A stretch of DNA of 64,000 nucleotides from Aliivibrio sifiae. GTDB lineage: Bacteria; Pseudomonadota; Gammaproteobacteria; Enterobacterales; Vibrionaceae. Of the stretch, positions 1-64,000 are shown in pieces. How positions within the stretch are numbered: the first letter of the stretch is position 1; every line of letters starts with the position of its first letter. The stretch is from positions 1,392,781-1,456,780 of the forward strand of contig NZ_MSCP01000001.1 of NCBI RefSeq assembly GCF_002954715.1, written 5' to 3'. Below the pieces are notes generated by a model, which did not search any database, was not told the DNA's origin, and saw only the letters and a program-made list of their open reading frames with translations. The translations under genes were made by a program, and so were the position numbers.

Positions 1-59
1 CTGAATTGATTAAGCAACATTAAGTTCAATTAATAAGAATCATCAGACTTAAACACAAA

Positions 60-95
60 AGCAGAATGAAGCTTGATGCTCATTCTGCTTTTTAT
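60..95 (+). terminator. Rho-independent terminator of a gene lying left of the window
   Basis: A perfect 10-bp inverted repeat (AGCAGAATGA / TCATTCTGCT) is followed directly by TTTTTATT on the + strand. No complete gene precedes it here. The reading frame that ends with TAA at 21-23 could be the tail of a gene entering from the left, but too little is present to say. Confidence 0.75.
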
Positions 96-105
96 TATAG
101 CTTTT

Positions 106-200
106 ATACCAATGTAATTAATTAGATGGTCTATTTATTACACAATCATTAAGTAATTTAACCAGTAATAATGAACAGATAATGACTCTAATTGGTATTA
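106..200. repeat. Small dispersed repeat with terminal ATACCAAT inverted repeats
   Basis: The left end begins ATACCAATGTAATTAATTAG and the right end reads CTAATTGGTATTA, so the ends are inverted repeats. The first 36 bases recur at 19425-19460 with two differences. There is no coding capacity. This looks like a MITE-like or REP-like intergenic element; the family name is unknown to me. Confidence 0.55.
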
Positions 201-215
201 GACCTGATTTAACGC

Positions 216-590
216 TTAATCAACGTCACAATCAGTACAGCTTTGTAGAACGATCTCGTGCTCAAACACTACACTATCGTTACCTTCTTCCAGTAACTCG
301 GTGATTTCATTCGCTACTTCTTTCTCATCTTCCGCTTTAACTTGATCTGCTAGTTTTTCTTCTGAGTAACCATAGAAATTCAGTAGCAAGTAATCACGAG
401 CTTCGTCTTTAGTACAAGTTACGTTGACTGAAAGCTCAGACTCAACGTTATCTTGAGCAATAATAGCTGTCATTTGTGCTACGACATCATCTTTCATCGC
501 GGCAGTTAACCAACCAAGATCGGTGTTTACTTTAGCTTTTTTACAGTTAAAACAAGGTAATTGATGAAAGTAATATTGAAAATCAGTCAT
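216..590 (-). CDS. Conserved hypothetical protein with CxxC pairs at both ends (124 aa)
   Basis: I do not recognise a named family. The protein is acidic, has no signal peptide or membrane segment, and is probably cytoplasmic. A CFNC motif lies near residues 14-17 and a CTDC motif at residues 118-121, so four cysteines could bind a metal or form disulfides. The middle is a run of charged helices rich in Glu and Asp. It starts at an ATG with a purine-rich AAGAGAAA upstream. It stands alone, with the dispersed repeat downstream and a lipoprotein gene in the same orientation upstream. The gene itself looks real from its composition; its function is unknown. Confidence 0.75.
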   Translation of the reverse strand: MTDFQYYFHQLPCFNCKKAKVNTDLGWLTAAMKDDVVAQMTAIIAQDNVESELSVNVTCTKDEARDYLLLNFYGYSEEKLADQVKAEDEKEVANEITELLEEGNDSVVFEHEIVLQSCTDCDVD

Positions 591-766
591 GAGTAATTTC
601 TCTTTAAGTGTTGTATAGCAAGATTATGCGCGTTTTTTAGCAAAATACTATCTCAAGTACAACTAGCAATAACGATTACGCCTAAATATGTAATTACTTG
701 GTATATTGATATTCCCCAATAGACTTTCAAGTGGGATGTTTAACTTATGCTTTAAGAAGCCCAATA

Positions 767-791
767 AAAACGCTCCAAATAGGAGCGCTTG
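767..791 (-). terminator. Terminator of the large lipoprotein gene
   Basis: Read on the minus strand, AAGCGCTCC and GGAGCGTTT form a 9-bp stem (one G-U pair) around a 5-base loop, followed by TTTTTATT. It lies about 35 bp past the lipoprotein stop codon. Confidence 0.75.
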
Positions 792-823
792 AAGTAAAGT
801 TTAACTATTGCGATATGATGGTT

Positions 824-3367
824 CTAATCTAATAATGGAATATACAGAGCTTCGCGATTATAAATTGGTGCCCATGATGGAGCGGCCATTTCTTGCTTAA
901 TGTAACCACGATTAATGTACCAACGAGTATTTACATCAAGCAAATCACCAACAAATACCTTTTCTGTTACTCTACAAGCATCAAATGTACCCGCTTCAAC
1001 CGTAATAGATTCTTTCCCTTCAAAGGTTTCAGAGTAACTAATTATATTGCGCTCAAGCTCATTAAAAGAGCCACCGTTAAGATTCAAGTTTTTAATTGAA
1101 GCTAGTGACACTTTCTCATACGAGTTAGCATAAACGTAATTAAGAAGCTTAGACGAGCTTGATTTTTTCACTGGTAAAGTAGCAGTTAGACTACCCCATC
1201 CACCAAAATATCCATCAGCATTTAACCCCTCTGCACCATAATAGTAATCTGCGTCGTAATAGAAATCTTCCATTGAAAGTAACGTAAAATCAGCATTATG
1301 AGATTTAAATCGGGTTTTCTCTAAACTTTCATTTGTAGCCGCAACCCAAGCAGGCATGTCATATACATTATTATACGCTGTCGCCCATGAGAAATCGTTC
1401 CCCATGTACTCCTTTGTTTCAATATACTCAGTTAACGCACCATCATTAACCCAAGCAACAGATTTTTGTGCACTATAAGTGATTGTATGGCCTGATTCTA
1501 ATACATAACTTGCATCTTCTAAGCTTGCTAAACAGGCATTAAAAGTGAGTGCTTTTGGTAAACTGTCCTTCAAAAATTGAAGCGTATTAGCGCCAAAGAC
1601 GTATTCTTCTTCAAGTTCAAGTGATACTTCCCCTGCAACACGTACAAATCCTTCAACTACCGTTAGATAAAGAGTTCCATCTTCTCGGTTAAAGTTGTTC
1701 CATGTAATATCATCTCGATTCATTAACGCTTCAGGAGCCGTAACCTTTCTGATTACTTTTCCGTAAGAATTCATATCTTCCCAATGTCCAATGGCCACAA
1801 CATCTGAAACTGGATTCATGTAGTCCCATGTATAAAAATTAACGACACCACCGGCAACGATTTCAGCAAGGATACCTCCGTTTGAAATACCAGCCATGAT
1901 TGCCGTCGCATTTACGTCACCATCAGCCACGTCTTTGAAAATTTGCTCAAGCGCAGTAGCTGGCGCTCCCGGGCCAACCCCAGTCTCCACGGCAACCGAG
2001 TTACACATTCCACCACGCTCTTCTTTTTGCTCTTCAGTACACCAATTGCCTTCATTAAATGTGAAATAAGACTCAATCTCGGGCTGAATTTTTAAGTTAT
2101 ACGCGTAAGTACTTTGAGGGAAATCGAGAGTATCTGCGTAGAGACTTGTCCAAACAGCATCATCGGCAGTTTTCGCTAAGATTTTTTTAACATTAAGACC
2201 TGATACATCCACCTTCTTCATGCTGGCTTTAAGGGATAAATCTCGTGTTGCCGTAACTAATGTCTCTGTTCCATCTGGTCTTGATTCAATAGTAACGATA
2301 GTATCATCAGCTGTAACCCAACCATCCGCAACTAGTGCACGTTGAAGGTTCACTGACGAATCTGAAACTTGTAAATCAAAGCCATCAAAATCGGCGTTAG
2401 AGAAATATATTTCTTCGCTAACATCATTATCGCGATCCATCGTAATAACACCGTACTCTAATCGTGGCGAATTTCCTGTCTCACTTCCTAGCCAGAGTAA
2501 GCCTCCGTTCTCAGCAAGAGCAGCTACACTTGCGTCCTTCGAATCTCTATCTGCATTATTCACATCGACTTTATCTTGAAGATTATCGCTAGTGATCTCT
2601 ATATGATCATTTTTCACCTTACTAGCCACATTATTTACATCAAAAGCATCACCCGAAGATTGAATACTTGAAGCAATATTCGAGGCAGCGTTGCTCACTT
2701 CTTCAGTAATAACATTTATTAGATCTTTGTCTGAAATACCATTTTGTGCGGCTGAATCTTTTAATTCATCCAATTTATCCGCCAAAATTGTCGCAGTAAC
2801 TTGAGCAACTCTATGTAGTTTTTCAAACTCTGCTTTTTCTGCATCACTTAATGAAGTGCTTTGCTTTTCTGCAATGTAGTCTTTTGTAATATCGAGCTCT
2901 GTACCTAGTTGAGCTTGAACAAATTGAATAGCCTCTTCAACAGAATTTCCCTTTTCAATTTGATTTTGAATAAAAGTACTTATTGGACTGACAAAATCAG
3001 AACCAGCTGGAGCAGTCAATGAATAGCCTTTGGTTAATAAAACACCAGGAGCATCGCTATCAATGGTCTGATTAGCAATGACTTCGACAAGTAAATGATG
3101 AAGCTCTAATTGTTCTTGAGTGACATCAAGACTAAATGAACCATTTTCATCAGTGGCTGCAGAGGGTTCCTCATTATCACAAGATTTATTGTTATTTAAG
3201 TCTAAGCAGACATTTGCATATTGTAAGTAACCATCTGCTGCTTTACCTACATGAGTAATATTAGTTTCATTTGGCGTGGTTGCGTCATTATCCGATGAAG
3301 AATCACCACCACATGCCGATAATGACAAGGCGATAACACTAGCCAGCAACGTTTTTGGAAAGTTCAT
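824..3367 (-). CDS. Large surface lipoprotein of unknown function (847 aa)
   Basis: The chosen ATG has a CGGAGAT ribosome site 7 bases upstream; an upstream in-frame extension of 36 codons has no such site. The N-terminus is a lipoprotein signal peptide with lipobox LSAC followed by GGDSSS, so the protein should be lipidated and carried to the outer membrane. Residues about 35-130 resemble a carboxypeptidase-like or Ig-like 'additional' domain (AADGYLQYANVCLDLN). Next comes a helical, Gln- and Ala-rich stretch, then about 500 residues of mixed beta structure with several Trp- and Tyr-rich segments. No catalytic motif is visible. It is a single-gene unit with its own terminator. The 305-bp gap upstream holds only its promoter area and the terminator of the peptidase gene. 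Function is unknown; surface adhesion or polymer binding are guesses. Confidence 0.85.
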   Translation of the reverse strand: MNFPKTLLASVIALSLSACGGDSSSDNDATTPNETNITHVGKAADGYLQYANVCLDLNNNKSCDNEEPSAATDENGSFSLDVTQEQLELHHLLVEVIANQTIDSDAPGVLLTKGYSLTAPAGSDFVSPISTFIQNQIEKGNSVEEAIQFVQAQLGTELDITKDYIAEKQSTSLSDAEKAEFEKLHRVAQVTATILADKLDELKDSAAQNGISDKDLINVITEEVSNAASNIASSIQSSGDAFDVNNVASKVKNDHIEITSDNLQDKVDVNNADRDSKDASVAALAENGGLLWLGSETGNSPRLEYGVITMDRDNDVSEEIYFSNADFDGFDLQVSDSSVNLQRALVADGWVTADDTIVTIESRPDGTETLVTATRDLSLKASMKKVDVSGLNVKKILAKTADDAVWTSLYADTLDFPQSTYAYNLKIQPEIESYFTFNEGNWCTEEQKEERGGMCNSVAVETGVGPGAPATALEQIFKDVADGDVNATAIMAGISNGGILAEIVAGGVVNFYTWDYMNPVSDVVAIGHWEDMNSYGKVIRKVTAPEALMNRDDITWNNFNREDGTLYLTVVEGFVRVAGEVSLELEEEYVFGANTLQFLKDSLPKALTFNACLASLEDASYVLESGHTITYSAQKSVAWVNDGALTEYIETKEYMGNDFSWATAYNNVYDMPAWVAATNESLEKTRFKSHNADFTLLSMEDFYYDADYYYGAEGLNADGYFGGWGSLTATLPVKKSSSSKLLNYVYANSYEKVSLASIKNLNLNGGSFNELERNIISYSETFEGKESITVEAGTFDACRVTEKVFVGDLLDVNTRWYINRGYIKQEMAAPSWAPIYNREALYIPLLD

Positions 3368-3572
3368 AATATCTCCGTATATATTGAATTGGTTATATTT
3401 ATCGGAGTTATTTTTTATCAATTGGATAACATTACCAACATAAAACAAACATTCATGCGATCGACAACACATCATAATGTTAATTACTGTTATGTCACTC
3501 GAACTTTATTTTTCTGTAATAAAAACCTGCTCACAGACAAACCCTAACAATTTGAATAATAAAGATAAATTC

Positions 3573-3607
3573 AAAAAAACCGCACACAAATCTGCATACG
3601 GTTTTAA
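3573..3607 (-). terminator. Terminator downstream of prolyl oligopeptidase
   Basis: On the minus strand AAAACCG and CGGTTTT flank a 16-base loop and run into TTTTTTGA. It sits about 70 bp after the peptidase stop codon. Confidence 0.55.
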
Positions 3608-3672
3608 TATTAATGACTAAAGGTATATATCGTTAATTCATAGAGGGATAATTAAAACGATAAACTAACCAG

Positions 3673-5709
3673 TTACTCAAACGGATTCACCTTCATATTA
3701 CTCAAGGTAAATGCGTAAACATCCGCCATTAAGTCGATCGATTTTGAAATTGGCATTCCTGCTCCATGACCAGCATTAACATCAATGCGGATCAATACAG
3801 GGTTCTCACCCAATTGCTTGGCTTGCAACTCTGAAATGAACTTATAAGAGTGCGCAGGAACAACGCGATCATCATGATCCGCTGTCGTCACCAAGGTCGC
3901 TGGATATTCAACGCCCTCTTTCACGTTATGAACGGGTGAATAGTCTAGTAGATAATTAAACATTTCTTCACTTTGGGCTGAGGTGCCAAAATCATACGCC
4001 CACCCCTCTCCAGATGTGAAGGTATGGTAACGAAGCATATCCAACACACCTACCGCAGGCAGGGCGACTTTAAATAACTCAGGTCGCTGAGTCATACAGG
4101 CACCGACTAATAGCCCACCATTTGATCCACCACGAATAGCTAAATGCTCTGAATCGGTGTAACCAGATTCAATCAAATATTCTGCCGCTGCAATAAAGTC
4201 ATCAAATACGTTCTGTTTTTTCTGTTGTGTTCCTGCATTGTGCCATTCTTTTCCATACTCACCGCCACCGCGAATATTGGGAATCGCATAAATACCGCCA
4301 AGCTCTAACCAACTGGCCATTACCCCACTAAAGCTCGGCGTTAGACTGACATTAAAGCCACCGTAACCATAAAGAATAGTTGGATTTTTACCATTTAAGA
4401 CTATCCCTTTTTTATGCGAGATAATCATAGGAATTCGAGTGCCATCTTTTGATGTGTAGAACACTTGAGTTGACTCAAACTTCTCATTATCAAACGGTGA
4501 TGCCGAAGCCAAATACAATTCAGTACAGCCTGTCTTTGCATCAAATTGATAAATCGTAGGTGGGGTTACATAGTTAGTGAAAGTAAAAAACAGATCAGTT
4601 TGCTCTCTTCTACCTGAGAATCCCGTTACTTGTCCCTTACCAGGTAATTCAATCTCTCTTAATAAATTACCTGAGAAGTCATATTGTTTCACTTGGCTTA
4701 ACACATCGACCATATAACTTGCGAACAGCGTTCCACCACCAGCGCTTACCTCAAGAGGCTGTGATTGTTCTGGGATAATATCCTTCCAATCACAGGTTAT
4801 TGCATTATAAGAAACCACCTTGCCATTTGGTGCATCTAAATTAGTAAACATTAATAACTGAGAATCTTCATTTTCTATCACATACGTATCTGAATTAGTA
4901 TGAGCTAAAACGGTAATTCGTGTTGGATTATTAACGCCTAATCGCTCAATAAACAGCTTGTTACCTGATGTCGATGTTGCAGCCGTAATGATCAAATACG
5001 CATCGTCTTCTGTTGTATACCCACTGACGTAACGGTGCTTCTCTTCTTCTTTAGATCCAAAAATGATTTCATCTTGAGATTGAGGTTTACCGATTTCATG
5101 AAAATAGAGTTTATGTTGATCAGTCCGTGCTGATAACTCACTGCCGGTCGGTTTATCATAGCTAGAGTAATAAAAACCTTTAGATCCTAACCATGAGATA
5201 TCAGTAAATTTCGCATCTACAATCGGTGATTCAATTTGTTCTTTGGTTTCGGTATTTAATACGAAAATTTTACGCCAATCACTCCCTGCTTCTGATATCG
5301 AATACGCCACAAGTGATGCGTCTTTAGAGAAACTTACCGAGCCTAATGACGTTGTCCCCTCTTCTGAGAAGGTATTTGGATTAAGAAAGACTTCAAATTC
5401 CCCCTCTTCTTTTGAACGATACAATACACTTTGGTTTTGTAGACCATCATTCTGGTAAAAATAGGTGTAATCGCCACGCTTAAATGGCTGAGAGGTCTTT
5501 TTGTAATCTTGCCCTGTCGCAATTAAATCACGAATATCGTCACGAAAATCAATATGAGAAAGAGCATCAAACGTAACTTTATTTTGATTTGCTACCCAAG
5601 CCTCTGTTTCTGTGCTTCTGTCGTCTTCTAACCAACGATATGGATCTGCGATGGTGTGAGAGAAATAATGATCAACTGTTGAGTCTTGTTTTGTGAAAGG
5701 ATAAATCAT
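3673..5709 (-). CDS. Prolyl oligopeptidase, family S9A
   Basis: This serine peptidase cleaves after proline in short peptides and is probably cytoplasmic, as no signal peptide is seen. The N-terminal part begins with the family's DPYRWLED motif at residues 22-29. Residues about 75-400 form the seven-bladed propeller that filters substrates. The alpha/beta-hydrolase domain follows, with YGYGGFNVSLTPSFS at 447-461 and the nucleophile elbow GGSNGG (Ser529). The acid DHDDR (around Asp613-614) and the His of NAGHGAG (His648) complete the triad. Its length of 678 aa matches the family. It is encoded alone. Family assignment is certain; the physiological substrates are not visible from sequence. Confidence 0.96.
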   Translation of the reverse strand: MIYPFTKQDSTVDHYFSHTIADPYRWLEDDRSTETEAWVANQNKVTFDALSHIDFRDDIRDLIATGQDYKKTSQPFKRGDYTYFYQNDGLQNQSVLYRSKEEGEFEVFLNPNTFSEEGTTSLGSVSFSKDASLVAYSISEAGSDWRKIFVLNTETKEQIESPIVDAKFTDISWLGSKGFYYSSYDKPTGSELSARTDQHKLYFHEIGKPQSQDEIIFGSKEEEKHRYVSGYTTEDDAYLIITAATSTSGNKLFIERLGVNNPTRITVLAHTNSDTYVIENEDSQLLMFTNLDAPNGKVVSYNAITCDWKDIIPEQSQPLEVSAGGGTLFASYMVDVLSQVKQYDFSGNLLREIELPGKGQVTGFSGRREQTDLFFTFTNYVTPPTIYQFDAKTGCTELYLASASPFDNEKFESTQVFYTSKDGTRIPMIISHKKGIVLNGKNPTILYGYGGFNVSLTPSFSGVMASWLELGGIYAIPNIRGGGEYGKEWHNAGTQQKKQNVFDDFIAAAEYLIESGYTDSEHLAIRGGSNGGLLVGACMTQRPELFKVALPAVGVLDMLRYHTFTSGEGWAYDFGTSAQSEEMFNYLLDYSPVHNVKEGVEYPATLVTTADHDDRVVPAHSYKFISELQAKQLGENPVLIRIDVNAGHGAGMPISKSIDLMADVYAFTLSNMKVNPFE

Positions 5710-5950
5710 GGTACATCCTATTTATAATTAGTTGTCTATTTCTAGAATACGCCCATTAAAAATAGGAATACAACTGTTTGATGATTTAAGACTAGTTATT
5801 GATGCATAGGGTATTAAGGTTCGGTTTGTAGTGGTGCATTAAGGTTTTTATTTGCTTTAGAATATTTATTAAACAGTTGGTTTTTATCACAAATATTTAT
5901 GATACATTGATCACACTTTTGATTAATTCAAGAAGTAAGTTTGTCGACAG
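5710..5950. promoter_or_regulatory. Intergenic region with a possible CRP site (5900-5915)
   Basis: Between the divergent peptidase gene and the small ORF the DNA is AT-rich. TGATACATTGATCACA at 5900-5915 has a perfect right CRP half-site (TCACA) and a poor left one. It would suit control of the small ORF or of the BCCT gene. No other structure is seen. Confidence 0.3.
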
Positions 5951-6070
5951 ATGGACCAATTAGCACTATTTTATCTTCAATCCACATTAATCGTGATCTG
6001 GATAACTTTCGAGCATTACATTACTCACAAAAAACCGTCCGCACACACTATTTATACTCTATTAATTTAA
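5951..6070 (+). CDS. Possible small membrane-active protein (39 aa)
   Basis: An ATG-to-TAA frame of 40 codons encodes a peptide starting MDQLALFYLQSTLIVIWITF, which has a hydrophobic N-terminal half and a basic middle (THKKP). The upstream sequence has only a weak AAGTAAG ribosome site about 13 bases away. The stop codon is followed after 15 bp by a hairpin with a T-tract, which is what a short independent transcript would show. It precedes the broken BCCT transporter and could instead be a non-coding leader or small RNA. Whether it is translated is uncertain. Confidence 0.3.
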   Translation: MDQLALFYLQSTLIVIWITFEHYITHKKPSAHTIYTLLI

Positions 6071-6085
6071 GTTGAACCCGTCTGA

Positions 6086-6110
6086 TCCCCTCAGCACGGG
6101 GAGTTTTTGG
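6086..6110 (+). terminator. Terminator or attenuator between the small ORF and the BCCT gene
   Basis: TCCCC and GGGGA enclose a 7-base loop and are followed by GTTTTTGG. It lies 47 bp ahead of the BCCT start, so it either ends a short upstream transcript or attenuates the transporter. Confidence 0.5.
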
Positions 6111-6156
6111 TGCGCGTACTTAATAATTAAACCTGTTTTTATTACGGACAATAAAA

Positions 6157-8006
6157 ATGAAAAAACACTTCGATCTTATCGATAAACCCACCTTTTTCGG
6201 CGCAATATTACTACTTTGTGCCGTTGTTATTCCCTTGTTGGTATTTCCAGCTGAAGGGGCTGAGTGGATTGCCGTTGCTAAAACATTTATGACCGACAAA
6301 TTAGGCTTTGCTTATTTAGGTCTAGGTTTAGCGGCATTCTTTTTCATGATCTACATAGTGTTCTCTGATATCGGCCAAATCAAACTGGGTGATCCAGATG
6401 AGAAGCCAGAATTTGCACTGGCGTCTTGGGCGGCAATGCTATTTTGTGGTGGTATCGGCGCTAGTATTTTGTACTGGGGTACAATTGAGTGGGCTTACTA
6501 TTACCAAAATCCTCCGTTTCAATTGCTTACTTCTTCTATGTTCGTAAACAGCCAGTTCTAAAAGTTTCTGCTGCTTTAATGCCTGTTATTGGCGAAGCAC
6601 ACAGCTTTGGTAAATTAGGTAAAGTTATTGACGTACTGTTTATCTTTGGTTTGTTGGGCGGCGCAGCAACAACTTTAGGTTTAGCGGCACCACTGATTAA
6701 CGAAGGTATTAGCTACCTATTTGGTATTCCTGCAACAACAGGCAGCCAGATTTTAGTTCTTATGGTTTGTACCGCTATCTTTGCTTACTCATCGTACATG
6801 GGTATGGACAAAGGCATCAAGATTTTAAGTAACATTAACTTCTGGGGTGCGTTAGGTTTACTGCTTTTTGTATTGGTTTGTGGCCCAACAATTTTCATGT
6901 TGGAAACAGGCTTAGATTCAATTGGTCGTATGCTGTCTAACTTCTTTGTTATGGCAACTTGGGCTGAACCTTTTGGTGGTATGGGTACGTTTGAAGATAC
7001 TCACTTCCCACAAGATTGGACTATTTTCTACTGGGCGTGGTGGCTAGTATTTGCACCAAGCATGGGTCTATTCGTTGCGCGTATTTCACGCGGAAGAACG
7101 ATTAAACAAATGGTCTCTGGCGCAGTGTTCTTCGGCTCTCTAGGCTGTTCAATGTACTTCATCATTCTAGGTAATTACGGTTTATCACTGCAATTATCAG
7201 GTGAGTTAGATGTCGTAGGTATTCTAAATTCTGAAGGGGCAACTCGTGCTATCTTCGCTACTTTAGAAACACTGCCATTTAGTACTTTTGTTATTGCTGT
7301 ATTTACCTTGTTATGTGTGATTTTCACCGCGACAACGTTTGACTCTATCTCTTATATTTTAGCGTCAGTAGTACAAACTAACGTGACTGAAGATCCAATG
7401 CGTTGGAACCGTCTGTTCTGGGCTTTCACTCTATCATTTATGCCATCGGCGTTGATGTTTATGGGCGGCTTGGCAACACTACAAACAGCTGCAATTGTTG
7501 GTGGTTTACCACTATTGGTTATCGCAGTAATGCTAATGATCTCTGGTGTTAAAGCGGCAATGCTAGACTTATCTCACCAAGATAATTACGTGGATCCAGT
7601 AATCAATATCTCTGATTTACCAGATGTTGATCCTTGGAGCAAAGAAGGCCAAGCATTGGCTCGCTTTGAACAACTACGTGATAACGCAATTGAAGCGGCA
7701 GATCTTGAGCGTGAAGCAAACGACGCAATTTGGATGCTGAAAAAACAGTTACGTAAAGAAGCATTGGCTCGTGGAGAATCAAGCGTTGATTTAGGCGATG
7801 CACCTGATGAAATCATTGAGAAATTACGTCAATTAACGGATGACTCAATGAACGCTAAAGATGCTAAGCTAGCGGCGTCTGAGCTTGCTCAAGAAGCGCG
7901 AGTTTCCTTTGATGCATTAATGCGCCAAAAGGTCGAAGACGAAGCTTTGCAAGTAAATGAAGAGACTAAATTGGCAATTAAGACAAGATTAAATTCGCCA
8001 AGCTAA
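6157..8006 (+). pseudogene. BCCT-family betaine/choline/carnitine transporter, broken by an internal deletion
   Basis: The 5' part (ATG at 6157) encodes the first two or three membrane segments of a BCCT carrier and contains the typical GASILYWGTIEWAYYYQ stretch. The frame breaks after the PPF residues at about 6519 and ends at 6561. From 6522 another frame resumes with IAYFFYVRKQPVLK and continues through the rest of the carrier (Trp-rich transport segments around 6950-7100) to a long charged cytoplasmic tail. In intact relatives roughly 35 residues separate these two blocks, so about 100 bp are missing, with a length of 3n+1 so that the frame shifts by 2. The downstream frame has its own ATG at 6489 but lacks the first membrane segments, so a functional carrier is unlikely. 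Substrate would have been a quaternary amine used for osmoprotection. Confidence 0.88.
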
Positions 8007-8019
8007 TCAACCTTCGTTG

Positions 8020-8051
8020 TTAATGCCAGCTGTAAATATGCAGGCATTAAC
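8020..8051 (+). other. Inverted repeat just after the BCCT pseudogene
   Basis: GTTAATGCC and GGCATTAAC form a perfect 9-bp stem around a 14-base loop, without a T-tract. It may protect the 3' end of the transcript, ahead of the true terminator. Confidence 0.4.
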
Positions 8052-8066
8052 TCAAATATTAAATAC

Positions 8067-8098
8067 AAAAAACCGCTAAATATAAAAGCGGTTTTTTG
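8067..8098. terminator. Bidirectional terminator between convergent genes
   Basis: AAAAAACCGCT and AGCGGTTTTTT form an 11-bp stem with A- and T-runs on both sides, so it can serve the BCCT gene (+) and the MBL-fold gene (-). Confidence 0.85.
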
Positions 8099-8156
8099 TT
8101 TATTCACCCTCTGGTTATCGAAAAATATAACGGTTCAAACTCAAATGTGATTAGTA

Positions 8157-9014
8157 TTACCACTCCATCTCACCCGTATTGACTTTCGCACTTAATGATA
8201 AATCCTCTTCACCTGCTAGCGATGGGTAATGTTTTTTCATTGTTTTGATGACATTTTCAGATTTATTTGATTGAGATAACGCCTCTTCAAAATGCTTTAA
8301 ATAGTTAAGCGTAAACGAAACCGCCTCAGCCTTTTTCGGTATATCGCCAAGATAATGCCCGGGAATAACCACTTCTGGATCTAATTTCATCATTCGTTCT
8401 AATGATTGTGACCACTCATGTCTTTCTTCTTTTGTTTGTGAGTCAGCAGTCCAAACGTGCATTCCAGAAGAAACTGATACACCACCAAACACAGCCTTCG
8501 CTGATGGTACCCACAAATAAGCTTGGTGTGTGTTTATCTCTTTCACTTCTATCTTTTTACCATCAAGCATTAACGTTGTATCGTTTAATACCTCTGGCAC
8601 GATAATCTCTGTTGGCGCACCATCACCTAAAATTGGTCCCCAATAAGCCAATTTCATGTCCATTGTCTGCTTAATGTGCTCAACAACAGATTCACTTGCG
8701 ACTACTTTTACGTCAGGAAATGCTTTTACTAGCGGTTGTAGTCCAAAGTAATAATCTGGATCGCCACCACTGATATAAATCATACTAAGCTTTTTATCCT
8801 GATCTTTGATCTTATTGACTAACGCGAAGCCATCGTTAGTACTGAATTGTGCATCAAATAAAATCACTTCTTTTTCACCACTAACAAGAACAGAGGTCGT
8901 TGGAAAAACCCCTTCTTTACCTGGGTTATACGGTGATAATCGGAGATCAGCTGCAGAGGCATAACTCATCAATAAAAAAGTACTCGTTAAAGTGATAGCA
9001 GAAAGTTTAGTCAT
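8157..9014 (-). CDS. Periplasmic MBL-fold protein lacking the canonical zinc motif
   Basis: The 285-aa protein starts with a signal peptide (to about residue 21, ending SYASA). Its body has the metallo-beta-lactamase fold: VLFDAQFST-type second strand, THQAYLWVPSAKAVFGG in the middle and the C-terminal PGHYLG. The usual HxHxDH metal motif is replaced by SGGDPDYYFG, so most first-site ligands are missing, whereas THQ, the Asp and PGH remain. It may bind one metal or none. It is divergently paired with a LysR regulator 146 bp away, which probably controls it. The substrate is unknown. It should not be read as a beta-lactamase. Confidence 0.85.
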   Translation of the reverse strand: MTKLSAITLTSTFLLMSYASAADLRLSPYNPGKEGVFPTTSVLVSGEKEVILFDAQFSTNDGFALVNKIKDQDKKLSMIYISGGDPDYYFGLQPLVKAFPDVKVVASESVVEHIKQTMDMKLAYWGPILGDGAPTEIIVPEVLNDTTLMLDGKKIEVKEINTHQAYLWVPSAKAVFGGVSVSSGMHVWTADSQTKEERHEWSQSLERMMKLDPEVVIPGHYLGDIPKKAEAVSFTLNYLKHFEEALSQSNKSENVIKTMKKHYPSLAGEEDLSLSAKVNTGEMEW

Positions 9015-9160
9015 AGATTACCTACGTATAATTAAAGATTATTTTAATAAATATGTCGCTGTTAAAAGACCATATTATTAGATTGTATTTCGTTGAAATA
9101 CCCGATAATCTGACTTTCACTGTTTCATTTTTCGAACATATAAGTATTAAGTAGGTTGTT

Positions 9161-10060
9161 ATGGATAGGCTGACCGCGTTACATGTTTTTGTCACCATTG
9201 TTGAACAAAAGAGCTTAAGCTCTGCGGCAGAACATCTTGGAATGTCACGAGCAAAAGTATCGCGCTATTTGGCTGAATTAGAGAGTTGGATGGACGTAAG
9301 ATTACTTCATCGAACAACCAGAAGCTTGAGTTTAACAACCCCAGGTGAAGAGACTCTTGAAGCTGCACGTAATCTACTCGCACTGGCTGGCACCTTGGAT
9401 GGAATTAGAAACCAAAACACAATACAACTAAAAGGTCAGCTCAGAATAACAGCAAGCTATTCATTAATAGATAGTTTTCTTATTGATGTTATCGATGACT
9501 TTGTCACCATGTGGCCAGAGACATCGGTTGATATTCTTTCTACTGATGAATCTGTAAATATCGTTGAATCTCGGATTGATTTAGCCATTCGTATTACGAA
9601 TGATTTAGAGCCAAATGTCGTCGCTAAACGATTAGGTGAATGCAGGTCTGTCATTTGTGCTTCACCAAAATACCTAGAAAAACACCGAGGACCTCAAAAC
9701 GTACAAGAGTTAAGTCAGCATAACTGCCTTTCTTATACATATTTTGGACGTTCTGCGTGGGTATTTGATGGCCCAAACGGAGCAGAGTCCGTTCCGATTC
9801 AGGGCAATATTAGTGCGAACCTCTCTGAGATCTTACTTTCTGCAACGCTGCGTGGTAATGGGATCAGTCAACAGCCATTCCCGACGGTTCAACCTTTAAT
9901 TGAACGTGGCGAGCTAATTCAATTATTACCAGAGTGGCAGCCAAAAATCTTGAGTGTTTATGCTATTTACGCAACTCGAAAACAAGTCACCCCTTTACAA
10001 AGAGCATTTATTGATTTCCTGACGGATAGCATGAAATCATCCTCATATTGGCAAAGTTAA
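9161..10060 (+). CDS. LysR-family transcriptional regulator (CrgA-like group)
   Basis: This 299-aa protein has an N-terminal winged helix-turn-helix (residues 5-63, with SSAAEHLGMSRAKVSRYLAE) and the substrate-binding effector domain from about 90 onward. The closing YATRKQVTPLQRAFIDFL motif is typical of the CrgA/DsdC-like branch. A TAGG ribosome site precedes the ATG. It is divergent from the MBL-fold gene and convergent with the TauE-type permease; LysR proteins commonly regulate the divergent neighbour. The inducer cannot be told from sequence. Confidence 0.93.
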   Translation: MDRLTALHVFVTIVEQKSLSSAAEHLGMSRAKVSRYLAELESWMDVRLLHRTTRSLSLTTPGEETLEAARNLLALAGTLDGIRNQNTIQLKGQLRITASYSLIDSFLIDVIDDFVTMWPETSVDILSTDESVNIVESRIDLAIRITNDLEPNVVAKRLGECRSVICASPKYLEKHRGPQNVQELSQHNCLSYTYFGRSAWVFDGPNGAESVPIQGNISANLSEILLSATLRGNGISQQPFPTVQPLIERGELIQLLPEWQPKILSVYAIYATRKQVTPLQRAFIDFLTDSMKSSSYWQS

Positions 10061-10088
10061 AAATGAATGTTGTCTTAATGATTAACCC

Positions 10089-10817
10089 TTATGTTAGCGC
10101 CAATAAAATCGCAGCAATACCAGAGATCGAACACATCACTAGAGATACTTTTCTTATCGTATCTTTGTCGATTTTGTCGACCACTTTCATTGCAACTAAA
10201 TAACCAATGTATGACGCAGGCAATAAAGGCAAAGTAAGATATAAATGCGACATGCTCATATATCCTGCAGGAACTTGCACCACCAATGATATAAAGCTAC
10301 TTACCACGAAGAACGCCGATAAATTAGCCCGGATTAAATTTGCTTCTTGGTGTTGTAACAACAACGCCATTGGAGGCCCCCCAATACCAGAACTTGTGCC
10401 AAACAAACCAGAAAAGAAACCCGCAACCGTCATTCTTGAGTTATTTGGTTCAATACGAAATGGTAATAAACTTACAGCTACAGCAAGTAATACGACAATG
10501 CCAATCCAAAGCGACAAGAGTTTTGCGTCGACATAATAAAGTAAAAAACCACCACATACCGACCCCGGAATTCTGCCTAAAAAAGCATACCCTAAGCCAC
10601 GAAAAGAGACACTCGCTTTGTATTTATAGGCGTTAATAATGGATAAAAACAATCCAACTATAACAATAGGCCCGGGAACATAATTGGGAGAGATTAAGAA
10701 CAATAATGGAGCGGTCACAATTGCCAAACCAAAGCCAATTGCACTTTGTACAAATGAACCGATGAAAATCAAGATCATCGCAAATAACAAACCAAGATCC
10801 ATTAAGGTAAACTCCAT
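10089..10817 (-). CDS. TauE/SafE-family membrane transporter
   Basis: The 242-aa protein has about eight hydrophobic segments arranged as two similar halves. The first half carries SAIGFGLAIVTAPLLFLI and the second FGTSSGIGGPPMALLLQ, both hallmarks of the TauE/SafE (DUF81) family. Members export sulfite, sulfonates or other organic anions across the inner membrane. It is a single gene that ends 28 bp from the convergent LysR gene. The true substrate is not predictable here. Confidence 0.92.
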   Translation of the reverse strand: MEFTLMDLGLLFAMILIFIGSFVQSAIGFGLAIVTAPLLFLISPNYVPGPIVIVGLFLSIINAYKYKASVSFRGLGYAFLGRIPGSVCGGFLLYYVDAKLLSLWIGIVVLLAVAVSLLPFRIEPNNSRMTVAGFFSGLFGTSSGIGGPPMALLLQHQEANLIRANLSAFFVVSSFISLVVQVPAGYMSMSHLYLTLPLLPASYIGYLVAMKVVDKIDKDTIRKVSLVMCSISGIAAILLALT

Positions 10818-10911
10818 AAAAAATGCCTTCTGCTATGGTTATAACAGAGGGCATTATGAACTAGATTTTAAAAAAGGAAATAGCAGTATTACACTCTTTA
10901 CCCTTTCAATG

Positions 10912-11451
10912 TTACTCAACAGATTGCAATGTTTCCCATGTTACTTCGCAATCGCCTTTCGCTGTTGAAATAAACGCTGAATCACCCGTAATCATCACTG
11001 AGATTTCCATCGTTCTTTCTAAAAATGTAGAGAACTCTTGGATCTGCTCCCAATCAAAGCGAACAACATCAACAGGATACTGTTTGAATTTACTTTGGTT
11101 TTGCTTCCACCACACGTCTGATTTTGAGTTAAAGCTATACACTTTAGTCACTTTTGATTGACGTGAGGCCTTTTTCATACGCTCAGGATCTGGCTCACCA
11201 GCATCAATCCACAATGAGATCGTATCATCGTATTCACGAACCCAAATATCAGGTTCATCAACCGCTGATAATCCTTTAGTAAACGTTAAACGCTCTTCTG
11301 CATTCAAACAAAATGCCAATACACGAGCCATCATACGCTCTACATTTTCTGAAGGATGCTGAGCGATGGTTAAGTTTACTGAATCATAATGATCACGGTT
11401 CATGTCCGTTAGAGCAACACGAAATTTGTAGATGGTCGGTTTGATAGCCAC
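10912..11451 (-). CDS. yaeQ: YaeQ family protein
   Basis: The 179-aa sequence matches YaeQ along its whole length: start AIKPTIYKFRVALTDMNR, the central EPDIWVREYD and the SRQSKVTKVYSFNS segment. YaeQ has a restriction-endonuclease-like PD-(D/E)xK fold, though its activity is unsettled; a link to haemolysin expression through RfaH was suggested in enterics. The start is GTG, supported by AGGAA six bases upstream. It lies between the TauE permease and the chitinase, all on the minus strand but apparently as separate units. Confidence 0.93.
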   Translation of the reverse strand: MAIKPTIYKFRVALTDMNRDHYDSVNLTIAQHPSENVERMMARVLAFCLNAEERLTFTKGLSAVDEPDIWVREYDDTISLWIDAGEPDPERMKKASRQSKVTKVYSFNSKSDVWWKQNQSKFKQYPVDVVRFDWEQIQEFSTFLERTMEISVMITGDSAFISTAKGDCEVTWETLQSVE

Positions 11452-11513
11452 TGGCTTTCCTAACTATTGAGAATTGCAGGCATTGTACGCGATTCTTGTT
11501 GGTTAGCTAGGCA

Positions 11514-11545
11514 TAAAAAAAGCCAATAATTTCTTATTGGCTTTT
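11514..11545 (-). terminator. Terminator of the chitinase gene
   Basis: On the minus strand AGCCAATAA and TTATTGGCT form a 9-bp stem with a 4-base loop, followed by TTTTTT. It lies about 45 bp after the chitinase stop. Confidence 0.85.
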
Positions 11546-11585
11546 CGTCTTTAATGCATCGTTATTATACATTAATTATTTAAGG

Positions 11586-14647
<3,062 letters not shown>

Positions 14648-16102
14648 TTAGCTTAAATCTACATTTTTTGTACCAAAGAACCACGTTGCAATAAAACCAA
14701 CAGCGTAAGCAATCACAAGACCAGCAGCAAACACCATCATACCGGCGAATATACCTGCACTTGATGTCATTAGAGGTAAAGCCACAATACCTGATGGACC
14801 AAATACCGTATTCAAACCAACAGGTAATCCCATGTACGACACTAATCCAATAAAGAAGCCCCCAGCTGAGCCACCAATACATGCAGTAATAAATGGTTTA
14901 ACTCTTGGTAGTGTCACACCGTAAATCAGTGGTTCGCCTATTCCTAAGAACCCTGGAATAATTGCGCCTTTGACTTGTGTACGTAGTAACGCATCTTTAC
15001 TTGCTTTAGCATAAAGTGCTAATGCTGCACCAACTTGGCCTGCCCCTGCCATCGCTAAGATTGGGAATAGTGAATTAAAGCCTTGTGCATCCATCAATGC
15101 AAAATACACAGGTACAAAACCTTGGTGAATACCAAACATCACTGAGATTAAAAACAGACCCGCTAAAATAGCACTACCAAAAGGGTTGCCGTTCAGGTTA
15201 ATGAACAACCATGACATACCTTGGAACAATACTCCACCTAGTGGCATGATGACCACAAAGGTAACAGCTCCCATGATAAGTAACGTAACCACTGAAGTTA
15301 AAATCATGTCTAGGTTATCAGGCATGTATTGACGTACTTTTTTCTCAACACCTGCACCAATAATCGCAGCGATTAATACTCCAATGATATTACCTCTAGG
15401 ATCGATACCGTGACCAAAGAAATCCGTCATACCAGAGTAAATTCCAGTGGTTGCTTCTGGGTTATAACCCAATACAAACAATGACGCTAAAATAGCACCG
15501 TTCACACCCGAACCACCAAAGGCTTGCTGTGCGTTATAACCAATCAAGATGCTAAGAAAGCTAAATAAGCCTTTACTGAACACTTTCATGTAGAGAATTA
15601 AATCAACCAAATTAGCGTTTGGTGACTCATTCCCCATCACATAAACTTGATCTAATAGAGTAGCAAAACCTAACAACAAACCAGCGGCAATGAAACCCGG
15701 AATTAACGGGGTAAAAATGGTCGCAAACTTACTTAAAAATCGCTGAGTCGCGCTCGTTTGTTTCTTTTTTAACTTCTGTTTATGTTCAGAAGCGACGTCT
15801 TTAAGGTCTCGATTTTCAGTCGTATTAGGTGCTTGGTTATCCTCTTCACCTTCCATCATTTCATTCATCATTTCAGCGGCAGTTTGTGCTTTACCCGGAC
15901 CTAAAACGATTTGAAATTGGTCGTCACTTTCAACTAAACCCATTACGCCTGAAATACGTTTAATAGTATCTCGACTAGCAAGGCTGTCATCATGTAAAGT
16001 AAGACGTAAACGCGTCATACAGTTACCACATTTAATGACATTATTTTTGCCACCAATTGCACTTAATATTTCTTGAATCATGGAAGTGGTTATTTTAGCC
16101 AT
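14648..16102 (-). CDS. murP: PTS N-acetylmuramic acid transporter, fused IIB-IIC
   Basis: The protein imports MurNAc across the inner membrane and phosphorylates it to MurNAc-6-phosphate, using an EIIA supplied elsewhere. The N-terminal IIB domain (residues 1-80) carries the phospho-cysteine in the motif [11 protein letters not shown], typical of MurP. After a charged linker rich in Lys and Glu (about 80-120), the IIC domain gives about ten membrane segments, with [20 protein letters not shown] at 396-415. Length (484 aa) fits MurP. It is the second gene of an operon: murQ lies 62 bp upstream on the same strand. The pairing with murQ and a divergent murR-type gene makes MurNAc the likely substrate rather than sucrose or trehalose. 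Confidence 0.93.
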
Positions 16103-16164
16103 GTCCTGTTCCTTTTCAATTTTTCGATATAAAAGGCCATATATGACCTGTTATCGCTTAACAA

Positions 16165-17067
16165 TTATGAATCTGAAAGTGCATCACGAATGAAGCCGTT
16201 ATGCTTGGTCAGCTTGTCTGTTGCACTTTTTGCATCGAGTCCTGATAACACCATAAGAATCGCTGTCTTACAGTGGTTATTACATTGAGATAATGCGTCT
16301 GAAGCTTCACTTTCTAAGCAACCTGTCGCTTCAATAACAATATTCTTTTGTCTTTGTACTAATTTGGCGTTGGTTGCTTCTACATCAACCATCAAGTTGC
16401 CAAACACTTTACCTGTACGGATCATCGCGCCTGTTGTCAGCATATTAAGCACTAACTTTTGTGCAGTGCCTGCTTTCATACGAGAAGAACCCGTCACGAC
16501 TTCAGGCCCAACCACAGGGGTCATGTTAATGTCTGCCAATTCAGTCATTGGGCTGTTTGGATTACAGCTTAATGTAGCGACTGTCGCTCCAACCGATTTT
16601 GCGTATTCCATGGCACCAAGAACGTAAGGTGTGCGCCCGCTCGCTGCGATACCCACTAATACATCCTTCTCGTTTAGCCCTAAATCTTTCAGATCAGAAG
16701 CACCAAGCTCTCGGTTGTCTTCTGCATTTTCAACGGCTTTTAAAATGGCTTTATGACCACCCGCAATTAAGCCAACAACCAAATCAGGATTAGAGCCATA
16801 CGTTGGAGGGCATTCACTCGCATCTAAAATACCTAAACGACCAGAAGTACCTGCACCGGTATAAATCAAACGTCCACCAGATTGAAAAGCTACTGCAATT
16901 GCATCAACAACCTCAGCTATTTGAGGAAGAATAGCTTCTACCGCTAACGCGACTTTTTGATCTTCTTTATTAATTACTGTGAGCATATCCACCGTTGATA
17001 AAACATCAATTTTCTCACTGGCTTGATTACGGCTTTCTGTTACTAATGTAGTTAAGTCAATTTTCAT
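16165..17067 (-). CDS. murQ: N-acetylmuramic acid 6-phosphate etherase
   Basis: MurQ cleaves the lactyl ether of MurNAc-6-P to give GlcNAc-6-P and lactate in the cytoplasm, the first step after import by MurP. The 300-aa protein is a SIS-domain protein with [20 protein letters not shown] and [15 protein letters not shown], and the family segment [14 protein letters not shown] chose the ATG giving [14 protein letters not shown]; a 29-codon longer frame begins without a ribosome site and would overlap the CRP site. An AGAGAG sequence precedes the chosen start. It is the first gene of the murQP operon and divergent from the regulator. Confidence 0.96.
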
Positions 17068-17139
17068 TGTTAGGCTCTCTTCAAAAGATAAATTCTCAAT
17101 TTCAATGGTTGTCATCATAAAGAATAAAAAATTCCATTT

Positions 17140-17155
17140 AGTGACCAAAATCACA
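17140..17155. promoter_or_regulatory. CRP-type site between murQ and murR
   Basis: AGTGA-CCAAAA-TCACA matches the CRP consensus TGTGA-N6-TCACA at nine of ten positions. It lies 73 bp upstream of the murQ start. Catabolite control of murQP by CRP is known in E. coli, so the site is expected. Confidence 0.7.
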
Positions 17156-17293
17156 ACAAAAGTTATTCTAAACTCCCAAAATAGGTGGAATAAATAAAAT
17201 TAACAATAAGAAAAATTCGATGCAAAAATAAAATAATCACTTTTATTTCAAACATTTAATAAAATAAAGCCATAAAGAATAATGACCATTAAT

Positions 17294-17311
17294 TTGGAAT
17301 AATTAATTCAA
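17294..17311. promoter_or_regulatory. Imperfect palindrome upstream of murR, candidate operator
   Basis: TTGGAATAATTAATTCAA pairs with itself at seven of nine positions and lies 16 bp before the regulator's ATG. It may be the site of autoregulation; the weight rests only on symmetry and position. Confidence 0.35.
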
Positions 17312-17326
17312 AAAAAGATAGGTACG

Positions 17327-18178
17327 ATGAGTATTTTAGAAAAGATACAAAACCAAAGAAGCAACTTATCTGCAAATGGAATAAAGATTTTGGATTTTAT
17401 TCTTGATGAACCCACCGCAATTGGCTCATATTCAAGCCAAGCACTTGCTGCGAAAGTCGGCGTGTCGCAATCAAGTATTGTGAAACTGACACAGCGGCTT
17501 GGGTTCAAAGGGTTTACTGCTTTTAAGCTGGCGATTATTGAAGACCTAGGACGAAAGCACGCAATACTAGAACCTGAACGTCCAATTCATAACAAAATAA
17601 ACAGTGACGATTCTTCTTTAACGATCGCGCAAAAGTTAGTACAAGAAAAAAACCACGCTCTTATTGCAACAACCAACGCCATTGATTTTTCAGAGTTTGA
17701 AATCATCACCATCCTGCTTAACCAAGCACAACGAATTCAAATAGTAGGCATTGGAGGGTCAGCGTTAACCGCTAAAGATCTGGCCTTTAAACTGTTAAAA
17801 ATAGGAATGACTGCACTGACTGAACAAGATAGTCATGTTCAAATTGCAACAGCGAACGCCTTAACCAAAAATGACGTTCAAATTGTCATCTCATATTCTG
17901 GTAGTCGAAAAGAAATCCTAATGGCGGCACAAACGGCACTTGATAAAGGAGCAACCGTAATTGCATTAACCAGCACAAAGAAAAGCCCTTTACGTAAACT
18001 CGCTAATTTTTGTATTGATACGATTGCAGATGAAAGGCAATTCCGCAGTTCATCAATATCTTCAAGAACAGCCCAGAATGTAATTACCGATTTATTATTT
18101 ATGACGTTATTACAAATAAAAAGCGATACAGCAAAACTATTGATTGATGAAATCTCATCAACGATGAATAGAATTTGA
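17327..18178 (+). CDS. murR: RpiR/MurR-family transcriptional regulator with SIS domain
   Basis: The 283-aa protein has an N-terminal RpiR-type helix-turn-helix (residues 1-77, with LAAKVGVSQSSIVKLTQRLG) and a C-terminal SIS sugar-phosphate-binding domain (about 125-255, with GIGGSALTAKDLAFKL and SYSGSRKEIL). In E. coli MurR represses murQP until MurNAc-6-P binds. Its divergent position beside murQ supports the same role. The ATG has an AGG ribosome site five bases upstream. The gene name rests on synteny; other RpiR proteins look alike. Confidence 0.9.
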   Translation: MSILEKIQNQRSNLSANGIKILDFILDEPTAIGSYSSQALAAKVGVSQSSIVKLTQRLGFKGFTAFKLAIIEDLGRKHAILEPERPIHNKINSDDSSLTIAQKLVQEKNHALIATTNAIDFSEFEIITILLNQAQRIQIVGIGGSALTAKDLAFKLLKIGMTALTEQDSHVQIATANALTKNDVQIVISYSGSRKEILMAAQTALDKGATVIALTSTKKSPLRKLANFCIDTIADERQFRSSSISSRTAQNVITDLLFMTLLQIKSDTAKLLIDEISSTMNRI

Positions 18179-18378
18179 TGCCTTCATATTTAGCCAAGAG
18201 ATCATTGTTACAACGATAAAAGACACAAAAATCAATGTGATCGTAATGGCATTTATAACCTTTTTTCATGATATTTATTGCTAATATTCATAATGGCTTC
18301 ATAGCCAGTCTATAGTTATATCGGAGTATAGCTTTACGCTTAGCCTTAAACATATACAAACTTTAGGTAAATAATAAT

Positions 18379-19362
18379 ATGAATAAGAAAAATATCTGCA
18401 CCCTAGCAATCTTGTCTGGCCTATCATTTTCAGCGATGGCTTTAGATTGCGATCCAAACCTACTGCCTTCATGGGAAGATGGCACAAGTAAAACTGCGAT
18501 TGTGAACTACGTAGAACAATCAACAGACTCCTCAAAAAAGACATTTATTCCACAGCAAGATCGTATCGCCGTTTTCGATAATGATGGAACATTATGGTCG
18601 GAAAAGCCATATTACTTCCAGTTAGCTTTCGCGCTAGACCAAGTAAAGAATATGGCAAAAGAACATCCTGAATGGAAAACACAAGAACCATTTAAATCTG
18701 TTTTGAATAACGATATCAAAGGAGTGTTTGCTGGAGGTGAGAAATCACTACTAAAACTTATCATTGCAACTCATAGTGGCATGACAGTGGAAGAATACCA
18801 AGAAACCGTTACTCAATGGTTAAAAGTAGCAAAAGATCCACACTTCAAAAAAGCATATACCGAACTAACGTATAAACCGATGCGAGAAATGATAACTTAC
18901 CTACAAGATCATGATTTTAAAACTTATATCGTATCTGGAGGTGGCGTTGACTTTATGCGTTCATGGGCACCAGAAGTATACGGAATTCCTGAAGAGCAGA
19001 TCATCGGTAGCGCACTTAAATACAAATATGATTATAACAATGGTAATCCAACGGTGACTAAGCAACCTCAAATACTAACCAATGATGATAAAGCAGGAAA
19101 AGTAGAAAACATTCAACAAATCATTGGGAAAAAACCGGTATTAGCGATTGGTAACTCAGATGGCGATCAGGCGATGATGCAATGGGCAACAAGCCAACCA
19201 AACTCAATGGCAATGATAGTTCATCACACCGATAAAAAACGTGAATGGGAATATGATCGTAAGTCGAGCGTTGGCCATTTAGACAAAGCAATGGATGAGG
19301 CTAACCAACGTGATAACTGGCATCTTATCGACATGAAAAATGAATGGTGTACAGTTTATTAG
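18379..19362 (+). CDS. Periplasmic HAD-superfamily phosphatase
   Basis: The 327-aa protein begins with a signal peptide (to about residue 22, ending SAMA). It carries the HAD nucleophile motif as AVFDNDGTLW, motif II in the YIVSGGG segment and the late NSDGDQAMM aspartates, so it is a phosphoserine-phosphatase-like hydrolase acting in the periplasm. Four-residue spacing and a long alpha-helical cap between motifs I and II (about residues 70-180) fit the family. Cys24 near the start and a C-terminal Cys could form a disulfide. It is a single gene. The substrate is unknown. Confidence 0.88.
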   Translation: MNKKNICTLAILSGLSFSAMALDCDPNLLPSWEDGTSKTAIVNYVEQSTDSSKKTFIPQQDRIAVFDNDGTLWSEKPYYFQLAFALDQVKNMAKEHPEWKTQEPFKSVLNNDIKGVFAGGEKSLLKLIIATHSGMTVEEYQETVTQWLKVAKDPHFKKAYTELTYKPMREMITYLQDHDFKTYIVSGGGVDFMRSWAPEVYGIPEEQIIGSALKYKYDYNNGNPTVTKQPQILTNDDKAGKVENIQQIIGKKPVLAIGNSDGDQAMMQWATSQPNSMAMIVHHTDKKREWEYDRKSSVGHLDKAMDEANQRDNWHLIDMKNEWCTVY

Positions 19363-19376
19363 CACCGAATCTAACT

Positions 19377-19403
19377 TATCCCCCTTTTATATTAAGGGGG
19401 ATA
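19377..19403 (+). terminator. Hairpin after the HAD phosphatase gene
   Basis: TATCCCCCTT and AAGGGGGATA form a perfect 10-bp stem with a 7-base loop 15 bp after the stop codon. The following sequence is not T-rich, so termination may be weak. Confidence 0.55.
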
Positions 19404-19424
19404 TCACGCTTTAAATTAAATATA

Positions 19425-19607
19425 ATACCAATGTAACTAATTAGATGATCTATTTATTACGCAGGAAAATAACTCAAGAGTAAGGAAAAATTCTTGTAAG
19501 TAGTTATTCTAACTGGGCAATTGATGCATTTACCTAGGGGTTTAGGCAACATACTTTTATATTCTTGAGTATAATTTAGCCCCATAATAATTGCCCTATT
19601 GGTAATT
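19425..19607. repeat. Second copy of the ATACCAAT repeat, longer form
   Basis: The left 36 bases match the copy at 106-141 at 34 positions. The right end reads CTATTGGTAATT, an inverted partial copy of the left end. Inside there are further inverted pairs: ACTCAAGA with TCTTGAGT, and GGGCAATT with AATTGCCC. The nesting suggests a foldable element of about 180 bp. A 60-codon open frame on the minus strand here has no protein-like features and is not called. Confidence 0.5.
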
Positions 19608-19628
19608 AAATAGAACGGTATAATAAAA

Positions 19629-19982
19629 ATGAAGAACATCTTATTTTCTTTTGAAGGACGTATAAATCGTAAGCAGTTTTGGTTAGGTACACTATTTATG
19701 TTAGTGCAAACACTTATTCTATTTGTACTTTTATCAATGACATTCGATCTAGAAACAAATGCACCTAGCGCGGCAGGTTTTGTAGTGATTTTAATTGCTC
19801 TTGTTCTTAACCTTTGGGAATCATGCGCGCTTTATATTAAACGATTTCATGACCGCAATAAAAGTGGTTGGTGGATGTTGATTAGTTTAGTTCCATTCAT
19901 TGGTGGTCTATGGCTATTAATCGAATGCGGATGCTTATCTGGTAATGAAGGCGACAATAAATTTGGCCCAGAGCCAAACTAG
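19629..19982 (+). CDS. DUF805 family inner-membrane protein
   Basis: The 117-aa protein starts with the DUF805 signature FEGRINRKQFWLG and contains KRFHDRNKSGWW, both diagnostic. Three or four membrane segments are predicted (about 18-38, 47-66, 80-100). The biochemical role of the family is unknown. It is a single gene, immediately downstream of the repeat element, with a strong shared terminator after it. Confidence 0.92.
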   Translation: MKNILFSFEGRINRKQFWLGTLFMLVQTLILFVLLSMTFDLETNAPSAAGFVVILIALVLNLWESCALYIKRFHDRNKSGWWMLISLVPFIGGLWLLIECGCLSGNEGDNKFGPEPN

Positions 19983-20000
19983 TGGGCCATTTATATTAAT

Positions 20001-20026
20001 AAAACGAGCATAACCGCTCGTTTTTA
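20001..20026. terminator. Bidirectional terminator between DUF805 and the outer-membrane protein gene
   Basis: AAAACGAGC and GCTCGTTTT form a 9-bp stem with a 6-base loop and a T-run. It overlaps the last codon region of the convergent minus-strand gene. Confidence 0.8.
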
Positions 20027-21208
20027 AAAACTCCATTTCACTTGCGCATATAGCAAAGTATTTGGATTCTCTCCAAACACGCTATCAGTTGAACCATCAA
20101 AGTACTGAACCACACCCAGTAATTGCCAATTATCTGCTAATGAATACGTATTATTCATCCCTATAAAATACGAACCGTCATCATAATAAGTGCCGATAAG
20201 CATCACTCTATTTAGTGCTGATGTATCAAAGCCAATGCTCGAATACCATGTCCAATGGGTAAAACTTAACGTTCTAGCGGTTAACGGAAGATTTAAATAA
20301 CTTACCGTATTTTCAACATCTTGCGGCTCTGATATATACATAATAGAACCTTGGATAGCCCAGTTAGCGCTACTATTAATACTATAATCCATCTCTAAAC
20401 TAGAGACACTTGATGCCGTTAGTTCTTCGTTTTGATAATAACGCTGCGTTGGTTCAAACCAACTGAACTCACCTCTTAACCCTGCTCTATAAATATCACC
20501 AGCAAAACCAACACCAATCACATAATCCAAGTGGGACTTACCTAATAATAGCTGCATATCCCACCCTTGATTATTAAATAAATACCGACTCGCATAGCTA
20601 TTTAATTCACTGTCTTTATTTGGGTTTATCACTACATCAACAGAACTCGCAAAACCTAAGTTCTTTGTCACCATCAAGGCATCACTGCCGGGGCGATCTT
20701 CATAATCAAAATCATAAATTGAATAGGAATTGAAGATATCATTCGGATTCCAAACCGTCGTCATTCCCCAATTAATACGAAAACGGCCTGCACGTAACTG
20801 CCAATCGTCTTTACTCCAATTAATATAAGCACGATCAAACTGTGAATTACCAACCACTCCGTTCTTATCAATCCAATTTTTAGAAAGATCGACATAACCA
20901 GAATCGTACGAGATAAAGTCACCATAGTTCGCATGTCTTGCAGTATCACCAAACATAAGACGGTTTCGCATACCTAGATTAACTCGTAATTCATCATTAA
21001 AACGATATTCAAAATTAAATCGCTGATGGATCAAGTTATCAAAGCTAGAAGATTCAGAAGAAGAGTTTGGAATAGTACTGCTTGCCATGTATTTTACATA
21101 ACCGCCTAAATTCCAATTTTTTTCAGGCGTTAAACCGGGGATTTCAGCATAACTAAATAAACTAATAGGCAATAAAAAAGGCACGAACGTTGTGAATAAT
21201 CTATTCAT
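20024..21208 (-). CDS. Outer-membrane beta-barrel protein, porin-like (394 aa)
   Basis: A signal peptide (residues 1-21, ending FSYA) is followed by alternating hydrophobic and polar strands with many Tyr and Trp residues. The protein ends in VKWSF; a terminal Phe is the usual barrel-assembly signal. Segments such as LRAGRFRINWGMTTVWNPND recall alginate- or DUF1302-type porins, in which a similar RWG/NPND element occurs, but I cannot fix a family. The barrel should sit in the outer membrane and pass or bind an unknown solute. It lies 39 bp downstream of the DnaJ gene on the same strand and could be cotranscribed. Confidence 0.82.
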   Translation of the reverse strand: MNRLFTTFVPFLLPISLFSYAEIPGLTPEKNWNLGGYVKYMASSTIPNSSSESSSFDNLIHQRFNFEYRFNDELRVNLGMRNRLMFGDTARHANYGDFISYDSGYVDLSKNWIDKNGVVGNSQFDRAYINWSKDDWQLRAGRFRINWGMTTVWNPNDIFNSYSIYDFDYEDRPGSDALMVTKNLGFASSVDVVINPNKDSELNSYASRYLFNNQGWDMQLLLGKSHLDYVIGVGFAGDIYRAGLRGEFSWFEPTQRYYQNEELTASSVSSLEMDYSINSSANWAIQGSIMYISEPQDVENTVSYLNLPLTARTLSFTHWTWYSSIGFDTSALNRVMLIGTYYDDGSYFIGMNNTYSLADNWQLLGVVQYFDGSTDSVFGENPNTLLYAQVKWSF

Positions 21209-21247
21209 CGTTCATGCCTCCTATTAGAATATATTGATTTAGTAAGC

Positions 21248-22129
21248 TTACGCTAACTCTTTAAACTCCATCAATAATTCTTTCTGTTTTTCGTTCAGAT
21301 TTGTCGGGGTTGCCACGATAATCTCAACCATTAGATCTCCAGTCATTCCTTTACGGCTTTTCACGCCTTTTTCTTTCATTCGGAATTTACGACCACTTTG
21401 AGTTCCTGCTGGAACTTTAAGCTTGAAGCGACTTTCTAATGTTTGGATCTCGACTTCACCACCTAATGCTGCGGTAACAAAATCGGTCGTTACTGGGCAA
21501 ATTAAATCATTACCATCACGTTTTAAATGCGTGTGTGGACGAGTATTAATTTGAATAAGCAAATCACCCGCAGGGCCACCAAATGCACCGGCTTCACCTT
21601 TTCCAACGAAACGAATTTTTTCACCATCTTCAATACCAGCAGGTACTTTAACGTTGATTTTCTTGTTTACGCCATTAATCGGTAACTCAATGATTTGCTC
21701 ACAACCATTAATTGCCTCAGCAAATTCAACGGTCAAATTGAATTGACGATCTTGTCCTTTTTTAGGGCGAGGTTGACGCTGTTGAGAGAACATATCCTCA
21801 AATCCGCCACCGAAACCACCACGGCTACGACCGCCGCCGCCAAATGCACCACCGAAAATATCTTCAAACCCTCCAAAGCCACCACCGCCGCCCATGCCGC
21901 CATTTTTAAATGCAGCATGTCCGTAGTCATCATACTGACCACGTTTATCAGCATCGGTTAGGATTTCATACGCTTCTTTAATTTCTTTGAATTTGTCTGC
22001 TGCTTGAGCATCACCCTGATTCTTATCTGGGTGGTATTTCATCGCAAGACGTTTATATGCTTTTTTGATCTCTTTTTCTGTGCTGCTTTTTGGCACACCA
22101 AGGACATCATAATAATCACGTTTAGACAT
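21248..22129 (-). CDS. DnaJ-type co-chaperone without zinc finger (CbpA-like)
   Basis: Residues 4-70 are a J-domain with the HPD motif (YHPDKNQG), which stimulates the ATPase of DnaK. A Gly/Phe-rich linker follows (about 75-120). The two C-terminal substrate-binding domains cover about 125-290, with the family segments [15 protein letters not shown] and [12 protein letters not shown]. The CxxCxGxG zinc repeats of DnaJ itself are absent, so it is a type II Hsp40 like CbpA or Sis1. Its 293 aa fit that class. No CbpM-like modulator gene adjoins it. Confidence 0.93.
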
Positions 22130-22260
22130 GACTTAACCTCGTCAATGAATAGAAACAGGCGCAAGAGAGAGCTCAAACGCCTGTTATTGAATAAATCTAA
22201 TCAGTGAAGTTTATGTCCTATCAGATTAAGGTCAAGATCTATCTCACATAAAGCGGTAAC

Positions 22261-22944
22261 TTATTGTGCTTTATCTTCTTTTAACTGCCCATCTTCAAAC
22301 ACAATAATACGCTTGGCTCGATTAAATACCCGTGAATCATGAGTTGAAAAAATGAAAGTCGTCCCTTCTTCTTGATTTAATGCTTCCATTATATCAAGCA
22401 GTTCTGAAGTACTTTTTGCATCAAGGTTGGCGGTAGGTTCATCCGCCATAATAAAGCGTGGTTGTGGAGCTAATGCTCTTGCGACAGCCACTCGTTGTTG
22501 TTGTCCACCAGAGAGTTGCGCTGGGCGTTTATGTTGTTGATTTTCTAGCCCTACTTTCTTCAATAATACTTGGGCTCTTTGTTTGCATTCTGCTTCAGAA
22601 TGACCTTGGAGTTGCATTACAAACTCTACATTCTCTAATGCGGTCAATACCGGAAGTAAGCTGTAATCTTGAAAGATAAATCCAATATTGTCACGACGAA
22701 ACTCTATCAGCTCTTTTTCGTCCATAGTGGTCAATTCATTGCCATCAATACTGACATTTCCCGACGTTGCACTATCTATCCCCCCCATCATATTTAATAA
22801 TGTGGTTTTCCCAGAACCTGAGGGACCAATCACTGCAACAAACTCACCCTGTTCTATCTGTAAATCCAGATGGTCAACAGCGTGAACAGGAAAATCTGAC
22901 TCCTGATTATAGGTTTTGCATAACTGTTCAATTTTTATCGTCAT
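22261..22944 (-). CDS. ABC transporter ATP-binding protein, LolD/MacB type
   Basis: The 227-aa ATPase shows Walker A GPSGSGKTT, signature LSGGQQQRVAVARAL and Walker B RFIMADEPTA, in the LolD/MacB branch. The ATG giving MTIKIEQLCKTY is chosen because AAGGT lies 7 bases upstream; a 25-codon longer frame would run into the preceding permease gene. The stop of that permease gene is only 10 bp away, so the two are cotranscribed. With two FtsX-type permeases and a LolA-like protein it forms a complete export or lipoprotein-handling module. It is probably a paralogue of, not a substitute for, the essential LolD. Confidence 0.94.
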   Translation of the reverse strand: MTIKIEQLCKTYNQESDFPVHAVDHLDLQIEQGEFVAVIGPSGSGKTTLLNMMGGIDSATSGNVSIDGNELTTMDEKELIEFRRDNIGFIFQDYSLLPVLTALENVEFVMQLQGHSEAECKQRAQVLLKKVGLENQQHKRPAQLSGGQQQRVAVARALAPQPRFIMADEPTANLDAKSTSELLDIMEALNQEEGTTFIFSTHDSRVFNRAKRIIVFEDGQLKEDKAQ

Positions 22945-22954
22945 ACTTTTTACC

Positions 22955-24172
22955 TTATTGCTTCTCTGCCATGGCTTCGACGGGTTTCTTTTTGATAATT
23001 TGATGCGCAGGATACACACCAGCTAATACACTCACACACCAGACCATAGTAAAAACCGCGAGATAATCGGTTATCGAAACGCTTGGGTATAACACTGAAT
23101 CAACCCCAAACGCATTTAGTCCCTCCGCCATTGCATCCAATGGAATTCCTGTTTTACTTAATACATAGATAAAGAGAATAGAAAATATCACACCAGCACC
23201 AGCCCCAATAAAGCCGATAAACCCTGACTCTATAATGATCAAGCGGCGTATATTTTCTTTCTTCATCCCCACCGCCATCAGAACGCCAAATTCTCTGGTG
23301 CGTTCAAACACTGACATCAACAATATATTGATGATCCCAAACCCCATTGCGATAACAAAGATCACGAGAATGATCTGATTGCCTGCCGCCATTGAACTCA
23401 TCATGGTTGATAACAGTGGTTGTAATTGAAGCCAATCTTGTACTCTATTCTTATCTGAAACGGTCAAACTCAGCTTATCTCTAAATTCAGTCACCTGATC
23501 TTCATTATGCAATACCATCGCAATCTCATGATCGAAATAAACCAAGCCTAAAGATTGAAGATCCATTTTTCTTACATACACATTAGCATCATCAAACGCA
23601 CTGGATGAGGTTTTAAAAATCCCTTTCACCCTAAAGGCAGCACCGGTGACTTCTCCTGTTGTGTCAGTAAAAGTGATCACCACTTTAGAAAATACCCTTA
23701 GCTTTAAGCGTTCTGCGGTTTTCTGCGAGACTAAAATCGGATTTCGCCCATGATCATCTAACCACTCCCCATCAATAATATGGCTTCTAATTGGGGTTAT
23801 GGTCGGCTCTGATACTAAATCAATACCGTTAAGTTGAATCCCTCTCGTACTACGCGCTGAAGCTATCATGCCGTTAACTAAGGTTCTGCTAGTCCAGGCT
23901 TTCACTTCTGGAGCGTGTTCTAATAACGCTGTGATTTTCGCTTCATCATCGATGACTGAGTTGATATCGGGATTAATTGCATAGTTTTTTTGGTGAATTT
24001 GAATATGACTGGTTTGCCATTGAATCGCATTTTTTACAAGATTATCGATAATGCCATTCATAAATCCCATCATCAATATCACACCAACCACACCAAATAC
24101 CATTGCACCGATCATGATGGAGGTACGTAACTTATTACGCCATACATTGCGCCACGCCAATTTAAGTAGCAT
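22955..24172 (-). CDS. FtsX/LolE-type ABC permease
   Basis: The 405-aa protein has the MacB/LolC topology: one N-terminal membrane segment (about 20-40), a large periplasmic MacB-PCD domain (about 45-265), then three C-terminal segments of the FtsX domain with FERTREFGVLMAVGMKKENI between the first and second. It overlaps the preceding permease by 11 bp and lies 10 bp before the ATPase gene. It probably forms a heterodimer with that permease and couples ATP hydrolysis to movement of a lipid-linked or lipoprotein substrate. The cargo is unknown. Confidence 0.92.
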   Translation of the reverse strand: MLLKLAWRNVWRNKLRTSIMIGAMVFGVVGVILMMGFMNGIIDNLVKNAIQWQTSHIQIHQKNYAINPDINSVIDDEAKITALLEHAPEVKAWTSRTLVNGMIASARSTRGIQLNGIDLVSEPTITPIRSHIIDGEWLDDHGRNPILVSQKTAERLKLRVFSKVVITFTDTTGEVTGAAFRVKGIFKTSSSAFDDANVYVRKMDLQSLGLVYFDHEIAMVLHNEDQVTEFRDKLSLTVSDKNRVQDWLQLQPLLSTMMSSMAAGNQIILVIFVIAMGFGIINILLMSVFERTREFGVLMAVGMKKENIRRLIIIESGFIGFIGAGAGVIFSILFIYVLSKTGIPLDAMAEGLNAFGVDSVLYPSVSITDYLAVFTMVWCVSVLAGVYPAHQIIKKKPVEAMAEKQ

Positions 24173-25391
24173 GCGAACCTCCTTTTAACGCAGAGACAAT
24201 ATTTAAATGATAGATACGCCATAGCGGGTAGAGTAAACACAAAAACAATAAACCGATGACAACCATAATTTGATTAATGAACAGCCATGAGCTAATTAAT
24301 ACTGGAATGATTGGCTCATACCCCATTTCAAGCATCGCAATGGCGGTATCTCCAGTTAACGTAATCGGATTAAAATATAAATAACCTAAGACTGGTGATG
24401 CGATAATCAATCCGATAGCGATACCTAACAGTGAAATAAATAGGGATTCAAAAATGAGCAATTGTAATAATCGCATTCGCCCCATCCCTGTAGCTAACAT
24501 AACGCCAAATTCACGCTGCCTTTCTAAGGTCATCATCAATAACGTGGCAAAAAGAGCAAAACCAACAATGCCGTATAATATATACATCATGACAATTCCG
24601 CTCACCCTATCAATCTGGATCTGTTGTTCCATTTCAGGGCTAAGATCATTCCAAGGACGGACTGAAACCGTTGAGCCATAACCTATCTGAAGATCATTTA
24701 CCGTTTGTCGTAATTGAGAAAAATCACGCGTATGAAGCACCCAAGCTGTTACTTGGTTTTCAGTACTAAATAGCATTGACGCTTCTTTAATGGGTAAATA
24801 AACCAGTTGGTTATTCAACTCTGGCATAGGGAAATGCACAATCCCTCTGATGTGATACAAACCTGCAGCCGTTTGCCCACGGTAGCCCTGCCCATAAAGT
24901 ACGACTTCATCTCCAACATCCACATTAAAAAATTGAGAAAGCCCTTCTGACAGTAAAATGGATTTGTCGTTTTCTGAGAAGTACTCCCCTTTAACCACTT
25001 TATCTGCCAACTTTGAATAGGCATTTTCTTCTTGTGGAGCAACACCAACAACCATAACGCCTTTTGATTTATCCTTGGCAGCAGCAAGAGAAAAGGTTTC
25101 AATTCTTGGTAATGTAAATTCAATATTGGGCTGTTGTTTGGCAGGTTGAATAAACTCATCACTCATGGGTAATAAGTCATCAATACTTTGGCTTTCTTTA
25201 AATTCGGGGTTTTGTAATTGAATAAGGCCTGTAGATAAACGTGCCGCATTCTCAATATTGGCGGTATAACTTCCTTCTTGAATACTTCGCATTAATAACG
25301 ACAATATTAGGGCTAATGCTAAAGCAAAAGCCGTTAATAAGGTTCGTCTTTTTTGTCGCCATAGGTTTCGCCAAGCTAACTTAATAAGCAT
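24162..25391 (-). CDS. FtsX/LolC-type ABC permease
   Basis: The 409-aa protein has the same layout as its partner: an N-terminal segment after NLWRQKRRTLLTA, a periplasmic domain of about 220 residues, then three membrane segments with LERQREFGVMLATGMGRMRL. The ATG has AGGCGG about 6 bases upstream. It follows the LolA-like gene by 21 bp. The two permeases are diverged paralogues, as in LolC/LolE. Confidence 0.92.
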   Translation of the reverse strand: MLIKLAWRNLWRQKRRTLLTAFALALALILSLLMRSIQEGSYTANIENAARLSTGLIQLQNPEFKESQSIDDLLPMSDEFIQPAKQQPNIEFTLPRIETFSLAAAKDKSKGVMVVGVAPQEENAYSKLADKVVKGEYFSENDKSILLSEGLSQFFNVDVGDEVVLYGQGYRGQTAAGLYHIRGIVHFPMPELNNQLVYLPIKEASMLFSTENQVTAWVLHTRDFSQLRQTVNDLQIGYGSTVSVRPWNDLSPEMEQQIQIDRVSGIVMMYILYGIVGFALFATLLMMTLERQREFGVMLATGMGRMRLLQLLIFESLFISLLGIAIGLIIASPVLGYLYFNPITLTGDTAIAMLEMGYEPIIPVLISSWLFINQIMVVIGLLFLCLLYPLWRIYHLNIVSALKGGSHAT

Positions 25392-25412
25392 GTTTACCGC
25401 CTAATAATTACA

Positions 25413-26189
25413 TTAATTACGCAACGACTTCATCTGCGCTTGAGAGAAAAATTCATCATTAATCAAGAAATTAAAATGGGCTTTATGCGTAATCATTTCT
25501 GTTTTATTACCAGGCTTATCTGCTGGGATCATCTCCATTCGAGTTGCGACCATTCTTCCACCCAAGTTCTGCACATCATAGGTCGTCATAGTATTAACTA
25601 GTTCATCAAACTCATCGTAAGATTCAACTTTACGCTGTAAAAATGTCTTTTTTGAAATCCACAAGCGAACTTTACTCCATACAACCGGAGCATCTGGTTT
25701 GGCAATGGCGTCGATCACCCAAGTTTTATCCCCATCGATCACGTCTTCTTTAATGATTTTATGATCGTAATCCACCACGATAGAAGATTGGTTAATCAAA
25801 TCATCATTAGTAAAATCCGAACCCATCCATGATTGACCTAGCATTGAAGGGGCAATTTTAATCACACGTTCAATATTCGGGATCCAACTCCACATCTCTT
25901 TATCACGTTTTAATGAAGCACTTCCGCGATCTTTAGCTGGACCAGTAATTAACACTAAAGAAAGATTTTGTTCTTTAGTCCAACTTTTCATGCTCATGCT
26001 ACGAGTCCAGTCAGGACGAATGATGTTCATGGTCAGCTCTGTATAGCTCGAATCACCACGCATTTGTTGATCTGACTTTTTCACTATTGCATTTGCTGTT
26101 AGTGATTCCGCAGCAAAAACATGCCCAACAACGCCGAAAAAAGCAAAAAACAGTGCGATTTTGATAATAAGTTTAATTTTCTTTTTCAT
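25413..26189 (-). CDS. Periplasmic LolA-like outer-membrane lipoprotein-sorting protein
   Basis: The ATG giving MKKKIKLIIKIALFF is chosen for its AGGTG site; five residues upstream another ATG exists without support. The 258-aa protein has a signal peptide (to about residue 24, ending VFA). The rest belongs to the LolA-like lipoprotein-sorting group (SDQQMRGDSSYTELTMNI at the start of the domain, then MWSWIPNIERVIKI and SWMGSDFTNDDL). Such proteins carry acyl chains in a half-barrel. It is the first gene of the four-gene ABC operon, so it probably receives cargo from the permeases, as LolA does from LolCDE. Confidence 0.9.
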   Translation of the reverse strand: MKKKIKLIIKIALFFAFFGVVGHVFAAESLTANAIVKKSDQQMRGDSSYTELTMNIIRPDWTRSMSMKSWTKEQNLSLVLITGPAKDRGSASLKRDKEMWSWIPNIERVIKIAPSMLGQSWMGSDFTNDDLINQSSIVVDYDHKIIKEDVIDGDKTWVIDAIAKPDAPVVWSKVRLWISKKTFLQRKVESYDEFDELVNTMTTYDVQNLGGRMVATRMEMIPADKPGNKTEMITHKAHFNFLINDEFFSQAQMKSLRN

Positions 26190-26296
26190 AATACACCTAG
26201 CCATGATGTTTAATTTATGAACATATTTTAATGGATTTATTGTGATTAAATCGTGACCTCTAAGACGAAAAACAGCAAATCTCTGTCAGGATAATG

Positions 26297-27181
26297 TCAA
26301 GATCGGGCCATCGTATTAATAATCCGCTCAACCAAAATGGTTAATGCTTTAGGCTGAAATTTACGCTCTTTATACACCAGATAAGATTGCCTTGATGGGA
26401 ATTGGCAATCGCTAAAAATCTCAACTAAGTTCATCTCAGGTTGAATCAGATGCACAGGTAATCTCGCCGCTCCTAATCCTTTAATCGCGGCATGAAGTAC
26501 CTGATCAAGATCGTTTACTTGTAAGCGAGGGCGAATATTTATCTGCTTTAAAGTTTGAGTCGCATCAATGTAAGTTATGTTGGTTTTATCTTCTAATCGG
26601 ATCCAATCTAGCACTTCTATATCTAGTGTCTCAATATCTGATACTGCTTGTTTATCTATGTAGCTTTTAGAAACAAAGACCCCATGTTTTGCTAGAAAAA
26701 GAGGCCTCGCTATCATGCCCTCTGCGCGGCTGATATCAAATGTCAGCACTAAATCTCGATCGGTTTCAGGTAAGGCATCCTCAGCACACAAACTCACTTC
26801 TATTTGTGTTTGTGGAAACTCCACTAAAAAATCGACAATCAGATCTCTTATGTACGCATTATAGAAGCGGTATGGCAGAGACAAACGAATCGTCCCCGTG
26901 ACTTCATCAACGTGTTCACTTAATTGATAACAATGACTCTCTAAATCTGAAAATTGGCTCTCAAGCAATTGGTAATACTGTTGTCCCGTTTCCGTTGGAA
27001 CCAGTTCTCTGCCCTTCTTTTCTAATAACCGCACTGCCAGTTTTTCTTCCATTAAAGAAAGGCGACGTGACACGGTTGATACTGGAAGATTCAACGCTTT
27101 CGCTGCCGCTTGTTGAGAACCTAATTGAACCACTTTGCAAAATAAGAATAAATCATCAATAGTCCCAAATATGGAATTCAT
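26297..27181 (-). CDS. LysR-family transcriptional regulator
   Basis: The 294-aa protein has a winged helix at residues about 8-65 (AAAKALNLPVSTVSRRLSLME) and a type 2 periplasmic-fold effector domain. I used the ATG giving MNSIFGTIDD; a GTG five codons upstream has no ribosome site. It is tandem with and about 108 bp upstream of the LolA-like operon and divergent from the DUF2798 gene, so either could be its target. Confidence 0.88.
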   Translation of the reverse strand: MNSIFGTIDDLFLFCKVVQLGSQQAAAKALNLPVSTVSRRLSLMEEKLAVRLLEKKGRELVPTETGQQYYQLLESQFSDLESHCYQLSEHVDEVTGTIRLSLPYRFYNAYIRDLIVDFLVEFPQTQIEVSLCAEDALPETDRDLVLTFDISRAEGMIARPLFLAKHGVFVSKSYIDKQAVSDIETLDIEVLDWIRLEDKTNITYIDATQTLKQINIRPRLQVNDLDQVLHAAIKGLGAARLPVHLIQPEMNLVEIFSDCQFPSRQSYLVYKERKFQPKALTILVERIINTMARS

Positions 27182-27307
27182 ACTTTCAAATCTCACTATT
27201 TTTTATCATTAATGAAATTAATATACTTAATCTTGTTCAAATAATCACGCTAGAAAGCAACCACACTAATAAATAATATTATTACCAAACAACATAAGAG
27301 GATATTT

Positions 27308-27556
27308 ATGAATAAAAAACAGTTTTGGCTATCCGCTTTACTTTCTTCTATCACAATGGCGCTATTAATGTCAGGGTCAATGTCTGCAATTAGGATGGGA
27401 GGAGTGAGCCTAGAATGGGTATCCGCTTGGATGGAGGGCTTTACTATCGCATGGCCTGTCGCGATTGTAGCGAACCTTACTATACTACCTAAGATCCGAC
27501 AATTTACTACTTGGCTATGCCGAGACAAAAAAACTCAACCGGTCACAGCATCATAG
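27308..27556 (+). CDS. DUF2798 family small membrane protein (82 aa)
   Basis: Two hydrophobic segments (about 6-28 and 42-64) flank a short loop; the pattern FWLSALLSS...MEGFTIAWPVA...LP is that of DUF2798. A good AAGAGGA ribosome site precedes the ATG. Function of the family is unknown. It is divergent from the LysR gene. Confidence 0.85.
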   Translation: MNKKQFWLSALLSSITMALLMSGSMSAIRMGGVSLEWVSAWMEGFTIAWPVAIVANLTILPKIRQFTTWLCRDKKTQPVTAS

Positions 27557-27567
27557 TTATTCGTTAA

Positions 27568-28035
27568 TTAAAACCAACGCTTTACTCGATTGGTATATTC
27601 AACAAATTCGTCTCCAAATAAAGTACCCAACATTTTCTCTTCAGGTTCAATTTGAAAACGATTTATATAAAGAACGAAGCCTAATGCGCTCACTAAACCC
27701 AATGGATGTTGGGTATAAGCAACGCTACTTAGCAAAGTCAGTAATAGTCCAAGGTACATAGGGTTACGAGTGTATTGATAAATACCAGAGTTAACTAAGG
27801 ATGAGGAACTCTCAGGTTTAAGTGGATTCACTGTTGTTTTAGCTTCTCGAAATTTTTTTACCCCCCATAAAGCAATTACCCCACCTAAAACAATCAAACT
27901 AATGACGAGAACATAACTTAACCAAGGCAAGTAAAATAGATTAAAGGGAGCAATGTAGTCAAAAACAAATACTGTCGCCATAAATAACAACATGACTAAC
28001 GGCGGTGGAATTCTCAGTTCTAATTTTGATAACAT
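27568..28035 (-). CDS. Isoprenylcysteine carboxyl methyltransferase-family membrane protein
   Basis: The 155-aa protein has four or five membrane segments. The C-terminal half carries the family signature GIYQYTRNPMYLGLLL and the closing EPEEKMLGTLFGDEF, which bind S-adenosylmethionine at the membrane in ICMT and phospholipid methyltransferases. Bacterial members of this length are widespread and their acceptor is unknown. It is convergent with DUF2798 (11 bp apart) and divergent from YajD. Confidence 0.9.
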   Translation of the reverse strand: MLSKLELRIPPPLVMLLFMATVFVFDYIAPFNLFYLPWLSYVLVISLIVLGGVIALWGVKKFREAKTTVNPLKPESSSSLVNSGIYQYTRNPMYLGLLLTLLSSVAYTQHPLGLVSALGFVLYINRFQIEPEEKMLGTLFGDEFVEYTNRVKRWF

Positions 28036-28106
28036 ATTTTATCCTTAAAAATGTGGTATATTCTTTCCATATAATTATTGTATTAACTTTAGCAGTCGAG
28101 ATTATT

Positions 28107-28451
28107 ATGTCATCTGATTTTTATGGCTCTAGTGCCGCCTATGCCCGTCAAGAAAGTGGTTACCGCGAAAAAGCATTAAAATTATACCCTTGGGTTTGTG
28201 GTAATTGTGCGCGTGAATTTGTGTACTCAAACCTACGAGAATTAACTGTTCACCATAAAGATCATGACCACACAAACAACCCTAATGATGGTAGCAACTG
28301 GGAGCTTTTGTGCCTTTTCTGTCATGATCATGAGCATTCAAAATACACAGAACATGATCAATTTGGCTCAGAAATTAAAGCAGGTGAAGATGAGCACCAA
28401 GGTGCAACTCACAACCCATTTGCCGCTTTAAAATCAATGATGAAAAAGTAA
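28107..28451 (+). CDS. yajD: YajD-type HNH endonuclease-fold protein
   Basis: The 114-aa protein has an HNH domain: zinc-knuckle CGNC (residues 31-34), the HHKDHDH core, an Asn in the second motif and the closing CLFCHDHEH. The start at MSSDFYGSS is chosen because it matches the known start of YajD; the longer open frame upstream is AT-rich and overlaps the methyltransferase gene. YajD is conserved in gamma-proteobacteria but its cellular role is unclear. It is a single gene divergent from the membrane methyltransferase. Confidence 0.93.
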   Translation: MSSDFYGSSAAYARQESGYREKALKLYPWVCGNCAREFVYSNLRELTVHHKDHDHTNNPNDGSNWELLCLFCHDHEHSKYTEHDQFGSEIKAGEDEHQGATHNPFAALKSMMKK

Positions 28452-28533
28452 CTATCATTACAATGAAGATGGCCTTTCCACTCACGGTAAGGTCATTATT
28501 CTCTTTTTACTCCACGAATATTCAAACCTCATC

Positions 28534-29451
28534 ATGAAAATCCAAAACAGCCCAGTAACTCAGCATCAATTCAATGGCGTCGACTTCTATTTAAAACGTG
28601 ATGACCAACTCCATCCTCAATTTTCTGGTAACAAAGCTCGAAAATTCATGGGATTATTAGATGGTGATTTTCCTAACATCACGACAGTCATTGGCTATGG
28701 TTCTCCACAGGCTAACTCTCTGTATTCATTAGCTGCATTAGCGACATTAAAAAACTGGCAATTAGACTTTTATGTCGACCACATTCCTTCGTTTTTACAA
28801 GAAAATCCAAAAGGAAACTATCGTGCAGCATTAGCACTTGGGGCAAATATTATTGCTCTAAATTCACTTGAAAGTGCAAAACAAGATGATGGTTCAGTCT
28901 TAAGCAGTTTGGATTACATTCAACATATAAGACAGCCTAAAGAACATGAATTATTTGTACCTGAAGGTGGTCGTTGTGGTCTGGCAGAAAGTGGCGTAAA
29001 GCAATTAGCTCAAGAACTTATCATTTGGAAAGAAGAACAAGCACTCACCTCTCTAACGGTTGCTTTACCATCTGGTACAGGAACAACCGCCCTCTTTCTT
29101 CACAAGCATTTAAAAGCACACGATATCAAAGTTATTACCTGTGCTTGCGTTGGCGGAAATCAGTATCTCACAGATCAATTTCTGGAGCTTGGTGAATCCG
29201 ACCACCCAGATATACTCGTACCTAAGAAAAAGCATCATTTTGGTAAATTATATCGTCACGATTATGACATTTGGCAACAACTTCAAACACAAACAAGCGT
29301 TGAGTTTGAGCTTCTATACGATCCTTTAATGTGGCGTTGCTTAGTCGATTGGATGCCAAACAACACAGGCCAGACGCTAGTTTATATCCACCAAGGTGGT
29401 TTGTTAGGTAATGAAAGTATGTTACCTCGATACCAACGAAAATTTGATTAA
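28534..29451 (+). CDS. PLP-dependent enzyme, ACC deaminase/D-cysteine desulfhydrase family
   Basis: The 305-aa protein is fold-type II. FYLKRDDQLHPQFSGNKARK holds the PLP lysine (Lys in SGNKARKF, near residue 34-35), and LPSGTGTTALFL is the phosphate-binding loop. EGGRCGLAESG and the late IHQGGLLG are also family features. Members either deaminate 1-aminocyclopropane-1-carboxylate or desulfurate D-cysteine; the lack of further diagnostic residues leaves this open, with D-cysteine desulfhydrase likelier in this group. It is a single gene, 37 bp before the beta-lactamase gene on the same strand, so cotranscription is possible. Confidence 0.88.
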   Translation: MKIQNSPVTQHQFNGVDFYLKRDDQLHPQFSGNKARKFMGLLDGDFPNITTVIGYGSPQANSLYSLAALATLKNWQLDFYVDHIPSFLQENPKGNYRAALALGANIIALNSLESAKQDDGSVLSSLDYIQHIRQPKEHELFVPEGGRCGLAESGVKQLAQELIIWKEEQALTSLTVALPSGTGTTALFLHKHLKAHDIKVITCACVGGNQYLTDQFLELGESDHPDILVPKKKHHFGKLYRHDYDIWQQLQTQTSVEFELLYDPLMWRCLVDWMPNNTGQTLVYIHQGGLLGNESMLPRYQRKFD

Positions 29452-29487
29452 TTTATACACGACAAAAAGTCATATTTAAGGCATACA

Positions 29488-30339
29488 ATGAAACGCAAAA
29501 CGCTTTTATTTTGTTTAATGTTACTCTCTCATTCCACACTTGCTTCATCTCTCACAGAGAATATTGAAGCCATTGAATTATCAAGCTCTGGTACTATCGG
29601 TATTTCCGTGCTTGATACCGCAACAAATACAACTTGGAATTACAAAGGCGACCAACGTTTTCCAATGATGAGTACATTTAAAACGTTACTCTGTGCTCAA
29701 ATGCTATACAACTCAAGTGATGGTATTTTAGATAAACAAGCACAAACAAGGATCACTCAAGAGGCGCTAATTCCGTGGTCACCAATTACAGAGAAACAAA
29801 TAGGTGAAACCATTACCACTGAAAAAGCGTGTGAAGCAACCATGTTAATGAGTGATAACACAGCAGCAAATATCGTATTAGCAGAAATCGGTACACCTAG
29901 TTCATTAACCTTATTCTTGCGCTTTATTGGCGACAATACCACTCGATTAGATCGTATTGAACCCGCCTTAAATGAAGCAAAAAGTGGTGATATTAGAGAT
30001 ACAACGACGCCAAATGCCATGACTAATACACTCAACGAACTGCTATTTGGTCAAACACTTAATGCTAAAGATAAACGTACACTAAAAGCTTGGATGGTAA
30101 ATAACAAGGTCTCCGATCCCTTATTACGTTCTATTTTGCCTCAACAGTGGTTTATTGCAGATCGATCAGGAGCTGGAGGCTTTGGCTCTCGTGGTATTAC
30201 TGCCATTGTATGGAGTGAACAACGCTCACCAATCATTATTGCCATTTATCTAAAACAAACAGATTTAAATATAGCTGAACGAAATCAAGTTATTGTTGAA
30301 GTTGGTAATGCGATATTTAAAGAGTTCACCATAAAGTAA
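29488..30339 (+). CDS. Class A beta-lactamase, CARB (carbenicillinase) type
   Basis: The enzyme hydrolyses penicillins in the periplasm. A signal peptide (1-19) precedes the catalytic domain. The serine motif STFK (Ser62, Lys65), SDN (122-124), the omega-loop RIEPALNEA with the general base Glu158, and the third box RSG (226-228) are all present. Arg instead of Lys in the third box, followed by [16 protein letters not shown], is the mark of CARB/PSE enzymes, which are widespread as chromosomal genes in Vibrio. Length (283 aa) is normal. No integron, IS or resistance cassette surrounds it, so it looks intrinsic. The spectrum cannot be predicted beyond penicillins. Confidence 0.95.
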
Positions 30340-30388
30340 TAAAGCACGTATAATCCCCTCAATTCATTTTAGAAAAGACGTTAACATC

Positions 30389-30886
30389 ATGATCATTTTC
30401 ACTACCAATTTCGGCGATATTCACATTGAGCTAAATAAAGAAAAAGCACCAGTAAGCTCAAAGAACTTTTTAAAGTACTGCCAAGACGGTTTTTATGAAG
30501 GCACCATTTTCCATCGTGTTATTAAAGGTTTTATGATCCAAGGCGGTGGTTTTACGACTGATATGCAAGAAAAAGAAATGCGCGCCCCTATTGTTAATGA
30601 AGCAAACCGTGGTTTAAAAAACTTAAACGGCACAATCGCTATGGCTCGTACTGATGCTCCTCATTCAGCAACCAGTGAATTCTTTATCAACATTGCGAAC
30701 AATACCTTCCTTGATCACACAGCAACTACCAACGCTGGTTGGGGCTATGCCGTATTTGGCGAAGTGACAATAGGCATGGATGTAGTTAAAAAAATAGCTA
30801 AAATTAAAACTAAATCTATCGGTGAATTTGACGATGTTCCAAAAGAGAGTATTGTGATCGAGAAAGTGACTATTGTAGAAGAATAA
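30389..30886 (+). CDS. ppiB: Peptidyl-prolyl cis-trans isomerase B (cyclophilin)
   Basis: The 165-aa cytoplasmic cyclophilin catalyses proline isomerisation during folding. [16 protein letters not shown] carries the catalytic Arg and Phe, [15 protein letters not shown] the substrate groove, and [19 protein letters not shown] the end of the fold. Length matches E. coli PpiB. It is a single gene with its own terminator. Confidence 0.96.
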
Positions 30887-30915
30887 CAGACCTACTGTTA
30901 ACTCCGCATAGACGC

Positions 30916-30946
30916 TAAAAACGGTGCTGAATTTGGCGCCGTTTTC
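30916..30946 (+). terminator. Terminator of ppiB
   Basis: AAAAACGGTGC and GCGCCGTTTT form a stem with one mismatch around a 9-base loop, ending in TTTT. Confidence 0.75.
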
Positions 30947-31000
30947 GATCCCACAGATTAATCTAACGTAATAATCTGATTGAACAATGGAACGCCATTT

Positions 31001-31903
31001 ATGTCTTTGTCTAAAAAACTAACGTCTATTTTTGCACCTGTATTATTAATCGTAACATCAGTTGCAAACGCTGCTCTTCCTATTCCTCCGGAAGAAATTA
31101 GCCAACCTTACCCTGATGTAAAAGTGCAAACAATCTCCTCAGCAGAAGCACTTATCAATCAATTTAAGCAACAGCAATATCAATTAAACATCACAATAAA
31201 GAATGACAGTCTGCCTGCTATTTTTGTAGAAAACCTACCTACTGACTTAAATTCATTGCCTGTTGAGCAGAAAACCTCAGGGTTTATCCGTTTATTGCTG
31301 CCGACCATCATTGACGTAAATAAACATATAACAAACGTTAGAAATAAGGTAATTTCGTTATCTAAGCAACCAACAACGAAGTGGACTCAAGAAGAAACTG
31401 CATGGATGAAAAACCTAATGGCATCTTATGATATTAAGTCAAATAATGTTGACGAGTTACTTCTGCGTTTAGATGTTATCCCTATTGGTATGGTTTTAGC
31501 GCAAGGCATTGATGAAAGTGGTTGGGGTACCAGTTACTTTGCAGTAAACGGAAATAGTTTATACGGTGAGCATCTATCATCTAAAGGCGGTAAGTATTTA
31601 AGTACCCCTGGCGGTCATGTAAAAGTGGCCGCATTCGATAACCTATTCGCTGGTACTGCTCGTTATATGTATAACTTAAACACAACCTCTGCATATAAAG
31701 ATCTTTGGACTTTACGTCAGCAATTACGTCAAGAGAACAAATTATCAGGCAGTGAATTAGTTCAAGCTTTATCTCACTACTCTACGCGTGGACAAGCCTA
31801 TGTTGATAATCTACGAGCATTAATCAAACATCATAAATTAGATAGCTTTGATACTGCTGAATTTAATACAACACCACCACTTCGTATAAAATTCACTAAA
31901 TAA
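31001..31903 (+). CDS. Bax-like secreted glucosaminidase-domain protein
   Basis: The ATG at MSLSKKLTSIF is chosen; an in-frame TTG seven codons earlier is unsupported. The 300-aa protein has a signal peptide (1-26, ending SVANA). The C-terminal domain (about 150-285) is of the N-acetylglucosaminidase/Bax type, with VLAQGIDESGWGTSYFA containing the catalytic Glu, NSLYGEHLS and ALSHYSTRGQAYVDNLRAL. It likely cuts peptidoglycan glycan strands in the periplasm. It is a single gene with a strong terminator. Confidence 0.9.
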   Translation: MSLSKKLTSIFAPVLLIVTSVANAALPIPPEEISQPYPDVKVQTISSAEALINQFKQQQYQLNITIKNDSLPAIFVENLPTDLNSLPVEQKTSGFIRLLLPTIIDVNKHITNVRNKVISLSKQPTTKWTQEETAWMKNLMASYDIKSNNVDELLLRLDVIPIGMVLAQGIDESGWGTSYFAVNGNSLYGEHLSSKGGKYLSTPGGHVKVAAFDNLFAGTARYMYNLNTTSAYKDLWTLRQQLRQENKLSGSELVQALSHYSTRGQAYVDNLRALIKHHKLDSFDTAEFNTTPPLRIKFTK

Positions 31904-31922
31904 TTCGTGAGAATATAAATCA

Positions 31923-31954
31923 TAAACCTCTAGCTAATCACTAGAGGTTTTTTA
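31923..31954. terminator. Terminator between the Bax-like and DoxX genes
   Basis: AAACCTCTAG and CTAGAGGTTT form a perfect 10-bp stem with a 7-base loop, followed by TTT on the + strand. It can also serve the convergent DoxX gene. Confidence 0.85.
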
Positions 31955-32302
31955 TTACAATAAAATCAACATTGATAAGGCAAGTGTCACTAGTGATGGA
32001 ATTGAATCTGAAAATTTATCAAAACGAAAATGGAAAAATATTGCGCCAATAGACGTCACTGCTATCAACCCTGCTCCCGCATATACAGACCAATCAACAG
32101 TAGAGTTCATTAAAGACAAAAGTAGCAATATGGCTCCTGTTAACTCAATTATCCCTACAAGAAACATCATCGTACGATTAAGTCCGTACTTATGAAAAAA
32201 GGCCAGTTGTGTTTCAAAAATAAATTTCTGCCAACCAAGGATCTTAATCGAACTGGCAAAAGTAAAAAACGCGATAAGTAAACCAATCATAATCTCTTTC
32301 AT
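31955..32302 (-). CDS. DoxX-family membrane protein (115 aa)
   Basis: Four hydrophobic segments, GIIELTGAILLLLSL in the second and the preceding KILGWQKFIFETQLAFFHKY are typical of the DoxX/DoxX-like group of small quinone- or redox-linked membrane proteins. It is divergent from a LysR gene 98 bp away, a common arrangement in which the regulator controls the DoxX gene. No function is established for this subgroup. Confidence 0.85.
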   Translation of the reverse strand: MKEIMIGLLIAFFTFASSIKILGWQKFIFETQLAFFHKYGLNRTMMFLVGIIELTGAILLLLSLMNSTVDWSVYAGAGLIAVTSIGAIFFHFRFDKFSDSIPSLVTLALSMLILL

Positions 32303-32382
32303 GTATCTATCCTCTAAGTTTCAATAGAGCCATTAAAGCATTCCTTAAAGCTCAGATAAATGCTACTTTTAACCTAGCTATC

Positions 32383-32397
32383 ATTCCAATTGGGAAT
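32383..32397. promoter_or_regulatory. Palindrome between DoxX and LysR genes, candidate LysR operator
   Basis: ATTCCAATTGGGAAT is a near-perfect inverted repeat ending 3 bp before the LysR ATG, with the T-N11-A form of LysR sites. Only symmetry and position support it. Confidence 0.4.
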
Positions 32398-32400
32398 ACT

Positions 32401-33291
32401 ATGGATAAGTATGACTGTATTAAACTCTTTGTTCGTGTTGCTCAATTAGGCAGCTTTACAGCGACAGCAAATCAGCTGAACCTAACTCAAAGTGCTGTGA
32501 GTAAAAAAATCGCTTGGCTTGAAAATAGAATAGGATTTACGTTATTTCACCGTAGTAGCCGAAAAATTCAGCTAACGACACAAGGGGCGGAGTATTTCGT
32601 TTACTGTGAAAAGCAAATTATTGAAATGGAGCACACAGAGTTACGCTTGAAAGGTGAATTACATCAAGTATCAGGAGAGTTAACTCTTTCTGTACCCAGT
32701 GCAATGGCAACCATGCTATTAGCAGAACCTATCAGCCAATTTATGTCTTTGCACCCTAACCTCACCATTAATGTTTCGGTCAATGATCAACAAATCAACC
32801 TCATTAAAGATAACATTGATATTGCAATTAGGGCTTCTGTTTTAGAAGATTCAAGCTATAAAGCTCGACTGCTATTTCAGAACAAGGCCATTTATTTTTC
32901 TTCTCCAACGTATCTAAAAAATAAAACACCACCACGCACTATTGATGAATTAAAAGAACATGACTGTCTTACGTATTCCTTAATGAAACCATCGAATATA
33001 TGGCACTTTTCTCTACCAGAAAAAGAAACTATTAAAACCACGATCAATGAAATATTTAAAAGTGATAGTTCAGAAATGCTATTACAAATGGCTTTACTCG
33101 GTCACGGTATTGCTGCGTTACCAAGTTGGATGATTGAAAAGTACTTGGTTAAAGGGGAATTAATCCACCTTCTTTCTGAGTATCACGCCATCACGTTACC
33201 TATGTATGCTTTGTATAAAACCGATGAGTTTCAACCGTATCGTGTTCGAGCTTTTATTGATTATCTCGTTGATTATTTCCAAAACCAATAA
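32401..33291 (+). CDS. LysR-family transcriptional regulator
   Basis: The 296-aa protein has a winged helix (residues 5-62, ATANQLNLTQSAVSKKIAWLE) and an effector domain from about 90. The closing YRVRAFIDYLVDYF is normal for the CrgA-like branch. It probably controls the divergent DoxX gene. Confidence 0.93.
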   Translation: MDKYDCIKLFVRVAQLGSFTATANQLNLTQSAVSKKIAWLENRIGFTLFHRSSRKIQLTTQGAEYFVYCEKQIIEMEHTELRLKGELHQVSGELTLSVPSAMATMLLAEPISQFMSLHPNLTINVSVNDQQINLIKDNIDIAIRASVLEDSSYKARLLFQNKAIYFSSPTYLKNKTPPRTIDELKEHDCLTYSLMKPSNIWHFSLPEKETIKTTINEIFKSDSSEMLLQMALLGHGIAALPSWMIEKYLVKGELIHLLSEYHAITLPMYALYKTDEFQPYRVRAFIDYLVDYFQNQ

Positions 33292-33332
33292 CGATAATAT
33301 CACGCTATCTGACACATTTTTGACCAAATTAA

Positions 33333-33360
33333 ACTGGACGGTTGGTATACAGGCCAGTTA
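33333..33360. promoter_or_regulatory. Inverted repeat upstream of the TetR gene, candidate operator
   Basis: AACTGG and CCAGTT lie 28 bp apart end to end and enclose CGGTTGGTATAC. The region lies 34-61 bp upstream of the start, as an autoregulatory operator of a TetR repressor would. Confidence 0.45.
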
Positions 33361-33393
33361 CACTTTCTAGCTTACTTTAGTAACAGGTAAATA

Positions 33394-33969
33394 ATGATGA
33401 AAGACATGCGACAATCTATGCTCGATGCAGGGGTTACACTGATTAATGAACATGGTTTTGCTGGCGTAGGCTTGATGAAAATCATCAATGAAGCCGAAGG
33501 AACGAAAGGTTCGTTTTATCATTACTTCAAATCTAAAGAGCATTTTGGAGAGATCTTACTAAGTGACTACTTTGAAGAACACTTAGCTACGCTAGAATCT
33601 TTTCTGAATGATGAGGCAATGACTCGCAGTGAGCGTGTAAAAACGTATTTCGAATACTGGGCAACCTCTAAATTGACCGAAGATTTCCATATTAAATGTC
33701 TAGTCGTAAAACTGGCAGGTGAAATCTCTGGAGCGTCAGGAAAAATGCAGATGGTTATGGCTGAAGGCGCAGAAAAAGTGATTCAACGTATGGCTCAGTT
33801 CTTTGAACAAGGCAATGCTGAGAACGACTTCACTATTCAAAACCCAGAAGACACCTCTCGTATGATGTATAGCTTATGGCTTGGTAGCACATTGTTAGCC
33901 GCAATGCAGAAACGCAGAGAAATCCTTGAGAACGCAATGCAAGAGACTCTGGCGATTCTTGAACGCTAA
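33394..33969 (+). CDS. TetR-family repressor, NemR-like
   Basis: The 191-aa protein has a TetR helix-turn-helix at residues 10-52 with AEGTKGSFYHYFKSKEHFG, and a ligand-binding domain. In the latter, KCLVVKLAGEI and SLWLGSTLLAAMQKRREILENA align by eye with the same segments of E. coli NemR, including its redox-sensing cysteine in GCLTVKL. NemR responds to electrophiles and reactive chlorine and normally sits beside nemA. Here no nemA or gloA follows; the target is unknown. An AGG site precedes the two tandem ATG codons. Confidence 0.88.
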   Translation: MMKDMRQSMLDAGVTLINEHGFAGVGLMKIINEAEGTKGSFYHYFKSKEHFGEILLSDYFEEHLATLESFLNDEAMTRSERVKTYFEYWATSKLTEDFHIKCLVVKLAGEISGASGKMQMVMAEGAEKVIQRMAQFFEQGNAENDFTIQNPEDTSRMMYSLWLGSTLLAAMQKRREILENAMQETLAILER

Positions 33970-33981
33970 GTAGCCTTAAAT

Positions 33982-34010
33982 AAAAAGCTCGTCATTGTGC
34001 GAGCTTTTTA
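33982..34010 (+). terminator. Terminator of the TetR gene
   Basis: AAAAAGCTCG and CGAGCTTTTT form a perfect 10-bp stem with an 8-base loop. Confidence 0.85.
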
Positions 34011-34127
34011 CGTTTTAGAATAGTTTGTCTCAAACCATCGGGCCACTTTATATTCAAAATAGACGAAAACTGAAAAGAAATACCCTTCTGCCTCGCATCA
34101 GAAATCTAATTATTATGCTCGTTTTAA

Positions 34128-34571
34128 TTAACGCAGGTGCGCTGGCGTTTTCGATTTATCACGCGTTAAATAATAATATAGATAAACAAGTGAATAGACA
34201 ATAACAAAGCCATCTAATGCAAATACTCCACTCCATCCATAGAACCAGCTGTATTCATTAACGCATATGTTATATAGGAATAATCCAACAAACATTGATT
34301 TCTCAAACGCACTGTAAATCATGGTTGAAGTCCGTAATTGTTTGTATTTCGCAGAAAACATCAGCAACACGCCAATACAGCCAACCATCACACCCCAATG
34401 TTGATAAGTGGCTTGGAGGTATTCTTTATTCTCCATCATCGCTTCGTTGTAAAAAAAGAGGTTTTGCATACTCCACTCAGGCGCTAAAAACGTCATGAAT
34501 GCTGTGGCGGTTAAAAATCCAGTACCTAACAAATAGGCTTTCATGGTTTTTTCAAAAAAACGTTCTAACAT
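34128..34571 (-). CDS. Unknown four-segment membrane protein (147 aa)
   Basis: I do not recognise a family. Four hydrophobic segments are visible (about 12-30, 58-75, 84-104 and 112-135), with aromatic residues WSMQNLFFYN and EYSWFYGWSG in loops. The protein is probably in the inner membrane. It is an isolated minus-strand gene between the TetR gene and an outer-membrane protein gene; either regulator-target relation would be a guess. Confidence 0.75.
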   Translation of the reverse strand: MLERFFEKTMKAYLLGTGFLTATAFMTFLAPEWSMQNLFFYNEAMMENKEYLQATYQHWGVMVGCIGVLLMFSAKYKQLRTSTMIYSAFEKSMFVGLFLYNICVNEYSWFYGWSGVFALDGFVIVYSLVYLYYYLTRDKSKTPAHLR

Positions 34572-34915
34572 AATCGAACTCTCAAAAAAGTAGTTATAAA
34601 CTTAATATAGGAATTGCCGTTATCTAAATCCATATTCCAGTAACAATACGCATCATCGACAGTTAAATGAAATGCACAACGATCGATTAAAATCACTCTA
34701 ACGCAGTTAATTTTTCACTTTGCTTTTCATTAGCCACCTTGTTATTAGATTGGCGACATAATACACAATACAAACCAGTCGGTCTAGCGTTTATTTGTCA
34801 GCGTATTGTTAATCGTTATGACTCATTATTTTTCTATCTCAGTCTGGATTTCACTTTTTTATACACTAGGCTTTATATGAAGAACAAAAAATAGCCTAAA
34901 AACAAGGATGTGAAA
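34572..34915. promoter_or_regulatory. Divergent intergenic region with NemR-box-like site (34772-34787)
   Basis: AAACCAGTCGGTCTAG at 34772-34787 resembles the TAGACC-N4-GGTCTA form described for NemR operators: one half-site is complete, the other degenerate. It lies about 130 bp before the outer-membrane protein gene. TAGGCT and AGCCTA at 34867-34872 and 34893-34898 could pair in that gene's 5' leader. No gene is seen. Confidence 0.4.
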
Positions 34916-35689
34916 ATGACCAGAATTCATGCTCTTTCTACCAGTTTACTCGCCCTCTCTTTTCTTGGAACATCTGCAATTGCAGATGAAATGAATACAG
35001 AAAAATCCGGATGGGAACACAGTGTCGAGATCTATGCTTTGGCACTGAATATTCGAGGCGACAGTACGATTGGTAACTTTTCAACAGACGTTGATGTTGA
35101 TCCTAAATTCATCATGGATCATATAGACATGGGCGCAATGCTTCACCTTGAAGGCATATATGATAATCAATGGGGTTATTACCTTGATTATAGCTACATG
35201 AAACTCAGTGGGAAATCCGATGCGGTATTCAATAAATCAGTAGAATTACTTAAAGGTAAAGTCGACATACGACAAGGGGTACTAGAAGCCAAAGGGTTTA
35301 GACGTTATCAATACGATTTTGGATCAATTGATTATATGTTTGGTATCCGTTGGTGGGATAACGACATTGATGCCAAGTTATATACCGACGGCGGAAAGTT
35401 GGATGCAAGCCGAAGCTTAAATGAAGATTGGGTAGATTACTTAATTGGTGCACGTTGGATAACTGACATTACCGAACAATGGCAATTTCACGCTAGTATC
35501 GATGCAGGGTTAAGCAGCGATACCAGTTTCACAAGTTCCGTATTAACTGGGGTGCGATATGAAATGAACGAATGGTCAGATTTAAACATGGCGTATAAAT
35601 CCACTTGGGTTGATTATGATAATGAAGGCACATTCACTTATAACACCGCCTCACAAGGCTTCCTTGTTGGTGTTGGACTGTATTTCTAA
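34916..35689 (+). CDS. Outer-membrane beta-barrel protein (257 aa)
   Basis: The ATG with AAGGA seven bases upstream is chosen; a GTG two codons earlier is too close to that site. A signal peptide (1-23, ending AIA) is followed by eight or so amphipathic strands such as WGYYLDYSYMKLSG and FGIRWWDNDIDAKLY, and the protein ends in LVGVGLYF with the terminal Phe of outer-membrane barrels. Its size fits an 8-strand barrel of the OmpW/opacity-like sort. Function is unknown. It is a single gene convergent with nupC. Confidence 0.84.
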   Translation: MTRIHALSTSLLALSFLGTSAIADEMNTEKSGWEHSVEIYALALNIRGDSTIGNFSTDVDVDPKFIMDHIDMGAMLHLEGIYDNQWGYYLDYSYMKLSGKSDAVFNKSVELLKGKVDIRQGVLEAKGFRRYQYDFGSIDYMFGIRWWDNDIDAKLYTDGGKLDASRSLNEDWVDYLIGARWITDITEQWQFHASIDAGLSSDTSFTSSVLTGVRYEMNEWSDLNMAYKSTWVDYDNEGTFTYNTASQGFLVGVGLYF

Positions 35690-35727
35690 AGTCTCTACCC
35701 TACCTCTTAATAACGCCAAGACGAGCT

Positions 35728-35758
35728 AAAAAAAGAGGCACTCAATTGAGCGCCTCTG
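35728..35758 (-). terminator. Terminator of nupC
   Basis: On the minus strand AGAGGCGCTCAA pairs with TTGAGTGCCTCT (one mismatch) and is followed by seven T. It may also stop the convergent barrel gene. Confidence 0.8.
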
Positions 35759-35785
35759 TTCTATTCTATGTGCTGCTGCGTCTTT

Positions 35786-36991
35786 CTATAAAGAAAGAAT
35801 CACACCTGCAATCGCGGCACTCATTAAGTTCGCTAATACACCCGCAGTGATTGCTCGGAAACCCATTTTAGCAATGAACGAACGACGCTCTGGTACTAAA
35901 CTTCCCAAACCACCAATCAAAATAGCCATGGTTGAAATGTTTGCAAAACCGCACAAGGCAAAAGTCACGATAGCCACTGAATGATCACTTAATTGATCTT
36001 TCACTTCCATCAATTGGATGAAGGCAACAAACTCATTTACCACGATCTTATTACCAATTAATGAACCCGCAAGAATCGCTTCGTTCCATGGCACGCCTAA
36101 CAAGAAAGCCACAGGTGCAAATACATAGCCAAGGATCAATTCAAAGCTCAGATTAAACCCAAATAAATCGCCCACATGACCTAATAAGCCATTTAGCAAT
36201 GCAATCACACTCACGAATGCTAATAGCGTTGTACCTACTGCTACTGCAATACGTAAACCAGACATTGCGCCGTCAGCCAATGCTTCAAATACATTAGTTG
36301 CGTGATCGATTTCTACTGAAGTGATCTCATCGTCGTTATTCTCTTCGTTACCTGGTGGCACCATCATTTTTGCCATCAATAAACCAGCCGGTGCTGACAT
36401 GAATGCCGCTGAGATCAGGAAGTTAAGATCAACACCAAGTGATGCATAGCCAACCATTGTACCGCCAGCCACAGACGCCAAACCACAGGTCATTACTGCA
36501 AAAAATTGAGAATCACTCATGTGCTTCAAGTAAGGTTTAACGACAAGTGGAGCCTCAACCATACTCACAAAGATGTTAGCAGTCGCAGCAAGTGATTCTG
36601 CACGTCCTGTACCCAATAAGCGTTGTAAGCCACCACCAATAAAGTTAATCACTTTAGGCATAATACCAAGATGGTAAAGCGCAGAAATAAGAGCAGAGAA
36701 GAAAATGATAATACCAAGCACATTAATAGCAAACACAAAGCCGACTTTGCCTGTCGCTAAACCACCAAATAAAAATGCAATCCCTTGTTGTCCGTAATCA
36801 ATTACGCTTGAAACACCAGCAGTTACTGAGTTTAAAACTTCTTTACCTGCAGGAACATAAAGGACCAATAGAGCAAATAGAATTTGCAGACCAAACGCCA
36901 AAGAAACGGTTCTTAAAGGGATGTTGCGGCGATCAGTCGAACATAAATAAGCAAATAGTAAAATGGCGAAAATACCAAGTAGCGATGTCAT
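35786..36991 (-). CDS. nupC: NupC-type concentrative nucleoside transporter
   Basis: The 401-aa CNT-family carrier takes up nucleosides with cations across the inner membrane. ANIFVSMVEAPLVVKPYL, GTMVGYASLGV and NKIVVNEFVAFIQLM are hallmark motifs of the substrate and sodium/proton sites, and about ten membrane segments are seen. It is a single gene. The upstream region carries a PurR/CytR-type palindrome and a CRP site, which fits control by nucleoside or purine supply and by carbon state. Confidence 0.94.
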   Translation of the reverse strand: MTSLLGIFAILLFAYLCSTDRRNIPLRTVSLAFGLQILFALLVLYVPAGKEVLNSVTAGVSSVIDYGQQGIAFLFGGLATGKVGFVFAINVLGIIIFFSALISALYHLGIMPKVINFIGGGLQRLLGTGRAESLAATANIFVSMVEAPLVVKPYLKHMSDSQFFAVMTCGLASVAGGTMVGYASLGVDLNFLISAAFMSAPAGLLMAKMMVPPGNEENNDDEITSVEIDHATNVFEALADGAMSGLRIAVAVGTTLLAFVSVIALLNGLLGHVGDLFGFNLSFELILGYVFAPVAFLLGVPWNEAILAGSLIGNKIVVNEFVAFIQLMEVKDQLSDHSVAIVTFALCGFANISTMAILIGGLGSLVPERRSFIAKMGFRAITAGVLANLMSAAIAGVILSL

Positions 36992-37032
36992 GACAGTAAC
37001 CTGTGCTATCGAAAATGAACCCGCATTCTAAT

Positions 37033-37048
37033 GCGCAAAGGTTTGCGT
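37033..37048. promoter_or_regulatory. PurR-type (LacI-family) operator upstream of nupC
   Basis: GCGCAAAGGTTTGCGT matches the PurR consensus ACGCAAACGTTTGCGT at 14 of 16 positions. It lies 42-57 bp before the nupC start, where it could block transcription. CytR, another LacI-family member, is an alternative reader. Confidence 0.65.
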
Positions 37049-37078
37049 GCAAGTCGGGTTTGCTAACGCCCTGTTAAT

Positions 37079-37094
37079 GGTGATTTAGATCACA
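37079..37094. promoter_or_regulatory. CRP site upstream of nupC
   Basis: GGTGA-TTTAGA-TCACA matches TGTGA-N6-TCACA at nine of ten positions and lies 88 bp before the nupC start, just upstream of the PurR-type operator. Confidence 0.65.
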
Positions 37095-37277
37095 CTTTGT
37101 AATTATACTTAACTTATTGATTTATAAAATAAGAAAGGAATTCAGAAACGGTATTGTTTCCATATGGAAAAGATATTTATTTCAAGGCTGATAATTGATT
37201 TAAGTCATTGATTAAAAAGGCATCAGCGCACTGTATTTAATTTAATCAATGACAATATTAGACCCATAATTGTTTGA

Positions 37278-38213
37278 TTATAACTTAACCCGTTTCATTA
37301 ACGCTTTGTCCCAATATGGCTGTTGGCCAATGTGTTCTCGTAAGAAGTCAATAACAGCACTTATCTTTTTTGGCAGGTGCTTGCGGCTTGGATAAACCGC
37401 ATAAATTGGCATTTTTTGACTCGCTTTCCAATCAGGTAATAACTGAATCAATTTGCCATCATTAAATTCGTTCGTTAATAAGTAACTGGCTAAATACGCT
37501 ACACCCCATCCCGAAATCGCAGCATCTCTTACTGCTTCTGCTAAATCAACACGATAATTACCAGATACCTTTACGCATAAGGCCTCATTATCTTTGCTGA
37601 AATCCCAATTACTGTAGTCGCGGTGACGGCTTTGGTAAGTTAAGCAATTGTGCTCAGTTAAATCTTGAGGATGATGAGGAACCGCTTTATCGATCAAATA
37701 ATCAGGTGAAGCTGCCAGTACAAAATGCGAATCTGCTAATCGCTGTGCAACATAGCCTTCAGGTAAGTCTTCAAAATTAGTCACCCACAGATCCAAACCC
37801 TCTTTAAGCATGTCTGCACGATGATCGAACAAACGAACTTCGACCTGAAGATCCGGATATTGGTGACGCAATTTATCTATCGCTGGGATAATGTGCATGG
37901 TACCAAAAGACTGTGATAACCCTAAACGCAAGATGCCTGCGACCTCATCGCGTTCATTATCCATAATGGCACTGGCTTCGGTCATCGCACTGTACATCTT
38001 TTCACAATACAAATAGAACTGTTGCCCTGCATCAGTCAGTGTTAACGAGCGTGTCGTTCGCTGTACTAACTTAACGTTAAGCTCTGCTTCTAATATTCCC
38101 AGTTGCTTACTCACATGAGAGGTAGATACACCCATTTGTTTTGCGGCAGCCGTAAAACTACCCGCTTTGGCTAGGGCGTAAAATATCACCATTTGACTGG
38201 CACGATCATGCAT
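37278..38213 (-). CDS. LysR-family transcriptional regulator
   Basis: The 311-aa protein begins at the ATG giving MHDRASQMVIFYAL, preceded by a GGATAAGAGAG stretch; a 37-codon longer frame is not supported. The winged helix covers residues about 5-62 (AAAKQMGVSTSHVSKQLGILE) and the effector domain the rest, ending in YAVYPSRKHLPKKISAVIDFL. It is a single gene with no divergent partner within 300 bp other than nupC's upstream side, so its target is unclear. Confidence 0.92.
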   Translation of the reverse strand: MHDRASQMVIFYALAKAGSFTAAAKQMGVSTSHVSKQLGILEAELNVKLVQRTTRSLTLTDAGQQFYLYCEKMYSAMTEASAIMDNERDEVAGILRLGLSQSFGTMHIIPAIDKLRHQYPDLQVEVRLFDHRADMLKEGLDLWVTNFEDLPEGYVAQRLADSHFVLAASPDYLIDKAVPHHPQDLTEHNCLTYQSRHRDYSNWDFSKDNEALCVKVSGNYRVDLAEAVRDAAISGWGVAYLASYLLTNEFNDGKLIQLLPDWKASQKMPIYAVYPSRKHLPKKISAVIDFLREHIGQQPYWDKALMKRVKL

Positions 38214-38315
38214 CTCTCTTATCCTTCTATACAAAGGGAATGTGGGCGGCGGATAATAACATTTCGTTAGGCAGTTAAAATAAATGATAGCAAAAATACT
38301 GCATTTAAAATGAGA

Positions 38316-38347
38316 TAAGGCCAATCACGTAAATGATTGGCCTTAAT
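38316..38347 (-). terminator. Terminator of the 56-aa protein gene
   Basis: TAAGGCCAATCA and TGATTGGCCTTA form a perfect 12-bp stem with a 6-base loop. The T-tract on the minus strand is interrupted. Confidence 0.65.
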
Positions 38348-38370
38348 TTAGAGGGATTTTGAAACAAATT

Positions 38371-38541
38371 CTAATTCTTTTCAAATGTCGCCGTACTTTT
38401 AATCATGAGTGACAAAAGCTCTGTCGATTCAGGTTTATTCTTCGACCCGTGCATAGTTTGACTACTTTGATTTAAGCGAGCTTTTAGCTCTTCCATTTCC
38501 TTTTGAATCGTACTGGCTGATTTAGCTGCTGAATTTGTCAT
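38371..38541 (-). CDS. Small hypothetical protein (56 aa)
   Basis: The ATG giving MTNSAAKSASTIQKEMEELK is chosen because AGGT lies 8 bases upstream; a 14-codon longer frame has none. The protein is helical, with a short heptad-like stretch (IQKEMEELKARLNQ), and hydrophilic. No family is recognised. It has its own terminator and is divergent from a LysR gene 96 bp away, so it may be that regulator's target. Confidence 0.65.
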   Translation of the reverse strand: MTNSAAKSASTIQKEMEELKARLNQSSQTMHGSKNKPESTELLSLMIKSTATFEKN

Positions 38542-38637
38542 AATAATACCTATAAACTTCTCATTAAGTTCATGCATTATCATGTGATATTTTGATACAA
38601 TCGAGTTAGTTATTATCTGAATAATAGATGGTTAAAT

Positions 38638-39501
38638 ATGTTTAATCTCCAGCAACTTGAAACGCTTGTTCTTTGTGTCGAATGTGGCTCATTCTCTGCC
38701 GCTGCTCGAAAATTAGGGAAAGCACAATCAGCTGTTAGTACAGCTATCGCAAACTTAGAAATAGATGCAGGAATTGAGATATTTGATCGTTCTACTCGTA
38801 TACCAACATTAACGCCACACGGTAAGCGCTTATATATTCAATCTCTTAATCTACTCTCGCAAGCGAAAGATATTGAAACCATGATTCATTCCTTCAGCGC
38901 AGGCGTAGAAGACACCTTAACCATTGCTATTAATGAGCTATTGCTAACACCTGCTTTTTATAAGGTCATCAATGAATTTTATCAGCGCTTCCCACACACA
39001 GAATTACACATTAATACCGTTGAAAACGAAGAAATAAGCGTGCAAGTGTCTGAGGGAAAAGCCTCTATAGGGTTCATGTTATGCGGGGACATCCTTCCAA
39101 AAGATGTTGAGTTAGGCTTAGTTGGCTATTTACCCGTCACGATTGCAGCGGCACATAACCATCCTTTGCATTCTCAAAAATCGATTCAGTTACAAGAGCT
39201 GAAATCGTTTCGTCAAATACTCTTTACTAATATGCACAGCCCTTGGAATATTCATTTCTCATCATCTGTCACCACCACCAATAATTTAAGTACGTTACAA
39301 TCATTGTTACAGTTAGATCATTGTTGGGGCTTCACTCCAAACCACATAACTCAGAATAATGCGTCTTTAAAAGTAATTGATGTTGATTCTGAAGAGAAAA
39401 GTTGGTTATTACACATAGATCGCGTCGTAGGAAAAAACAAAAACGCTGGGCAAGCACATGCATGGCTTTATCAGCGTTCCGTGACTATGTTTGAAATGTA
39501 A
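38638..39501 (+). CDS. LysR-family transcriptional regulator
   Basis: The 287-aa protein has a winged helix at residues 1-60 (AAARKLGKAQSAVSTAIANLE) and an effector domain with TIAINELLLTP at its start. It is divergent from the 56-aa protein gene and ends 5 bp from the convergent receptor-like gene, so its target is most likely on the divergent side. Confidence 0.9.
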   Translation: MFNLQQLETLVLCVECGSFSAAARKLGKAQSAVSTAIANLEIDAGIEIFDRSTRIPTLTPHGKRLYIQSLNLLSQAKDIETMIHSFSAGVEDTLTIAINELLLTPAFYKVINEFYQRFPHTELHINTVENEEISVQVSEGKASIGFMLCGDILPKDVELGLVGYLPVTIAAAHNHPLHSQKSIQLQELKSFRQILFTNMHSPWNIHFSSSVTTTNNLSTLQSLLQLDHCWGFTPNHITQNNASLKVIDVDSEEKSWLLHIDRVVGKNKNAGQAHAWLYQRSVTMFEM

Positions 39502-39506
39502 GTCAT

Positions 39507-40607
39507 TCACTTCTCAGTAAAGTATTCCAGTAGGATCTGATGCCACTCTGTCGTTTCACGAATTTGTAATAAAGCCCGATTGATCTCTTCTTCGTATTCA
39601 CTGTTTTCAATTAACACTAAACCATAATTTTGTTTTTCCAACTGATAAGGAAGTACGACTAATTCGTTAAACAATTTTTTATTTTTTCCTTGTTTTATCA
39701 TATAACGTAAAACAGCATCATCTGCGACGATGGCATCAACTTGATCATTTTCTAACGCTAATAATAACTCATCCATAGTTTGATAATTTTCATGAGCAAT
39801 ACTGTGATCAGTCAACAATAGTGATGCCGTTGTGGCTTGCTTTGTTCCTGTTCTGAGCTTAGATAAATCATTTACATTTTTCACATCAAACCGTAACTGC
39901 TCTAATGTGAGTGAACTGGTTAAAATAGCCGTAATACTGGCAATGAATACTGTGGAGAACATGGCGATCAATACCGTCATCACTCGTGCCGATAACGTTT
40001 TAAATTCAAAATAATTAAAGGGACCTTTTGTGATGAATAAAACCCCTAAGATCAACGCTTCTGCCAAACGACCTTTCTTGGTTGGCATTGAATATAATTT
40101 GTCATTATTTTTTCGCTCTAACAGATAGAAAAAACCACCAACACTAATAGCTACCGCAAAGAAAATACCAATGGCTTTCCATAACGTTTTATTGGTAACA
40201 ATACTAATAAAGGTATCTAAATAACTTCGGCTTTTTACAGCTATAGCAAGATGTGTTTCGTAGAAGGAATGAGAGAAGTCAACACGTTCTTCACGATCTG
40301 GCGTGATGGAAATACAAGATACACCGACGTCAATATCACCTTTTTCTGACGCCAGTAACAACTCATCTAATTCGTAGTTCTGTAAGGTATAAGTCGCCCC
40401 CATTATTTCGGCAATACGCTCCCACAACGTCATACTTAGACCTTCAAATTCTTGAGCTTTGTCGTGGAAAATAAAGGGAGGACAGTGATAGGTTCCTACT
40501 TTAAGCTCGGTATTCGCTTCGCTTTTTTCTATCCCTATAAGCATTGTTGCCACGAAAATAACCATTGAAATAACACAATGACGGAAACCCCTTTTCTCAC
40601 CAAACAT
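39507..40607 (-). CDS. Ionotropic glutamate receptor-like protein: ligand domain split by a two-TM pore module
   Basis: The 366-aa protein begins with a signal or membrane segment (about 10-26). Residues 34-135 and 240-366 are the two lobes of an amino-acid-binding (SBP type 3) fold, with ITPDREERVDFSHSFYE carrying the ligand arginine (Arg105). Between them are TM1 (142-162), a pore-loop-like segment (183-203) and TM2 (209-231) with ASITAILTSSLT, similar to the SYTANLAAFLT motif of eukaryotic receptors. This is the topology of GluR0. However, the TVGYG potassium filter is absent: the loop reads ITKGPFNYF. It may be a channel of other selectivity or a sensor. It is a single gene. Confidence 0.85.
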   Translation of the reverse strand: MFGEKRGFRHCVISMVIFVATMLIGIEKSEANTELKVGTYHCPPFIFHDKAQEFEGLSMTLWERIAEIMGATYTLQNYELDELLLASEKGDIDVGVSCISITPDREERVDFSHSFYETHLAIAVKSRSYLDTFISIVTNKTLWKAIGIFFAVAISVGGFFYLLERKNNDKLYSMPTKKGRLAEALILGVLFITKGPFNYFEFKTLSARVMTVLIAMFSTVFIASITAILTSSLTLEQLRFDVKNVNDLSKLRTGTKQATTASLLLTDHSIAHENYQTMDELLLALENDQVDAIVADDAVLRYMIKQGKNKKLFNELVVLPYQLEKQNYGLVLIENSEYEEEINRALLQIRETTEWHQILLEYFTEK

Positions 40608-40896
40608 ACTGATCTCCCGTGAATCCTAAAAAACACCCTACTGAATTGATTCTCTTATTAAAAGGTAGCAGTTGAATGGTGATTATTCGAATAATTAAGA
40701 TAAAAAACACTCTGTAAAAAAATAACACTTAATATTGAAATTAATTATATTAATCTGAGATAGATTAATAAATTTTATAGGATACACTGCTTGTCTGAAA
40801 TTTATCGTCAAGGCAAGCTCAACGTTATTATTCAATATGAATACGAGTAATAATGATTGCCCTCTATTAAATATATAATTAAAAAGAGAACAAACT

Positions 40897-42540
40897 TTGG
40901 ACAATTTTTCAAAATTAACAATTAGAACCCGACTCATTATTGGTTTTGGTGCAACTCTATTCCTAATGTTGTTATTAACTATATTAGGGATACAAAAAGT
41001 AAATATCATCGATCATACCTTAACGGAAATGACAGATGTGAACTCAGTTAAGCAACGTTATGCAATCAATTATCGTGGAAGTGTTCACGATCGTGCCATT
41101 GCGATTCGAGACATTGCTATCGCAAGAACTCCTCAAGAGATAGCCGAGTTAGAACAAGAAATTAATCAATTGAAAGCGTTCTATCATCAATCTGAAACAA
41201 AAATGAACCAAATGCGTTCACAAGGTGTTGTTTTTACCGCGCAAGAACAACGTATTTTAGCCAAAATTGAAAAAATTCAAAAACAAACGCTGCCTCTGGT
41301 TGATCGTATTATTAACGATAAAAAATCAGGTTCTGTTATGACTGATACTATTTTAGATTCTGCCCGCCCTGCTTTCATCCAATGGCTACAAGCAATCAAT
41401 GAGTTTATTGATTACCAAGAGGAGCGCAATCAAGTACTAACTCCTGAAGCCAGAAATGTTGCCGGAGGCTTCCAACAACTGATGTTATTACTTAGTACTT
41501 TCGCTTTAGCGATGTCTTTATTTATTGGCTTTATGATTGAACGCAGTTTCCGCTCATCTTTAGGTTGTGAACCGTGGGAATTATCTGAGATGATAAAAAA
41601 AATCTCGGAAGGTAATTTATCTCAATCATTTAAAAATGCTTCGCGAGCTGTAGGTATCTATCACTCTTTGATCATTTTGAATGAAAAAGTGGGCGCTGCA
41701 ATTAAAAACAGCAGTGACATTTCTACTCACGTTGCCACGTCATCAGAGCAATTAACCTCTGTGATGCAAAATACAGCAAATAATGCCCAGCATGAACTAG
41801 CACAAGTCGAAGAAATTTCACACGCAATCAGTGAATTGTCGACAACGTCAAAAGAAGTAACTTCTAATGCGGTCCATGCAGAAGAAGAAGTAAGTAAAGC
41901 TATTGATAGCGTATCTCAGGGCAATCAAACACTGGATGAATCAATTCATTTAACCCAAAAAATCAATGAATCTGTTCAACAAACAGCGAGTATGATTGCA
42001 GAACTAAAAACGAATGCAATGGACATTGGTGAGGTAACAGCGGTTATCAGTACCATCTCTGACCAAACTAACTTATTGGCTCTAAATGCGGCAATTGAAG
42101 CTGCTCGTGCTGGTGAATATGGTCGTGGCTTTGCGGTTGTTGCTGATGAAGTTCGTAATCTTGCTTCTAAAACCCAAAAATCGACACAAAGTATTCAAGA
42201 AATTATTGCTAAGCTTCAGGCTCAATCAGAAAAAGCAAACGACAATATGATAAGTAATGTCGAGCTTATTCAAGAATCTGTTGCCCTATCTGAAAATGTA
42301 AAATCTTCTTTTAGCTATATTGAAAATTCTGTTCAATCAATCTCTAAGATGAACACCTTGGTAGCAAGTACCTCTCAAGAACAATTTATGCTGACAGAAC
42401 GAATCGCGCTTAATGCAACCAATACTTTTGATCTCGTAAATCAAAACGTAGCAGCGATTAACCAAACTCAGCAAGCCGCTAAAGAATTATCGTTATTAGC
42501 GGTATCGCAACAAGAAGAACTCTCATTCTTTAAAATTTAA
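40897..42540 (+). CDS. Methyl-accepting chemotaxis protein
   Basis: The 547-aa receptor starts at TTG (AAGAGAA ribosome site 8 bases upstream). A first membrane segment (about 14-33) is followed by a periplasmic helical ligand domain (about 35-190), then a second segment (about 191-213) and a HAMP-like stretch with [19 protein letters not shown]. The cytoplasmic signalling hairpin covers about 260-547, with the conserved tip [19 protein letters not shown]. It will signal to CheA/CheW at the pole. The ligand is unknown, although the neighbouring TAXI-TRAP transporter may handle a related solute. Confidence 0.95.
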
Positions 42541-42570
42541 CTTAATTACCGCTAACCTACAAAGAACCAT

Positions 42571-42608
42571 AAAAAAGCCCTTAGGATCTTATCTTTAAGG
42601 GCTTTTTT
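42571..42608. terminator. Bidirectional terminator between the MCP and TRAP permease genes
   Basis: AAAAAAGCCCTTA and TAAGGGCTTTTTT form a 13-bp stem around a 12-base loop, with A- and T-runs on both sides. Confidence 0.88.
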
Positions 42609-42622
42609 AAACTCAGCACAAG

Positions 42623-44530
42623 TTACGCTTCTTGAGTTTTTCCACGCCACTGAACTAGAATCAAACCGAACATAATTACAATACCAAGAAAGCCAACGCC
42701 AAAAGGATTTAGCATAGTTAATGGGATGGTAAAAAATGCCAGTAACCTTTCAACCCCGGTTAATGGGCGTAATAAGTACCCTTCAATAGCGACCGCAATA
42801 GCAATAATAATGGTTAACGTCTGAATGATTGAAAACGTTAAATCAACGAATCCAGCGTCTGAATTAACAAGATTAGTATACGCCATCATGATTGGAATAA
42901 TGAATAACCCTCCAGCTAATTTAAATGCTTCGACTGAGGACTTCATTGGGTTTGCATTCGCAACACCAGCTCCAGCAAAGGCAGCTAAAGCAATCGGAGG
43001 CGTTACATTTGAGGTTTGTGATAACCAAAACACAATAAGGTGTGCAGTTAATAATGGTAAACCAAAGTCACTCAGCATAGGCACAGCCATTACCGCTAAT
43101 ACAATATAGGCTGCAGTAACAGGAAGCCCCATACCTAACACTAAAGCAACAAGGCTTATTAAGCCTAATGCAATTAGCATGTAGCCACCAGAGAAATCCA
43201 TTACAAATTGAGTGAACTGTAAGCCAATCCCTGTTTGCCCAACCACACCAACTATAATACCGGCAGCACCACACGCTGCTGAAATCGGCAATGCCATTAA
43301 GGCACCATTTTTCATGCCTTCAATGAACTTTTTTAATCCAATTCGGCTGTGTTTTCGCAGCGCTGCCGTCACTAAAATCGCAGCACAACCTGCAACACCC
43401 ACTAATAATGGAGAATATGCCATCATTAATAAAGTAGTGATTAGCGCTAGTGGAATTAAGTGATGCGCGCCATCTTTCATGACACTAATAACAGCTTCTG
43501 TTCGACTCACCGCTTTTAAGTTTAGTTTACACGCCATTAAATGCACGTATAACAAAGTACAGAAGAAATACAAAATTGCAGGAGCAATAGAGGCCAACAT
43601 AATTTCACTGTAAGGTACGCCTGTAAACTGTGCCATAACAAAGGCACCAGCCCCCATAATTGGTGGCATTATCTGCCCACCCGTTGAGGCAGCAGCTTCA
43701 ATTCCTGCGGCTTGTTCTGGTTTATAACCCAATTTTTTCATCATAGGAATGGTAATTGAGCCAGTGGTTACCGTGTTTGCTATCGCTGAGCCTGAAATGG
43801 AACCTAACCCTGCCGAGGCTAATACTGCCGCTTTGGCTGGGCCACCACGATATTTACCTGCAATAGAAAAGGCCAAATCAATAAAGAATTTCCCTGCTCC
43901 TGTGACTTCTAAGAATGCCCCAAATAAAACAAAGATAAAAACCGTTGTTGCAGCTATACCTAATGCAGAACCAAAAACGCCGTTAGCCGAAAATATTTGA
44001 AATTGAATTAGTTCTTGTAGAGAGTATGACTTGATTGCAAAGCCGCTCGGTAATAAGTCACCAAATGCGCTGTAGGATAAGAATAGTACCGCGATAAGAA
44101 CCATCACCCAGCCGACCGTTCTACGGCACCCTTCCATTAATAGTAAAAGTAATGCACAACCTGCGATCATATCGGGCAGCTGTAAGCCATAAAACAGATG
44201 ATTTATATCGTTATAATCAAATATTGACATGCGATAAGCTGCAAAAACAATCAAGCCACATAAAGCGAGATCAACGACTCTGCCTACAAGATATAAGTGA
44301 CTTTTTCGATTAGAAACTAACGGGTAGTGTAAAAAAATAAGAATAAGAACCCAACAAAGATGGATTGGTCTAAAGTACGTCGCAGAAATGGTTGAGCTTA
44401 TTCCTTGCCAAATTTGGAAAACAGATAATGCAACGGCAATACCTAAAATAAGATACCCAAATAGATTTACTGTTCTTTCATGAGGTAAATGCTCTGGTTC
44501 AGGTAGGTTTTTATCGGTCATAATATCCAT
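42623..44530 (-). CDS. TAXI-TRAP transporter permease, fused 4TM-12TM
   Basis: The 635-aa protein fuses the small DctQ-like membrane subunit (N-terminal segments at about 22-130) with the large DctM-like subunit (about 130-600), as in TAXI-type TRAP systems. ASAGLGSISGSAIANTVTTG, EAAASTGGQIMPPIMGAGAF and GMGLPVTAAYIVLAV are diagnostic. It imports an organic anion, probably glutamate or a similar compound, driven by a sodium or proton gradient. AAAGG lies seven bases before the ATG. It is downstream of its binding protein, with a weak terminator between them. Confidence 0.95.
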   Translation of the reverse strand: MDIMTDKNLPEPEHLPHERTVNLFGYLILGIAVALSVFQIWQGISSTISATYFRPIHLCWVLILIFLHYPLVSNRKSHLYLVGRVVDLALCGLIVFAAYRMSIFDYNDINHLFYGLQLPDMIAGCALLLLLMEGCRRTVGWVMVLIAVLFLSYSAFGDLLPSGFAIKSYSLQELIQFQIFSANGVFGSALGIAATTVFIFVLFGAFLEVTGAGKFFIDLAFSIAGKYRGGPAKAAVLASAGLGSISGSAIANTVTTGSITIPMMKKLGYKPEQAAGIEAAASTGGQIMPPIMGAGAFVMAQFTGVPYSEIMLASIAPAILYFFCTLLYVHLMACKLNLKAVSRTEAVISVMKDGAHHLIPLALITTLLMMAYSPLLVGVAGCAAILVTAALRKHSRIGLKKFIEGMKNGALMALPISAACGAAGIIVGVVGQTGIGLQFTQFVMDFSGGYMLIALGLISLVALVLGMGLPVTAAYIVLAVMAVPMLSDFGLPLLTAHLIVFWLSQTSNVTPPIALAAFAGAGVANANPMKSSVEAFKLAGGLFIIPIMMAYTNLVNSDAGFVDLTFSIIQTLTIIIAIAVAIEGYLLRPLTGVERLLAFFTIPLTMLNPFGVGFLGIVIMFGLILVQWRGKTQEA

Positions 44531-44559
44531 ATTAATGCCTTTGGATAAAGTCAGAAAAG

Positions 44560-44585
44560 AAGAAAAGGTAAGCGAGACACTTACC
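44560..44585 (-). terminator. Intercistronic terminator between the TAXI binding protein and permease genes
   Basis: On the minus strand GGTAAG and CTTACC enclose a 7-base loop and are followed by TTTTCTTCTTTT. A weak terminator here would lower permease synthesis relative to the binding protein. Confidence 0.55.
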
Positions 44586-44613
44586 CTTTCGTTTTGCGTG
44601 TATTTAGTGCTTA

Positions 44614-45546
44614 TTATTTCATGATTGAATCAAGATATTTTTGAGCACCAGGATGAAGAGGCACACCTTGTAAGCGATCTGCATTTTCAGGAGTTGTCAT
44701 TTCTGCCATTTTCACCACTTTACGAACATCACCGATATTTTCATACGCAGCTTTCGTTAAGTTGTAGGCCATGTCATCACTCATTTTTGCATTTACAACT
44801 AATACGTTCCAAACGCTTAATGTCGATACTTCACCAACGTTGTTGTATACGTCCGCAGGAATATCATAACTACTGTATGCTGGGTATTTTTTCATAAACA
44901 TTGCACTTTCTTCTGGTGTAATTGAAAGCACTTTAATTTTATGTGTTAGCGCGATTTGTGTAACAGCCCCTACTCCTTGTCCACCAACAATAAAGCCAGC
45001 ATCAATTTGACCATTAGCCAATGCGTTCGTGGTTTCAGAATAGTTTAAGTACACTGCATCAATGTCTTTTTTTACATCAATACCTAAAGATTCAAGCAGT
45101 GCAGCAGACGTTACCGCAGTACCACTTGCAGGTGCGCCCAAAGATACTCGCTTGCCTTTTAATTGTGATAATGACGTAATGCCTGATTTTTCAAGAGTTA
45201 ATGTATGCACTAGGTTTGGATACAGTGCAAAAAGTGTATTTACAGGCATTTTTGTTGGAAATTTACCTTCCCCTTTATAAGCATCAAGCACCACATTCCC
45301 CATTGCGATACCTGCGATCATATCACCACGAACCACTTTAATCGTGTTCTCTACTGAAGCAGCTGTCACTTCAGCTTTAGCGTTCACATCAGGCACATGC
45401 TCTGACCACACTTTTGCTAATGCCCCACCAAATGGATAATAGATCCCACTTTGTCCACCCGTACCAATTGAATAGTTTTCAGCGTTTACTGCTGATGGCA
45501 ATATAAACAATAAAGCTAATAGTAAGTTACGTTTAAACACAATCAT
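44614..45546 (-). CDS. TAXI-family TRAP solute-binding protein
   Basis: The 310-aa periplasmic protein has a signal peptide (1-22) and the TAXI signature YSIGTGGQSGIYYPFGGALA at the start of the mature protein. LKGKRVSLGAPASGTAV and IDAGFIVGGQG are further family segments. It delivers the ligand to the fused permease encoded 83 bp downstream. TAXI proteins bind glutamate, glutamine or other carboxylates; the ligand is not clear here. Confidence 0.95.
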   Translation of the reverse strand: MIVFKRNLLLALLFILPSAVNAENYSIGTGGQSGIYYPFGGALAKVWSEHVPDVNAKAEVTAASVENTIKVVRGDMIAGIAMGNVVLDAYKGEGKFPTKMPVNTLFALYPNLVHTLTLEKSGITSLSQLKGKRVSLGAPASGTAVTSAALLESLGIDVKKDIDAVYLNYSETTNALANGQIDAGFIVGGQGVGAVTQIALTHKIKVLSITPEESAMFMKKYPAYSSYDIPADVYNNVGEVSTLSVWNVLVVNAKMSDDMAYNLTKAAYENIGDVRKVVKMAEMTTPENADRLQGVPLHPGAQKYLDSIMK

Positions 45547-45711
45547 CTCCTTGATTATTCAATACAATTAGATTCAAAATCTAATGATAAATCTGACAAC
45601 GGATTAATTTATCAGCAACGCAACATTACCCTTGGTGAAATTAAAGTCCAATAAATTACACTACAAATGTGAACTTAGTGTTAAATTATTGTTTATACAA
45701 AAATACAATAA

Positions 45712-45744
45712 AAAAAGGGTAACTAATATTAATAATTACCCTTT
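45712..45744 (-). terminator. Terminator of the choice-of-anchor-I pseudogene
   Basis: On the minus strand AAAGGGTAA and TTACCCTTT form a 9-bp stem with a 12-base loop, followed by TTTTATTG. Confidence 0.75.
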
Positions 45745-45768
45745 GAGCTACCTTGAATTTGAAGTTAA

Positions 45769-47573
45769 CTATAAATCGATACGATATACTGATGTCGTTC
45801 CACTTACCTCGTTACCAACAGCGATAAAATGCTGATTTGAACGGGTGAAATACTTTATCGATTCAGGACCAAGGTCTCCGGCTTTAGGGTTATAAATACT
45901 ATTGCTACATTCCCCCTCTTCATCCACCTTAGTACACACAGGCTCATCAAAATTTCGATTATTTACATACGTAATAAAGCGAGATTCTTTAGGTTCTGTT
46001 ACGTCGTATACCATCACACCGCCTTGACGCTCTAGGCCAATAAACGCATATTGATACCCATTAATATTAGCGACTTCGATGGCTTCTGGCTCTGCACCTT
46101 TGTCATCACTGCGGTCATCAGCACTGCTGTTATTGTCATTAGTACTATTGAAGTTTTCTTTATTCCTTTCAAACACAACACGAGCAAACTCATCACCACT
46201 ATCAAACACACGTTCACCAGATTCATCCCAGATTGAGAACGAACGGCTACCAAACGCTTGTACTTTTTCACTAGCCGCTAATGTATCTTGTGGCTTAACC
46301 ACTTTTAAACGGGCCAGTTGACCTTTATCTTTTAACGCGGCTGCTAATGGATGGTTCTTATCAACATCCAATTTTTTACCACGAACTTCATCAACGTAAG
46401 CAATGCAAAAATCTTGTTTAGTCGTATATTCGGTAGTACCTTGATAGTCTTCCCCATCCCACTCATACGCTTTTTCATCACACTGCTTCTGGGTTGTTTG
46501 GATCCCATATTCTCGACCATCACCTTCGTTAGCCGTAACAATATAAGTTGAACCATTAACGCTATAACTAGTGATACTATCTGGCATATATAGCCCCTCT
46601 AACATCGAATAGCTTTTAAAGTTACCTAACTTTTTATCTTTATTAGAAGCATCCAATTGAGAGTTTTCCCAAGACTTTCCCCCCAACCCAAAAATAGCAT
46701 CGATCGATGCACTTTCTACATCAATTGCAGCTAATGCATTATTTTCTTGCAGTGCCACATACAATTTACCATTATCAGCAAAAGTGAGATATTCCGGTTC
46801 GAGATCTTGAGATACGCTTGCAGTCGGTGCTGAAATGCGAACTTTATTGGTTAACTCGGAATGACGTGAGCCACCCTTATCAAACGCATTAAAATCAAGT
46901 TGAATAACTGACGCATTTAATGGGCCATTAGCAATATCAACTAACGTTACGCTACCTTCTGGGTCAATAGAATAATCCGCATTTGGCTCACCTTCATTAG
47001 CAGAAGCAATATAGCGACCATCTTTAGAGAAACTCACCATATCAGGTAAGGCTCCAGCAGGATAAGTAGTAATAATCTCAAGCGTATCTGAGCGATACAG
47101 TGCAATAATGCCATTTTTCTGCTTATCATTATTTTCAATTGCCACAGCCACTAACCCACTGTGTGCAGAAACACTTTTGCCGCACCAATAGCAATACCAG
47201 AATAGTTGGCCGCTGATTGAAGATCTATATGACCAACAGAGGTTGGTTCGCTATTGGCATCTAATGTTAAAACATCAATCTTTTTGGCTTGTGCATTTAC
47301 CACATATAATTTATCAGTACATGAATCGTAACTTACGATCTCCGCTGCTGAGCTAACAAATGGGGCATCAGCAATGGATGAACCAACAAAGGTCAATCCT
47401 TTTAATTTCACATCTGTTGGTGCTGGACTTTCTGATAACTGACATTGAATACCAAAAGTATCAATCGCTGAAAATGTGTGACCAATTTCCGTTGTATTTG
47501 ATTGTTTACTACAGCCTAGTAATGCGGAAGTAACAACGGCTAATGTTGTTAAAGTGAGAGTATTACGATTCAT
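45769..47573 (-). pseudogene. Choice-of-anchor-I-type lipoprotein, frameshifted
   Basis: The 5' frame (47573 to 47151) encodes a lipoprotein signal (lipobox LLGC) and the first propeller-like repeats, ending after GIAIGAAKVFLHTVG. The continuing frame (47151 to 45769) begins VAVAIENNDKQKNGI and carries YSIDPEGSVTLVDIANG and the closing PEAIEVANINGYQYAFIGLE. In intact relatives the junction reads AANSVxxHxGLVAVAI; shifting one base at the run of four T at 47175-47178 (minus-strand AAAA) restores AAKSVSAHSGLVAVAI. So a single-base deletion splits one gene. The family has a beta-propeller linked to alkaline phosphatase-like proteins. A sequencing error cannot be excluded. Confidence 0.82.
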
Positions 47574-47694
47574 ATATCCTCCATGAATAATTTTATTCGG
47601 CGATCATAAATTGATTATGTGACCGCTTGTTGTCAGTTTTATTTCAAAATAAAGACAGAAATAAGATTACTCTCTCTGGATAAAGTACAAAAAC

Positions 47695-47731
47695 AAAAAA
47701 AGGCAATAGCTTAATACTATTACCTTTTTTT
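47695..47731. terminator. Hairpin with A/T runs on both sides
   Basis: AAAAAAAGGCAATAG and CTATTACCTTTTTTT pair with one mismatch around a 7-base loop. Confidence 0.55.
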
Positions 47732-47873
47732 GGACTCATACCTTTATTTTGTATGATGTCTTATTCTTATTTTTTTCTATCTAGCCAAAGACGAAGTTAA
47801 TGAGAAAATCATTAATACTCCATTCGGGCATTATAACCAATAAACAGAATGATGTGTAGTTTATATTTCAAAT

Positions 47874-47909
47874 AAAAATTGGCCACTCTTCTAATGAATC
47901 ATGGCCAAT
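47874..47909 (-). terminator. Terminator of the Dcu carrier gene
   Basis: ATTGGCCA and TGGCCAAT form an 8-bp stem; on the minus strand TTTTTATTT follows. Confidence 0.75.
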
Positions 47910-47939
47910 CATTAAATTACCTGTAAATGACTCAACTAA

Positions 47940-49253
47940 CTACAGAACCATACCAGCAAAAATGAAACCAAAGATAATACTAAATACCATGCTTAATAAA
48001 CCTGGGATCATAAAGCTGTGGTTAAATATGTATTTCCCGATTTTGGTTGTTCCTGTTCGGTCAAAGTCAATTGAAGCAATGATAGGACCGTAGTTAGGAA
48101 TGAAGAAATAACCATTTACAGCAACAAATGTCGCGATAATCACTTCAGGTGGAAGACCTAACGTAATACCAACAGGAACTAATACTGCCGTTGTTGCACC
48201 TTGGCTGTTCACCATGACAGATAAACCAAACAGAGCAAAAGCAAATGTCCACGGCGCAACTTCAACCAAGCCAGATACCGCCTCTTTAACCATTGCATCA
48301 TGACCTGCGATAAATGTATCGCCTAACCATGCAATACCAAAGATCGCTACGATTGCACGCATACCAGCATGGAATACAGAACCTTGAGTGATCTCGTTAC
48401 CGTCAGGTTTACAAAGTAAGATAATAAACGCCGCCATTGCTAACATTACGATCTCAATCGTATGTGCCATACCCATTGGCGAACCATTGAAGTTAGGGCG
48501 TAATGATGGGAATGCCCCCATAACAACCACCACAATTGCACCGAATAAAAATAAACCTACCGCTTTTTTCGCGCCTGGTTTAATCTCAATCTCTTCAACT
48601 TTAACTTCTTGTTCCATTTCGCTACGGAACTTAGGATCTTCCATACGACGTTGGTATTCAGGATCATCCTTTAGATCTTTACCAAGCTTGTTTACGATAA
48701 CGCAAGCCGTAGCTAAGCCAAAGAAAGTCCCCGGAATCGTGATCATCAATACATTTGCTAATGTAATGCCTTGAGGCTCTAAAAAAGCAACCAAAGCAAC
48801 AACAGCCGCTGCAATTGGGCTCGCAACAATCGCAAATTGTGATGCGATAACTGCCATACCTAATGGACGTTCAGGACGAATGCCGCTACGACGGCTTACT
48901 TCTGCAATTACAGGAAGAACAGAGTATGCAACATGTCCTGTACCTGCTAAGAAAGTAAACATATACGTCACTAAAGGAGCAATGAAAGTAATGTGACGTG
49001 GGTTTTTACGTAAAATATTTGAAGCAATTTTAATTAGATATTCAAGACCACCAGCCGCTTGCATTGCCGCTGCCGCTGCTACCACCGCCATGATCATTAA
49101 CATTACATCAATTGGTGGACTTGTTGGTTGCAAACCAAAGACAAAACTTAGTATTGCTAAACCAATACCGCCCATAACACCCAAACCGATACCGCCAATT
49201 CGAGCACCAATTAAAATACAAACTAGAACGATTAAAAACTCAATTAAAAACAT
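47940..49253 (-). CDS. Anaerobic C4-dicarboxylate transporter, DcuA/DcuB family
   Basis: The 437-aa inner-membrane protein exchanges fumarate, malate or aspartate for succinate, mainly during anaerobic growth. [20 protein letters not shown] near the start, [31 protein letters not shown] and the C-terminal [19 protein letters not shown] match DcuA/DcuB along the whole length. About ten membrane segments are seen. It is a single gene. DcuA and DcuB cannot be told apart safely here. Confidence 0.94.
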
Positions 49254-49610
49254 ATCAATCTCCCTGATGATAGCTTTTATATAACTAATTTTTAAATTAC
49301 GATATTAATTGAACGCAATTTAAACTCCAAAATCGAGTGGATAATAATCGCGTTATTCGTTTAATAAATAGCGTTAGATCACACATCATTAAGAATTATG
49401 TAAATAAAACAACAATTATATAAACCATTGTTATTCCTACCATTTAACAAAACAAAAGAGTAACAATTGCGCTACTTTTTATTCCATTTTTACTTACTAA
49501 ATTTATCAGATTCACAGTCTTTATTACGCTTAGTTTGTCGTAAATATTCAATCCAAATCTCAGCGTCTTTGTCATACTATTTACAGCAGGTTTAGTTGAA
49601 AGGAAAAAAT
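49254..49610. other. Gap between the Dcu carrier and GNAT genes
   Basis: AT-rich promoter region for two divergent genes. No FNR palindrome or complete CRP site is visible; a lone CRP half-site (AGATCACA) occurs at 49377-49384. Nothing else stands out. Confidence 0.5.
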
Positions 49611-50045
49611 ATGCTCAGGAAGTACAATAATAAAGACATCAATCAAGTACTAAAGATTTGGCTATCAACCTCAATTACAGCACATCATTTTATTGAAGTA
49701 GAATTTTGGAAATCCCAACTAGAAAATATGCGAAATATTTATATACCAGCTTCAGAAACGTATGTATTTGAAAGAGAGAATATGATAATTGGTTTTTACT
49801 CTTTATATGGCAATCATCTGGCTGCCATCTTTGTTTCTACAAAAGAGCAAGGTCAAGGGATAGGTACAATACTAATTACTCATGCTAAACAACAAAGGAA
49901 GCAATTAAGTTTATCTGTTTATAAAGAAAATGAAGCAAGTTACCAATTTTATTTAAAACAAGACTTTACTATTACCAGTGAACAAGTAGATAAGCACACA
50001 GGCCATACTGAATTTACTATGAAGTTAAGTTCATCTCACAAATAA
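49611..50045 (+). CDS. GNAT-family N-acetyltransferase, YjaB-like
   Basis: The ATG at MLRKYNNKDINQ is chosen, with AAAGGA 8 bases upstream; an in-frame TTG five codons earlier overlaps that site. The 144-aa protein carries the acetyl-CoA loop QGQGIGTILI, the preceding strand LAAIFVS and the C-terminal EASYQFYLKQDF. The overall pattern resembles E. coli YjaB. The acceptor is unknown. It ends 21 bp from the convergent small membrane protein gene. Confidence 0.9.
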   Translation: MLRKYNNKDINQVLKIWLSTSITAHHFIEVEFWKSQLENMRNIYIPASETYVFERENMIIGFYSLYGNHLAAIFVSTKEQGQGIGTILITHAKQQRKQLSLSVYKENEASYQFYLKQDFTITSEQVDKHTGHTEFTMKLSSSHK

Positions 50046-50066
50046 AAACATATCCCTGCTTTATAC

Positions 50067-50546
50067 TTAAGAGGCAAAGCAGACAAAATTAGTATTTTCA
50101 TGATTTTTACGATTATGAAAATACAGTTTTTCATCATTAATAATAAAATTCAAATCCGTTTCAAAATCTTTTAATGAATCAAGGTCTTGAACAAAAATCG
50201 GCGCATTTTGTGGTTTAAGATGCCAATCTATCTTTTTATATTTCACTGATATCTTGTCTTTTTTCACTTTATAATCAGCATCTATAATCACTTCATATTT
50301 TTCGTGTTCTCCGTCTTTAAAAACTAATTTACCTTTTTGAAAAATGGTTAGGTTAGAAGAAGACGCAAAATAAAGCACATATCGCTCACCAATCTCTTGG
50401 TATTTTTGATATGGCGCAGATATAAAATTGGTAGAGAGTTCATTGCAAGTCCAACGGGATCCTTGCAGTTCTGATTCATGCAGTAACCAATAGTAAGAGA
50501 GCAACCCAACTAATAATAACAATAAAATAAGATTCACTATTCGCAT
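50067..50546 (-). CDS. Single-TM periplasmic partner of the ToxR-like regulator (VtrC/ToxS-like position)
   Basis: The 159-aa protein has one N-terminal membrane segment (about 4-22) and a periplasmic domain rich in predicted beta strands (YVLYFASSSNLTIFQKGKLV, KYEVIIDADY, DKISVKYKKIDWHL). Cys34 and Cys156 could form a disulfide tying both ends. The gene overlaps the end of the regulator gene by 10 bp, so the two are translationally coupled. This is the arrangement of ToxR/ToxS, TcpP/TcpH and VtrA/VtrC, in which a fast-evolving partner forms a lipocalin-like barrel with the regulator. No sequence family is recognised; the assignment rests on layout, size and topology. Confidence 0.72.
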   Translation of the reverse strand: MRIVNLILLLLLVGLLSYYWLLHESELQGSRWTCNELSTNFISAPYQKYQEIGERYVLYFASSSNLTIFQKGKLVFKDGEHEKYEVIIDADYKVKKDKISVKYKKIDWHLKPQNAPIFVQDLDSLKDFETDLNFIINDEKLYFHNRKNHENTNFVCFAS

Positions 50547-51454
50547 ATAAGTTTGGCCCTGTTAAACGACTTTGCAATGATCATTGGTAGATCATGGTAT
50601 GAAAATTGGCTTAATGAATAATTTGCATTTCTATTGCTGTTTTTGGCTGAAATATATCCTCGTAAAGAGGATACATCATCATCATAAGCCGAATCATACA
50701 TTCGAATATAAACTTCGGCATTACACTCTGCAGGGTTTAATGCTGCTAGCTTCTCTTTCATCTCCTCAATATTCACTGGCTTTCGGGTCTTATTACGTAA
50801 ATAAATATCAGTATTGTTTATTTTAAAATGCTGATAATGATCTTTTACAAGAAAGTGAGGTACCGATGACACTGCTTTATATTGATATACAAATACGATC
50901 AATAATAATAAAGACAATGAGAGTAGCACTGATATTAGTGAGGGTTTCGTTAACCAAAAATGACGAAAGCGCAATGCGTTTGAAACCATCACTTCACTTT
51001 TACCAGTTGCGGTAGGAGCGTCAGCAGAAGCCGTGAAGGTCGGTATATTTTCAACCGATGGTAAAATTGAAGGGGTATTTTCTGAGACCGTAATGGGGAT
51101 TTCTTTATCTACTTCTTGCACCAGAAAATCATCTGGGATAGAAAAAGTATCATCAACAAGCAGTAAGTAACCGACTTTACTCACTGTTTTTATTTCGATG
51201 CCTTGAGCTTTTAGTTTGACTAAATTACGCCTTAAACTTGAAATTACATTGGTTAAAGCTTGATCGGTAACGACAGCGCCTTCCCAACAAACATCAAATA
51301 AGTAATCACGGTCTAGGCAGTTTCCTTTTTGCTCAAGCAATAGAGTAAATACACTATAAGGAAGTGGTCTAAGCGTAATTACTTCGCCTGTAGTATTTCG
51401 TAATGTTCTTGTTTCTGGCTCTAACACCAAATTTGCAACTATGATTTTCTGCAT
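50537..51454 (-). CDS. ToxR-like membrane-anchored winged-helix regulator
   Basis: The 305-aa protein has an OmpR/ToxR-type winged helix at residues about 5-100 (ITLRPLPYSVFTLLLEQKG, then LTNVISSLRRNLVKL and IKTVSKVGYLLLV). A Pro/Ser-rich linker follows. One membrane segment lies at 172-191, and a periplasmic domain (192-305) ends the protein with Cys244 and Cys304. It binds DNA while anchored in the inner membrane, as ToxR and CadC do. It is cotranscribed with the small partner and divergent from an outer-membrane protein gene, the class of target that ToxR controls. It is too diverged from ToxR to take that name. Confidence 0.9.
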   Translation of the reverse strand: MQKIIVANLVLEPETRTLRNTTGEVITLRPLPYSVFTLLLEQKGNCLDRDYLFDVCWEGAVVTDQALTNVISSLRRNLVKLKAQGIEIKTVSKVGYLLLVDDTFSIPDDFLVQEVDKEIPITVSENTPSILPSVENIPTFTASADAPTATGKSEVMVSNALRFRHFWLTKPSLISVLLSLSLLLLIVFVYQYKAVSSVPHFLVKDHYQHFKINNTDIYLRNKTRKPVNIEEMKEKLAALNPAECNAEVYIRMYDSAYDDDVSSLRGYISAKNSNRNANYSLSQFSYHDLPMIIAKSFNRAKLICE

Positions 51455-51819
51455 CTAGGCCTAACGATTAGTGATATTTCGGTTAAATCGTTCTGATTAT
51501 TTAAATAACAAAACTAAAAACACTTTGAAAAAACAAACATTTAAACATTTACTCATCAGAGTTTGAAGTCTACCGCAATTATAAAACAAATCAATAACAG
51601 AGTTTTAGTTTGAGATTAAATCATAGATTTATCTTTATAAACAAAACGTTAATTCAATCAACACTTTTGGTTATCAGTGATTTTTAGATTTTTTTTAAAA
51701 CGACGCATCAAACAAAATTCAAATGTTTGCTGTTAGTGTGGAACTTATTTAGTTTATTTTTTTTGTGTTCTTATAATTCGCTTAAGTTTTAGATACTCAA
51801 TACTAGATGGAATCAAACA
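51455..51819. promoter_or_regulatory. Regulatory region between the ToxR-like and outer-membrane protein genes
   Basis: A 365-bp AT-rich stretch without genes. CAAACATTT (51534-51542) recurs inverted as AAATGTTTG (51721-51729), and several T-runs lie close to the outer-membrane gene. These could be ToxR-type sites, but no consensus was scored. Confidence 0.4.
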
Positions 51820-52410
51820 ATGAAAAAATCGATACTATTATTAGCACTATTGTCTGCTTGTTCATATGCAAACGCCACAACAAATGATGTTTCTGGTGTT
51901 TACTTAGGGGGTGGTTTCGGTACTACTAATTTTGATGATGATGGTGGCTTTGGTTCTGCTAACGTTGATGAAGACGGATCTACGTTCAAATTAATTGGTG
52001 GTTATCAATTTAACCGTATTGTAGCTGTAGAGATGCAATATTCTAAATATGGTGACTTAAAAGTAAATGGTCCCTACTCTCTTCTACATGGAACAGTTGA
52101 GCATTCATCTATTTCACTTGCTGCAAACGTAGGTTATACCTTTGATAGTGGTTGGAGACCATTCGCTATTGCTGGTTTAGGTTCAATTAAACAATCAGGT
52201 AAGGCGTACGGACTTTCTGATAGCGATAGTGGTACTTCTTTCCGCTACGGTGCTGGTGTTGAATATACGCCTAAAGCATTAGGTGGCCTTGCTTTCCGTG
52301 TTGCTTATGAAGGTGACTTGTTCGTTGTAGATTCAGGTAGTAACAACATCGATGATGACTACGCAATGACAATCGGTACATTTTACGCTGGCGCAACTTA
52401 CAAATTCTAA
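51820..52410 (+). CDS. Outer-membrane beta-barrel protein, OmpA/OmpX-like (196 aa)
   Basis: A signal peptide (1-19, ending YANA) precedes an 8-strand barrel: VYLGGGFGTTNF first strand, FKLIGGYQFNRIVAVEMQYS, LAANVGYTFDSGWRPFAIAG, and the closing GTFYAGATYKF with terminal Phe. Size and motifs match the outer-membrane protein beta-barrel family. No peptidoglycan-binding domain is attached. It has its own terminator. Its divergence from the ToxR-like gene suggests control by it. Confidence 0.9.
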   Translation: MKKSILLLALLSACSYANATTNDVSGVYLGGGFGTTNFDDDGGFGSANVDEDGSTFKLIGGYQFNRIVAVEMQYSKYGDLKVNGPYSLLHGTVEHSSISLAANVGYTFDSGWRPFAIAGLGSIKQSGKAYGLSDSDSGTSFRYGAGVEYTPKALGGLAFRVAYEGDLFVVDSGSNNIDDDYAMTIGTFYAGATYKF

Positions 52411-52441
52411 TAATAACCATTGTTGTCTAGGGAATTAATCT

Positions 52442-52470
52442 ATGGGTAGTTTTCGACTGCCCATTTTATT
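52442..52470 (+). terminator. Terminator of the 196-aa outer-membrane protein gene
   Basis: ATGGGTAGT and ACTGCCCAT form a 9-bp stem (one G-U pair) with a 5-base loop, followed by TTTATT. Confidence 0.75.
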
Positions 52471-52608
52471 CCTCCTCTAATCACTCTATATATCTAAAAA
52501 TAGACCTATAATTTATCTCATCACCTTTGTGCTCATTGCATTTTTCATGGCTCACTTACTTATATCAGTTCTAGGCAACACAACCTTTAATATATTAAGA
52601 GAATTTAA

Positions 52609-55365
52609 ATGAAAATACTCATTACCGGATTAACGATCTTTATTGCAATCCCTACGCTTGCCTATGCCGCACCATTGGTAACGCCAAATGAAGCGGGTGT
52701 GGCACAAGATCAAGATTACTACACTCAAGATGTACGTAATACTCGCCTTATTTTCACCGAAGAAAACAAACAACACGCAGAGCATGCTGCGAGTGTTGAA
52801 AGCATATTGCAGCCAGCTTACGAGGATACTTTTGGCTATCAAATGGATGACCGTTTAAATGTCGGTTTGATGTCTTCTTATAACCAAATAGCTAATGGAT
52901 TCTCTAGTCAATATCCACTCAATCGACAAATCAACTATATGGGTGGCGCACAACTCCCTGACTATTTTTCATCAAGCTCTTGGCTCGACACCTTATTGTT
53001 TCATGAAACCGCCCATGATTATCAAATGAACGCCAAAGACAATGTCGTCTCTAAGTCGATGTTTGCAGTTCTTCACAATGGTTCTATTGGACCTATTGGT
53101 CTTATTCCTGCTGTATTACCCAATTCAACCTCTTCAAGCTTTATGCTTGAGGGGAACGCAGTTTTAAATGAATCTTGGCATGGCCAAGGTGGCCGACTTT
53201 ATAGTGGTCGATACCGGGCAATGACGCATGTCCACGCTAAAGCGGGTAACTTATCGCGAGAGCGCCTTTATAACGACACGCTTTTCTTCCCGTATGGAGA
53301 AAGTGCTTATGTGTTTGGCTCTCAATACCAATATTATTTAGCAGAAACTTACGGCCTAGATGTCACTAATAAGTATTTTAAAAATCGCTCTCAACATTGG
53401 TTATGGCCTTTCCAAGTCAACAGACCAATGAAAAAAACAGTTGGAGAAGATTTTGACTCTACTTTTGCCGCATGGGTTAAAAAAGAAACCCAAGAGGCAA
53501 AAGAGATGCAATTGGCGCAAGGGAAAATCGTTGCGCGTTCTAAATACTATGGTGAACTCAACACCCAACAAGGGAACATTCTTTTCTTAACCAACCCTAC
53601 CGCTGTTCGTGCGCCAACGCTTGTTCATTATGATTTAACCAATAATGAAGTAATAAAAGAAAGCAGCAGCCTAGATATGGGGAAAGTCTATTACAACCAA
53701 GATAAATACTATACGGTTTCAGGGCGTCGCACTTCGGTTTGGCGTACCACTCAAGGTCTATTTAATAACGATGCTCAAATTAAAGAAGGCAGTGAAGGCC
53801 GAGTTCATCAAGGCTATATGAGCGATGGAAAAGACGTGTATTTCAAAACCACGGAGTCTTTTGTTCAACCTCAACTCTATGTTGGCGACCAGTTTTACAG
53901 CGCAGTTAACTCATCGGTCTTAGTTAAAAATGACAACCTCTATTATTTTGTCCAAAAAGGCAATGACCGAACTTTATACCGCAATAAAGAAGCAATCTTA
54001 ACCCTACCCGCTTTCTATACCATCGTTAAAGATGTGGATAGCTCAGGCAGAGTTTACTTTATCGCAAACACTGAAACAGGTAGCTCTCTTTATCGAACTA
54101 AAGATGGCAAAGTTGAGCGCGTTCTTAATGCAGACAATGTCATTGATGCTCGATTAGTTAATGATGACAAGGTACTAGCAACCGCAATCTCTGCAGATGA
54201 TTACTATTATGTTGTCGAAGATATGGAGATAACTGCAGAAGCGCCTTATCAAGTTAAACTCTTTTGGGATGACAAAGACGGTCTAGCTGATCAGCAGCAA
54301 CAAAAATTAGCGAACCTTGAAGACAAACCACTCAACACTGATACGTCTTATGGGCTGTTCAATAATATTCACTACAGTCGAGGCGCATTAACGGTTGGAG
54401 CCGCATCAGAGAAAGACGATAACGGAGAAGATAAACAAAAACTACGTTATAACGCGACGTTTGAATTTACTGATCCATTACAACGCAGTACTTATAGCCT
54501 TTGGGCAATGAATGACGATGAATACAGTGATTTAATTGGTGCTGGTTTTAGCAATAATCAATTTTTCATTATGGGCGGAGTTCGTGCTTATTATGTATTA
54601 AATGACAATTACTCTGATACTAATATCCAAAAAGATCAAACTCGCAATAGCGGTGTTGCTGCTCAATTACGACTGCCTTTCCTACAAACTGGATTTTGGA
54701 ATGCAGAGATCTCAAGCAATTTCTATCAAGATTATAAACTGGATGAGCGTGAACCCTTATCAGCGCAGTTAGATATATCTCGTACAGAACACTACGGTAA
54801 TAGCTGGTTATTAAACAAAGAAGCCACGGTTTCACTTTATGGCGTTCAAGATCGACATGACATGATTCACGGTGCATCTTTATCTTTTGGCACTGATTTA
54901 CCTTCAGAGTTTTATATTAATCTATCAGGGAAATATTCAGGCAGTGATACAAACAAAGCTGGGATATATGAGCGTCGAGGTGTCGAGCTAACACAAGGCA
55001 GTGATTTTATAAATAACGACCCTAGTAGCTTTATTATGCCATCACTTAAAGACGATGCCTTTGCTGAAACTGCTAGCTTGGCTGAGTTAAAACTATCAAA
55101 AGTGATTAACCTATCGGCTTATTCTTTCAAAGGGCCAATATCACTGCGTCGTGAGATGATTGAATTTTCATATCGACGCTATGATTTAGGTAATGTAAAT
55201 ACTCTGGGTGATGTCGATATTAACCAAGGCGTTGTTGGACTTCATTTTGATACGTTAATTATGAATGTGTTACCGATTGGATTTTACACGCAATACATTC
55301 ACAATGATGAAAACCCAATCACCGATAAGAACAGCTTCCAAGCTGGATTCTCGGTTCCATTATAA
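52609..55365 (+). CDS. Secreted HExxH metalloprotease-like protein with propeller and outer-membrane barrel (918 aa)
   Basis: A signal peptide covers residues 1-20. Residues about 21-290 contain the zinc motif HETAH (132-136) within SWLDTLLFHETAHDYQ, and EGNAVLNE (181-188) could provide the third ligand, as in gluzincins. Residues about 310-560 consist of short repeated beta units (NLYYFVQKGNDRTLYRN, RVYFIANTETGSSLYRT), suggesting a propeller. From about 590 to the end, alternating strands such as QFFIMGGVRAYYVL and RREMIEFSYRRYDLG look like an outer-membrane barrel, but the last residue is Leu. The whole is unlike any family I can name. It follows the ToxR-like locus on the + strand and may share its regulation. 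Confidence 0.8.
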   Translation: MKILITGLTIFIAIPTLAYAAPLVTPNEAGVAQDQDYYTQDVRNTRLIFTEENKQHAEHAASVESILQPAYEDTFGYQMDDRLNVGLMSSYNQIANGFSSQYPLNRQINYMGGAQLPDYFSSSSWLDTLLFHETAHDYQMNAKDNVVSKSMFAVLHNGSIGPIGLIPAVLPNSTSSSFMLEGNAVLNESWHGQGGRLYSGRYRAMTHVHAKAGNLSRERLYNDTLFFPYGESAYVFGSQYQYYLAETYGLDVTNKYFKNRSQHWLWPFQVNRPMKKTVGEDFDSTFAAWVKKETQEAKEMQLAQGKIVARSKYYGELNTQQGNILFLTNPTAVRAPTLVHYDLTNNEVIKESSSLDMGKVYYNQDKYYTVSGRRTSVWRTTQGLFNNDAQIKEGSEGRVHQGYMSDGKDVYFKTTESFVQPQLYVGDQFYSAVNSSVLVKNDNLYYFVQKGNDRTLYRNKEAILTLPAFYTIVKDVDSSGRVYFIANTETGSSLYRTKDGKVERVLNADNVIDARLVNDDKVLATAISADDYYYVVEDMEITAEAPYQVKLFWDDKDGLADQQQQKLANLEDKPLNTDTSYGLFNNIHYSRGALTVGAASEKDDNGEDKQKLRYNATFEFTDPLQRSTYSLWAMNDDEYSDLIGAGFSNNQFFIMGGVRAYYVLNDNYSDTNIQKDQTRNSGVAAQLRLPFLQTGFWNAEISSNFYQDYKLDEREPLSAQLDISRTEHYGNSWLLNKEATVSLYGVQDRHDMIHGASLSFGTDLPSEFYINLSGKYSGSDTNKAGIYERRGVELTQGSDFINNDPSSFIMPSLKDDAFAETASLAELKLSKVINLSAYSFKGPISLRREMIEFSYRRYDLGNVNTLGDVDINQGVVGLHFDTLIMNVLPIGFYTQYIHNDENPITDKNSFQAGFSVPL

Positions 55366-55381
55366 TAACTGATATCTAAAT

Positions 55382-55422
55382 ACAAAAAATCCCCTTACTT
55401 ACTAGAGTATGGGGATTTTTGT
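55382..55422. terminator. Bidirectional terminator after the metalloprotease-like gene
   Basis: ACAAAAATCCCC and GGGGATTTTTGT form a 12-bp stem (with one A-run offset) around a 17-base loop; A- and T-runs flank it. Confidence 0.8.
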
Positions 55423-55474
55423 TTGTATTTATGACGATAACTTATTCAATGCGTATTTGAAGATAAATTAACGG

Positions 55475-55942
55475 TCAGGATATTCGCGTGACTTTTTTCT
55501 TATCTAGGATCACATAAGCCATGTATCCCACAACAATGATATTAATAATGAATGCACCAATACTAATAATACTTGTACGGAAGATAATTTCATACAACTC
55601 AAAAGGGATATAGATTGCTCCACTCACCAAAGCAAACCATTCTGTCCACACTTGTGAGCGCCATAAGCCATAGGCTTCAACAAACCTGATCATTGAATAG
55701 GCCATCGCACCAATAGTAAAGATCATTATTTTTGCTTCAGTTAATCCACTCGCAGCATCAATAAACACACTAGATAGGTGGCTTGCCGGATTTAAATGTA
55801 AACGACTCACAATTAACTCGGCTAAATTTCGTAAATTATGACCCGCTAAAGCATGTATCCCAAAAGCAACTAACAGAGACACTATCCCTTTACTTGCTTC
55901 CAATATGGCAACCGCACGTAGTCCTTTCTTTATTGTTGTCAT
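55475..55942 (-). CDS. DUF2127 family membrane protein (155 aa)
   Basis: The ATG at MTTIKKGLRAVAILEASKG is chosen, with AGAGGT five bases upstream; a 49-codon longer frame is unsupported. Four membrane segments are predicted and the motifs GLRAVAILEASKGIVSLLV and FVEAYGLWRSQVWTEWFA are those of DUF2127. Its function is unknown. It is a single gene. Confidence 0.9.
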   Translation of the reverse strand: MTTIKKGLRAVAILEASKGIVSLLVAFGIHALAGHNLRNLAELIVSRLHLNPASHLSSVFIDAASGLTEAKIMIFTIGAMAYSMIRFVEAYGLWRSQVWTEWFALVSGAIYIPFELYEIIFRTSIISIGAFIINIIVVGYMAYVILDKKKVTRIS

Positions 55943-56225
55943 ACTGACCTCTTTCAAATCACAATTTCTCTGATGACTAAAGTCATTAATGGAGTGAGTA
56001 TCCTCCTTAAATTCCACTTTTAAAAGCGTATAATCCCTTATAAAAGAATGAAATATCACTGGATCCAACCCTATTGTTAATATTAACAATTAAGATAACA
56101 AGCACATTTACAATAACGAGTATAAAGTCACGAAAGATTAACCAAACCAACGACTAACATAAGTAATTAGCAAGTTAAGTACATTCATATATTCGCGGTT
56201 AGCCACTCACTTTATGTAGACCTAT

Positions 56226-57530
56226 CTACACTTCTGCTGAAGCTTTAACTACTCTTGATTGTCGGTTTAACAGTAAGCTAATAAATACTGCTAGCACAAC
56301 AGGTAAGAACCAACTCGCATGAGCCGAAAATAAAGGAACATAGCGGGTTAATGGTGTTGATAAAGATTCAGACAATAAACCCAAAATATGCAGTGCATCT
56401 AACCCACCAAATACAAAGCTAATCATAACGATACTGACATATGAAGTTGTATTACGTTTAATTGTAGGTAAAAACCATGCAGCCAATACTAAAGCAATCG
56501 CCACTGGGCATAATATAAGTATGGCAGGTAAACTGATGGCTAAAATTTGTTCTAGTCCAAAATTAGCAACAACACCGGTCATCGCAGTAACAATAATCGC
56601 GCTAATAGAAAATGGAATACGGAACGTTTGTTGACTGTATTCTGCGCATGCATTTGTTAACCCTACGGTTGTAGTTAGACATGCCATGATGATGATACCT
56701 GCCAATAAATATTGTCCTAAAGGTCCGAATATCGCAGCAACATAACGCGTTAATAGCTCTCCACCATTAGTTGCGCCTTCAGCAATAGAGGTTGATGTTG
56801 CACCAACATAGGCCATTGCTAAGTAGCACGCAGACATTAGTAGTGCATAAATTAACGTTACTTTAAGCGTGGCTTGAAAAACATCTTCCGCTGACTCACA
56901 GCCTTTATCACGAATGGCTTTAATAATTACCCAACCAAATCCAACAGCCGCAATCGCATCCATAGTCATATAGCCTTGGATCAAACCACTTGTGATGGCT
57001 TTATTCTGATAACTGGCACTCGGATCACCAAGGACACCTAATGGCGTAATAATGGCTGCTAATGCTAACGCCGCAAGCATAAGAACAAGCAATGGTGTCA
57101 TTACCTTTCCGATGTAATCCACAAGTTTACCTCTTTGGAAAGCCAACAATAATGTTGCCCCAACAAAGAGAGCAGAAAAAAGCATTAAGTGATCACCAGT
57201 AAAGAAAGGCTTTATACCCATTTCATAAGCAACTGTTACTGCTCTTGGCATTCCAAACGCAGGACCAATTGCAATAAAAAGCAATACCCAAAAGGTAACC
57301 CCTAGCGGCTTAGGTAAGGCTTGAGTTAACTGACCACTATCATTTAATCGTCCTAAAACAATTAATGTTAATGCTGGAAGCCCAACAGCGGTAACTAAAA
57401 ATCCAAGCATAGCAGGGAAAAATTGAGTTCCCGCTTCAAGACCTAGAAAAGGTGGAAAGATGATATTTCCAGCGCCAAGAAACATGGCGAAAGTCATTAA
57501 ACCGATAGCAAGTAAATTTTGTTTTTTCAA
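56226..57530 (-). CDS. brnQ: Branched-chain amino acid/cation symporter BrnQ
   Basis: The 434-aa LIVCS-family carrier imports Leu, Ile and Val across the inner membrane. The start is TTG, giving MKKQNLLAIGLMTFAMFLGAG, the typical BrnQ N-terminus, with AGAGG about nine bases upstream. GNIIFPPFLGLEAG and the later GYMTMDAIAAVGFGWVII are family motifs; about 12 membrane segments are seen. An Ile/Val/Leu-rich leader peptide and alternative hairpins precede it, so its transcription probably responds to charging of branched-chain tRNAs. Confidence 0.95.
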   Translation of the reverse strand: MKKQNLLAIGLMTFAMFLGAGNIIFPPFLGLEAGTQFFPAMLGFLVTAVGLPALTLIVLGRLNDSGQLTQALPKPLGVTFWVLLFIAIGPAFGMPRAVTVAYEMGIKPFFTGDHLMLFSALFVGATLLLAFQRGKLVDYIGKVMTPLLVLMLAALALAAIITPLGVLGDPSASYQNKAITSGLIQGYMTMDAIAAVGFGWVIIKAIRDKGCESAEDVFQATLKVTLIYALLMSACYLAMAYVGATSTSIAEGATNGGELLTRYVAAIFGPLGQYLLAGIIIMACLTTTVGLTNACAEYSQQTFRIPFSISAIIVTAMTGVVANFGLEQILAISLPAILILCPVAIALVLAAWFLPTIKRNTTSYVSIVMISFVFGGLDALHILGLLSESLSTPLTRYVPLFSAHASWFLPVVLAVFISLLLNRQSRVVKASAEV

Positions 57531-57582
57531 TGTACAAGTCCTCTTTGCTATTGGGCTGTGCCCTAGTAGCTTTTATTGTGGA

Positions 57583-57660
57583 CCGTCAGATTGGCTGAAA
57601 AAATCAAGAAGAAAATAAAGCAGTCTCCCGTCAGCCTGGCTGACGGAAGTGCCGCCAGCC
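57583..57660 (-). promoter_or_regulatory. Transcription attenuator upstream of brnQ
   Basis: On the minus strand, segment A GGCTGGCGG (57660-57652) can pair with B CCGTCAGCC (57646-57638, nine pairs, one G-U, 5-base loop). B can instead pair with C GGCTGACGG (57636-57628). The B:C form extends to a stem from 57652 to 57620 (two-base bulge) and is followed at once by TTTATTTTCTT, a Rho-independent terminator. A:B would block it. Segment A starts at the last base of the leader stop codon, so a ribosome waiting there hides A and favours termination; one stalled at the Ile/Val/Leu codons leaves A free. A fourth related segment lies at 57598-57583. Confidence 0.75.
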
Positions 57661-57770
57661 TAGTTAATAATCACTAGAATGACTGCAATAATAGATGATG
57701 TTACACGCGACACAGCACCGAGCATTATTTTGCACAAAGGAGCAAATTGTAGGGCTGTAGAAGAAAGCAT
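57660..57770 (-). CDS. brnQ leader peptide (36 aa), Ile/Val/Leu-rich
   Basis: An ATG with TAGGA seven bases upstream opens a 36-codon frame whose last ten residues read IIAVILVIIN, eight of them branched-chain. The stop TAG abuts the first attenuator segment. Codon runs of this kind (ATT ATT GCA GTC ATT CTA GTG ATT ATT) are what ilv-type leader peptides use for sensing. The first 15 residues (MLSSTALQFAPLCKI) look random; a second ATG at codon 16 lacks a good ribosome site. The peptide itself probably has no function beyond stalling. Confidence 0.75.
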   Translation of the reverse strand: MLSSTALQFAPLCKIMLGAVSRVTSSIIAVILVIIN

Positions 57771-58099
57771 GAATGTATCCTAGTCGTTTGTCGTGGTAAC
57801 CAAATCAATATATAAGTAATAATTTATAAAGTAAACACTCAATAGTTAAAAATATCACTATTATCATTTTGTTCAGTTTGATTCACTTCAAGTGTTGGAA
57901 AGCTCTATTCTTTCTGCCATCCAATCTAAAAGGCTTTTTACGTCCTCATCAGGCATAGTAAGTAGTGTATCCCTGATTTATATCATTTAAAACTAGCATG
58001 ACATAGGCTCCATTTAAGGAGCCTATATTAGAGCATTAGATTGATAAATATTTTTTATTCATAAAAATATACCCTCCGGTAAACTAATAATTAAAATAA
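57771..58099. other. Gap between brnQ leader and haemolysin gene
   Basis: The brnQ promoter should lie just right of 57770. A 22-codon minus-strand frame (57888-57956, MPDEDVKSLLDWMAERIELS) has protein-like composition but no ribosome site and may be a scrap of a lost gene. A hairpin at 58003-58026 is listed separately. Nothing else is visible. Confidence 0.35.
58003..58026 (-). terminator. Hairpin after the haemolysin gene, probable terminator
   Basis: ATAGGCTCC and GGAGCCTAT form a perfect 9-bp stem with a 6-base loop, about 75 bp after the haemolysin stop. The following minus-strand sequence is not T-rich. Confidence 0.5.
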
Positions 58100-60166
58100 T
58101 TATTGTCGATTAATTCGAATAGACTCAATTGAATCATTAAAATCAGAGGCATAAGAACTGCTAGAGTTTCTAGTATAGAATCCTCCAGTAAAGTTTTTAC
58201 CTTCAAAGAAAATAACTTCCCAACCATCCGGAATCGTGTATGAACTCAATCTATTATTCATATTTTCCAAATCTGAAATACTGTCTTGAATTGATAAACG
58301 ATCACCTGAATAATCTGTATCAGCAAAAATAGTTAATGATTTATTATTCACATTACTCGGTTCAAAAACTGATGTATAAGATGTAATTGTACGAATACCC
58401 TGCTCAGTATTTTCCTCTGTAGACAGACCAATTTTTCCTGTTAATTTATTATGAGAAAGATACTCAGCAGTACCAACATCTCCTTTTACATATACATTCT
58501 GTAATTTATCGCCGTGCCATTCCCAGCGCTGACTCAAATTAAAATTACACGAATTAAGTGTTGTTAAATTTTGACCGTCCAAACATTTTTTCGTATTAAC
58601 AGCACTAGCATAGCGATTATATTGATCATAAATAAATGACTGTGTAACACTATTGCTCGAACAAATGGAAGGTGATAAATTCCCATTTTCATCAGCATTG
58701 ATACATCTACTATTAAATGAAGCAAGTTGTAAATTAACAGGTCGTCCACCAGTAAATACTGGATGATCCCAATCAACAGTAAACGATGCTGGTTTATTTA
58801 TACGACGAAGCGGTGAATCCTCAACTCCATAATATGTCTGATGTGCACCAATTCCATAAAAATAATACCAAGAACGATTATAAATAGGTCTCATGTTTAC
58901 TGATGAGTCAATTGTAAATACTGTAGTGCCAGTTTCATTTGGCGAAGCTTTATAAATGACATCAAACTTAGGAACAAAACTTGCGTAACCAATAGGCTTA
59001 ACTAAACCAAGATCAACAGGATAATCAGTAACCCATACAGGATTCGTCCAAGATGCTAGTAACGATTCTGATGTCGCATATTGCTCTCTATTCCATTTAA
59101 ACGAAACATGATTAGGCGAGTTAGAATTTCGCTCAACTCGGTAATCTGATGTATTGAATGTCAGAGATTTCGTTTGGTTATAACTAGCGTTTGCTTGAAG
59201 GCTACCTTTAGGTCCCTCTGCGCTAACCTCAGCTCCAGCAGAAACTCCAACATTAAACCCTGATGACTCAGTTACACTATAGTTAGCATTAATATTTTCT
59301 CTTGGGAATGTTTTTAGAATTTGTGCTTTCTTATTAGATGCTGAAAAATCAAATAAATAATCTTGAGCAATCGCACTTGCCGACCATTCTATCGCCCATC
59401 CAGAAACAACCTGATAACCAGCATTATTTACTCTTTCCGACAACTGTTCATTTAAATGAATACCAGTACCTGACGTATTATCATCCAAACTAATCCTAAC
59501 AATTTTCGCATCTGGAGTTGCTGCTGCACTTGTGCCAAACTGTAATGAACGTTCTAAAATAACTTGATAAATTAAAGAAATATTACCGTTATTACAGAAT
59601 GTTCGAGAACCACGATCCCAAACTAAAGAATTTGGAAAGCTACATTCAGCATCTGTGATTTGTTTATTCACTTCTAGGTAAAACGATACATGCGGAAGTG
59701 ACCCAGATTTACCAGATTCATTCTCACTCGATGATAAAGCTGCTACTGGAGGATAATATTCATCACTAGAATCTAAAGTAAATAAATTAGCATCATTTTC
59801 ACCATTTAAAGGGGAAAACATCAACTTGCCTTTATGTCGAGTTATAATCAAAAAGTCTTCTTCAAAGCTTAATCCTATATTATTACGCAACAATGATTTC
59901 TTTTTTTCTTTTAATTCTGGGTCAGTAACTCGGCTAAAATCAATCAAGTATTTTTTATTACTTCCTACAATTTCATTATTCATATCAGTATATTTAATAA
60001 CATTGTCAACTGATTCGTTCCAATTCTTCGCATCAATATAAATAACATCTTGATTCTGCAAACGACTAAGCATTGAAACTGCAGCACCATCAGCTACATC
60101 CTCATAGGCAACAGCTCCACCATTAAAACAAAGAGATATCAAACAACAAATAAGACTTTTTTTCAT
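58100..60166 (-). CDS. VCC-type pore-forming haemolysin with C-terminal beta-gamma-crystallin domain
   Basis: The 688-aa toxin has a signal peptide (1-20) and a pro-region-like segment (about 21-155). The leukocidin/aerolysin-type pore domain covers about 160-475, with SVTESSGFNVGVSAGAEVSA as the likely stem region and YFYGIGAHQTYYGV. A ricin-type beta-trefoil lectin domain (about 477-600) follows, ending in NFNLSQRWEW. So far this is the plan of V. cholerae cytolysin. The end differs: residues 610-686 form two Greek-key motifs of a beta-gamma-crystallin (IFADTDYSGDRLSI and FFEGKNFTGGFYTR), each with a calcium-clamp-like sequence (NNRLSS at 637-642; NDSIES at 677-682), where VCC has a beta-prism. 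It is a single gene beside a 1.1-kb AT-rich gap. Confidence 0.9.
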   Translation of the reverse strand: MKKSLICCLISLCFNGGAVAYEDVADGAAVSMLSRLQNQDVIYIDAKNWNESVDNVIKYTDMNNEIVGSNKKYLIDFSRVTDPELKEKKKSLLRNNIGLSFEEDFLIITRHKGKLMFSPLNGENDANLFTLDSSDEYYPPVAALSSSENESGKSGSLPHVSFYLEVNKQITDAECSFPNSLVWDRGSRTFCNNGNISLIYQVILERSLQFGTSAAATPDAKIVRISLDDNTSGTGIHLNEQLSERVNNAGYQVVSGWAIEWSASAIAQDYLFDFSASNKKAQILKTFPRENINANYSVTESSGFNVGVSAGAEVSAEGPKGSLQANASYNQTKSLTFNTSDYRVERNSNSPNHVSFKWNREQYATSESLLASWTNPVWVTDYPVDLGLVKPIGYASFVPKFDVIYKASPNETGTTVFTIDSSVNMRPIYNRSWYYFYGIGAHQTYYGVEDSPLRRINKPASFTVDWDHPVFTGGRPVNLQLASFNSRCINADENGNLSPSICSSNSVTQSFIYDQYNRYASAVNTKKCLDGQNLTTLNSCNFNLSQRWEWHGDKLQNVYVKGDVGTAEYLSHNKLTGKIGLSTEENTEQGIRTITSYTSVFEPSNVNNKSLTIFADTDYSGDRLSIQDSISDLENMNNRLSSYTIPDGWEVIFFEGKNFTGGFYTRNSSSSYASDFNDSIESIRINRQ

Positions 60167-61313
60167 AAAAACTCCATATAGTACACTTTTAATTAGATTG
60201 ATTCTTTAAATACAAAAAAACGCTAATGCATTATCAAATTCAGTATTATTAATGGGTTAAATTTGATAATGAACGTATTTACTACCAAATATAGTTATTC
60301 AAATAATCAAGTTATGCAAATTACATGTAATTATATAAAGCAAGATAAAGTAATATTACTAAATAGTTTAAATTTTATAAATCCCTCCAGATAATAATTA
60401 ATATAAAATTAAATATAATTTACAAAAAACTCAATGAATTTTTTACTTACAATTATAATTTATTTAATATATTCGTATGATAATTATCACATAAAACCAA
60501 TAATGATATTCGCGCCTAATTACCTAACAGACATAAAAAACATGCACTTATTCAAAAAATAACGCTATCAATCATCGTTGAAAAAACAACAATTGAATGT
60601 ATTTTTATCTACTTGTAAACTTAGAAAAAGAGCCCTAGGTGAACTAATATTATGAATATACCCTTAACCACCATAATTAGTTTATGAAAGCTAATTTCTG
60701 TGAACATGATTATTTCGTTAATGAAAGTTTTTCCCACTTATCGCAACAATCAAGCCTAATGAATATCGAGACATACTGTCTACAACTGCCACATAGAAAA
60801 ATCAATAAAATTTAAATTATATATGAGGAATAACACTCCGACATTAGTAAAAAATCAACTCTTCATAAATTATATGTTAATTACATTATTAAATAAGCAT
60901 CATAAAAATAAAACAATGTAATGTTTCTTTAAAAATATAAAAACCACTTATATCTACTAGATAAGAACATATAATAATATTACTTTTTACAAGTAAATCC
61001 ACACTCTTTCTTTTCGATGTTAATCTATTCAATTCTGACAATCAACATCAAACCTTTATCCATCTAAAAGTATCAATAACTGAATACAGAGAAAAATTAA
61101 TATAATAGAAGATAATAATTTTTAGTAAATGCATTACTAACACTCTAGTTAAATTGAAAAAGGAATCTAGAATGTAATAAAACTGGCCAATCATGATTAC
61201 ATCATCATGCCAGAGTAGAATGTAACGATTGCGCATCTTTTACTGCTGTATTTGCAAATTGATTGCTATTTATCTACATTGAGATCTCTTTCGTCATTAA
61301 TAAAGGAATTTTC
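60167..61313. other. AT-rich 1.1-kb region without genes
   Basis: No convincing gene or RNA is seen. The left part should hold the haemolysin promoter. Near the right end TAGAATGTAA occurs twice as a direct repeat (61168-61177 and 61216-61225), flanking a TGGC/GCCA inverted repeat around 61183-61212 ahead of the DUF1993 gene. A short minus-strand frame at 60718-60801 resembles part of a transposase. Very low GC and the absence of genes suggest horizontally acquired or decayed DNA. Confidence 0.5.
60718..60801 (-). pseudogene. Possible transposase scrap
   Basis: A 27-codon stretch reads FFYVAVVDSMSRYSLGLIVA and ends at a stop. The pattern YVAVV-D-SR-LG recalls the first catalytic strand of rve/DDE integrases. 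It is bounded by stop codons and no flanking similarity is seen, so this is a weak call. Confidence 0.2.
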
Positions 61314-61838
61314 ATGGCTATGCTTTCCGACATAACTCTTACCCCTTTTTCTAATTCATTAAATGTTGCCATTCATTTAATGACTAAAGCAAAAGCGCAT
61401 TTTGAGTCACAAAATCGAAATACAAATGACATCGTTGATCTTCAATTAGTTGATAACATGCTCCCACTTTCATTCCAAATAAATGCCATTTGTCAGCATA
61501 CACTTCAAGCAACAAAAGCCGTATTAAGCAGTAACTTTTATATTCCATCACCTTTAGGTGAAATTGATTTTCATGGCTTAATTAAATTACTTCAAAATAC
61601 ACAAAAAGAGTTGAGTGAAATTACAGAAAATGAAGTGAATTCACGCTCAGGTGAAACCGTTATTTTTCACTATCCAGAACGACCAATGACCTTCACTGCT
61701 GAGAATTTTATTACGTCATTCTCAACACCTAACCTCTATTTTCATCAAACAACGCTATATAATCTATTACGAAAAGAAGGGGTTCCGTTAAGTAAAATAG
61801 ATTTTATTGGTGCGTTATCTCTTAGTCCTTCAGAATAA
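61314..61838 (+). CDS. DUF1993 family protein (174 aa)
   Basis: The ATG giving MAMLSDITLTPF is chosen, with AAAGGA six bases upstream; a 17-codon longer frame is unsupported. The protein is soluble and helical; the closing FHQTTLYNLLRKEGVPLSKIDF with the internal SGETVIFHYPERPMTF are DUF1993 features (DinB-like four-helix fold). No function is known. It is a single gene with a strong terminator. Confidence 0.9.
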   Translation: MAMLSDITLTPFSNSLNVAIHLMTKAKAHFESQNRNTNDIVDLQLVDNMLPLSFQINAICQHTLQATKAVLSSNFYIPSPLGEIDFHGLIKLLQNTQKELSEITENEVNSRSGETVIFHYPERPMTFTAENFITSFSTPNLYFHQTTLYNLLRKEGVPLSKIDFIGALSLSPSE

Positions 61839-61850
61839 ATATTGCTTCAT

Positions 61851-61890
61851 AAAAAAGCCCTGTTTAGTGAGCACTAAACAGGGCTTTTAT
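61851..61890. terminator. Bidirectional terminator between DUF1993 and the metallo-beta-lactamase gene
   Basis: AAAAGCCCTGTTTAG and CTAAACAGGGCTTTT form a perfect 15-bp stem with a 6-base loop. Confidence 0.92.
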
Positions 61891-61903
61891 GTTCTATGGC
61901 GAC

Positions 61904-62644
61904 TTACAAACTTTCAGCAATATCGACAGTGTGGCTAATAATACTGGTTCCCTTACCAACGTTACCATGTCCAGGAACGACAAACCGAGCTTCAGGGTAT
62001 TTTGTTAATACTTTCTGAGCCGAGTTTGCCCACTCTTTCTTATCAGCATCACCAGTCCATCCAATCGTATTAACTTCATTCGCTCGCATTAAACACCCGC
62101 CAAGCAATACTTGCTCTTTGGGTAACCATACAACTGCATTATCTTTCGTATGACCCGCTCCGGGATAGAAAACTTCAATCTTATTTTCTAATAGCACAAA
62201 ATTATCATCTGAAAATTGATGATTAGTGGCTTTCTTATTATCACCTTTCAAAAATGTGTTGGTTAATGCAGACGCATAGGTATCAAAATTATGCTCTTGT
62301 AGATATTCTAAACCACCCGTTTGATCTTCATGAAAATGAGAAAATACGGTTTTCTTTAGCGTTAAGCCTCTGTTTTCAATCCACGTCATCAGTTGAGGCA
62401 TGTTCGATGCATTCCATGGTGTATCAATTAAATACACATCCTTCCCATCAACATAGACCAATGAGTTAGCGTCCATTAAAATAGGCTTATCTGGGTTCTG
62501 TAAATTTTTAAATTCACGGTATGATTTAACCAAAAAAACATTATTCGTAATTTCTTCAAATTGAAGTGGTTTTACTGACTCATCTGCGGCAGAAGCATTA
62601 AAGCCAATAACAGCACTTAATAGCGCTAACGTAATTTTAAACAT
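61904..62644 (-). CDS. Subclass B1 metallo-beta-lactamase
   Basis: The 246-aa enzyme has a signal peptide (1-19) and all zinc ligands of subclass B1: FSHFHEDQTGG (His103, His105, Asp107), GAGHTKDN (His165), GGC (Cys184) and PGHG (His226). Cys184 and the spacing separate it from B2, B3 and from general MBL hydrolases. Segments YPGAGHTKDNAVVWLP and YPEARFVVPGHG closely resemble VIM-type enzymes. It should hydrolyse most beta-lactams, carbapenems included, in the periplasm, if expressed. The ATG at MFKITLALL has AAGGA nine bases upstream; a start three codons earlier touches that site. No mobile element flanks it, so it looks intrinsic; a B1 enzyme, ALI-1, has been described from A. salmonicida. 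Confidence 0.93.
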   Translation of the reverse strand: MFKITLALLSAVIGFNASAADESVKPLQFEEITNNVFLVKSYREFKNLQNPDKPILMDANSLVYVDGKDVYLIDTPWNASNMPQLMTWIENRGLTLKKTVFSHFHEDQTGGLEYLQEHNFDTYASALTNTFLKGDNKKATNHQFSDDNFVLLENKIEVFYPGAGHTKDNAVVWLPKEQVLLGGCLMRANEVNTIGWTGDADKKEWANSAQKVLTKYPEARFVVPGHGNVGKGTSIISHTVDIAESL

Positions 62645-62794
62645 GAATTCCATTCCTTTTTTAGTGTGCCACAAAGATACAACATAATTCCTTTTGGAAG
62701 TGTTAGATAAATGTAAAAAAACAATTTTGTACAATAATTAACATACTCTGTTCGCTTATTCTATTTGGCATAAACCCCAAAAAAAGGCACACGC

Positions 62795-63397
62795 ATGACC
62801 CTATTTTTAGCCATGGCAATGTTCGCATTAGTTACGTCATTGTCTCCGGGACCAGTCAACATTCTAGCCACCATTACCGGCGCGAATCATGGATATAAAA
62901 GAACCATTCCCCATATCTTTGGTGCAACCGTCGGTTTTGTGTCTATTCTTATTATATTAGGATTAGGGGTGGTACAAGCCTTTGATGGCTCTCACACAGC
63001 AACACTTGTTTTAAATTACCTTGGTAGTGCCTTTTTACTTTATCTCGCCTATAAAGTAGCTACGAGCAAAAAGACAGAACAAAATAAAACAAAAAAAGAC
63101 GACGCACCAACCATGCTACAAGGTTTATTGTGTCAGTGGTTAAACCCAAAAGCTTGGATTGTCTCTTTATCTGGTGTCACCGTTTTTTCCAGTAACGGTG
63201 TGATCCCTCTCGAAGACCTTGGTGTATTTAGTATCATATTTTTTATCGTATGTTACTGCTGTATATCCATTTGGGCCTTACTAGGATTAACGATTGGAAA
63301 GTATTTAGAGCACCCTATCCATTATAAAATTTTTAATCGCTTTATGGGGTCATTACTCGCATTAACAGTCGTTTATGTATTTTTTATATCAAATTAA
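62795..63397 (+). CDS. LysE/RhtB-family amino acid exporter
   Basis: The 200-aa inner-membrane protein has six segments and the family start SLSPGPVNILATITGANHG. The central CQWLNPKAWIVSLSGVT is also typical. It exports an amino acid or small amine; the substrate is unknown. An AraC regulator gene follows 14 bp downstream on the same strand, so the pair forms an operon. Confidence 0.93.
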   Translation: MTLFLAMAMFALVTSLSPGPVNILATITGANHGYKRTIPHIFGATVGFVSILIILGLGVVQAFDGSHTATLVLNYLGSAFLLYLAYKVATSKKTEQNKTKKDDAPTMLQGLLCQWLNPKAWIVSLSGVTVFSSNGVIPLEDLGVFSIIFFIVCYCCISIWALLGLTIGKYLEHPIHYKIFNRFMGSLLALTVVYVFFISN

Positions 63398-63411
63398 CAA
63401 TAGGCGTTATA

Positions 63412-64000
63412 TTGACTAACTCAGAAACACATTTTTTAAGACCTCCTATACTTCCATTTGAATTACGTTATTCAAACAATTCAAATGCCTGCTATAAAAA
63501 ACATTCGCATCCAGAGTTTTCTATTGGTGTCGTAGATAGTGGTGTAAGTGAATACATAAATCAAAATTCAAAACAAGAAATAAGCATAGGTTCTACGGTA
63601 ATCATCAACCCTGAAACAGTACATTCCTGTAACCCAAAACTCAGGACTAAATGGAGTTATAAAATGCTTTTTGTTGAGCCAGACTGGTTAACACAATTGC
63701 AAACGAGCATTTCAGGCATTAAGCACACTAAGTTTCAACCTTTTCAGAAACATCACAGTCGATGCCCTACACTATATCAAAACTTCCAATCATTAGCGAA
63801 AATTATAATCGAAAACGAATCCCCCTTATTAGTAGAAGAATCTGCAATCACTTTCTTCTCCACTCTTATCCTTAAAGAGTGTAAAACAAAACCACCACGC
63901 CATATCATTCCGAAGCAAGCAACCCATCTAGCCTATCAGTACATCTCAGATAATATTGATAAAAATATATCCATCTCTGAGATTGCAAAAGAGTCTGGCT
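63412..64000 (+). CDS. AraC-family transcriptional regulator, truncated by the window edge
   Basis: An open frame of 196 codons runs off the right end. It probably starts at TTG (AGG eight bases upstream), 14 bp after the LysE gene. The N-terminal part has a cupin-like AraC sensor (HSHPEFSIGVVDSGVSEY, IINPETVHSCNP), and the visible end, AYQYISDNIDKNISISEIAK, opens the first helix-turn-helix. This arrangement, a LysE exporter with an AraC regulator, is common; the regulator probably senses the exported amino acid. Confidence 0.88.
   Translation, partial: MTNSETHFLRPPILPFELRYSNNSNACYKKHSHPEFSIGVVDSGVSEYINQNSKQEISIGSTVIINPETVHSCNPKLRTKWSYKMLFVEPDWLTQLQTSISGIKHTKFQPFQKHHSRCPTLYQNFQSLAKIIIENESPLLVEESAITFFSTLILKECKTKPPRHIIPKQATHLAYQYISDNIDKNISISEIAKESG

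Follow-up and report, generated by a model that had tools for sequence, protein, structure and literature searches.

The leader of brnQ in Aliivibrio sifiae encodes a short peptide ending in a run of branched-chain residues and is followed by segments that can pair in several exclusive ways; these segments are present and conserved, and their helices co-vary. The leader is probably a ribosome-sensing RNA switch whose output, in either direction, is the access of ribosomes to the brnQ initiation site. The direction may be the one given by the folding models, in which stalling turns brnQ off, the reverse of the ilv attenuators. We tentatively propose a switch of reversed polarity, in which a finished leader would lead to an antisequestor (helices B:D3 and C:D5) and turn the importer on and a stall would turn it off, with an Ile-rich and a Val-rich paralogous form among Vibrionaceae and some Moritella, Psychromonas, and Shewanella.

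The window, that is, the whole 64,000-nucleotide (nt) stretch of A. sifiae DNA analyzed here, contains on its minus strand a 36-codon open reading frame (57770-57660) that translates to MLSSTALQFAPLCKIMLGAVSRVTSSIIAVILVIIN, with the C terminus IIAVILVIIN. Its ATG is preceded at 7 nt by AGGA, as read from the sequence, and its stop codon TAG (57662-57660, minus strand) directly adjoins segment A, GGCTGGCGG. The initial annotation had described a 36-codon leader with its own ribosome site and this C terminus ahead of brnQ, which the sequence bears out, and a stop codon abutting A, with A:B and B:C as alternative pairings, which are present in both the sequence and the folds. Absent from that annotation were segment D, which adjoins brnQ upstream and consists of TCAGCC (D5) followed by CTGACGGTCC (D3), and the co-variation of D3 with the brnQ Shine-Dalgarno sequence (SD), both of which point to control of translation initiation. 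The parts of the element are as follows.

57807..57835, minus strand: predicted promoter, TTTACT / TATATT with a 17-nt spacer (consensus scan)
57778..57781, minus strand: leader ribosome site AGGA (sequence; aligned among relatives)
57660..57770, minus strand: leader peptide open reading frame, 36 codons (translation)
57673..57677, minus strand: segment 1, CTAGT, within Leu/Val codons; partner ACTAG at 57664-57660, spanning the stop codon
57652..57660, minus strand: segment A; partner B
57638..57646, minus strand: segment B, CCGTCAGCC; partners A, C, or D3
57625..57636, minus strand: segment C, GGCTGACGG (itself 57636-57628) plus GAG; partners B or D5
57593..57603, minus strand: segment D5, a U run plus CAGCC; partner C (partner-swap test)
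57580..57589, minus strand: segment D3; partners B or the brnQ SD region (partner-swap test)
57547..57570, minus strand: hairpin between D3 and the SD (folding)
57538..57542, minus strand: brnQ SD, AGGAC, complementary to GTCC of D3 (sequence, partner-swap test)
56226..57530, minus strand: brnQ, branched-chain amino acid carrier of the LIVCS family, TTG start (PF05525, E 4.1e-118; TIGR00796, above cut-off)

Together with the U/C-rich bases that precede it, D5 complements C and the purine-rich extension of C, and B:C folds as 11 bp in the window. The T-rich stretch that the initial annotation placed after this stem exists (TTTATTTTCTT, 57619-57609, minus strand) but begins 5 nt (ACTGC) past the extended stem, which had gone unstated. 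Several relatives have different hairpins at the site between D3 and the SD, judging from folds and reading by eye. When the 266-nt region was compared with 200 shuffled versions, 5 of them folded equally well (z = -2.1). The whole window has no Rfam match, and the leader region returned two matches with E values of 3.7 and 4.3, far below the gathering scores. The neighboring gene upstream (58100-60166), on the minus strand like the leader, resembles the Leukocidin/Hemolysin pore-forming family (PF07968, PF12563), and an open reading frame of 918 residues on the plus strand (52609-55365) has a signal-like N terminus by eye and no Pfam match at an E value of 0.001.

Related elements were collected by short motifs, [CA]TAGGCTG[AG]CG for type I, the form in the window, and forms of TCTGTCGTC for type II, so that the motif letters, among them those of the type I stop codon and of part of A, are invariant by construction; the anchor for D is likewise a motif. 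Start codons of brnQ and of the leaders were picked by simple scripted rules, and hybrids matching both motifs were counted as type I. Counting identical elements once, 160 loci yielded 99 elements (58 type I, 41 type II). Conservation of the leader codons and pairings upstream of brnQ, which the initial annotation had proposed as a check, holds among these motif-collected elements.

Of 14 Aliivibrio genomes, 12 have the leader open reading frame and 13 match a covariance model of the type I core (R1); R1 matches 58 of 247 Vibrionaceae genomes, and such recurrence is far beyond chance. Among 295 genomes drawn from the order, 12 match R1, 6 of them in two further families that, from the named loci, look like Moritella and Psychromonas. 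The corresponding type II model (R2) matched 60 of the 247 Vibrionaceae genomes, a count that includes weak cross-matches at type I places, and 6 of the 295. Each of the 73 loci retrieved for the strongest R1 and R2 hits (L088-L160, of which some overlap) shows the motif and, after it, a BrnQ start. Among 72 distinct BrnQ loci from the best 80 of 86 stretches, the motif search found the element at 63 of 63 with at least 51% identity and at 0 of 9 with 40% identity or less. In 11 genomes lacking an R1 match, the single BrnQ of 54% identity has the type II form, and the element occurs at none of 11 BrnQ loci of 42% identity or less. The motif search thus found no element at any of 20 distant paralogue loci, which, beside its presence at the close ones, indicates that the element travels with the gene lineage.

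The type II gene in the same genome (G000:C2:579430-580707) is 55% identical to the window BrnQ, and its homologous leader is Val-rich, ends in LVSVVVVIY/N, and has A, B, C, and D segments of its own; by eye, the third brnQ paralogue (40%) has no such leader. One of the type II loci (L071) comes from Shewanella marina. Types I and II are often in tandem in Photobacterium, about 1.8 kb apart, and further tandem brnQ pairs in this genus (L032 345, L027 4126) carry two type I elements per locus. Three Photobacterium elements (L028 4260-4280, L029 4241-4267, and L041 2347-2373) match both motifs, having a type II-like end rich in Val codons followed by a type I TAG-GCTG core, and are apparently intermediates between the two types.

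Under the start rule used, each of the 99 elements has a leader open reading frame of at least 20 codons, whose translation is predicted. Isoleucine, leucine, and valine make up 73% of the last 11 codons in type I (n = 58; minimum, 64%) versus 21% of the remainder, and 61% (n = 41; minimum, 45%) versus 19% in type II. The N-terminal parts are strongly divergent, Ile and Val interchange, and the runs of close relatives differ by whole codons (ITVIRVIIN versus ITVILVIRVIIN in L025/L124, ILAIIR versus ILAIIIIR in L034/L035), a pattern that suggests sensing of codons and not an arrest peptide of fixed sequence. Most type I leaders finish in similar residues (ILVII[NRHY] or VLVIVI), as might be expected if the nascent peptide itself sensed the free amino acid and stalled the ribosome in abundance, which would make turning brnQ off by a stall ordinary feedback. 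This reading is most improbable, given that the interchange, the N-terminal divergence, and the whole-codon differences are what codon sensing would produce and that the conserved end is also under RNA constraint.

Outside the leader peptide, TTTAC and a TATAT-like -10 region are preserved in seven aligned loci from Aliivibrio, Vibrio, Moritella, Photobacterium, and Psychromonas. Four of the five pairs of the segment 1 helix are standard in 54 to 57 of the 58 type I elements and one is standard in 53, with the 3' letters TAG set by the search motif itself; a possible sixth pair is present in only 26 of the 58.

Co-variation was assessed by a partner-swap test, in which the duplex energy of each segment with its own partner is compared with 5,000 random partner assignments, on representatives of 85% identity clusters (23 type I and 9 type II, 32 in all). 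Because the test ignores shared ancestry and differences between the types contribute much to the combined values, the z scores are upper limits of confidence. The strongest signal was that of D3 with the SD (type I, z = -4.9, with 0 of 5,000 assignments as good; type II, -2.0; all, -7.0), followed within type I by C:D5 (-4.1, 0 of 5,000; type II, -2.0; all, -5.5). Values for B:D3 were -1.2 in type I, -3.1 in type II (21 of 5,000), and -6.7 in all, and those for A:B were 0.3, -1.6, and -4.2. Control pairings of shifted or unrelated segments ranged from -1.5 to 1.7, and A:B and B:D3 within type I are no better than these, so that their support comes from type II and from differences between the forms. 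Extended B:C reached -2.4, -3.6, and -6.6 in type I, type II, and all, and the short B:C helix reached -0.8, -0.7, and -2.5. Of the co-variation among A, B, and C that had been suggested as a check, A:B between types and extended B:C within and across types were therefore recovered, but A:B within type I was not.

Seven strict representatives (four type I, three type II) gave z scores of -3.6 for D3:SD (3 of 5,000), -2.5 for A:B, -2.3 for B:D3, -2.0 for C:D5, and -0.9 for B:C; the four type I representatives alone, too small a sample, gave -1.6 for D3:SD and -1.1 for C:D5. No link between D5 and the SD appeared in the partner-swap test (z = 0.2). Pairing between D5 and the start codon of brnQ, from which the usual direction of control would have followed, was tried and rejected, as true partners bound no better than random ones (type I, -0.15; type II, -0.7; all, -1.1).

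The joint changes are visible in individual lineages. D3 and the SD read GTCC/GGAC in Aliivibrio, ACCTGC/GCAGGT in the P. phosphoreum group, TCCTGC/GCAGGA in P. damselae, and CTGACCT/AGGTTAG for the type II brnQ of P. sanguinicancri. B and D3 change jointly in P. damselae, whose type II gene has GTCGG/CCGAC in place of GTCAG/CTGAC. Within type I, B is nearly frozen, which is to be expected where one segment serves three partners.

The initial annotation read the leader as ilv-like, and its branched-chain codons and the alternative pairings ahead of brnQ, which leader translation should affect, stand; the part that is not supported is B:C as a terminator, for want of a U-tract. Under classical attenuation of the ilv type, B:C would be an intrinsic terminator and A:B the antiterminator, so that starvation would bring read-through. 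The leader codons and the geometry of A, B, and C are consistent with this, a pattern scan lists the window B:C as terminator-like, and in Aliivibrio a T-rich stretch lies a few nucleotides beyond. However, none of the 58 type I and none of the 41 type II elements has at least six T in the 8 nt after the B:C stem; 2 of the 99 have five, and the window has four (ACTGCTTT). The Aliivibrio ilvG attenuator, examined as a control, has seven T after the stem in all 13 measured loci, with 2 of 15 loci departing from the stem pattern. In the same genome, the classical ilvG attenuator (L183, G000:C3:363142-364779) has the leader MTLFAQLNILIINILVVILVTARG and a GC-rich hairpin with seven T directly after it. 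Because the U-tract is missing, an intrinsic terminator is rejected as the general output, and ilv-type attenuation, which also leaves C:D5, B:D3, and D3:SD unexplained, is retained as an unlikely rival.

Termination could instead depend on Rho, with B:C exposing the linker between C and D for Rho loading and A:B allowing C:D5 to hide it. This linker is pyrimidine-rich in most of the elements shown, and part of it lies within D5, the partner of C. It is also short, pairing with the 3' part of C, which is rich in purines, explains at least part of its U/C bias, and the co-variation of the SD is left unaccounted for, all of which makes attenuation by Rho quite improbable.

With translation initiation as the output, the pairings would form a relay of mutually exclusive helices (1:A, A:B, B:C, C:D5, B:D3, and D3:SD). 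D3:SD would mask the brnQ SD and presumably lower translation, and B:D3 with C:D5 would form one long interrupted hairpin that exposes it. Since B takes only one partner at once, the leader ribosome would decide among them; D3 cannot hold B and the SD together, nor B hold A and D3 together, so leader translation should set the exposure of the SD. A ribosome at a stop codon covers about 12 further bases, and a cover of this length hides all of A, while a stall at least three codons earlier leaves A free. A ribosome stalled in the Ile/Val/Leu run, presumably through a shortage of branched-chain aminoacyl-tRNA, would thus allow A:B, return D3 to the SD, and turn brnQ off; one on the stop codon would cover A, let B reach D3, and turn brnQ on.

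In the folding models, covered bases were removed, the remainder was folded at 25°C, and a helix was scored when at least three expected pairs formed. In type I with a stalled ribosome, A:B forms in 55, D3:SD in 57, and B:D3 in 0 of the 58 elements; with A covered, B:D3 forms in 36, B:C in 26, and D3:SD in 36. Stalling raises D3:SD in 49 of 58 and lowers it in 2, and the modeled SD is more open with the ribosome at the stop than with it stalled in 39 and less open in 3. That starvation would turn the gene on, as the ilv-like reading of the initial annotation implies, is not what these type I models give, though it may hold. In type II, stalling gives A:B in 23 and B:D3 in 0 of 41, and B:D3 forms in 13 with A covered; D3:SD hardly shifts (35 stalled versus 33 covered), and the SD shows no clear switch (3 versus 6 of 41). 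With no ribosome at all, type I forms B:D3 in 21 and A:B in 26 of 58, and type II forms B:D3 in 19 of 41, so that in the model the open state needs no leader translation.

The cheapest state from which to open the brnQ ribosome site is that with B:D3, in all 58 type I and all 41 type II elements at 37°C and in 54 of 58 and 39 of 41 at 25°C. These opening costs, together with the exclusion of B:D3 by A:B, indicate an RNA with a single open state and two closed ones, in which A bars the open one. That a stall turns brnQ off follows from this exclusion and holds only if B:C rearranges to B:D3 when A is covered. B:C and B:D3 are nearly equal across type I (mean, -0.7; standard deviation, 3.4 kcal/mol), with 33 of 58 elements within 3 kcal/mol; type II favors B:C by 3.0 kcal/mol on average. 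In the window, B:C is better by 7.1 kcal/mol, the least favorable case among the 58 type I elements, and the equilibrium models of the window show no switch, with an SD accessibility of 0.22 with the ribosome at the stop and 0.23 with it stalled. Because B:C is the first to form during transcription, equilibrium folding may mislead.

An early and lasting B:C is the starting point for the usual direction with the same RNA and the same translational output, which we consider rather unlikely: in sufficiency B:C would persist and D3 mask the SD, and in starvation A:B and C:D5 would open the site somewhat, so that brnQ would rise. Such a response would be physiologically natural for an importer, and opening costs less from the A:B state than from B:C in 31 of the 41 type II elements, which favors this direction over the reverse one, and in the window (5.4 versus 6.2 kcal/mol). 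In type I, however, the two states cost the same on average, A:B being the costlier of the two in 21 of 58 elements and the cheaper in 21 at 37°C (25 and 21 at 25°C). The usual direction also leaves no role for the B:D3 helix, and it runs against the D3:SD pairing predicted in nearly all stalled type I elements.

Under the reversed polarity that we propose, an importer would be shut off in starvation, which is counterintuitive. Promotion of import by plenty would be unusual for scavenging and would fit the use of amino acids as food; Shewanella offers a parallel only, its brnQ being placed, in the pertinent part of PMC3223726, in the TyrR regulon with amino acid degradation operons.

If it operates as proposed, the brnQ switch would carry branched-chain leader sensing beyond biosynthesis to import, and beyond transcription termination to translation initiation; with the direction as modeled, the same sensory idea would be wired in reverse, with plenty promoting uptake. 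The element is compact, it makes definite base-pair predictions, and Photobacterium provides natural Ile-rich and Val-rich versions side by side. Among the titles and abstracts listed, and in the matching text of PMC3223726, PMC2965389, PMC6123439, and PMC1262725, none mentions a leader or attenuator for the brnQ of Vibrionaceae or their relatives; Vitreschak et al. (2004, FEMS Microbiol Lett 234:357), the likeliest source of an earlier prediction, could hold one. What appears to be new is the combination of a branched-chain leader, a helix relay, and an SD output on a transporter gene, its components being known.

That branched-chain leaders attenuate ilv and leu is textbook knowledge, and attenuation at the level of translation is known as well. 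Like the brnQ leader, the E. coli ilvGMEDA, ilvBN, and leuABCD attenuators, as described in the relevant text of PMC6123439, and the ilvG attenuator of the same genome combine a run of branched-chain codons with successive alternative hairpins. Unlike them, the brnQ element controls a transporter, lacks a U-tract after the hairpin, and adds D5 and D3, the latter pairing with the SD of the gene. Translational attenuators include those of the ermC type, the Bacillus subtilis rtpA/AT leader with its Trp codons, and the poly-Cys leaders of mycobacteria, in all of which stalling frees the SD of the next gene. As proposed for brnQ, the position of the ribosome on a leader open reading frame sets the exposure of the next SD; in the brnQ models, by contrast, a stall hides the site through extra helices, and the amino acids and the gene differ. 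The terminator-less leaders of Actinobacteria and the T-boxes that sequester the SD (PMC1262725) resemble the brnQ element as predicted amino acid-linked elements without an obvious terminator, a likeness of type; they belong to another phylum and other genes. The mark of a translational attenuator, an alternative helix on the downstream SD, fits the brnQ element, in which D3:SD co-varies and the control pairings do not; its dependence on the leader is modeled.
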